From: Lachnospiraceae bacterium
GTDB taxonomy: Bacteria > Bacillota > Clostridia > Lachnospirales > Lachnospiraceae
DNA length: 32,633 nt
Assembly (NCBI GenBank): GCA_017513005.1
Contig: JAFWDM010000056.1
Coordinates: 1-32,633, forward strand
Direction of reading: 5' to 3'
Shown here piece by piece: positions 1 through 32,633 of the stretch. The notes beneath the pieces were generated by a model. The model was given only the letters and a program-made list of their open reading frames with translations. It searched no databases and had not been told where the DNA came from. The position numbers and the translations under genes were made by a program. Each line of letters opens with the position of its first letter. The stretch's first letter is position 1.

Positions 1-112
1 CGACAGACCGGGAGCAGTGACGTAAAAAACGGGCATGGGGGGCGGGAAGGGGTCTTTTTGCGCAGGAAAAGCCCGGGGATCCCTGCCCGCTCCATCCCGG
101 AGGAAAAACTCT
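1..112. other. Leader ahead of the RND permease gene; edge of window
   Basis: No gene can be identified here. Two plus-strand frames close almost at once (stops at 18-20 and 23-25), so the 3' end of an upstream gene, for example an efflux adaptor, could lie at the edge, but too little is present to say. The stretch is G-rich and a GGGCA-type arm near 32 can pair with CCCTGCCC near 81-88. A Shine-Dalgarno sequence (GGAGG, about 99-103) precedes the ATG at 113. Confidence 0.4.
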
Positions 113-3100
113 ATGAATCTAACCAAACTTGTTTTGAGGCGTCCGGTGTCCACAGCGCTGGTCGTCCTGGGAATCGTTGTCTTCGGTATTTTTTCCATCC
201 CGAACTTTGATATGGAACTGATCCCGGAGATCGATCTGCCCATGTATGTGATCATGACGGTCTATCCTGGCGCCAGCCCTGTGAATATGGACGAGCTGGT
301 GACCAGCAAGATCGAGGATTCCGCGGAGACCCTCAGCGGCGTCGACAATGTGATCTCTTATTCCTATGACAATTACAGTATGGTCGCCCTCACCTATGAT
401 TACGACCAGAATATGAATGACGCCTACACGTCGCTGTCCGCAGCGCTGGACCTTCTGAACCTGCCTGACGACTGCCAGGAACCGCGTATCATTGAACTGG
501 ATGTCAATCAGGCACCCACGGTTCTGGTCTCTGCGACGGCGGACGGCGCCTCCGATATGATGGCCTATATCAATGAGACCGTCGTCCCGGCGCTCGAGGG
601 TGTGAGCAACGTCGCCCGCGTCGAGGTTTCCGGCGGACGCACCAACTATGTACGTGTCCGTCTCAATGAAGACAAGATGCGTCAGTACGGACTCAATATT
701 TCCGGGATCTCCCAGCAGATCGGCGCAGCGGACTACAACGTGCCGACGGGCAAGATCAAGGCCGGGTCCCAGGAGATCAGTCTCTCGACCAGTGCGGATT
801 TTCTCTCGCTCCAGGACCTGGAGAACACGACACTCTCCACAGCGACCGGTGCCCAGATCCGCCTGGCGGATATCGCCGATATCAGCATGAGCGCCCAGGA
901 TCCTTCCTCCGTCAGCCGCTACAACGGGGAGGAGAACGTCTCGATCTCGATCTCCAAGGTCCAGAGTGCCTCGACCGTGCGCGTCGCGTCCAATGTGCGC
1001 CGTGCGATCCGGAATCTGGAAAAGCAGGACGCGGGCGTCACCTACGACCTGATGTATGATGCAGGCGCCGAGATCGTCTCTGCCCTCAAGTCGGTCGGAG
1101 AGACACTGGCCCTCGGCGTCGTATTTGCCATGCTGGTCCTCTTCATCTTCTTCGGGGACATCAAGGCCTCCCTGATCGTCGGCAGCTCCATGCCGCTTTC
1201 CGTCTTCGCGACCCTGGTCCTGATGTTTATCCTGGGATTTGACCTGAACATTATCACGACGGGGGCCCTCGTCATTGCGATCGGCATGATCGTGGACAAC
1301 TCCATCGTCGTCATCGAGAGCTGTTTCCGCGCGACGATGGAGGGGGATGACCTGCGGGAGGCCGCGGTCCGGGGTGCCGGTACCGTCATGATGAGTATCG
1401 TGGCATCCACGATCACCACCTGTGTCGTTTATCTGCCGCTGACCATGATCAAGGGGCTCACGGGACAGATGTTTTCCCAGCTGGGCGTCATCATCGTAGT
1501 CGCCATGATCGCGTCCCTGATCAGCGCCCTCTGCATCGTGCCTCTTCTGTATGTGGCGATCGGTCCCCGCGAGAAGAAGACGAGCGCGGTCAACGGGATC
1601 CTGGACGCCGTGCGCCGCAGGTATGACCGCCTGCTCCGCAGGCTCCTGTACAGAAAAAAGACGACGCTCCTTGTCAGTGTCCTGCTCCTTATCCTTTCTT
1701 TCTACATCGCCTCGACCCTGACCTTTGAGCTGATCCCGGCGGATTATGACGGCAGCATCACGATCACGGCGGATTTCCGCCCGGGAACGCAGCTCGCTGT
1801 CATGGACAGGGAGATGACGAAGATCGAAGAGATGGTGCGCGCGGATTCCAATTTTGAGAACTACAGCCTGAGCATCTCCGGCAGCCAGGCGACGGTCACC
1901 GCCTACGCCGTTGACAAGTGTAAACGCAGCAGTGAGGCGGCAGTCGATGAATATACCGCCGCACTCTCGAACACGACAGGGGCGGACATCGCTGTCGCGC
2001 CCTCCGGCGGTTCCTCCAGCGCCATTTCCAGTTCCTATTCCACAGACACGGTCGACGTGGTCATCCAGGGCGAGGATATGGATGCTCTGGCAAATGCCTG
2101 TGAACAGATCGAGGAGATGATGGCGGCGGTGCCCGGCGTCATCCACGTCAAATCGGACGCGGCGACCCGGCAGACGGCGGGGCGGGTCATCGTAGACCCG
2201 CAGAAGGCCGCGGCAAAGGGCCTGGCGCCCGCCCAGGTCGCGCTCGACCTCTATCAGACCATGAACGGCGTGACGGCCGCGCATATGGACCTGGACGGGA
2301 ACGAATATGATATCATATTGAATTTCGCGGACGGGGCCTATGAGGATATCAACCAGCTCATGGCCAAGACCCTGACCGGTCCCATGGGCAATCAGGTGAC
2401 ACTGCAGGAGATCGCGACTGTCTCCTATGAGCAGCAGCTGCAGATGATCCAGAAATCCGGCGGCAAGATCCAGAATACGATCTCGGCGACGACGGCGGCG
2501 GGCACGAAAAACAAAGCCTCCAGGACCATCACGCAGAAGGCTGCCCAGATGGAACTGCCGGAAGGGGTCGAACTTTCCAGTTCGCTTCTGGACGATTCCC
2601 GCACAGAGAACCTCACGGCGATCTTTTACGCGATCATGGCGGGCATCTTCCTTGTCTTCCTGGTCATGGCGATGCAGTTCGAGTCTCCCCGGTTTTCCCT
2701 TATGGTCATGACCTGCATCCCCTTCTCCCTGATCGGGTCCTTCCTCCTGCTGTTCCTGATGCGGAGCAGTATGAACATGGTATCCATGATGGGCTTCCTC
2801 ATGCTCATGGGGATCGCCGTCAACAACGGTATCCTGCTCGTTGACACGGTCAATCAGGAGAAGGAGCGGATGCCGCTGGAGGATGCGCTGGTGGAAGCCG
2901 GCAAGATCCGCCTGCGCCCGATCCTGATGACGACCCTCACCACGATCCTGGCCATGGTGCCCCTGGGCTGGTTTTCCGACAACAAGATGATGTCCAGTAT
3001 GGCTTTCGTCATCATCGGCGGCCTGATCGCCTCCACGATCCTGTGCCTGCTCATGATGCCGTCCTACTATCTGATCATTTCAAAGAAGGAAAAACCGTCA

Positions 3101-3121
3101 AAGTCCCCGGCTGAGACCTGA
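113..3121 (+). CDS. RND-family efflux transporter permease (AcrB/HAE1-like)
   Basis: Inner-membrane proton-driven efflux permease of the RND superfamily, about 1002 residues, a normal length for the family. An upstream in-frame ATG at 35 would add 26 low-complexity residues, but the ATG at 113 has a GGAGG site 9 bases upstream and begins with the typical MNLTKLVLRRPVST signature, so I choose 113. Layout is the duplicated RND plan: TM1 near residues 13-33, a large extracytoplasmic loop, a TM2-TM6 block (about 335-500), a second TM7, a second loop, and TM8-TM12 (about 845-990). The TM4 relay motif reads GMIVDNSIVVIES, so only one of the two AcrB aspartates is kept. The TM10 site reads GIAVNNGILLVD, with Asn where AcrB has Lys940. 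Substrate cannot be read from sequence. No adaptor or outer-membrane channel gene is visible downstream. A hairpin overlaps the stop codon (3120-3161). Confidence 0.93.
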   Translation: MNLTKLVLRRPVSTALVVLGIVVFGIFSIPNFDMELIPEIDLPMYVIMTVYPGASPVNMDELVTSKIEDSAETLSGVDNVISYSYDNYSMVALTYDYDQNMNDAYTSLSAALDLLNLPDDCQEPRIIELDVNQAPTVLVSATADGASDMMAYINETVVPALEGVSNVARVEVSGGRTNYVRVRLNEDKMRQYGLNISGISQQIGAADYNVPTGKIKAGSQEISLSTSADFLSLQDLENTTLSTATGAQIRLADIADISMSAQDPSSVSRYNGEENVSISISKVQSASTVRVASNVRRAIRNLEKQDAGVTYDLMYDAGAEIVSALKSVGETLALGVVFAMLVLFIFFGDIKASLIVGSSMPLSVFATLVLMFILGFDLNIITTGALVIAIGMIVDNSIVVIESCFRATMEGDDLREAAVRGAGTVMMSIVASTITTCVVYLPLTMIKGLTGQMFSQLGVIIVVAMIASLISALCIVPLLYVAIGPREKKTSAVNGILDAVRRRYDRLLRRLLYRKKTTLLVSVLLLILSFYIASTLTFELIPADYDGSITITADFRPGTQLAVMDREMTKIEEMVRADSNFENYSLSISGSQATVTAYAVDKCKRSSEAAVDEYTAALSNTTGADIAVAPSGGSSSAISSSYSTDTVDVVIQGEDMDALANACEQIEEMMAAVPGVIHVKSDAATRQTAGRVIVDPQKAAAKGLAPAQVALDLYQTMNGVTAAHMDLDGNEYDIILNFADGAYEDINQLMAKTLTGPMGNQVTLQEIATVSYEQQLQMIQKSGGKIQNTISATTAAGTKNKASRTITQKAAQMELPEGVELSSSLLDDSRTENLTAIFYAIMAGIFLVFLVMAMQFESPRFSLMVMTCIPFSLIGSFLLLFLMRSSMNMVSMMGFLMLMGIAVNNGILLVDTVNQEKERMPLEDALVEAGKIRLRPILMTTLTTILAMVPLGWFSDNKMMSSMAFVIIGGLIASTILCLLMMPSYYLIISKKEKPSKSPAET

Positions 3122-3161
3122 CAGGCAGCGATTCCCGGGAGACCCCCGGTTCCAGCCTGTC
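3120..3161 (+). repeat. Hairpin at the end of the RND gene
   Basis: GACAGGC (3120-3126) pairs perfectly with GCCTGTC (3155-3161), and inside it CCGGG (3135-3139) pairs with CCCGG (3145-3149). The outer arm begins within the TGA stop. There is no T-run, so it is not a canonical intrinsic terminator; it may be a 3'-end stabiliser or a weak terminator. Confidence 0.4.
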
Positions 3162-3256
3162 CGAAGGATGCAATGACGCGCGAGCGAGTCTTGAATACAC
3201 GAAGCACATCCGATATAAAAGGACCTGCACAGCGCGCGGTCGCAAATCAAGATACT

Positions 3257-4282
3257 ATGGCAGCGAAAAAAGAAGATTTTGCAAGATTGCAAAAACAGCT
3301 CAATCAAGAACTCAGAGAAGGCACGTTCCGGCGTGCCTATCTTTTGTGCGGCGACCAGGCCTACCTGCGCCTGCAGAACCGGGACCGGCTGCGGGCGGCG
3401 CTTCTGGGGGACGGGGATGAGATGAATGTCTCGGTCTATACGGGCATGGACGTCACGGCCAGGGAGGTGATCGACCAGGCCCAGACCCTGCCTTTTTTTG
3501 CGGACCGGCGGGTAATCCTCCTGGAGAACTCTGTCTTTTTCTCCAAAAAGGCAGGCAGCGAGTCCGATGCCCTGGCCGCCTTTATCCCGGAGATTCCGGA
3601 AACGGCCTCCCTGGTCTTTGTGGAGGAGGCGCCGGACAAGCGCAGAAAGCTTTACAAGGCGATCGCGAAGAGCGGTTTCGTCCTGCCCTGTGAGGACATC
3701 CCCCCCGGTATGCTGGGCACCTGGACAGCGGGGCTCTTCAGAAAGGCGGGGCTTTCCATCGGCGGGGCTGCCCTGAACAGGTTCCTCGAGACGGTGGGAG
3801 AGGACATGATGAATATCGAGTCCGAGGCGGAGAAACTCATCGGCTATTGTATGGAACAGGGGGAGGTGACGGAAGGCGATATTGCTGCCGTCTGTACGCC
3901 GCTCCTCAGGGACCGGGTCTTTGAGATGATCAGCGCCGTCTCGCGCAGGCAGAAGGACAGGGCCCTGTCCATCTATATAGACCTCCTTGCCCTCCGCACG
4001 CCGGCCCAGGTCATCCTGACCCTTCTTCAGCGGGAATACGCCCGTCTGCTCCAGGTGAAGGAACTGCAGGGGGCGGGGGTTTCCGACGCGGAGATCGGAA
4101 AGCGGATCGGCCTCTCCCCCTGGATCGTGAAAAAAAACTATCTGCCGGTCATCCGGACCATGGAGTCCGGGCGGCTGGAAGCGTCCCTGCAGACCTGTCT
4201 CCAGGCCGACCAGGACTACAAGAGCGGCCTTATGGATGCCGGGATCGCGGTCGAAATGTCCATCATCCGTCTATGCTTGTGA
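3257..4282 (+). CDS. holA: DNA polymerase III subunit delta
   Basis: Delta subunit of the clamp-loader complex, which opens the beta clamp and loads it on DNA. The reading from the ATG at 3257 gives 341 residues, the usual family length, and begins with the typical helical start (FARLQKQLNQELREGTFRRAYLLCGDQ) leading into the degenerate AAA+ fold. The sequence then shows the FFADRRVILLENS and SLVFVEEAPDKRRKLYKAI strands characteristic of HolA, and ends with the C-terminal helical collar domain (YARLLQVKEL..., LSPWIVKKNY). An in-frame ATG at 3173 with a closely spaced GAAGGA would add 28 unlike-family residues; I consider it less likely, but the ribosome site at 3257 is weak, so the start is uncertain. 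It follows the RND gene on the same strand. Confidence 0.9.
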   Translation: MAAKKEDFARLQKQLNQELREGTFRRAYLLCGDQAYLRLQNRDRLRAALLGDGDEMNVSVYTGMDVTAREVIDQAQTLPFFADRRVILLENSVFFSKKAGSESDALAAFIPEIPETASLVFVEEAPDKRRKLYKAIAKSGFVLPCEDIPPGMLGTWTAGLFRKAGLSIGGAALNRFLETVGEDMMNIESEAEKLIGYCMEQGEVTEGDIAAVCTPLLRDRVFEMISAVSRRQKDRALSIYIDLLALRTPAQVILTLLQREYARLLQVKELQGAGVSDAEIGKRIGLSPWIVKKNYLPVIRTMESGRLEASLQTCLQADQDYKSGLMDAGIAVEMSIIRLCL

Positions 4283-4340
4283 GAATAAAGAGAATAAAAA
4301 TGAACTGAAAAACGGACAGGGGGTGTGCAGATTGCTTTTC

Positions 4341-4368
4341 TTGACAAATACCTTGAACATGTTATGAT
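4341..4368 (+). promoter_or_regulatory. Sigma-A type promoter of the nagB leader
   Basis: TTGACA (4341-4346) and TATGAT (4363-4368) are separated by 16 bases, with a TGT extended -10 directly upstream of the -10. Transcription would start near 4375, about 80 bases before the predicted ribozyme cleavage site and about 340 bases before the nagB start codon. This is one of the best consensus promoters in the window. Confidence 0.75.
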
Positions 4369-4375
4369 AAATAAC

Positions 4376-4405
4376 AAATCGTTCCGCCTGCAGGCGGGAC
4401 GATTT
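4376..4405 (+). repeat. Strong 5'-terminal hairpin of the nagB transcript
   Basis: A 13-base arm (4376-4388) pairs with 4393-4405 around a TGCA loop, with one G-T wobble. It starts right at the predicted transcription start, so it could cap and protect the 5' end. The A-run before and T-run after could instead make it the terminator of holA lying across the promoter. Both roles are possible. Confidence 0.55.
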
Positions 4406-4454
4406 TATTCAGATAAAATTTCTTCCGGCCGGCAGGAGGCGGCAGGAAGTCATT

Positions 4455-4603
4455 AGCGCCAGGGCCGTAACAGGCTGACGAGGTTTGGCAGTCATCGAAA
4501 GACTCGGCGGATGCTGCCACGGCTGAGAAAACGGATCAGGAGGAACTCTGTTCGTCCTGCTTTTCGTTTTTATGTGGGTCGTCAGGAAGAGGGCAAAAAG
4601 CAG
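4455..4603 (+). ncRNA. glmS ribozyme (GlcN6P-activated self-cleaving RNA) in the nagB leader
   Basis: The core matches the glmS ribozyme class segment by segment. The cleavage-site element A/GCGCC is at 4455-4460, with predicted scission between 4455 and 4456. AG follows, then a short P1 of GGCC (4463-4466) with GGCT (4473-4476) and a GTAACA loop. Next come invariant GACGAGG (4477-4483), P2.1 GGCAG (4487-4491) with CTGCC (4514-4518), ATCGA (4494-4498), and TCGGCGGATG (4504-4513). CGCC (4457-4460) can pair with GGCG (4506-4509) as P2. Downstream, an imperfect P3 can form (about 4520-4527 with 4546-4554), and a perfect 8-bp P4-like stem joins CTGCTTTT (4557-4564) to AAAAGCAG (4596-4603). I could not resolve the P3.1 pseudoknot, so the 3' limit is approximate. 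Family knowledge: the RNA uses GlcN6P as cofactor to cleave itself, and the downstream mRNA is then degraded. The downstream gene here is nagB, not glmS. Confidence 0.9.
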
Positions 4604-4717
4604 AATCAACACTGTAACAAAGACTCTTCCGGCACAGGTGCCGCATTGGAGGTCCGTAACCCGGTTATGGGCGGTTATGGATCGTTTTCAGAATGTGTAT
4701 ATAAGGAGAATAGAATC
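4604..4717 (+). promoter_or_regulatory. Spacer between ribozyme and nagB, with repeated anti-pairing element
   Basis: CCGTAACC (4654-4661) can pair with either of two identical copies of GGTTATGG (4663-4670 and 4673-4680), each with one G-T wobble. Only the second copy leaves a normal-size loop. A smaller CGGCA/TGCCG hairpin lies near 4630-4643. The ribosome binding site AAGGAG is at 4703-4708, nine bases before the nagB ATG. No known riboswitch aptamer was recognised in this part. Confidence 0.45.
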
Positions 4718-5509
4718 ATGCGAGTCGTTATTCAGGACAACTATGAGAAGATGTGCAAATGGGCAGCGGACTATATCGCGGCGAAGATCAATGCACACAG
4801 GGAGGACCGGCCTTTTGTTCTCGGCCTGCCGACAGGTTCCTCCCCGATCGGTGTCTATGAGGAGCTGGTCAGAAAGAACAAGGCCGGCGAGGTCTCCTTT
4901 TCAAATGTCGTGACTTTCAATATGGATGAATACCTGGGCCTGCCCCGTGAGCATGACCAGAGCTACTGGTACTTCATGCACTATTATTTCTTTGACCACC
5001 TGGTTGACATGAAGCCGGAGAATATCAACATCCTCAACGGCATGACGGATGATCCCGAGGGAGAGTGCGCCCGCTATGAGGCGAAGATCGCTTCCTACGG
5101 CGGGATCGATCTCTTCATGGGCGGGATCGGCGTGGACGGCCATATCGCCTTCAACGAGCCTTTCACTTCCCTGAATTCCAGGACCGGTGTCCGCAACCTG
5201 ACCACGGATACCAGGATCGTGAACTCCCGCTTCTTTGACAACGATATGAGCAAGGTACCCTCACAGGCTCTCTCCGTCGGGATCGGCACTGTGACCGATT
5301 CAAAGGAGGTCCTGATCCTGATCAACGGGCACAACAAGGCCCGCGCCCTGGCAAAGACCGTCGAGGGCGGAGTCAGCCAGCGCTGGACCTGCAGCGCCCT
5401 GCAGATACACAATGCGGCGATCATCGCCTGTGACGAGGAAGCCTGCGGGGAACTGACCGTGGACACGTATAAATATTTCCTGGATATCGAAAAGAACGAG
5501 AGGCTCTGA
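4718..5509 (+). CDS. nagB: Glucosamine-6-phosphate deaminase (possibly working as an aminating GlcN6P synthase)
   Basis: The 263-residue protein matches NagB in length and motifs: phosphate-binding LGLPTGSSPIGVYEEL (about 35-50), NMDEYLGL with Asp70, and GGIGVDGHIAFNEP with Asp140, His142 and Glu147. These align with E. coli Asp72, Asp141, His143 and Glu148. The start at 4718 has AAGGAG nine bases upstream; longer in-frame readings would run through the ribozyme and are rejected. The enzyme interconverts GlcN6P with fructose-6-P plus ammonia in the cytoplasm. The usual direction is degradation, but the reaction is reversible. Placement behind a GlcN6P-triggered ribozyme and ahead of glmM suggests that here it may make GlcN6P. 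That is inference; the catalytic residues themselves look like an ordinary NagB. Confidence 0.95.
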   Translation: MRVVIQDNYEKMCKWAADYIAAKINAHREDRPFVLGLPTGSSPIGVYEELVRKNKAGEVSFSNVVTFNMDEYLGLPREHDQSYWYFMHYYFFDHLVDMKPENINILNGMTDDPEGECARYEAKIASYGGIDLFMGGIGVDGHIAFNEPFTSLNSRTGVRNLTTDTRIVNSRFFDNDMSKVPSQALSVGIGTVTDSKEVLILINGHNKARALAKTVEGGVSQRWTCSALQIHNAAIIACDEEACGELTVDTYKYFLDIEKNERL

Positions 5510-5586
5510 TCTTCGCACAGCGCTTCAGGGGACAGCAGACCTTTCTGGTTTCATGCATACATTTTTCATTCATTTTTACCGCGCAG

Positions 5587-5679
5587 TCCCGTGACTTTCG
5601 TCACGGGATATGCGTGCCTGCATGAGGACCCGTGCGCGGGTCCTGCACTGCAGATCGGCCTTACCGCACGCATGTGCGG
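5587..5679 (+). repeat. Three consecutive perfect hairpins in the glmM leader
   Basis: Hairpin 1: TCCCGTGAC (5587-5595), loop TTTC, GTCACGGGA (5600-5608). Hairpin 2: AGGACCCG (5625-5632), loop TGCG, CGGGTCCT (5637-5644). Hairpin 3: CCGCAC (5664-5669), loop GCAT, GTGCGG (5674-5679). All have four-base loops and perfect arms of 9, 8 and 6 bp. The last ends five bases before the AGGAGG ribosome site of glmM. None is followed by a T-run, so these are not ordinary terminators. No known riboswitch was recognised. Confidence 0.6.
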
Positions 5680-5695
5680 CGGCAGGAGGAAATCT

Positions 5696-7048
5696 ATGGG
5701 TAAATACTTCGGAACGGACGGCTTCCGCGGGGAAGCCAACACTGTATTGAATTATGAGCACGCGATCAGGATCGGGCGTTTTCTGGGATGGTACTACGGG
5801 GCCCGCGAGGGCAAAAAGGCCAAGATCGTCATCGGCAAGGACACGAGAAGGTCCAGCTATATGTTTGAGTACGCACTCTGCACGGGACTGATGGCCTCCG
5901 GCGCGGACGCCTATATCATGCACGTGACGACGACCCCCTCGGTGGCCTATATCACCCGCGTGGACGATTTTGACTGCGGCATCATGATTTCGGCCTCCCA
6001 CAATCCCTATTACGACAACGGCATCAAGCTCCTCAACGGAAACGGCGAGAAGATGGACGAGGAGACCATCCTCAAGGTCGAGGATTATATCGACGGCAAG
6101 ATGGAGATTCCCGTTGCGAGCGGACACGAGATCGGCAGGACGGTGGACTACGTCTCCGGCCGCAACCGCTATATCGGCTATCTGATCTCCATGTCCAAGT
6201 TCAGCTTCAAGGACAAGAAGGTCGGCCTCGACGTCGCAAACGGCGCTGCCTGGTCCATCGCAAAGGGCGTCTTCGATGCGCTCGGCGCGAGGACCTATGT
6301 CATCAACGCTGAGCCGGACGGCTACAATATCAATACGGACTGCGGCAGCACGCACATTGAGCACTTGCAGAAATTTGTCGTCGACAACAAGCTGGATATC
6401 GGCTTTGCCTATGACGGCGACGCGGACCGGTGCCTGTGCGTCGACGAGAAGGGCAACGTGGTCACGGGTGACCACATCCTCTACATCTACGGCCTGTATA
6501 TGAAGGAGCGCGACAAGCTCCTCAACAACAAGGTCGTCACTACTGTCATGAGCAACTTCGGCCTCTACAAGGCTTTTGACAAGGTCGGGATCGAATACGA
6601 AAAGACCAAGGTCGGCGACAAGTATGTCTATGAGAATATGGTCAAAAACGGCCACCGCATCGGCGGCGAGCAGAGCGGCCATATCATTTTTACGAAATAC
6701 GCGACCACCGGCGACGGCATCCTGACCTCTCTCAAGCTGATGGAAGTCATGCTGGCCAAGGGCAAGCCCATGAGCGAGCTTGCGGCTCCGGTCGTATTTT
6801 ATCCCCAGGTGCTGAAAAACGTCCGCGTCAAATCCAAACCGGACGCTCAGAATGACCCGGATGTCCAGCTCCAGGTCGAGAAGGTCGGTCAGGCACTCGG
6901 CGACGAGGGCCGGATCCTTGTCCGTGAGAGCGGCACAGAACCTGTGATCCGCGTCATGGTCGAGGCAGGATCCGACGAGACCTGCGAGAAATATGTGGAT
7001 TCCGTCATCGATGTCATTGAAAAGAAGGGGTATCTGGCGGACGACTGA
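5696..7048 (+). CDS. glmM: Phosphoglucosamine mutase
   Basis: Converts glucosamine-6-phosphate to glucosamine-1-phosphate, the step feeding UDP-GlcNAc for peptidoglycan. The protein of 450 residues has the full alpha-D-phosphohexomutase plan: N-terminal GTDGFRG, the phosphoserine loop MISASHNPYYDNG with Ser101 as the catalytic residue, the metal loop DGDADRC near 240, the sugar-binding GGEQSGH (about residue 322), and the C-terminal phosphate-binding RESGTEPVIRVMVE (about 409-422). GTDGFRG with SASHNPYYDNGIK is typical of GlmM rather than phosphoglucomutase. The ATG at 5696 follows AGGAGG by six bases; a longer in-frame reading back to 5591 would translate the leader hairpins and is rejected. 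It lies 186 bases after nagB on the same strand with no clear terminator between, so cotranscription is plausible, and the product of NagB run in reverse would be its substrate. Confidence 0.95.
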   Translation: MGKYFGTDGFRGEANTVLNYEHAIRIGRFLGWYYGAREGKKAKIVIGKDTRRSSYMFEYALCTGLMASGADAYIMHVTTTPSVAYITRVDDFDCGIMISASHNPYYDNGIKLLNGNGEKMDEETILKVEDYIDGKMEIPVASGHEIGRTVDYVSGRNRYIGYLISMSKFSFKDKKVGLDVANGAAWSIAKGVFDALGARTYVINAEPDGYNINTDCGSTHIEHLQKFVVDNKLDIGFAYDGDADRCLCVDEKGNVVTGDHILYIYGLYMKERDKLLNNKVVTTVMSNFGLYKAFDKVGIEYEKTKVGDKYVYENMVKNGHRIGGEQSGHIIFTKYATTGDGILTSLKLMEVMLAKGKPMSELAAPVVFYPQVLKNVRVKSKPDAQNDPDVQLQVEKVGQALGDEGRILVRESGTEPVIRVMVEAGSDETCEKYVDSVIDVIEKKGYLADD

Positions 7049-7071
7049 TCTATGATGCATGGATGATCATT

Positions 7072-7114
7072 AAGAGCTCCTTTCCACAGCCTTATCCTGT
7101 GGACGGGAGCTCTT
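7072..7114 (+). terminator. Terminator-like hairpin after glmM
   Basis: AAGAGCTCC (7072-7080) pairs with GGAGCTCTT (7106-7114), and an inner CCACAG (7084-7089) pairs with CTGTGG (7097-7102). It begins 23 bases after the glmM stop. The following T-run is weak (TTGTCT), so termination strength is uncertain. Confidence 0.55.
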
Positions 7115-7298
7115 GTCTGAGTAAAAACATGGCGGCCTCCTGCAGGCAGAAAAAACCGGGAAACAGCAGAGACAAAAAGAAACGTAAAAAACAGCGGAAG
7201 TGAAAAAGTCCATAGAGACGGCAGAAGCAAAAAAGGCCTGTAATAAACGGCAAAACCCAGAAATGCCAGTGATAAACGGTGGAAGCGACAGAAATAAT

Positions 7299-8504
7299 AT
7301 GGCAGAAGCAGGAAAAATGGGCGCAAGTGTGACAGGACTGTCGGAAGCCCTTTTTTTGTGGTATGACGAAAACCGGCGGAGCCTGCCCTGGCGGGAGGAT
7401 CCGTCCCCCTACCATGTCTGGATCTCGGAGATCATGCTGCAGCAGACGAGGGTGGAGGCGGTGAAGGGATATTATGCCCGGTTTCTGGAGCGTTTTCCGG
7501 ATATCCCCTCCCTGGCACAGGCAGAGGAGGACGAGTGCCTTAAGCTCTGGGAGGGCCTTGGGTACTACAGCCGGGCCAGGAATCTGCAGAAGGCGGCAAG
7601 GCAGATCGTGGCGAAGTACGGGGGACAGATGCCCCGGACTGCAAAGGAACTGCAGAAGCTGTCCGGGATCGGTCCCTACACCGCTGCGGCGATCGCCTCC
7701 ATCTCCTTCGGGGAGAGGGTTCCTGCCGTGGACGGAAACCTCCTGCGTATCTTTGCCCGTCTGGCCCTGTATGAAAAAGACATCCGGACACCGGCGGCGG
7801 CAGCCGCCGCGCGGGAATACTTTCTGGAACGAATGCCCCGGTTCAGGACCGGTGATTTCAATCAAGCCCTGATGGATCTGGGCTCTGCTGTCTGCACTCC
7901 CGGAGAGCCGGCATGCAGCAGTTCGCAGAAAGAGCCGGCATATAGCACCACCGTCAGACGGCGGGAAGAGCCGGCGGGCGGCTGTTCGCAGAAAGAGCCG
8001 GCGGGCAGCCTCTGTCCTCTTGAATCTCTGTGCCGGGCTTTTCGGGAACAGCGCTGGGCAGATCTCCCCGTGATGCCGGTCAAAAAACCGCGCGGGATCC
8101 AAAAGCGCACGATCCTCGTGATCCGGGACGGGGACAGGGTCCTTTTGCAGAAGCGCCCCTCCCGCGGTCTTTTGGCGGGACTCTACGAATTTCCCGGGTA
8201 TGAAGGCTGGTTGAGCGGCGCAGAAGCCCTGGAAAAGGTCCGCACCCTCGGTCTTGTGCCCCTCAGCCTGCGCCCTCTGCCGGAGGCAAAGCATATCTTT
8301 ACCCACAGAGAGTGGCATATGCAGGGCTATGAGATCCGGGTGGAGAGCCTGCGTTTACCCCGGGAACGGGAAGAGACAGTAAAACCGGAAACAGGCGCTT
8401 TCTTTGCCTCCATCCGCCAGCTGCAGGAAAAATATGCTGTTCCGAGCGCTTTCGCCGCCTATATGCCCTGTGAAGCAGAAAATCCATGCGGCAGCCGACA
8501 GTGA
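7299..8504 (+). CDS. mutY: A/G-specific adenine glycosylase with an expanded iron-sulfur loop
   Basis: Base-excision repair enzyme that removes adenine mispaired with 8-oxoguanine. Domains: HhH-GPD glycosylase with the catalytic glutamate in SEIMLQQTRV (Glu44), the helix-hairpin-helix KLSGIGPYTAAAI, the catalytic Asp in VPAVDGNLLRI, a [4Fe-4S] cysteine cluster, and a C-terminal NUDIX-like 8-oxoG recognition domain (LQKRPSRGLLAGLYEFPG, HIFTHREWHM). The family cluster is C-X6-C-X2-C-X5-C. Here the first gap (TPGEPA) and last gap (PLESL) are normal, but the middle X2 is replaced by 32 residues containing one extra Cys, caused by in-frame DNA repeats (7904-7993). Whether the cluster still forms is unknown. 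The start is uncertain: 7299 has no clear ribosome site, and GTG 7200, ATG 7263 or ATG 7317 are alternatives. It lies alone between a hairpin and the glycosyltransferase promoter. Confidence 0.92.
   Translation: MAEAGKMGASVTGLSEALFLWYDENRRSLPWREDPSPYHVWISEIMLQQTRVEAVKGYYARFLERFPDIPSLAQAEEDECLKLWEGLGYYSRARNLQKAARQIVAKYGGQMPRTAKELQKLSGIGPYTAAAIASISFGERVPAVDGNLLRIFARLALYEKDIRTPAAAAAAREYFLERMPRFRTGDFNQALMDLGSAVCTPGEPACSSSQKEPAYSTTVRRREEPAGGCSQKEPAGSLCPLESLCRAFREQRWADLPVMPVKKPRGIQKRTILVIRDGDRVLLQKRPSRGLLAGLYEFPGYEGWLSGAEALEKVRTLGLVPLSLRPLPEAKHIFTHREWHMQGYEIRVESLRLPREREETVKPETGAFFASIRQLQEKYAVPSAFAAYMPCEAENPCGSRQ
7904..8002 (+). repeat. In-frame repeats inside mutY
   Basis: AGAGCCGGC occurs four times (7904, 7931, 7967 and 7994), giving spacings of 27, 36 and 27 bases. 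A 19-base stretch beginning GTTCGCAGAAAGAG is identical at 7921-7939 and 7984-8002, a 63-base period. The three inserted units total 90 bases, exactly the 30 extra residues in the cysteine cluster loop. All spacings are multiples of three, so the frame is kept. Confidence 0.8.
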
Positions 8505-8556
8505 TCCCCTTCACTGTTTTTCATTGAAGAGAGGAGCCGGAAGTTTTCCGGAATAT

Positions 8557-8585
8557 GATACAAATTCGATATTTTGTGGTACAAT
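8557..8585 (+). promoter_or_regulatory. Probable promoter of the family-2 glycosyltransferase gene
   Basis: TACAAT (8580-8585) is preceded by TGG, an extended -10, with a weak -35 (GATACA, 8557-8562) at a 17-base spacing. Just upstream is a short CCGGAA/TTCCGG hairpin (8537-8551), perhaps the end of the mutY transcript. Just downstream of the predicted start, TGTGTGCA is directly repeated (8594-8601 and 8609-8616), which could be an operator. Confidence 0.55.
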
Positions 8586-8642
8586 ATCTTATCTGTGTGC
8601 ACATACACTGTGTGCAATAATACGGATAGGAGAAGAGTAAAT

Positions 8643-9698
8643 ATGAAATTACTGACGATTGCCGTTCCCTGCTATAACTCGGAAGGCTATATGGAAAATT
8701 GTATAAAATCCCTTTTGATCGGCGGAAAAGAAGTGGAGATCCTCATCGTCGACGACGGCTCGTCCGACAGGACCGGAGAGATCGCGGACCGCCTGGAGGC
8801 AGAGCATCCCGGGATCATCCGGGCGATCCACCAGGTCAACAAGGGGCATGGCGGCGCCGTCAACACGGGAATCGCGAATGCCACAGGTCTTTATTTCAAA
8901 GTCGTGGACAGTGACGACAAGGTACGCCCCTCCGCCTATAAGAGCATACTGGATGTACTGCGCCGGTTCTCTATGGCCGCCGCAGAGACAGATACAGAGG
9001 CAGAGGAACCCCTGGATCTGCTTATTTCCAATTTCGTCTACAACAAGGAAGACCAGAACCGCCATACGGTCATGCAGTACAGGCACTGTCTGCCTGTGGG
9101 AAGAGTTTTTTCCTGGGATGAGGCGAAGCATTTCCCGGTCGGAAAATATATTCTGATGCACTCGGTCATTTTCCGGACGCAGATGCTGCGCGAGAGCGGC
9201 CTGCAGCTTCCGGAGCATACCTTCTATGTGGACAATATTTATGTCTTCAATCCCCTGCCCTATGTCCGCAGGATGTTCTATCTGGATGTGAATTTCTATT
9301 ATTACTTCATCGGGAGAGAGGACCAGTCTGTCCATGAGGATGTCATGATCAGCAGACTTGACCAGCAGGCGAGAGTGAACCGCATCATGATCGATCACTT
9401 TACAGATCCTGACTGCCAGGAAATGATCGGGCAGCACCGCCATCTGCGCCAGTACATGTTCAACTACCTGGAGATCATCACGACCGTCACTTCCGTGCTT
9501 GCCCTTAAGTCCGGCTCTGCAGAGCATCTGCAGCTGCGCGATGACATATGGGCATATCTGCGCGGAAAGGATGAAAAGCTCTGGAAAAAAATGCGCAGGC
9601 GGCCGCTCGGTATTGCCATGAATGTAAACGGGAAGGCCCCCCGGACTGCCGTTGTCTTCCTCTACAAGGTCGCCCAGAGGCTGTTCAGTTTTAATTAG
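8643..9698 (+). CDS. Glycosyltransferase family 2 protein
   Basis: Cytoplasmic-face sugar transferase of the GT-A fold, 351 residues. The N-terminal catalytic domain shows the family start LLTIAVPCYNSEGYMENCIKSLL, the nucleotide-sugar motif ILIVDDGSSDRTGEIADRL (about 36-54), KGHGGAVNTGIANA, and the metal-binding DSDD (about residue 90). The C-terminal half, with YYFIGREDQSV and basic residues at the end, has no transmembrane segment that I can see. The ATG at 8643 follows AGGAGA by nine bases; a longer reading from 8574 would cross the promoter region. The acceptor and donor sugars cannot be assigned. The next gene is a broken polyprenyl glycosylphosphotransferase, so a role in surface polysaccharide or glycolipid synthesis is likely. 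Confidence 0.88.
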   Translation: MKLLTIAVPCYNSEGYMENCIKSLLIGGKEVEILIVDDGSSDRTGEIADRLEAEHPGIIRAIHQVNKGHGGAVNTGIANATGLYFKVVDSDDKVRPSAYKSILDVLRRFSMAAAETDTEAEEPLDLLISNFVYNKEDQNRHTVMQYRHCLPVGRVFSWDEAKHFPVGKYILMHSVIFRTQMLRESGLQLPEHTFYVDNIYVFNPLPYVRRMFYLDVNFYYYFIGREDQSVHEDVMISRLDQQARVNRIMIDHFTDPDCQEMIGQHRHLRQYMFNYLEIITTVTSVLALKSGSAEHLQLRDDIWAYLRGKDEKLWKKMRRRPLGIAMNVNGKAPRTAVVFLYKVAQRLFSFN

Positions 9699-9787
9699 AA
9701 TCAGCAGCAGAAGAACCGCGAAAAATACCTCGAGGCTTCGGGCGGGGCCGTACTGTAACCTGACAACACATGCAGGGAAACAATCGT

Positions 9788-11246
9788 ATGTATAAAAAAG
9801 AGAAAAAAGGCTGGCTCAAGCATCTGGATTTTCTGGTCCTGGACCTGATCGTCTTCCAGCTCTGCTATATTGCCAGTTACTGGATCCTGCGGGGGATCTC
9901 CAACCCCTACCGGATCGTTCTGTATCGCTATCAGGCGATCGTATATATAATCTGCCAGCTGATCGTCGTGCTCTTTTCCGAGAGCTACAAAAACATCCTG
10001 CGGCGGGGACCTGTGGCGGAACTGATCAGTACCTTCCGGTACGTGGCATCCGTAGAGCTTCTGAATCTGGTCTACCTCTTTTCGGTCCACCAGATCTACA
10101 TGATCTCCCGTCTGCTGACCGGTATCACGGCCGTGATGTTTTTCTTTGCCTCCTTCCTGGTCAGGCAGGCCAATAAAAAACGGGTGCTCAATACCCGCAA
10201 GGATCTGAAGGGGCAGCGGTCCCTGATGGTCATCACGGCAAGCTTCCTGATGGACGAGGTGATCGAAAACCTCTCGGACAATTCCTTTCACGACTACTTC
10301 ATCTCCGGGATCATCCTGATGGACCAGGCTTCCTCGGATATCAGGGAGAAAAACGGGATCCCGGTCCTGGGGCGGGGGGAAAATATCCTCTTTTATATCG
10401 GACGAAACTGGGTGGACGAGGTCTTTCTCTACCAGCCGGACAACCTTCCCTATCCCATTGAACTGGTGGACAGTCTTCTGGGCATGGGGATCACGGTCCA
10501 TTACTGCATCTCCGCCCTCAACGAGAGCCGCTGGGGCACGCAGGAGGTGGAAAAAGATCGGCAATTACAAGGTGCTGACCAACAGCCTGCGGATCGTCTC
10601 GATCCGGGAGCTGGCCTTCAAACGTGCCATGGACATCGCCGGCGGGGTCGTGGGATGCATCCTCACGGGTGTCATCTTCGTATTTATCGCCCCGATGATC
10701 TACATCAAGTCTCCGGGTCCGATCTTTTTCTCGCAGGTGCGCATCGGCAAAAACGGCAAGCAGTTCCGCATGTATAAATTCCGCAGCATGTATATGGATG
10801 CGGAAGAGCGCAAAAAAGCCCTCATGGAGCAGAACAAGATCCAGGACGGTATGATGTTCAAGATGGACGATGACCCCCGCATCATCGGGAGTGAAAAGAA
10901 GGACAAAAAGGGAAGGCCCGCCGGAATCGGCAACTTCATCCGCCGGACATCCCTGGATGAATTCCCCCAGTTCTGGAATGTCCTGAAGGGGGAGATGAGC
11001 CTGGTCGGGACACGCCCGCCGACCCTGGACGAGTGGGAAAAATATGATCTTCACCACCGTGTGCGCATGAGCATCAAGCCCGGGATCACAGGGCTCTGGC
11101 AGATCAGCGGCCGCAGCGAGATCACGGACTTCGAGGAGGTCGTCCGTCTGGACCGCGAGTATATCCAGAACTGGAGCCCGGAGCTGGATTTTCAGATCCT
11201 GCTCAAGACTGTGTCCGTCGTACTGAAATCGGAAGGCGCAGAGTAA
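9788..11246 (+). pseudogene. Polyprenyl glycosylphosphotransferase (sugar transferase), split by a +1 frameshift
   Basis: Undecaprenyl-phosphate sugar-phosphate transferase that normally starts surface-polysaccharide assembly. The N-terminal part reads from the ATG at 9788 (AGGGA nine bases upstream) with four hydrophobic segments (about residues 12-32, 48-66, 82-100, 108-124) and a Rossmann-like middle domain, as in exopolysaccharide glycosylphosphotransferases. At 10551-10555 a run of five A follows GTGG. The frame that continues the family sequence (KIGNYKVLTNSLRIVSIREL) is shifted by one base, as if one A had been added. The rest carries the C-terminal bacterial sugar transferase domain intact: RAMDIAGGVVG, a membrane segment, KSPGPIFFSQVRIGKNGK, KFRSMYMDAE, RRTSLDEFPQFWNVLKGEMSLVGTRP and KPGITGLWQISGR. 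As written, the first frame runs to a stop at 10777 and loses the catalytic domain. Repaired length would be about 485 residues, normal for the family. It may be a true mutation, phase variation or a sequence error. Confidence 0.85.
10548..10557 (+). other. Frameshift point in the sugar transferase gene
   Basis: The homopolymer of five A at 10551-10555 marks the change from the N-terminal frame (GAA AAA GAT) to the C-terminal frame (AAG ATC GGC). Deleting one A restores a continuous family-like protein. The required recoding is +1 (or -2), not the common -1 slippage. Confidence 0.8.
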
Positions 11247-11275
11247 AACGCGCAGCAGCAGTAAAACGCGCAGAG
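11241..11275 (+). repeat. Short direct repeat at the end of the sugar transferase gene
   Basis: AGTAAAACGCGCAG occurs twice, 18 bases apart, separated by CAGC. The first copy covers the stop codon TAA at 11244-11246. It has no recognised function. Confidence 0.6.
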
Positions 11276-11354
11276 CAGTCATGGCGCGGTCATGACGCAG
11301 AAAAGTCAACAGCACAGCGCAAGGCAAACAGTACAGAGAAAAAGAGTAAAAAAT

Positions 11355-11396
11355 ACCCGGGGTTCAGCAAAAGCTGAACACCCGGGTGTTTTTTTT
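11355..11396. terminator. Strong bidirectional intrinsic terminator
   Basis: ACCCGGG and GTTCAGC (11355-11368) pair with GCTGAAC and CCCGGGT (11373-11387) around an AAAA loop with one bulged A. Eight T follow at 11389-11396. An A-rich run on the left gives a T-rich tail on the opposite strand, so it can also stop the convergent minus-strand ptb-like gene ending at 11438. Confidence 0.92.
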
Positions 11397-11437
11397 CGTT
11401 ATGGCATCAAACGTCTGATGCGCGCCCGCATCAAGCG

Positions 11438-12409
11438 TCAGCCAAAGTATCTGTCGCGGATCGGGGAAGCGTTCATGGCAGCGCAGGCAGCCAGGGAGAG
11501 ATAGGACTCCTCCGGGGTCTCACTGCGGCCGGTGATGGCGATCGGGATGTTGGCGCCGATGATGATACCGCAGTTGTGGGAGCCGGTGCTGGCCTGCAGG
11601 ACCTTGACGATCAGGTTGCCGTTCATCAGGTTCTGGACCACGACGCCGTCGAATTCACCGCAGGCGGGGTTGTCAAAGCCTTTGAGACGGGCAGCTTCCT
11701 TGTCGACGATAAGGTCCCAGGTGATCGGGCCCACCAGGTTGCAGGGGGCGATCGGAGAATCCTTGTGATCGTTGATGATGGTCTGTGCCTCAACCGTGTC
11801 CTTCATGTGGAAGGCGGGCTTCTCGATCAGGGAGAGAAGCGCGATGTTGGGGTTCTTGACGCCGAACACGTGGAGGGCGTCGGTCATGTTGCGGACGACC
11901 TGCTTGCGCTGCTCGATGGAGGGATGGACCAGAAGAGTGACATCCGACAGAGCGAGGAGCTTGTGGTAGGTCGGGATCTTCAGCATGACGATATGGGTCA
12001 GGATCCTGCCGGGACGGACCAGGTGGTTGGTCTTGTGCAGGACAGGGAGCAGGAAGTCTCTGGTCTGGGTATTGCCGCGCATGAGCATATCCGCGTTGCC
12101 GGATTTGATCATGTCGATGGAGTACTGGACCTTGTTCGTATCGTTGTCGAGCGGGTGAATATCGTACTTGCGGTCTGTTGCCCCGATCCTCTCCAGGACC
12201 TCGTTGATCTTCTTGTAGCTGCCGACGAGGATAGGCTCGACAAAGCCGTCCTCCTGCGCCATAAAGACGCCCTTGAGGATGTTCTCTGCATCTGCGGCCG
12301 CGATCGCGACGCGGATGGGCTTGCCGACGGTTCTCTCCTTTGCCTTGTCGACAAGGATCTTGAACTCGGGTGTGGTATCCAGGATGTGGTCTAAAGTCGT
12401 ACTACTCAT
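11438..12409 (-). CDS. Phosphate acyltransferase, phosphate butyryltransferase-like
   Basis: A 323-residue member of the PTA/PTB family, which exchanges acyl-CoA and phosphate to give an acyl phosphate. Features include the N-terminal IRVAIAAADAENILKGVFMAQEDGFVEPILVGS, the central GNADMLMRGNTQTRDFLLPVL and ILTHIVMLKIP, and the C-terminal GIIIGANIPIAITGRSETPEESYLSLAACA, which corresponds to the Ptb glycine-rich acyl-phosphate site. Length and pattern fit Ptb better than the longer acetate-type Pta. The partner kinase (buk) is not in the window. The ATG at 12409 has GGAG twelve bases upstream on the minus strand; an ATG at 12427 has no ribosome site. It follows hppA on the same strand, separated by a foldable element (12433-12497). 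Coupling to pyrophosphate or phosphate handling is only a guess; substrate chain length cannot be read. Confidence 0.82.
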   Translation of the reverse strand: MSSTTLDHILDTTPEFKILVDKAKERTVGKPIRVAIAAADAENILKGVFMAQEDGFVEPILVGSYKKINEVLERIGATDRKYDIHPLDNDTNKVQYSIDMIKSGNADMLMRGNTQTRDFLLPVLHKTNHLVRPGRILTHIVMLKIPTYHKLLALSDVTLLVHPSIEQRKQVVRNMTDALHVFGVKNPNIALLSLIEKPAFHMKDTVEAQTIINDHKDSPIAPCNLVGPITWDLIVDKEAARLKGFDNPACGEFDGVVVQNLMNGNLIVKVLQASTGSHNCGIIIGANIPIAITGRSETPEESYLSLAACAAMNASPIRDRYFG

Positions 12410-12432
12410 AATATTATCTATCTCCATTTCTA

Positions 12433-12497
12433 TGGAACTGTCACGGAGCCGGATGTGCGCAGAGCACAGAGCCTGTATGCAGGCCGTGACAGTTCCA
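12433..12497 (-). ncRNA. Structured element between hppA and the ptb-like gene
   Basis: A perfect 14-bp inverted repeat (12433-12446 with 12484-12497) encloses 37 bases that fold into two further hairpins: GTGC/GCAC (about 12455-12467) and CCTG (12472-12475) with CAGG (12480-12483). The whole predicts a three-way junction in the minus-strand transcript, ending just upstream of the ptb-like ribosome site. It has no T-run, so it is not a simple terminator. It belongs to no class I recognise. Confidence 0.55.
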
Positions 12498-12535
12498 GAG
12501 CTGTTGCATTTACATCACAACGTCTAAGCGCATCT

Positions 12536-14524
12536 TCAGAAGAGTCCGCCGAACTGCAGGAACAGAGGAGCGAAGACCAGTGCGACGACAGTCATGAGCT
12601 TGATCAGGATGTTGATCGAAGGGCCGGAGGTATCCTTGAAGGGATCGCCTACGGTATCGCCGACGACGGTCGCGTGGTGGGTATCGCTGCCCTTGCCGCC
12701 GTGGTGGCCTTCCTCGACGTACTTCTTTGCGTTGTCCCATGCGCCGCCGGCGTTGGACATGAAGATTGCCAGCATGACGCCGGTCACAAGAGCGCCGGCC
12801 AGCAGTCCGCCGAGGGCGGTGGGGCCGAGGACGATGCCGACGAAGAGAGGAGCAATAACTGCCATGATGCCGGGAACCAGCATCTCGTGCAGAGCTGCCT
12901 GGGTGGAGATAGCTACGCAGGTCGTGTAGTCAGGATTGCCGGTTCCCTCGAGGATGCCGGGGATCGTGCGGAACTGACGGCGGACTTCTTCGATCATCTT
13001 ATAGGCTGCCTTGGAAACGGAGTCCATGGTCAGTGCGGAGAAGAGGAAGGGAAGCATGCCGCCCAGCATGAGCCCGACGATGACCTTGTAATCGAGCAGG
13101 TCGATGCCAGCCTCAAAGAGGTTGACTGCCTGTGCGTAGGAGACGAAAAGTGCCAGCTCGGTGAGCGCTGCGGAACCGATGGCAAAGCCCTTACCCATCG
13201 CTGCGGTGGTATTGCCGACAGCATCGAGGCGGTCCGTGATCTTGCGGACGCCGCTGGGCAGATGGGACATCTCGGCGATACCGCCGGCGTTGTCGGCGAT
13301 GGGGCCGTAGGCATCGACCGCGACCGTGATACCGGTCGTGGAGAGCATGCCGACTGCTGCCAGCGCGATGCCGTAGAGGCCGCAGGAGAGATAAGCCCCG
13401 ATGATGCCGATGCAGATCAGGATGATCGGGATGGCAGTGGACTGCATGCCGACCGCGATACCGCTGATGACAGTGGTCGCGGGGCCGGTCTCGGACTGCT
13501 GCGCGATCTTCTTGACAAAACGATAGTCACCGGAAGTGTAGATCTCGGTCACGACACCGATGATCAGACCGACCACCAGGCCGAAGATGATGGAGAAGGC
13601 CTCGCGCATGGAGCCGAAGAAATACCAGCTCAGGGCGAGGGAACCGATGATGACGATGACAGCGGCAGAGTAGCTGCCTGCCTTCAGGGCCTTGTGAGGG
13701 TTGGAATTCTCATCGCCTCTGACAAAGAAGCAGCCCAGGATGGAAGCACCGATGCCCAGTGCCGCGATCAGCAGCGGATAGACCGCGCCGCTGACTGCAT
13801 GGTAGACGACGCCGAGCGTGACGGCGGAGACGATGGAACCGACATAGGACTCGAAGAGGTCCGCGCCCATGCCCGCGACGTCGCCGACGTTGTCGCCGAC
13901 GTTATCTGCGATAACAGCAGGGTTACGGGGATCGTCCTCGGGAATACCGGCTTCGACTTTACCGACCAGGTCGGCGCCTACGTCAGCCGCCTTGGTGTAG
14001 ATACCGCCGCCGACACGGGCGAACAGGGCGATCGAGGAGGCACCCAGCGAGAAGCCGGAGAGGATATCGGGATTTTTTGTTACATAATAGATCAGGCCTG
14101 CGCCTACCAGACCGAAGCCCACGACGCTCATACCCATGACCGCACCGCCGGAGAAGGCGACGGACAGGGCGGCGTTCATGCCGTGGTCCTTGGCGGCCGC
14201 TGCCGTGCGGACGTTGGCTCTTGTGGCGACGTTCATGCCGATGAAACCGGCCGCGGTGGAGAAAATGGCACCGACGAGGAAGCTGTAGGCTGTCAGCCAG
14301 CTGATCCCCACGCCGATCAGGACGAAAAGGATCGCGACGAAGAAGACCAGGATCTTGTACTCGGCCATCAGGAAGGCGCGGGCGCCCTCATGAATGTATT
14401 CCGAGATCTCGATCATGCGGTCAGTGCCGGAATCCTGGCGGTTGACCTTCTGGATCAGGAAAAAGGCGAACAGCAGTGCCAGCACACCAAAGACGGGTGC
14501 AAGAATGATGATCTGAACCCCCAA
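12536..14524 (-). CDS. hppA: Membrane-bound ion-pumping pyrophosphatase (K+-dependent, probably Na+-type)
   Basis: Integral membrane pyrophosphatase of 662 residues with about 16 transmembrane segments; it hydrolyses pyrophosphate and pumps Na+ and/or H+ outward. Catalytic signatures are present: [40 protein letters not shown], and near the C-terminus [13 protein letters not shown] and [24 protein letters not shown] carries Ala where K+-independent enzymes have Lys, so it should need K+. ADLFESY has Glu at the site equivalent to Thermotoga maritima Glu246, as in Na+-transporting members; this is alignment from memory. The start is TTG at 14524 with GAGG seven bases upstream on the minus strand; an ATG five bases earlier is out of frame. 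It is followed by the ptb-like gene. It could recycle energy from the pyrophosphate made by biosynthesis. Confidence 0.95.
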
Positions 14525-14989
14525 AACATTACCTCACTTTCTTTTGCAAAACAGTTTACGATTACAATACTCCCACAGAAGATCCTGCGAAAAGAGTCCT
14601 GCAAAGCGTGCGGAAAAACCGGTTTGAATGCTGTTGAAACCGCAAAAAGAAAGGCTTTCCGGGCCATTCACAGAATTGATTTCGCAAAGACACTGTATAC
14701 CGTTAATTTTACCATGTATGCCGCACAATTTCTGTACTTTTTTTAAAGCTATGTTATAATGTGCAGGAATTGAATTCCATCCTGCATCAATCTTCTGGTA
14801 TGATGATTCCGGACGGCACTGCGGCTGTCGGGATCCGGCCGGAACGGATCCTGAAACAGAGGGCGGATGTCGGTCTTTCAGGGATCTTTTGACAGGGACA
14901 CCACCACAAAAAACTGTGCGGGAATGCCCCGGGATGTGAAGAATATCCCGGAGCAGGGGAACAGTTTCAAGACCACCAAGGAGGAGAGA
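14525..14989. promoter_or_regulatory. Divergent control region between hppA and purL
   Basis: The rightward half holds the purL promoter and a leader of about 220 bases. The leader starts with a TGCAGGA/TCCTGCA hairpin (14762-14768 with 14780-14786) and has GC-rich pairing around 14806-14845. I saw no purine, PRPP or ppGpp aptamer and no PurR box. The leftward half must contain the hppA promoter, but no convincing -35/-10 pair was found. Nothing in it looks coding. Confidence 0.5.
14732..14760 (+). promoter_or_regulatory. Extended -10 promoter of purL
   Basis: A perfect TATAAT (14755-14760) is preceded by TGT, an extended -10. The -35 is weak (TGTACT, 14732-14737) at a 17-base spacing. The transcript would begin near 14767, at the hairpin of the leader. 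Confidence 0.7.
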
Positions 14990-17900
14990 ATGAGCGGTGT
15001 AAGACGCGTATACGTCGAGAAGAAGGAGCCTTTTGCCGTCGCGGCAAAACAGTTGAAGGAGGACATTGAGAGCTTTTTATGCATTGAAGAGATCCGGAGC
15101 GTACGCATCCTGATCCGGTATGACGTCGAAAACATCTCCGATGAGACCTTTGAGAAGGGATGCAGGATGGTGTTTTCAGAGCCGCCCGTAGATATTTTAT
15201 GTAAGGAAACGATCGATGTACCTGCCGGTACGAGTGTGTTTTCCGTCGAGGCGCTGCCCGGTCAGTTCGACCAGCGCGCAGACAGCGCGGAGCAGTGTCT
15301 GCAGTTTTTAAATGAAGAGGAAAAGCCGGTCGTCAAGACCGCGGTGACCTACCTGCTCGAAGGAAACCTCTCCGCGGAAGATGTGGACCGCATCAAGGCC
15401 TACTGCATCAACCCTGTGGATTCGCGGGAGACAGGCATGGAGAAGCCCCTGACCCTCTACACGGAGTATCCGGAGCCGGAAGACGTCCAGGTCATGGAGG
15501 GATTCGTCTCCATGGAGAAGGATGCCCTGCAGGGCCTGTATGACTCGCTGGGGCTCGCGATGACCTTCGCGGATTTCTCCTTTATCCAGGAATACTATGC
15601 CGGTACGGAGCACCGGGATCCCACGATCACCGAGATCCGGGTCCTGGATACCTACTGGTCCGACCACTGCCGCCATACGACCTTTTCGACCGAGCTCAAA
15701 AACATCGAGTTTGAGGACGGCTTTTACAGGACCCCCATCGAGACGACCTGGCAGAGCTATGTGGATACCCGCGAGGAGCTCTATGCGGGCCGCACGGACA
15801 AACCGGTCTGCCTGATGGATCTGGCGATCATGGGCATGAAGAAGCTCAAGGCGGACGGCAAGCTGACCGATATGGAGGAATCCGACGAAAATAACGCCTG
15901 CTCCATCGTAGTCCCGATCGAGGTGGATTACGGGCAGGGACCCGTGACCGAGGAGTGGCTGGTCTTTTTCAAAAACGAGACCCACAACCACCCGACCGAG
16001 ATCGAACCCTTCGGCGGAGCGGCCACCTGCCTGGGCGGCGCGATCCGTGATCCCCTCTCCGGGCGCGGCTATGTTTACCAGGCCATGCGTGTGACCGGGG
16101 CTGCGGATCCCACTGTCTCTGTGTCGGAGACCATCCGCGGCAAACTCCCCCAGAAAAAGCTGGTCATCGGTGCGGCAGACGGCTACTCCAGCTACGGCAA
16201 CCAGATCGGTCTCGCGACCGGACAGGTCAGTGAGATCTATCACCCCGGCTATCTGGCCAAGCGCATGGAGATCGGCGCGGTCATGGGCGCCGCAGCGCGT
16301 GAAAATGTGCGGCGCGAGAACTCCGACCCGGGCGATGTGATCATCCTGCTGGGCGGTCGTACGGGCCGTGACGGAATCGGCGGTGCGACGGGATCCTCCA
16401 AGGCCCACACCGAGGAATCCCTCACCAGCTGCGGCGCGGAGGTCCAGAAGGGCAATGCGCCGACGGAGCGCAAGCTCCAGCGCCTCTTCCGCCGGCCGGA
16501 GGTCTCCAGCATCATCAAAAAATGCAATGATTTCGGTGCGGGCGGCGTCTCCGTCGCCATCGGCGAGCTCGCCGACGGCCTGGAGGTCAACCTGGATCTC
16601 GTGCCCAAAAAATACGAGGGCCTCGACGGCACCGAGCTGGCGATCTCCGAATCCCAGGAGCGCATGGCCGTCGTCGTGGCGCCGGAAAACGAGGCCCGGT
16701 TCCTCGCCTATGCGGCGGAGGAGAACCTGGAGGCGACCCCGCTGGCCCATGTCACGAAGGAGCCCCGTCTTGTCCTCAAGTGGAGAGGAAAGGCCATCGT
16801 CGACATTGCCAGGTCCTTCCTGGATACCAACGGCGCGCACCAGGAGACGGATGTGCAGCTCCTGATGCCGTCAAAAGAGAATAATTATTTCAAAAAGATC
16901 GCTTCGGAGGGCGTGACAAAGGCCATCCGGGCAGAGGAACCCTCCTTCGCGGATACCGTGAAAGCCTCCCTGTCCGACCTCAACGTGTGCTCCCAGAAGG
17001 GCCTCGTCGAGATGTTCGACGCCAGTATCGGCGCAGCGACGGTCACCATGCCCTACGGCGGCCGGTACCAGCTGACCCCCACCCAGGCCATGACGGCCCG
17101 CCTGCCCGTGCTGGGAGGAAAGACCGACACGGTCTCCATGATGAGCTACGGGTTCGACCCCTATCTGTCCACCTGGAGTCCCTATCATGGCGCGATCTAC
17201 GCGGTCACCCAGTCCATGTCCAGGATCGTGGCGGAGGGCGGCGACTACAGAAACCTTCACTTCACCTTCCAGGAGTATTTCGGCCGCATGTCCCGGGAGC
17301 CTTCCCGCTGGAGTCAGCCCCTGGCTGCGCTCCTGGGTGCCTATGACGCCCAGATCGGCTACGGCATCGCCAGTATCGGCGGTAAGGACTCCATGTCCGG
17401 CACCTTCCGTGAAGAGGGCTTGGACATCGACGTACCGCCCACGCTTGTCTCCTTTGCGGTCGATATCGCAAAGGCGCAGAATATCGTGACGCCCGAGCTC
17501 AAGAGACGGGGCGATGTCCTCGTACAGCTCCGCATCGAGAAAGATGAATTCGACATCCCGGTCTACGACGATGTCATGCATATGTACGACCTGACGACCT
17601 CCCTCATGCGGGATGGAAAGATCTGTGCCGCCTATGCCCTCGATGCCTACGGGATCCTGCCCGCCGCGGCCAAGATGGCCTTCGGCAACGGCTTCGGCGT
17701 GGCGTTCGTGGAGAAGCTCCGCCTCAAGGACCTCTTCCGGAACGCCATGGGCGATCTCCTGGTCGAGATGTCCCCCGATGACCTCACGGCCCTGGCCGAT
17801 GTGGAGGGCTTTGACTGGCGCGTGGTCGGCACCGTGACTCGGCAGGAGGGAGCCGCCTTTACCTGGCAGGATGAACAGATCTCCCTGGAGGACATGCTCG

Positions 17901-18817
17901 CCTCCTGGAAAAAGCCTCTGGAGAAGGTCTTCCCGACAAAGTCCTCGGAGGAGACCGCCCCGGTCGATGCCCCGGTCTATACCGGCGGGCAGGTCGCCGT
18001 CTGCACGCACAGGATCGCGCAGCCGACTGTCTTTATCCCGGTCTTCTCGGGCACGAACTGCGAGTATGACACAGCCGCCGCCTTCCAGGCTGCCGGCGCA
18101 AAGACCATCACCCGCGTATTCACGAACCTGACGCCGGAAAACATCCGCGAATCTGCAAAAGCCTTTGCGGATGCGATCACCCAGGCCCAGATCATCATGT
18201 TCCCCGGCGGATTCTCCGCGGGCGACGAGCCGGACGGCAGCGCCAAGTTCTTTGCGACCGCCTTCCGCAACGCCGTCATCGAGGAGGCCGTGACCGATCT
18301 TCTGGACAACCGCGACGGCCTCGCGCTGGGGATCTGCAACGGTTTTCAGGCCCTGATCAAGCTGGGGCTGGTTCCCCACGGCAGGATCACCGGACAGGAC
18401 GAAGAATCCCCGACCCTGACCTACAACACCATCGGCCGCCACATCTCCAAAATGGCCTACACAAAGGTGACCTCCAACAAGAGCCCCTGGCTGGCTCTCG
18501 TGGAGCCCGGAGGCGTCTATGTCAATCCCGCCTCCCACGGCGAAGGACGCTTTGTCGCGTCCGCACAGTGGATCCGGAAGCTCGAGGAGAACGGCCAGAT
18601 CGCGACCCGCTACTGCGACCCCGACGGCAATGTCTCCATGGATGAGGAGTGGAACATCAACGGTTCCTACGCCGCCATAGAAGGGATCACCTCCCCTGAC
18701 GGCCGTGTCTTCGGCAAGATGGTCCACTGCGAGCGCAGCGGCAGCTATATCAACCTGAACATCGAGGGTGACCAGAACATGCGCCTGTTCGAGGCAGGAG
18801 TGAAGTATTTCTTATAA
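14990..18817 (+). CDS. purL: Phosphoribosylformylglycinamidine synthase, single chain with glutaminase
   Basis: Fourth step of purine synthesis: FGAR plus glutamine and ATP to FGAM. The 1275 residues match the large single-chain PurL with synthetase and amidotransferase fused, not the PurS/PurL/PurQ split form. Visible features: N-terminal PurS-like region, linker with YWSDHCRHTTF (about 222), FKNETHNHPTEIEPFGGA (about 327) for ATP/Mg, second synthetase half with GGKDSMSGTF, and class-I glutaminase from about 1010 (PVFSGTNCEYDTA) with the Cys nucleophile in LGICNGFQ (about 1115) and the His in SHGEGRF (about 1183). The ATG at 14990 has a strong AAGGAGGAG; an in-frame reading from 14867 would add 41 unlike residues. 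It is monocistronic or followed by queH past a terminator. The stop codon lies in a tandem repeat. Confidence 0.96.
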   Translation: MSGVRRVYVEKKEPFAVAAKQLKEDIESFLCIEEIRSVRILIRYDVENISDETFEKGCRMVFSEPPVDILCKETIDVPAGTSVFSVEALPGQFDQRADSAEQCLQFLNEEEKPVVKTAVTYLLEGNLSAEDVDRIKAYCINPVDSRETGMEKPLTLYTEYPEPEDVQVMEGFVSMEKDALQGLYDSLGLAMTFADFSFIQEYYAGTEHRDPTITEIRVLDTYWSDHCRHTTFSTELKNIEFEDGFYRTPIETTWQSYVDTREELYAGRTDKPVCLMDLAIMGMKKLKADGKLTDMEESDENNACSIVVPIEVDYGQGPVTEEWLVFFKNETHNHPTEIEPFGGAATCLGGAIRDPLSGRGYVYQAMRVTGAADPTVSVSETIRGKLPQKKLVIGAADGYSSYGNQIGLATGQVSEIYHPGYLAKRMEIGAVMGAAARENVRRENSDPGDVIILLGGRTGRDGIGGATGSSKAHTEESLTSCGAEVQKGNAPTERKLQRLFRRPEVSSIIKKCNDFGAGGVSVAIGELADGLEVNLDLVPKKYEGLDGTELAISESQERMAVVVAPENEARFLAYAAEENLEATPLAHVTKEPRLVLKWRGKAIVDIARSFLDTNGAHQETDVQLLMPSKENNYFKKIASEGVTKAIRAEEPSFADTVKASLSDLNVCSQKGLVEMFDASIGAATVTMPYGGRYQLTPTQAMTARLPVLGGKTDTVSMMSYGFDPYLSTWSPYHGAIYAVTQSMSRIVAEGGDYRNLHFTFQEYFGRMSREPSRWSQPLAALLGAYDAQIGYGIASIGGKDSMSGTFREEGLDIDVPPTLVSFAVDIAKAQNIVTPELKRRGDVLVQLRIEKDEFDIPVYDDVMHMYDLTTSLMRDGKICAAYALDAYGILPAAAKMAFGNGFGVAFVEKLRLKDLFRNAMGDLLVEMSPDDLTALADVEGFDWRVVGTVTRQEGAAFTWQDEQISLEDMLASWKKPLEKVFPTKSSEETAPVDAPVYTGGQVAVCTHRIAQPTVFIPVFSGTNCEYDTAAAFQAAGAKTITRVFTNLTPENIRESAKAFADAITQAQIIMFPGGFSAGDEPDGSAKFFATAFRNAVIEEAVTDLLDNRDGLALGICNGFQALIKLGLVPHGRITGQDEESPTLTYNTIGRHISKMAYTKVTSNKSPWLALVEPGGVYVNPASHGEGRFVASAQWIRKLEENGQIATRYCDPDGNVSMDEEWNINGSYAAIEGITSPDGRVFGKMVHCERSGSYINLNIEGDQNMRLFEAGVKYFL

Positions 18818-18881
18818 GCAGTTTGAATAAGCAGTTTGAATAAGCAGTTTGAAATATTTCTATAAATCGTATTTCTATAAA
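18815..18881 (+). repeat. Tandem 13-base repeat starting at the purL stop codon
   Basis: TAAGCAGTTTGAA occurs three times without interruption (18815-18827, 18828-18840, 18841-18853). TATTTCTATAAA then occurs twice (18855-18866 and 18870-18881), followed by CAGTTTGC. Because the unit is 13 bases, the TAA appears in all three forward frames, a complete translational stop cassette. Confidence 0.9.
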
Positions 18882-18914
18882 CAGTTTGCAGGAAAAAGGA
18901 ATAGACAGAGGATC

Positions 18915-18959
18915 GCGCATCTGTTCAGGCAGCCGTGCCCGGGCGGATGCGCCTTTTTT
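18915..18959 (+). terminator. Intrinsic terminator between purL and queH
   Basis: GCGCATC (18915-18921) pairs with GATGCGC (18946-18952), with an inner GGCA/TGCC pairing, followed by C and six T (18954-18959). It ends 28 bases before the queH ATG, so queH needs readthrough or the element acts as an attenuator. Confidence 0.8.
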
Positions 18960-18987
18960 CAGACACCTTCAGAAATCGAAGAGTATT

Positions 18988-19707
18988 ATGAACACAAAGA
19001 TCAACTACAGCAAAATGACGGAAAAGATCATTGCCGGCCTGGACAGACCGGAAAAAACCGGCACCGGAGAAGACGGGATCCGGGCTGCCCGAAAGCCGCC
19101 CCGGCTCCTCCTCCACAGCTGCTGCGCGCCCTGCTCCAGCCACTGCATGGAATACCTGCGGGAATATTTCCGGCTGACCGTTTTTTACTACAATCCCAAT
19201 ATTTCGATCCGGAAGGAATATGAAAAACGGCTCGAGGAGGAAAAGCGCCTGATCGCAGCCTATAACCGGCAGGTGGACCAGCAGGATTTTACAGGTATGC
19301 ACTCGACGCCGGCGGCGAACAGGATCGATATTCTGGAAGCGCCCTACGATCCGGAAAACTGGTTTGCGGCCGTAAAGGGGCTGGAGGACTGCCCGGAGGG
19401 TGGAGACCGCTGCGGGGTCTGCTTTGAGATGCGCCTGCGGAAAACCGCACAGGCTGCAGCGGCAGACCGCGGCGGCGAAGGGCCCTTCGATTTTTTTACG
19501 ACGACGCTCACCATCAGTCCGCTCAAGGATGCGCAGCGGCTCAATGAGATCGGTATGCGGATAGGAGAGGAATACGGAGTGAAATGGCTTCCGTCCGATT
19601 TCAAAAAAAAGGACGGCTACAGGAGGTCGATCGAACTCTCCCGACAGTTTGCTCTCTACCGCCAGAACTACTGCGGATGTGTTTTTTCACGAAGCACGGG
19701 AGACTGA
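18988..19707 (+). CDS. queH: Epoxyqueuosine reductase QueH
   Basis: Last step of queuosine tRNA modification: reduction of epoxyqueuosine to queuosine by the metal-dependent QueH family (DUF208), unrelated to QueG. The protein is 239 residues. Key cysteines are visible: LLHSCCAPCS (Cys45, Cys46, Cys49), RCGVCFEMRL in the middle and QNYCGCVFS at the C-terminus, together with FFTTTLTISPLKD and FKKKDGYRRSIELS, all characteristic of the family. The ATG at 18988 has a modest GAAGAG upstream; a longer reading from 18886 would translate the terminator and is rejected. No preQ1 riboswitch was seen in front. The sequence before the cysteine motif (about 35 residues) is low complexity and probably unconserved. 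Confidence 0.93.
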   Translation: MNTKINYSKMTEKIIAGLDRPEKTGTGEDGIRAARKPPRLLLHSCCAPCSSHCMEYLREYFRLTVFYYNPNISIRKEYEKRLEEEKRLIAAYNRQVDQQDFTGMHSTPAANRIDILEAPYDPENWFAAVKGLEDCPEGGDRCGVCFEMRLRKTAQAAAADRGGEGPFDFFTTTLTISPLKDAQRLNEIGMRIGEEYGVKWLPSDFKKKDGYRRSIELSRQFALYRQNYCGCVFSRSTGD

Positions 19708-19739
19708 GAAGCTTCTGTTCAAGGGACACCGGATCTGCC

Positions 19740-19770
19740 GTGTTTTTCGCGGCTTTTTCGCGAAAAACAC
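19740..19770 (+). repeat. Inverted repeat, copy 1 of a dispersed element
   Basis: GTGTTTTTCGCG (19740-19751) pairs perfectly with CGCGAAAAACAC (19759-19770). A near-identical hairpin follows the yfhO-like gene at 28791-28822, and the bases after both are also alike (GATCGGCG versus GAACGGCG), suggesting a dispersed intergenic element rather than chance. Confidence 0.7.
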
Positions 19771-19812
19771 GAGTTGATCGGCGTGTACAGTGCTGCTGAC
19801 AGGAGAAGGCTG

Positions 19813-19839
19813 CAGCCGCTTGACAAAAGCGGCTGTTTT
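19813..19839 (+). terminator. Intrinsic terminator after queH
   Basis: CAGCCGCTT (19813-19821) pairs with AAGCGGCTG (19826/19827-19834) around a short A-rich loop, followed by five T (19835-19839). A textbook rho-independent terminator. Confidence 0.88.
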
Positions 19840-19924
19840 TGGCATGATTTCATGATTAGCAAAAAACCCCTGTGCATCTTTTGGTCAGAAAAGGCAGACG
19901 GAACAAAGACCGCTTAGCAGCGGC

Positions 19925-20008
19925 GCACTGGAAACAGACTGCGCACGCAGACAGAATACGTACTGCAGACAGAATACGCACTGAAAACAGACTGCGCACG
20001 CAGACAGA
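19925..20008 (+). repeat. 31-base direct repeat in the argS leader
   Basis: Bases 19925-19955 and 19978-20008 differ at one position. A partial copy (GCAGACAGAATACG) recurs between them at about 19965-19978. The period is 53 bases. Only two copies exist, and they are not palindromic, so this is not a CRISPR array. Confidence 0.8.
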
Positions 20009-20052
20009 CTGCACACTGACGATACGGGGAAACGGAAAGAAAGGGGAATAGA

Positions 20053-21843
20053 TTGGAACAGTTTCTGAATCTGATTTCAAAGGAAATGGCGTCCGCCTTC
20101 GAAGCGGCGGGCTATGACAGTGCTCTGGGGCGTGTGACGGTCTCGAACCGTCCCGACCTGTGCGAATACCAGTGTAACGGCGCGATGGCAGGAGCCAAAC
20201 GCTATAAGAAGGCACCTTTTATGATCGCCGGAGACGTGGCAAAGGCGCTTGCGGAAAAAAATGACGGTGCGGGTTCAGCCGTTTTTTCCAAGGTGGAAGT
20301 CGTCAAACCGGGCTTTTTAAATCTGGATCTGAAGGAGGGCTTTGTACAGTCCTACCTGCAGCAGATGGCGGGGGACGACCGCCTGGGCATGCCGCTGCCG
20401 CAGAAGCCGGAGCAGATCATCATCGACTACGGCGGCCCCAACGTGGCCAAGCCCCTGCATGTCGGCCACCTTCGCAGTGCGGTCATCGGCGAGGCCGTCA
20501 AGAGGATCGCCCGCTTCCACGGAGAGAATGTCATCGGCGATATCCATCTGGGCGACTGGGGCCTGCAGATGGGGCTCGTGATCACGGAGCTCAAAAAACG
20601 CCAGCCGGACCTCCCTTATTTCGACCCCGCCTACACAGGCGAATATCCTGCACAGGCCCCCTTTACTGTCTCTGAGCTGGAGGAGATCTATCCCTTTGCG
20701 AGCGCGAAGTCGAAAAAAGATCCCGCCTACTATGCGGAGGCCATGGACAACACCAGGCGCCTGCAGGACGGCGAGCGGGGACTCTATGCCCTGTGGCAGA
20801 AGATCGTCGCGGTGTCCGTGGCGGATATGAAGCACAACTATGAGAACCTGAATGTCTCCTTTGATCTCTGGAACGGGGAGGCCAGCGTCCACCCCGTGAT
20901 CCCCGGCATGGTCGAGGACATGAAGAGGAGCGGCGTGGCCTATGAGAGCCAGGGCGCTCTGGTCATCGACGTCTCAAAGGAGTCTGACTCCAAGGAGATC
21001 CCTCCCTGCATCGTCCTCAAATCCGACGGAGCATCCCTCTATACCACGACCGATCTTGCGACCATCAAGGAGCGCGTTGAGAAGTATGCCCCGGACAGGA
21101 TCATCTATATCACCGACAAACGCCAGGAGCTGCATTTCACCCAGGTCTTCCGCGCCGCGGCAAAGAGCGGCCTGGTGCCGGAGACGACAAAGCTCATCCA
21201 TATCGGGTTCGGGACGATGAACGGCAAAGACGGCAAGCCCTTCAAGACCCGTGAGGGCGGCGTCATGCGCCTGGAGACCCTGATCGCGGATATCGATGCC
21301 GAGATGCTCTCCAAGATCAGCACCAATCCCGAGATCCCCGGGGAAGAGGCGGAGGCGACCTCCAGGCAGGTCGCGCTTGCGGCACTCAAATACGGAGACC
21401 TGTCAAACCAGGCTTCCAAGGACTATATTTTTGACATCGATAAATTTACCTCCTTCGAGGGGGATACCGGTCCGTATATCCTCTATACCATCGTCCGCAT
21501 GCGGTCCATCCTGCAGCGCTACGCCGCGCAGGCCGGCGCGAAAGACCCCGCTGCGCTCCTTGTCGGAGATCCCGCCGGACAGGTGGAAAAGAAACTCATG
21601 ATGGACATCGCCGGCTTCAATGCCATGATGGAAGGCGCTTATGCCGACTGCGCCCCGCACAGGGTCTGCGCCTACATCTACCAGCTGTCCAATGACTTCA
21701 ACACCTTCTACCACGCCACCAGGATCCTCACCGAACAGGACCCGGCGCAGAAAGAATCCTGGATCGCGCTCCTGCACCTGACCGAGCGCGTCCTGACCAG
21801 GTGCATAGACGTCCTCGGCTTTTCCGCCCCCGCCAGGATGTGA
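20053..21843 (+). CDS. argS: Arginyl-tRNA synthetase
   Basis: Class I aminoacyl-tRNA synthetase charging tRNA-Arg, 596 residues, somewhat longer than the E. coli enzyme but within range. The N-terminal Add-1 domain (about 1-110) is followed by the HIGH signature as KPLHVGHLRSAV (about 131-142), the Rossmann core with DIHLGDWGLQMG, a KMSKS-region equivalent in GKPFKTREGGVM, and the C-terminal anticodon-binding helical domain ending VLTRCIDVLGFSAP. The start is TTG at 20053 with AAGGGG six bases upstream; no in-frame ATG is better. It stands between a terminator and a long hairpin, so it appears to be its own transcription unit. Confidence 0.96.
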   Translation: MEQFLNLISKEMASAFEAAGYDSALGRVTVSNRPDLCEYQCNGAMAGAKRYKKAPFMIAGDVAKALAEKNDGAGSAVFSKVEVVKPGFLNLDLKEGFVQSYLQQMAGDDRLGMPLPQKPEQIIIDYGGPNVAKPLHVGHLRSAVIGEAVKRIARFHGENVIGDIHLGDWGLQMGLVITELKKRQPDLPYFDPAYTGEYPAQAPFTVSELEEIYPFASAKSKKDPAYYAEAMDNTRRLQDGERGLYALWQKIVAVSVADMKHNYENLNVSFDLWNGEASVHPVIPGMVEDMKRSGVAYESQGALVIDVSKESDSKEIPPCIVLKSDGASLYTTTDLATIKERVEKYAPDRIIYITDKRQELHFTQVFRAAAKSGLVPETTKLIHIGFGTMNGKDGKPFKTREGGVMRLETLIADIDAEMLSKISTNPEIPGEEAEATSRQVALAALKYGDLSNQASKDYIFDIDKFTSFEGDTGPYILYTIVRMRSILQRYAAQAGAKDPAALLVGDPAGQVEKKLMMDIAGFNAMMEGAYADCAPHRVCAYIYQLSNDFNTFYHATRILTEQDPAQKESWIALLHLTERVLTRCIDVLGFSAPARM

Positions 21844-21854
21844 AAAAACAGCGA

Positions 21855-21905
21855 GTCAAGCGCCTGTGAATTCCGGGCTTGTCCGGAAATTCACAGGCAT
21901 TTGAC
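21855..21905 (+). terminator. Long hairpin after argS
   Basis: GTCAA (21855-21859) pairs with TTGAC (21901-21905), GCCTGTGAATT with AATTCACAGGC, and CCGG with CCGG, about 20 bp in all with one bulge and a short internal loop. It lies 12 bases after the argS stop. No T-run follows, so it may be a 3' end protector or terminator. Confidence 0.55.
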
Positions 21906-21949
21906 GAGCGTCCCGGCATGAGCATGAAGCCATGTTTTGCGAATGTCTG

Positions 21950-21978
21950 TTGTCTTTTGGCCGGAAACGTGTTATGTT
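21950..21978 (+). promoter_or_regulatory. Promoter of the adenosyltransferase-dapA-dapB-hisA unit
   Basis: TTGTCT (21950-21955), a 17-base spacer and TATGTT (21973-21978), with TGT forming an extended -10. It lies 40 bases before the start codon at 22018. Confidence 0.65.
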
Positions 21979-22017
21979 ACATTAAAGCGTTAAATCAAAG
22001 AAACGAGAGGTAGAGGA

Positions 22018-22521
22018 ATGGAACAGGGGAAGATCACCGTCTTTTCCGGTGACGGAAGAGGAAAGACGGCTGCTGCGCTGGGGCTGGCCCTGGATGCGGC
22101 TGCAGACGGGAAGACCGCTGTCATCACCCAGTTTTTGAAGGGCCGGGGCCTTGCGGAGTCTATCTTCTGCAAGCGCATGGAACCTGATATCAAGATTTTC
22201 CGCTTTGAAAAATCGGAGGTCGATTTTGAAAGCCGTACGGCCGACCAGCAGCAGGACGATGTCTCCAGTATCCGCAACAGTCTGGGATTTGCGCGCAAGG
22301 TCCTGGCGACGGGAGAGTGCGATATCCTGATCCTGGATGAGGTACTGGGCGTCATCGACAACAAGATCATCTCTGTGGATGAGCTGCGGGAGCTGGTCAG
22401 TCACCGCGGGAGTACGCAGGTAGTCTTTACCGGGCGGGTGCTCAGCGGAGAGCTCTGTACATTTGTGGACGAGATCTCCCAGATCAGCACCGTCCGTTTC
22501 AAGAGATATGATGTCAACTGA
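22018..22521 (+). CDS. Cob(I)yrinic acid a,c-diamide adenosyltransferase-like ATPase (CobO/BtuR family)
   Basis: Small P-loop protein of 167 residues. The N-terminus ITVFSGDGRGKTAAALGLALDAA is the BtuR/CobO nucleotide-binding loop, followed by VITQFLKGRGLAES and the Walker-B-like CDILILDEVLGVIDN (about 101-115), then VVFTGR. The family transfers adenosyl from ATP to Co(I) corrinoids. No other cobalamin genes are near, so the corrinoid role is inherited from the family and not supported by context; some stand-alone relatives have unproven roles. The ATG at 22018 follows GAGG. It lies 72 bases before dapA with no terminator, only two small mutually exclusive hairpins (22522-22541 and 22526-22549), so it probably leads the dap operon. 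Confidence 0.82.
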   Translation: MEQGKITVFSGDGRGKTAAALGLALDAAADGKTAVITQFLKGRGLAESIFCKRMEPDIKIFRFEKSEVDFESRTADQQQDDVSSIRNSLGFARKVLATGECDILILDEVLGVIDNKIISVDELRELVSHRGSTQVVFTGRVLSGELCTFVDEISQISTVRFKRYDVN

Positions 22522-22593
22522 GGCGCCGGAACAAAAGCGCCGTTTCCGGATGATCACGGATGACAGCGATTCAATACAAGAGGAGGTATAACC

Positions 22594-23484
22594 ATGTCAG
22601 TATTCACAAAAGCAGCCTGTGCCATCGTGACACCTTTCAAAGAGGATCTGTCCGTCAATTACGATGTTTTCGCACAGCTGATCGATTTCCAGATCGAGAA
22701 CGGGACAGATGCCATCATCGTCTGCGGCTCCACGGGGGAAGCGGCGACCATGACAGAGCAGGAGCATCTGGATGTATGTAAATTCTGCATCGATTATACG
22801 AAGAAGCGGGTCCCGGTCATCGCGGGCAGCGGTTCCAACTGCACGGAGACGGCGATCCATCTCTCCGAGGAGCTCGCGTCCTACGGCGCTGACGGCCTGC
22901 TGGTCATCCATCCCTATTACAATAAGGCCACCCAGAAGGGTCTCGTAAAGCACTTTACGATGGTGGCGGAGGCTTCCAAAGGCTGCCCGGTCATCCTCTA
23001 CAATGTTCCGGGACGGACCGGCGGCAATATCGCCCCCGAGACTGTCGCGCAGCTTGTGAAGGAGGTCCCCAACATCGTCGGCATCAAGGAGGCCAGCGGA
23101 GATATCGGCCAGATCGTGAAGCTGATGACCCTCACGGACGGCAATATCGATCTCTACTCCGGTAATGACGACCAGGTCGTGCCGCTCATGTCCATGGGCG
23201 GTCTCGGTGTCATCTCTGTCGTCTCCAATATCGCGCCGAAGGCCATGCACGACATGTGCGACAAATTCCTGGCAGGCGATGTGGCGGGTGCCGCAAAGAT
23301 CCAGAGAGACACGCACGATCTGTTTGAGAATCTTTTCTCCGAGGTCAATCCGATCCCTGTCAAGAAGGCAGTGAGCCTCCTGGGCTTCCAGGCAGGTCCC
23401 CTGCGCATGCCCCTGACCGAGATGGAAGAGGCACATGCCGAAAAGCTCGAGGCTTCCATGCGGGCATTCGGCCTGATTCAGTAA
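22594..23484 (+). CDS. dapA: 4-hydroxy-tetrahydrodipicolinate synthase
   Basis: First committed step of lysine and diaminopimelate synthesis: pyruvate plus aspartate semialdehyde. The TIM-barrel protein of 296 residues has the Schiff-base lysine in IVGIKEASGD (Lys165), the catalytic tyrosine in ILYNVPGRTGGN (Tyr136), the CGSTGEAATMT substrate loop (about 44-54) and HPYYNKATQKG. The ATG at 22594 follows GAGGAGG. It is upstream of dapB by 12-24 bases, so the two are cotranscribed. Leader space is too short for a lysine riboswitch. Confidence 0.97.
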   Translation: MSVFTKAACAIVTPFKEDLSVNYDVFAQLIDFQIENGTDAIIVCGSTGEAATMTEQEHLDVCKFCIDYTKKRVPVIAGSGSNCTETAIHLSEELASYGADGLLVIHPYYNKATQKGLVKHFTMVAEASKGCPVILYNVPGRTGGNIAPETVAQLVKEVPNIVGIKEASGDIGQIVKLMTLTDGNIDLYSGNDDQVVPLMSMGGLGVISVVSNIAPKAMHDMCDKFLAGDVAGAAKIQRDTHDLFENLFSEVNPIPVKKAVSLLGFQAGPLRMPLTEMEEAHAEKLEASMRAFGLIQ

Positions 23485-23508
23485 GAAAGGGAGGTCATGG
23501 AGATCCGT

Positions 23509-24264
23509 ATGATCAGAGTTATTTTACACGGGGCCTGTGGGAAAATGGGCCGCATCATCGCGGATATTGCCGCGCGTGATGACCAGGTCAGTATTGTCGC
23601 CGGTGTCGACGCCTTCGGGAAGGCCTACGCGGACTTTCCGGTCTATGCCTCTCTCGATGAATGCAGGGAAGAGGCCGATGTGATCATTGATTTCTCCACT
23701 GCGTCCGCCATGGAGGCTTTGCTGGGGTTCGCAGCGGCGCGGGGGATCCCCGCAGTGGTCTGCACGACGGGGCTCTCGGAAGCGCAGTCCGCCCTTCTGC
23801 AGGAGACCTCCGGGAAGGTCGCCGTACTTAAGAGCGCCAATATGTCCCTGGGGATCAATCTGCTGCAGACCCTGCTCGCGGAGGCGGCTCCCAAGCTGGC
23901 GGCGGCAGGATTTGATATCGAGATCGTCGAAAAGCATCACAATCAGAAGATCGACGCACCCAGCGGGACGGCGATCGCCCTGGCCGACAGCATCAATGAT
24001 GCCATGGACGGGGCCTATACCTATGTCTATGACCGCTCCACCCGCAGAGAGAAGCGTCCTGTGAAGGAGATCGGTATCAGCGCGCTCCGCGGCGGCACGA
24101 TCGTGGGTGACCACGACGTGGTCTTCGCCGGGGAGGACGAGGTCATCACCTTCTCCCACAGGGCGTACAGCCGCGCAGTGTTTGGCAAGGGTGCCGTGGA
24201 GGCGGCGAAGTTCCTCGCCGGAAAACCTGCAGGTTTCTACACAATGCACGATGTTCTGGCCTGA
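23509..24264 (+). CDS. dapB: 4-hydroxy-tetrahydrodipicolinate reductase
   Basis: NAD(P)H-dependent second step after DapA. It carries the N-terminal Rossmann motif VILHGACGKMGR, the CTTGLSE and SANMSLGINLL strands, the catalytic histidine motif EIVEKHHNQKIDAPSGTA, and C-terminal GGTIVGDHDVVFAGEDEVITFSHRA. Two ATG codons are in frame: 23497 lies only two bases after GGAGG, while 23509 has GGAG six bases upstream and gives the usual MIRVILHG start, so I choose 23509 (251 residues). Either choice keeps all motifs. It is translated from the dap transcript and followed after 31 bases by the eukaryotic-type hisA. Confidence 0.95.
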   Translation: MIRVILHGACGKMGRIIADIAARDDQVSIVAGVDAFGKAYADFPVYASLDECREEADVIIDFSTASAMEALLGFAAARGIPAVVCTTGLSEAQSALLQETSGKVAVLKSANMSLGINLLQTLLAEAAPKLAAAGFDIEIVEKHHNQKIDAPSGTAIALADSINDAMDGAYTYVYDRSTRREKRPVKEIGISALRGGTIVGDHDVVFAGEDEVITFSHRAYSRAVFGKGAVEAAKFLAGKPAGFYTMHDVLA

Positions 24265-24295
24265 AGAAGCAGGCGTTTTTTGAGGAGGTAGAGGA

Positions 24296-25090
24296 TTGAA
24301 GCTGCGTCCCTGTATCGATCTGCACGGCGGGAAGGTCAAGCAGATCGTCGGCGGTTCCATCCGGGAGGACGGCTCTGTTCTGGAAAATTTTGTCTCCGGG
24401 AGGGATGCCGCTTTCTATGCCTCTTTGTACCGGGAGAAGGGGCTGGATGGAGGACATATCATCCTGCTGGACAGCCGGGCGGAAGCGCCGGACGCCTATG
24501 CGGCGGACAGAGCCCAGGCCCTGGCGGCACTCGAGGCCTTCCCGGGCGGAATGCAGGTCGGCGGGGGGATCACGCCGGAGAGCGCAGCGGCCTTTCTGGA
24601 AAGGGGTGCATCCCATGTGATCGTGACCTCCTATGTATTTTTGGAGGGAATGCTGGCGGAAGACAGGCTGGAAAAAATAAAAAAGGCGGTCGGAAAAGAA
24701 CGCCTGGTCCTGGATCTGAGCTGCAGGCAGCGCCCTGACGGGAGCTTTACTGTGGTCACCGACCGCTGGCAGAGGTTCACGAAGCTGAAGGTCAACTATG
24801 ATACGCTGCAGTCTCTGTCGGCACACTGCGATGAGTTTCTCATCCATGCCGCCGACGTCGAGGGCAGACGGGGAGGGATCCAGGAGGACCTCGTCAGGAT
24901 CCTGGGGGATTTCTGTGCGAAGACCGGCTTCCCCGTGACCTATGCAGGAGGCGTTCATGCCCTTTCGGACCTGGAGAAGATCGCCGCGCTTTCTCAAAGC
25001 AGCCTGGATGTGACGGCGGGAAGCGCCCTGGATCTGTTTGGCGGCAGCCTTGCCCTGGATACACTCGCGGCACTTGCAGCCGCTCTGTGA
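24296..25090 (+). CDS. hisA: Eukaryotic-type phosphoribosylformimino-AICAR-ribotide isomerase (HIS6/HisA)
   Basis: Isomerase of histidine synthesis (ProFAR to PRFAR), 264 residues. The sequence follows yeast His6 rather than the standard bacterial HisA: CIDLHGGKVKQIVGGS, ENFVSGRDAAFYASLYREKGLDGGHIILL, MQVGGGI, SHVIVTSYVF, RLVLDLSCRQRPDGSF with TDRWQ, CDEFLIHAADVEGRRGGI, VTYAGGVHALSDLEKI, and DVTAGSALDLFGG. The comparison with yeast is from memory of the family. The start is TTG at 24296 with GAGGAGG seven bases upstream. No other his gene is in the window; it sits 31 bases after dapB and probably shares its mRNA. This is known as a rare type in bacteria and suggests ancient transfer or a retained alternative family. 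Confidence 0.88.
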   Translation: MKLRPCIDLHGGKVKQIVGGSIREDGSVLENFVSGRDAAFYASLYREKGLDGGHIILLDSRAEAPDAYAADRAQALAALEAFPGGMQVGGGITPESAAAFLERGASHVIVTSYVFLEGMLAEDRLEKIKKAVGKERLVLDLSCRQRPDGSFTVVTDRWQRFTKLKVNYDTLQSLSAHCDEFLIHAADVEGRRGGIQEDLVRILGDFCAKTGFPVTYAGGVHALSDLEKIAALSQSSLDVTAGSALDLFGGSLALDTLAALAAAL

Positions 25091-25170
25091 GTTTTATTCT
25101 TCATCGCGCAATACCCCTGCAGGAGAAGAATGAAAATACGGCGATCGAAATAACAGAAGAGAATAAAAGA

Positions 25171-25203
25171 ACAGACCGGTATGAAGGGATCATACCGGTC
25201 TGT
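25171..25203. terminator. Bidirectional terminator between hisA and the cold-shock gene
   Basis: A perfect 13-bp stem, ACAGACCGGTATG (25171-25183) with CATACCGGTCTGT (25191-25203), has a seven-base loop. The minus-strand side is followed by a T-rich tail (TCTTTTATTC), and the plus side by CTTTACT. It serves the convergent genes on either side. Confidence 0.82.
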
Positions 25204-25266
25204 CTTTACTCAACTATACTTTTCACTTTCCATGTCTGTCAGAATTAATCAGGTCCTGTCTATTCC

Positions 25267-25467
25267 TCAGAGCTTTGTCACGTTGACAGCCTGCGGGCCT
25301 TTCTGTCCCTGAATAACATCATATTCCACGGCCTGTCCTTCATCCAGCGACTTGAATCCTTCCTGGTTGATCCCGCTGAAGTGAACGAAAACATCATTTC
25401 CCTCAGCATCAGAAATGAATCCGAATCCCTTCTGATTATTAAACCACTTGACAGTTCCTTTGCTCAT
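25267..25467 (-). CDS. Cold-shock domain protein (CspA family)
   Basis: A 66-residue single OB-fold RNA/DNA-binding protein. Both RNA-binding motifs are present: KGFGFI (RNP1) and VFVHF (RNP2), with GTVKWFNNQ at the start and [10 protein letters not shown] at the end. Such proteins act as RNA chaperones. The ATG at 25467 has GGAGG eight bases upstream on the minus strand; an in-frame reading from 25512 would add 15 residues across the leader. The upstream side holds an imperfect palindrome around GTGCAC (about 25498-25518) that could be an operator. Which csp paralogue it is cannot be told. Confidence 0.95.
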
Positions 25468-25632
25468 TACCGATACCTCCAAAAAATTCTGAAATATTAA
25501 CAATGTGCACAATTAACATGGATAAAACCACTGCTTTGTGCAACGATTTCAACATAACACAAGAATGAATAAAAGTAAAGCTGTTTTCGTCTGTATAAAC
25601 AGAAAGATTTATACAAGTACATATTTTGCTTC

Positions 25633-25661
25633 TTTACTTCACAGTTTTAAAATGCTAATAT
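25633..25661 (+). promoter_or_regulatory. Probable promoter of the TrpR-like gene, with a nearby palindrome
   Basis: TTTACT (25633-25638), a 17-base spacer and TAATAT (25656-25661) in an AT-rich stretch unlike its surroundings. A CCCGG/CCGGG pairing follows (about 25702-25726), and an imperfect palindrome TGACAATTGTTCA (25744-25756) lies 20 bases before the ATG at 25776, a possible binding site for the gene's own product. No small gene in 25513-25775 could be supported. Confidence 0.5.
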
Positions 25662-25775
25662 GTACATATAGCTTTTTGACAACAAAAGAGAGGTTCATTT
25701 TCCCGGGACGAACCCTTTTTCCGGGAGGGATCTGATTCTATTTTGACAATTGTTCAGCTTACAGCGGGGGAATCC

Positions 25776-26096
25776 ATGAACAGTAAAATCAGAACAGAAG
25801 CAGTCAGTCATCTGTTTCAGGCTATTCTGACACTTGAAAATGAGGAAGAGTGCTTTCGCTTTTTTGAGGACCTGTGCACGGTCAATGAGCTTCTCTCCCT
25901 GTCCCAGCGGTTTGAAGTGGCTTCCATGTTGAAGCGCAGGGATACGTATCTGAAGATTGCCCAGAAAACGGGGGCATCCACGGCTACGATCAGCCGGGTC
26001 AACCGGTCCCTGAACTACGGGAACGACGGGTATGATATGGTCTTTGCAAGGATGGATTCCTACATCTGCGCAGGATCAGAGGAAGAAAAGAAGTAA
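25776..26096 (+). CDS. YerC/YecD-type TrpR-like regulator
   Basis: Small DNA-binding protein of 106 residues with the Trp-repressor fold: an N-terminal dimerising helix (EAVSHLFQAILTLENEEECFRFFEDL), CTVNELLSLSQRFEVASML, and the helix-turn-helix YLKIAQKTGASTATISRVNRSLNYG (about 61-85). Related proteins in Bacillota regulate unknown genes; the tryptophan-binding function is not certain. The ATG at 25776 has only a weak GGGGGAA site; a TTG at 25743 in the same frame would begin inside the palindrome. A terminator (26127-26151) follows, so it is monocistronic. Confidence 0.87.
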   Translation: MNSKIRTEAVSHLFQAILTLENEEECFRFFEDLCTVNELLSLSQRFEVASMLKRRDTYLKIAQKTGASTATISRVNRSLNYGNDGYDMVFARMDSYICAGSEEEKK

Positions 26097-26126
26097 CAGC
26101 GCATAAGTGCCCGGCGGCAGACGGGC

Positions 26127-26151
26127 TGCGGTGACCCGCACCGCACTTTTT
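26127..26151 (+). terminator. Intrinsic terminator after the TrpR-like gene
   Basis: TGCGGTG (26127-26133), loop ACCCG, CACCGCA (26139-26145), then C and five T (26147-26151). It lies within a larger GCCCGGC/GCCGGGC pairing (about 26109-26158). Confidence 0.8.
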
Positions 26152-26180
26152 GCCGGGCGGATCCAGATCATTATGTTGAC

Positions 26181-28790
26181 ATGCGTCGAAGTGTTTTTGC
26201 ATCCATGAGGAAGACAATAAAATCCGGCAGCAGCACAATGCTGCCTTTAAAGGTGTTTTTGGGAGGGACGCTGCTCTACCTGCTTGCAGTCCTTCCCTTT
26301 TTATCGTCCCACGGGGGGCTGTTTTTTTATTACGGCGATTATAATGTCCAGCAGGTCCCCTTCCTGATCTTTGCGCACAGAGCGGTCCGGCAGGGCCGTT
26401 TTTTCTGGAATCCGCTGGTGGACCTGGGCGGGAACATGGGCGGGACATTTTCCTTCTATCTCTGGGGAAGCCCTTTTTTCTGGCTGACGATCCCCTTCCC
26501 CGAGGCCTGGCTTCCCTATATGACTCCTTATCTGATGGCGCTGAAGTTCGGGACTGCCTCCGCCACAGCCTGTGCCTGGATCCGTACGCAGACACGAACG
26601 GACGGGGCGGCAGTCCTGGGGAGCCTGCTGTACGCATTTTCGGGCTTTCAGGCCTGCAATATCGTCTTCCAGCATTTTCATGACAGCACAGCCTTTTTCC
26701 CCCTGTATTTTCTGGCCTTTGACCGGTATGTGGAGGAGCTGCAGAGGCGGGGCGTCCGCAGAAGGACGTCCGGCCTGCCGGGGCGGGGCGCCGTGTATGG
26801 TTTTATCCTGATGACCGCCTGGATGGCCGTCATCAATTACTATTTTTTCTTCGGGCAGGTCCTCTTTCTGGTCCTGTACTACCTGGTCCGCACGGGGATC
26901 CGGCGGGTGCGGGCAGAGGGGATCCGGACTGCCGTCCAGGAAGTCCTGCAGATCCTTGCGGCCGGCGCCGCCGGCCTGGCACTCAGTGCCTTTTTCCTGG
27001 TGCAGTCGATCGGCGGGATCCTGGGCAATACGCGCATCTCCAAAGTGCTGGAGGGATACGACCTTCTGGTCTATCCGGACGCCGTGACACCGCTTGCGAT
27101 CCTGAAATCCTTTTTCATGGTGCCGGACCTGATCGCGCGGGGAACCCTGTTTTCCAGCGACCACATCCGGAACGGATCGCTTGCCTTCTATCTCCCCTGC
27201 TTTGCCATGTCGGGGGTCTTTGCCTTCTTCCTGCTTCGCAAAAAAAGCTGGAAAAAAACATTGCTGTGCATCCTGGCGGTGATGGCTTTTGTTCCGTTCC
27301 TGTGTGCGGCTTTTTCCGCCTTCAATTCGAATTTTTATGTGCGCTGGTTTTATATGCCGGTCCTTCTGTGCGCCTGTATGACAGCGGAAGCCCTGGAAGA
27401 GGACGGATCCGCCGCTTTTACGAAGGGCTGCATCCTATCGTTTGCCTGCACCGGACTTTTTCTGTTGTTCTGTTTTTTGCCCTCAAAAGAGAACGGGACC
27501 TGGACATTTACGGCGGTCGGTGAAAACAGACGGCTCCTGATGACAGAGATCGAGGGGACACTGATCGGCGCCGCCGCCCTTTGTGCGGTCCTGTTTCTGA
27601 AGAGAAGAAGAGGTGCTCTCTTTGCCGGGGCCGGTTTTTTGCGGGAGCCGGAACCTGTCTCCGGGCTGCAGGCAGATGCCGAACAGGCTTCCGACCAGAA
27701 TCCGGACCAGGCCTGCCGCCGGGGACCCGGGGTCGTGCACAGGCTTGTCAATGCAGGGAACCTCTGTATCTTTTTGACGGCTGTCTGCTGCTTCACCTCG
27801 ACCATGGCGGTCCTGCACAACGGCAGCTCCCTGATCTCCTATACCGGCTTTGAAAAATGGAAGCGGCAGATGCTCACGGAAAAGCCCCTGCTGCAGGATA
27901 TATCCGGCGAGGGTGACGGGCAGGTCCCTTTTTCCCGTGTGGAGACAGACAGCACATCCACCAATTATGAGATGGTCTGGGGCTTTCCCACCATGCACTG
28001 CTTTGAGAGTACGGTGCATCCCTCCATTTTCACCTGGTATCGCGGGATCGGGATGATCCGGACCGTGGAGTCGACGCTTCCTCTTGAAAGGATCGGGGCG
28101 CGCGCCCTGATGTCGGTCCGGTATTATATAGAAAACACACTGGTAAAACCGGACAACAGCTACACGGACCAGGGGGGCATGCCCGGCTACGACCTCCTGA
28201 ATGAAGAGAACGGGTACAAGGTGTATGAGACGGAAAACTATATTCCGATGGGGATTTCCTTTGACAGCTGCATGACGGAGGAAAACTATGATCTTTTGAA
28301 AAACGGGACCGTATCGGACCGCGTGCTGGTAAAAAACATCGTACTCTCAGAGGAAATGGTAAAAAAATATGGCGGTCTTCTGGAAGAGGACACGGATACG
28401 GATCCAGGCGAGATGCCCTACTGGGAGTTCTCAGGGTACTGCAGGGACAGAGCGGCTTCCGCCTGCACTTCGTTCAGCTTCGATACCAACGGGTTTCATG
28501 CGGAAGCGGAAATGGAGAGGGACAACCTGGTCCTGTTTTCCATTCCCTACGACGAGGGATTCCGCGTGACCGTCGACGGGCGGCCTGCTGAGCTGGAGAG
28601 GGCCGATTTCGGCCTCTGCGCCGTCTTTGTTCCCGAAGGGCGGCATGAGATCCGCGCGGTCTATCTGCCGAAGGGCTTCGTGCCCGCCGCAGCCCTGTCG
28701 CTCCTGACGGCCGCAGGCCTTCTGGTCAGTGTCTTTGCGGCCCGCAGGAGGAGAGCAGATATTACAGTACAGACCCGCCTGAAGCTTTGA
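26181..28790 (+). CDS. YfhO-family polytopic membrane protein
   Basis: Large membrane protein of up to 869 residues with the YfhO plan: a GT-C-like series of about 12 hydrophobic segments with the first extracytoplasmic loop FFYYGDYNVQQVPF (acidic Asp near the membrane surface), VDLGGNMGGTFSFYLWGSPFFWL, further segments to about residue 470, a hydrophilic linker with low complexity (about 490-525), a segment near 530-548, a long outside domain (about 550-830) and a last membrane helix near 835-855 ending in a basic tail. Characterised YfhO proteins help glycosylate lipoteichoic acid or polyprenyl-linked sugars; that function here is inference. The start is uncertain: ATG at 26181, 26205 or 26238, all with poor ribosome sites. 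It follows the terminator at 26151. Confidence 0.85.
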   Translation: MRRSVFASMRKTIKSGSSTMLPLKVFLGGTLLYLLAVLPFLSSHGGLFFYYGDYNVQQVPFLIFAHRAVRQGRFFWNPLVDLGGNMGGTFSFYLWGSPFFWLTIPFPEAWLPYMTPYLMALKFGTASATACAWIRTQTRTDGAAVLGSLLYAFSGFQACNIVFQHFHDSTAFFPLYFLAFDRYVEELQRRGVRRRTSGLPGRGAVYGFILMTAWMAVINYYFFFGQVLFLVLYYLVRTGIRRVRAEGIRTAVQEVLQILAAGAAGLALSAFFLVQSIGGILGNTRISKVLEGYDLLVYPDAVTPLAILKSFFMVPDLIARGTLFSSDHIRNGSLAFYLPCFAMSGVFAFFLLRKKSWKKTLLCILAVMAFVPFLCAAFSAFNSNFYVRWFYMPVLLCACMTAEALEEDGSAAFTKGCILSFACTGLFLLFCFLPSKENGTWTFTAVGENRRLLMTEIEGTLIGAAALCAVLFLKRRRGALFAGAGFLREPEPVSGLQADAEQASDQNPDQACRRGPGVVHRLVNAGNLCIFLTAVCCFTSTMAVLHNGSSLISYTGFEKWKRQMLTEKPLLQDISGEGDGQVPFSRVETDSTSTNYEMVWGFPTMHCFESTVHPSIFTWYRGIGMIRTVESTLPLERIGARALMSVRYYIENTLVKPDNSYTDQGGMPGYDLLNEENGYKVYETENYIPMGISFDSCMTEENYDLLKNGTVSDRVLVKNIVLSEEMVKKYGGLLEEDTDTDPGEMPYWEFSGYCRDRAASACTSFSFDTNGFHAEAEMERDNLVLFSIPYDEGFRVTVDGRPAELERADFGLCAVFVPEGRHEIRAVYLPKGFVPAAALSLLTAAGLLVSVFAARRRRADITVQTRLKL

Positions 28791-28822
28791 GGTGTTTTTC
28801 GCGGTTTCACCGCGAAAAAACC
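28791..28822 (+). repeat. Inverted repeat, copy 2 of a dispersed element
   Basis: TTTTTCGCGG (28795-28804), loop TTTCA, CCGCGAAAAA (28810-28819), with GGT and ACC extending the arms. It matches the hairpin at 19740-19770 in its TGTTTTTCGCG/CGCGAAAAA arms and in the downstream flank. Confidence 0.7.
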
Positions 28823-28829
28823 GGGCTGA

Positions 28830-28950
28830 ACGGCGCGCGCCGTACGCGAAGCGTATCGACAATGCGAAGCTTTGTTATCGGCGCGCGCGCAGCGCATCGG
28901 AATCGCCGAACGCAGCGTTACATGTTCACGCCCTCAGGCGGGCGTGAACA
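28830..28950 (+). repeat. Cluster of GC-rich palindromes
   Basis: The palindrome GGCGCGCGCC is near 28831. TACGC-GAA-GCGTA spans 28843-28855. An ACAAtGC-GAA-GCtTTGT hairpin follows (28859-28875), then AACGC-A-GCGTT near 28911-28920, and a perfect 11-bp hairpin TGTTCACGCCC (28923-28933) with GGGCGTGAACA (28940-28950). The GAA triloops recur. It looks like a REP-type composite. Confidence 0.6.
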
Positions 28951-29099
28951 GTAGCCAGCAGATCAATGGCTGTCACATCTTTTTCAGCTGCGGCTTGCAT
29001 TCGTTTTTTAGACGTGATAACATACGGATTATTGTGCCTGTATGGTATGCTCGCGGCTTTGCGGTCATAAACATACGGATGGAAAGGAAGAAATACGAC

Positions 29100-30320
29100 A
29101 TGATTAAAACTGCTGTTTTGGGTTTTGGTACAGTCGGAAGCGGTGTAGTAGAACTCATCGACAGGAACCGCGGGCCGGTGGAGCGCCGGGTGCCGGAGGG
29201 CATCGAGGTAAAGTATATTCTGGATCTGCGCGATTTCCCCGACAGTCCCTACAGGGACCGGGTCGTGCACGATTTCAATGTGATCCTGGAGGATCCGGAG
29301 ATCCGTGTGATCTGTGAGACGATGGGAGGGATGGAGCCTGCCTTTACATTTTCAAAGAAAGCACTCGAAAAGGGGATCAGTGTCTGTACGTCCAATAAAG
29401 AGCTCGTGGCGGCGCATGGTCCCGAACTTCTGCAGACCGCGCAGAAAAACCACTGCAGCTATCTGTTTGAGGCGAGTGTGGGAGGCGGGATCCCGATCAT
29501 CCGGCCTGTGACGAGTTCGCTTGCCCCGGAGAATATCACCAGGATCATCGGCATCCTGAACGGTACGACGAATTATATGATGACCCGGATGGAAAAAGAG
29601 AACCTGTCTTTTGACGAGGTCCTCAGGCAGGCCCAGGAAAGAGGGTATGCGGAGAAGAATCCGGAAGCGGATATCGAGGGGCATGACGCCTGCCGCAAGA
29701 TCGCGATCCTTTCCTCCCTGATGTGCGGAAAGAACGTCCGCTATGAGGATGTCCCCTGCGAAGGGATCAGCCGGATCTCCATGACGGATGTCGCGTATGC
29801 GCGCGCCATGGGGTGTGCGATCAAGCTTCTGGGTGTCAGTGAGCGCAGTCCGGAGGACGGGACTTTTTATGTCCGCACGGCGCCCTTCATGGTGCCATCC
29901 TCCCATCCGCTGCACAGTGTGGAGGACGTTTTCAACGCCGTGTTCGTACACGGGAACCTGGTCGATGACCTTATGTTCTACGGCAGGGGAGCCGGGAAGT
30001 TCCCGACTGCCAGCGCGGTCGTCTCGGACCTGCTCGAATGCGCCCTGCAGATCGGCAGCACGATCCCCGTCAGGTGGACGGATGAGGTCATGCAGCTGTC
30101 GGATCCCGCGCAGAAGAAGGGACGCTTCTTTGTGCGCGTGCCCGCAGAGCACCGGGAAAAGGCTGCGGAGCTTTTTAAAGGGTGTGCGTCCGTCAGTGCG
30201 CCGGAGGCGCCGACAGATGAGACCGCCTTTACGACGGCTCCCATGACAGAGGCTGCGTTTGAAGCGGCCGTCGCAGAGCTCGGCGAAGTGCGCAGCAGGA
30301 TCCGCCTGCTCGAAGCATAA
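29100..30320 (+). CDS. hom: Homoserine dehydrogenase
   Basis: Reduces aspartate semialdehyde to homoserine for threonine and methionine. The protein of 406 residues has the N-terminal NAD(P) motif AVLGFGTVGSGV, CTSNKELVAAHG, the catalytic-domain signature ASVGGGIPIIRPV, GILNGTTNYMMTRM, and the substrate site NPEADIEGHDACRKIAILSSL. The C-terminal 60-70 residues (RFFVRVPAEHREKAAELF...) are an ACT-like or partial regulatory tail, shorter than the full ACT domain of Bacillus Hom. The ATG at 29100 has AAAGGAAG nine bases upstream; an in-frame ATG at 29079 lacks a site. lysC follows after 152 bases on the same strand, pointing to joint aspartate-family control. Confidence 0.95.
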   Translation: MIKTAVLGFGTVGSGVVELIDRNRGPVERRVPEGIEVKYILDLRDFPDSPYRDRVVHDFNVILEDPEIRVICETMGGMEPAFTFSKKALEKGISVCTSNKELVAAHGPELLQTAQKNHCSYLFEASVGGGIPIIRPVTSSLAPENITRIIGILNGTTNYMMTRMEKENLSFDEVLRQAQERGYAEKNPEADIEGHDACRKIAILSSLMCGKNVRYEDVPCEGISRISMTDVAYARAMGCAIKLLGVSERSPEDGTFYVRTAPFMVPSSHPLHSVEDVFNAVFVHGNLVDDLMFYGRGAGKFPTASAVVSDLLECALQIGSTIPVRWTDEVMQLSDPAQKKGRFFVRVPAEHREKAAELFKGCASVSAPEAPTDETAFTTAPMTEAAFEAAVAELGEVRSRIRLLEA

Positions 30321-30418
30321 GGGTGTAAGGACAAGAATAGAGCACATTGGAATAATCGGATTCCTGTGCAGGCCCGGAAGAAGCTTTTTTAGAGGGGCGG
30401 AGCCGGGAGCTCCCATAC

Positions 30419-30440
30419 GCCTGTCTGAAAAAGCAGGCGG
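30419..30440 (+). repeat. Small hairpin between hom and lysC
   Basis: CGCCTG (about 30419-30424) pairs with CAGGCG (about 30435-30440) across an A-rich loop. The 152-base gap otherwise holds a T6 run near 30387 and a GGAGC/GCTCC pairing. It does not match a lysine riboswitch, which needs about 170 bases and a conserved five-way junction. Confidence 0.4.
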
Positions 30441-30472
30441 CACAGGGTCAGCAGACAGAGGTTTTTGCAATC

Positions 30473-31792
30473 ATGAAAGTAGTAAAGTTCGGCGGCAGTT
30501 CTCTCGCCAGTGCGGAACAGTTCAAAAAAGCAGGCGCGATAGTGCGCGAGGACAAGAGCAGGAGATATGTGATCCCTTCCGCGCCCGGCAAGCGCTTTGA
30601 CACAGATACCAAGGTGACGGATCTGCTCTACCAGATGGATGCGCTGGCGCAGGAAAAAAAGGACTTTTCCGAGGTCCTGAAGCAGATCAAGGAGCGCTAC
30701 CAGGAGATCATCGACGGTCTGGAGCTGAAGGATTTCTCTCTGGAGGAGCAGTTTGAAGAGATCGAGAAAAAGATGAAGGAGGAGCCGGATCCGGATTATG
30801 CGGCATCCCGCGGTGAACATCTGAACGGACGCATCATGGCAGCCTACCTGGGGTACACCTTCGTCGATCCCTTTGAGATGATCTTTTTTGACGAGGAGGG
30901 GATGCTGGAGGACCGCAGGACCATGCGCGCCGTGGAGAAAAGACTGGCAGAGGTGGAGCGCGCGGTGGTCCCCGGATTCTACGGATGCGGCCATGACGGC
31001 CGGGTCAAGACTTTTTCGCGCGGCGGTTCGGATGTCACGGGTTCCATCGTTGCGGGAGCCTGTCATGCGGATGTCTATGAGAACTGGACAGATGTCTCCG
31101 GTTTCCTGGTGGCAGATCCCCGTATCATTCCCAATCCCGCAAAGATCGAAGTGATCACCTACAGGGAGCTTCGCGAGCTCTCCTATATGGGCGCCTCGGT
31201 CCTGCACGAGGAGGCCATCTTCCCGGTCCGCCGGCAGGGGATCCCGATCAATATCAAGAACACGAACTGCCCGCAGGACGAGGGGACCTGGATCGTGGAG
31301 AGTACGGCCCAGAAGACCGGGTACGTCATCACCGGCATCGCCGGGCGCAAGGATTTCTGTGCGGTCCTGATCTACAAGGATATGATGAATTCCGAGATCG
31401 GATTCGGCAGGAAGGTCCTGCAGGCTTTCGAGGACAATGATATTTCCTTTGAGCATATGCCGTCCGGCATCGATACCATGACCATCGTCGTCCATGAGGA
31501 CGAGTTTATCGAAAAAGAACAGCGGGTCGTCTCCGCGATCCACCGCCTGGCCCAGCCGGACTCTGTCGAGATCGAGTCGGATCTGGCCCTGATCGCGGTC
31601 GTGGGCCGCGGCATGAAATCCATGCGGGGCACGGCCGGCCGTATTTTCTCAGCCCTTGCCCATGCCCACGTCAATGTGCGCATGATCGACCAGGGCTCCT
31701 CGGAGCTCAACATCATCATCGGTGTCGAGAACAGGGATTTTGAAACAGCCCTGCGCGCGATCTACGATATTTTTGTACTGACACAGCTTTAA
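30473..31792 (+). CDS. lysC: Aspartate kinase
   Basis: First step of the aspartate pathway. The 439-residue protein begins with the kinase signature [12 protein letters not shown], has the ATP/aspartate-site stretches [17 protein letters not shown] and [62 protein letters not shown], and two C-terminal ACT domains (from about residue 285; [11 protein letters not shown]-like and [19 protein letters not shown]) for amino acid feedback. The inserted acidic stretch [35 protein letters not shown] (about 66-100, a predicted coiled coil) is typical of the clostridial class. The start at 30473 has AGAGG twelve bases upstream. It follows hom; asd is not in the window. Confidence 0.96.
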
Positions 31793-31810
31793 GGATAACT
31801 TCGGCGCATT

Positions 31811-31832
31811 TCCCGGGATGTCTGTCCCGGGA
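31811..31832 (+). repeat. Hairpin after lysC
   Basis: Two copies of the self-complementary TCCCGGGA (31811-31818 and 31825-31832) flank TGTCTG. It can form an 8-bp hairpin but has no T-run after it. A T5 run occurs later near 31852. Confidence 0.5.
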
Positions 31833-31907
31833 TGTGTCATGGAAGGACTGTTTTTGTGCCGGACGGGGTGCCTGAAGCACTGCTGTCCGGGGGAAGGAAT
31901 TTTGCAT

Positions 31908-32633
31908 ATGAGCGACATGAAACCTGCAGCTACGGAGAATGCAGCTTTGGAGGAAGAAAAGATCAGCCGTCACTTTATCGAGCAGGAGATCGACAAGGAT
32001 CTCGAGGAGGGGGTCTACACCGCCGTGCACACCCGGTTCCCTCCCGAGCCCAACGGCTACCTCCATATCGGACATGCAAAGAGCATCCTTCTCAACTACG
32101 GGATGGCACAGGAGTACGGCGGCAAGTTCAATCTTCGCTTTGACGACACCAATCCCACGAAGGAGAAGATCGAGTTCGTGGAGTCCATCAAAGAGGATGT
32201 GCAGTGGCTGGGCGCGGACTATGAGGACCGTCTCTTTTATGCCTCCGACTACTTTGAACAGATGTATGAGGTCGCCGTCAAACTCATCAAAAAGGGAAAG
32301 GCCTATGTCTCCGACCTGACTGCGGAAGAGATGCGGGAGTACCGCGGCACGCTGACTGAGCCGGGCAGGAATGACCCGAACCGTGACCGCAGCATCGAGG
32401 AGAATCTGGAGCTCTTCGAAAAGATGCGCGCGGGCGAATATGCCGACGGGGAGAAGACCCTCCGCGCAAAGATCGACATGGCCAGCCCCAATATCAACAT
32501 GCGTGATCCGGTCATTTACCGTATCGCCCGCATTACCCATCACAACACCGGCGACCAGTGGTGCATTTATCCCATGTACGACTTCGCCCATCCCATCGAG
32601 GATGCCATTGAAGGCGTGACGCATTCCATCTGC
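31908..32633 (+). CDS. glnS: Glutaminyl-tRNA synthetase, 5' part, cut by the window end
   Basis: Class I synthetase for tRNA-Gln. The visible 242 codons are open to the edge. They contain the GlnRS start [17 protein letters not shown], the HIGH motif [18 protein letters not shown] (about 43-60), [13 protein letters not shown], and [23 protein letters not shown], where GlnRS differs from GluRS. The ATG at 31908 has AAGGAA eight bases upstream. No T-box leader was seen in the 115-base gap after lysC. Many Gram-positive bacteria use the GatCAB amidation route instead, so having GlnRS is informative about the lineage. Confidence 0.94.

Follow-up and report, generated by a model that had tools for sequence, protein, structure and literature searches.

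The leader of a nagB gene in a Lachnospiraceae bacterium (4443-4636, plus strand, of the window, the 32,633-nucleotide stretch analysed as a whole) is, judging from its sequence, a complete glmS ribozyme, and this RNA probably provides product feedback on the nagB operon, with NagB making GlcN6P from fructose-6-P and ammonia. The glmS ribozyme is the textbook case of one RNA for one gene; McCown et al. reportedly found in 2011 that, of 463 glmS ribozymes, only two are not part of a glmS mRNA. The RNA described here shares with the RF00234 class its cleavage site, core, P1-P4 plan, P4-loop purines and a 5′-UTR position behind its own promoter; whereas members of that class usually precede glmS, the present one precedes nagB, within a nagB(-X-glmM) arrangement. 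The sequence-only reading knew of no description of this pairing. Consistent with this, no paper reporting a glmS ribozyme before nagB was found by title or abstract opening in the open-licence PMC literature, and while the components, from the RNA class to NagB and its anabolic use, are all known, the titles and abstract openings of that literature showed nothing on their combination under regulation, on how far it is spread or on its operon.

A covariance search of the window with RF00234 returned a match over the full model length at 4444-4617 (36.4 bits, E 5e-7), the sole match at E≤10 in the genome to which the window belongs (G000; 130 contigs totalling 2.68 Mb, completeness 97.4%). The score falls 0.6 bits short of the gathering score of 37, so that a default Rfam scan of the window lists nothing. 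The sequence-only reading, which had recognised the core segments and a P4-like stem, had proposed this search and expected a hit above threshold; the ribozyme stands, whereas the expected score was narrowly missed because of a long P3 insert, an extension of about 50 nt. In fact, the Rfam alignment of the window breaks in P3/P4, and both helices are misplaced. A clade covariance model trained on 29 nagB-linked ribozymes with short P3, from which the window was excluded, scores the window at 137.9 bits (E 1e-31 by a rough calibration; span 4443-4636), with no non-standard pairs flagged in its alignment. Run on 80 related nagB loci, the same model gives 83-152 bits for 37 of them (24 are training members, and the other 13 score 83-142 bits), and it also recognises all 29 glmS-linked ribozymes tested, these at just 42-73 bits. 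A decayed, non-working leftover of a glmS leader would fit the sub-threshold Rfam score; it is nonetheless a very improbable account of the window, given its score and intact pairing in a model that had not seen it, the invariance of the core and most P4-loop purines across 46 sequences, and the fact that all 37 nagB-linked relatives having the core pass the Rfam cut-off.

Self-cleavage is predicted between A4455 and G4456, exactly where the sequence-only reading had placed it, by both the Rfam and the clade model, and both letters are invariant in the 46 aligned ribozymes. The catalytic core (4456..4519, plus strand like all features below) comprises GCGCC at 4456-4460, P1 (4463-4466/4473-4476), GACGAGG at 4477-4483, a core helix at 4486-4491/4514-4519, ATCGA at 4494-4498, a second core helix at 4495-4498/4504-4507, and CGGCGGATG at 4505-4513; the core and its helices are supported by alignment, covariation and the clade model. 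The A/GCGCC cleavage site and the three further core motifs are all present in order. Mapping the numbering by motif, we infer that G4483 is the equivalent of B. subtilis G42 and Tte G40; the roles of core residues are described in PMC11602151 (excerpt). Downstream of the core, P3 (4520..4581; strands 4520-4524/4577-4581) carries a long distal hairpin in the clade model and folds at -27.1 kcal/mol (z -3.9), while P4 (4585..4630; strands 4585-4591/4624-4630), placed by the clade model and covariation, reaches -14.5 kcal/mol when folded alone (z -4.4). Within P4, the alignment locates internal-loop purines at 4595-4599 and 4616-4623 and, together with covariation, an inner helix at 4600-4603/4612-4615; by eye and folding, the loop enclosed by P4 in the window is AAAAAGCAGAATCAACACTGTAACAAAGA. 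The AAAAA...AACARA pattern of the P4 loop occurs in 46/46 aligned ribozymes, one of which (L147) has one change in the A run. In the glmS ribozyme, the purine stack of this internal loop docks on P2.1 (PMC11602151, excerpt). The P2.1/P2.2 pseudoknot strands are conserved as strands.

The 46 aligned leaders comprise the window and ribozyme-like leaders from the 80 nagB loci and the family genomes. Looser-regex hits lying within genes (L043, on the minus strand, L051, L072, L078 and L104) were dropped before alignment, L150 was left out as a duplicate of L068, and L163 (from genome G257), which the regex did not pick up, is absent from the alignments. Across these leaders, the 30 named pairs, which follow the anatomy of the window, show 96.8% pairing, and 17 of them vary on both sides; slid controls are 32-53% paired, and none of 500 shuffles reaches the observed level of pairing and covariation, a count that is not a probability because the aligned sequences are related. 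Together with the clade-model score, this covariation leads us to reject a chance match.

Upstream of the ribozyme lies a sigma-70-type promoter (4341..4368), TTGACA-16 nt-TATGAT with an extended TG -10, which the sequence-only reading had noted as a good promoter and which agrees with the consensus at 11 of 12 positions; the scanned stretch holds three promoter-like sites, where 1.1 are expected. A 13-bp hairpin spans 4376..4405, where the transcript is expected to begin (-20.6 kcal/mol, z -6.5). By eye, some relatives have a strong hairpin in this position and others do not. A further leader element (4416..4455) ends at the cleavage site and recurs upstream of nagB-type ribozymes; in the window, an imperfectly paired helix (4422-4426/4445-4449) encloses a Shine-Dalgarno-like AGGAGG at 4434-4439. 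This element and a long, variable P3 count among the differences from the RF00234 class. In 26 of the 46 leaders an exact 5-mer complement precedes the cleavage site, against a mean of 7.6 and a maximum of 15 in between-sequence shuffles (n=500); the window's own helix contains mismatches and fails this exact test. In a cruder test of helix length, at least six contiguous pairs are present in 31/46 leaders and in 40% of shuffles. Before glmS-linked ribozymes (n=29) the helix is not enriched (mean length 5.4, shuffled 5.3). GGAGG is found upstream of the cleavage site in 34/46 nagB-type leaders (3.6 expected) and is also enriched before glmS-linked ribozymes (6/29, 0.2 expected). Our guess is that the AGGAGG and its helix could act as a Shine-Dalgarno-like mRNA stabiliser, shielding the transcript until removed by cleavage, by analogy with the cry3A case.

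The gene behind the ribozyme, nagB (4718..5509), which the sequence-only reading had identified correctly, is preceded by the Shine-Dalgarno sequence AAGGAGA at 4703-4709 and encodes a protein of 263 residues of the long, E. coli-like type (TIGR00502, 374.1 bits; cut-off 236.9). Compared with seven long bacterial chains it scores 313-337 bits (317 for E. coli 1cd5), and with B. subtilis 2bkv 188. It thus shares with the hexameric E. coli-type NagB (1cd5; TIGR00502) the long form and identical catalytic residues: D72, D141, H143 and E148 in E. coli numbering are invariant in the window and 82 relatives. It differs in the changes S151T, R158G and K160R and in its linkage to glmM, not nagA. We take S151, R158 and K160 to be the residues that hold the phosphate of the GlcNAc6P activator in E. 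coli NagB. With its catalytic residues kept and these allosteric residues replaced, the enzyme should be functional and should not respond to GlcNAc6P. The three changes are present in all 40 ribozyme-linked NagBs and in 42 of 43 NagBs in which no ribozyme was detected (of 82 relatives, 81 share T, G and R with the window), and hence do not track the ribozyme. Nor does loss of the GlcNAc6P site by itself prove a direction, since Bacillus-type NagBs also have no GlcNAc6P allostery (PMC9812318, excerpt).

The next gene after nagB is glmM, phosphoglucosamine mutase (5696..7048; TIGR01455, 535.7 bits; cut-off 447.6), while a holA-like gene upstream (3224..4282; TIGR01128, 248.5 bits; cut-off 80) lies outside the unit. 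We compared the gene order behind 38 ribozyme loci, the window and 37 others, within the flanks available. The order is nagB-X-glmM in 20, X-nagB-glmM in four, X-glmM-nagB in two, nagB-glmM in two (the window included), X-nagB-glmM-glmS in one, glmM-nagB-glmS in one, nagB-X in one (near a contig end) and nagB alone in seven (one near a contig end). Within these flanks, glmM is therefore found in 30/38 loci, gene X in 28/38 and glmS in two, whereas nagA occurs in none of the 38. In ordinary NagB genomes, nagA lies ≤300 bases from nagB in 12 of the 19 with a listed nagB place in both searches; three ordinary nagB-nagA stretches were chosen as examples because the two genes were already known to stand side by side, and are no sample. 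The glmS gene lies downstream of nagB genes on the same strand in G309, G325 and G335, and just upstream of the ribozyme in G230 and G301. In the three cases tested, gene X encodes a stand-alone left-handed-helix acetyltransferase resembling the C-terminal half of GlmU (139-141 bits against Arch_glmU, 3/3). The relatives' gene X aligns to the C-terminal acetyltransferase half of GlmU (TIGR03992/TIGR01173), and differs from GlmU in standing alone, without the nucleotidyltransferase half, and in scoring below the family cut-offs. One example is L046 3792-4457, a GlmU-C-like stand-alone acetyltransferase of putative function. A genome search, run without a positive control, did not find gene X in G000. 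We conclude that the nagB-linked unit is a UDP-GlcNAc precursor operon: nagB-glmM here, and nagB with a GlmU-like gene and glmM in most relatives.

Since the operon holds the later steps of UDP-GlcNAc synthesis, the ribozyme might serve glmM and the acetyltransferase. NagB would then be a passenger on the transcript or a valve for overflow, and species without glmS would live on salvaged GlcNAc, as does Akkermansia, a GlmS-less GlcNAc auxotroph (PMC5902328, excerpt); some NagB is found in 17 of 20 glmS-less family genomes, 16 times of the ordinary type. Against this, nagB is the first gene behind the ribozyme in 30/38 loci and, as the sole gene of the set in seven, itself looks like the ribozyme's target; an overflow drain, moreover, would need to rise, not fall, with GlcN6P. 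We therefore consider a passenger NagB improbable, and retain feedback on a GlcN6P-forming NagB as the preferred reading.

The survey of related genomes suggested by the sequence-only reading located the leader at 37 of 80 related nagB loci and in 11 family genomes, and a one-off pairing is rejected on the strength of this recurrence. What that reading had not foreseen is that the pairing is widespread, that ribozyme, nagB and glmM occur as a linked set, and that 31 of the 37 genomes also have glmS. The family sample covers 299 genomes of the window's family from 298 genera, and was searched with stricter filters, at the cost of some weak matches. RF00234 matches occur in 61/299; the genes behind them are glmS in 49, nagB alone or with partners in 11 (window included) and no tested gene in one. 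We counted 60 family ribozymes, 58 above the Rfam cut-off plus the window and G257, added by the clade model. The match in G126 (22.9 bits in Rfam, 14.0 bits in the clade model, no tested gene behind) was rejected as a ribozyme. Searched with the window's NagB, the 299 genomes are bimodal: 11 carry a protein of 83-100% identity and 157 a more distant one (best ≤48% among the matches listed, the rest judged by E-value). The 11 genomes with window-type NagB are exactly the 11 ribozyme-nagB genomes, whereas none of the 157 with only ordinary NagB has a ribozyme leader before nagB.

Most of the 80 loci come from MAGs, for many of which rumen or gut is the source; their labels are Lachnospiraceae, Clostridiales, Clostridia, Oscillospiraceae, Erysipelotrichaceae and others. 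The ribozyme was not seen at 43 of the loci, several of which end at contig ends. One carrier, Ruminococcaceae bacterium P7 (L067), seems to be an isolate and has two glmS genes as well, and the family genome G234 is that of locus L068, labelled Lachnospiraceae. Loci L097-L114 except L113 form a related NagB group (69-74% identity, mostly Oscillospiraceae or Clostridia labels) with the same changed allosteric residues and no ribozyme in the stretches examined. In L109 of this group, nagB stands by eye between formate-THF ligase-like and aminotransferase-like genes, with a sugar transferase-like gene next; the two genomes tested from the group, G346 and G347, are without glmS. In G257 (C8:91699-92040; L168 1107-1550, 1692-3437) the nagB frame of the ribozyme-nagB is broken after about 114 residues and a transposase-like gene follows, so that nagB is dispensable in this natural knock-out, a genome that has glmS.

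The window's genome shows no glmS above the cut-off (TIGR01135, 418 bits), a search positive in 14/14 control genomes; it contains three pieces, all in the first 223 model positions (the amidotransferase part), the best at 107.7 bits. In contrast, the sister genome G267, of the same genus and 99% complete, has glmS, and genome searches gave neither a NagB nor a ribozyme match there. The neighbourhood of glmS in G267 is partly conserved on contig C106 of the window's genome, without glmS: murA (73% DNA identity), a glycosyltransferase stretch (68%) and, by eye, a hypothetical gene stand in similar order, while a phosphomutase-like gene, possibly a paralogue, is inverted and the match of a LytR-like neighbour lies on contig C20. 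Because these other neighbours are inverted or elsewhere, the comparison suggests, and does not prove, a loss of glmS; in an assembly 97.4% complete, a gap may still be the cause.

Replacement of glmS by nagB is rejected as the general case. We surveyed glmS, the ribozyme and leuS in 50 of the 80 nagB genomes, namely all 37 with a ribozyme core and a hand-picked 13 of the 43 without. Among the 37, 31 keep glmS (29 above the cut-off, two as fragments), as do all 10 other family genomes with window-type NagB, so that replacement is a minority state. The gene is absent from 6/37 genomes with the ribozyme and 6/13 without (12/50 with window-type NagB); leuS, a single marker, is present in 50/50. 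All but one of the glmS-carrying ribozyme-nagB genomes lack a ribozyme match at glmS, and the clade model found none in the stretches examined at 20 of their glmS genes and that of the sister. G322 has one ribozyme at nagB and a second just before glmS. In the wider family, 20/299 genomes have no glmS match, some of them 99% complete and in few contigs (G178, G123, G096), and NagB is more frequent among these than in genomes with glmS (17/20 vs 151/279; Fisher p 0.009). Are these genomes auxotrophs, or do they hold another anabolic NagB?

The distribution of nagA bears on the direction of the reaction. In hand-picked sets, a genome search for nagA was positive in 21/48 ribozyme-nagB genomes (20/47 distinct ones, as G234 and G321 are the same), 24/25 ordinary-NagB genomes and 2/7 NagB-free genomes. 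The window's genome keeps nagA, and could therefore live on salvaged GlcNAc.

In sum, to shut off an enzyme that destroys GlcN6P just when this sugar is abundant would be self-defeating, whereas for an enzyme that makes it such an off-switch is ordinary feedback. The sequence-only reading had rightly seen that the pairing is sensible only if NagB is synthetic or cleavage stabilises the mRNA; the first is favoured by the operon partners, the missing nagA, the loss of the GlcNAc6P site, the contrast between glmS and nagB within one genus and the two ribozymes of G322. In the mechanism we propose, NagB would run in the aminating direction (fructose-6-P + NH4+ -> GlcN6P) and GlmM would draw the product away; plentiful GlcN6P would bind the ribozyme and lead to the cut between 4455 and 4456, whereupon the cleaved downstream mRNA would decay and NagB and GlmM would drop. 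This would be the feedback loop classically known from glmS, in which the RNA has stayed and the enzyme has been exchanged. NagB would act in place of GlmS in the window's species and, in most relatives, as an ammonia-using second route beside GlmS. We think the latter role is the usual one, since most carriers also have GlmS; other pairs of ammonia- and glutamine-using enzymes provide an analogy.

A precedent for such an enzyme is the NagB of Giardia lamblia (GlmNagB), which forms GlcN6P from Fru6P and ammonia and is unaffected by GlcNAc6P (PMC4281351, excerpt). The reaction, Fru6P + NH4+ -> GlcN6P, is the one proposed here, and the insensitivity to GlcNAc6P there has its parallel in the changed allosteric residues here; however, the Giardia enzyme is a eukaryotic monomer, dimer or tetramer, whereas the window's is bacterial, of the long form and encoded in a ribozyme-headed operon. 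The strongest counter-case to an anabolic NagB is Akkermansia muciniphila, a gut bacterium without GlmS, like the window's genome with its missing glmS match. Its NagB, which GlcNAc6P does not activate, carries out amination only at levels that are not physiological (Km NH4 41 mM), and GlcNAc is a requirement of the cell (PMC5902328, excerpt).

More generally, known NagBs aminate poorly, which counts against the anabolic reading, as does the Km for NH4Cl of 19-23 mM of the Giardia enzyme (PMC4281351, excerpt). NagB may alternatively be catabolic and deaminate GlcN6P, the ribozyme being inherited or wrong-way control, or cleavage stabilising the mRNA and turning NagB on at high GlcN6P. NagB is indeed catabolic in most organisms (PMC4281351, excerpt), that of Akkermansia is effectively one-way under physiological conditions (PMC5902328, excerpt), and both the nagA of the window's genome and the glmS retained in 31/37 ribozyme-nagB genomes would suit this alternative. 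Yet it appears unlikely to us: nagA is missing from all 38 ribozyme-locus flanks and from 27/48 such genomes, against 1/25 with ordinary NagB, glmM and a GlmU-like gene accompany nagB in the operon, ribozymes stand at glmS as well as at nagB in G322, and cleavage of the glmS leader is known to end in decay of the mRNA (PMC11477304, excerpt).

Returning to the synthetic reading, we lean, with some reserve, towards the view that some Lachnospiraceae and related rumen Clostridia may divide the first committed cell-wall sugar step between glutamine-dependent GlmS and a NagB that depends on ammonia and is blind to GlcNAc6P, or may have handed it over to the latter; the ribozyme sensor would be retained on the NagB operon, together with an upstream helix and a Shine-Dalgarno-like stabiliser that cleavage would remove. 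From gene context alone, the same RNA then predicts that living bacteria use a 'catabolic' enzyme in reverse. If true, a riboswitch could serve as a reporter of reaction direction, and the annotation of NagB would be corrected in many rumen genomes. The glmS ribozyme is pursued as an antibiotic target (PMC11477304, excerpt), and the pairing bears on activators of this ribozyme as drugs. An old question becomes testable, namely whether NagB supplies GlcN6P for cell walls in ammonia-rich niches.
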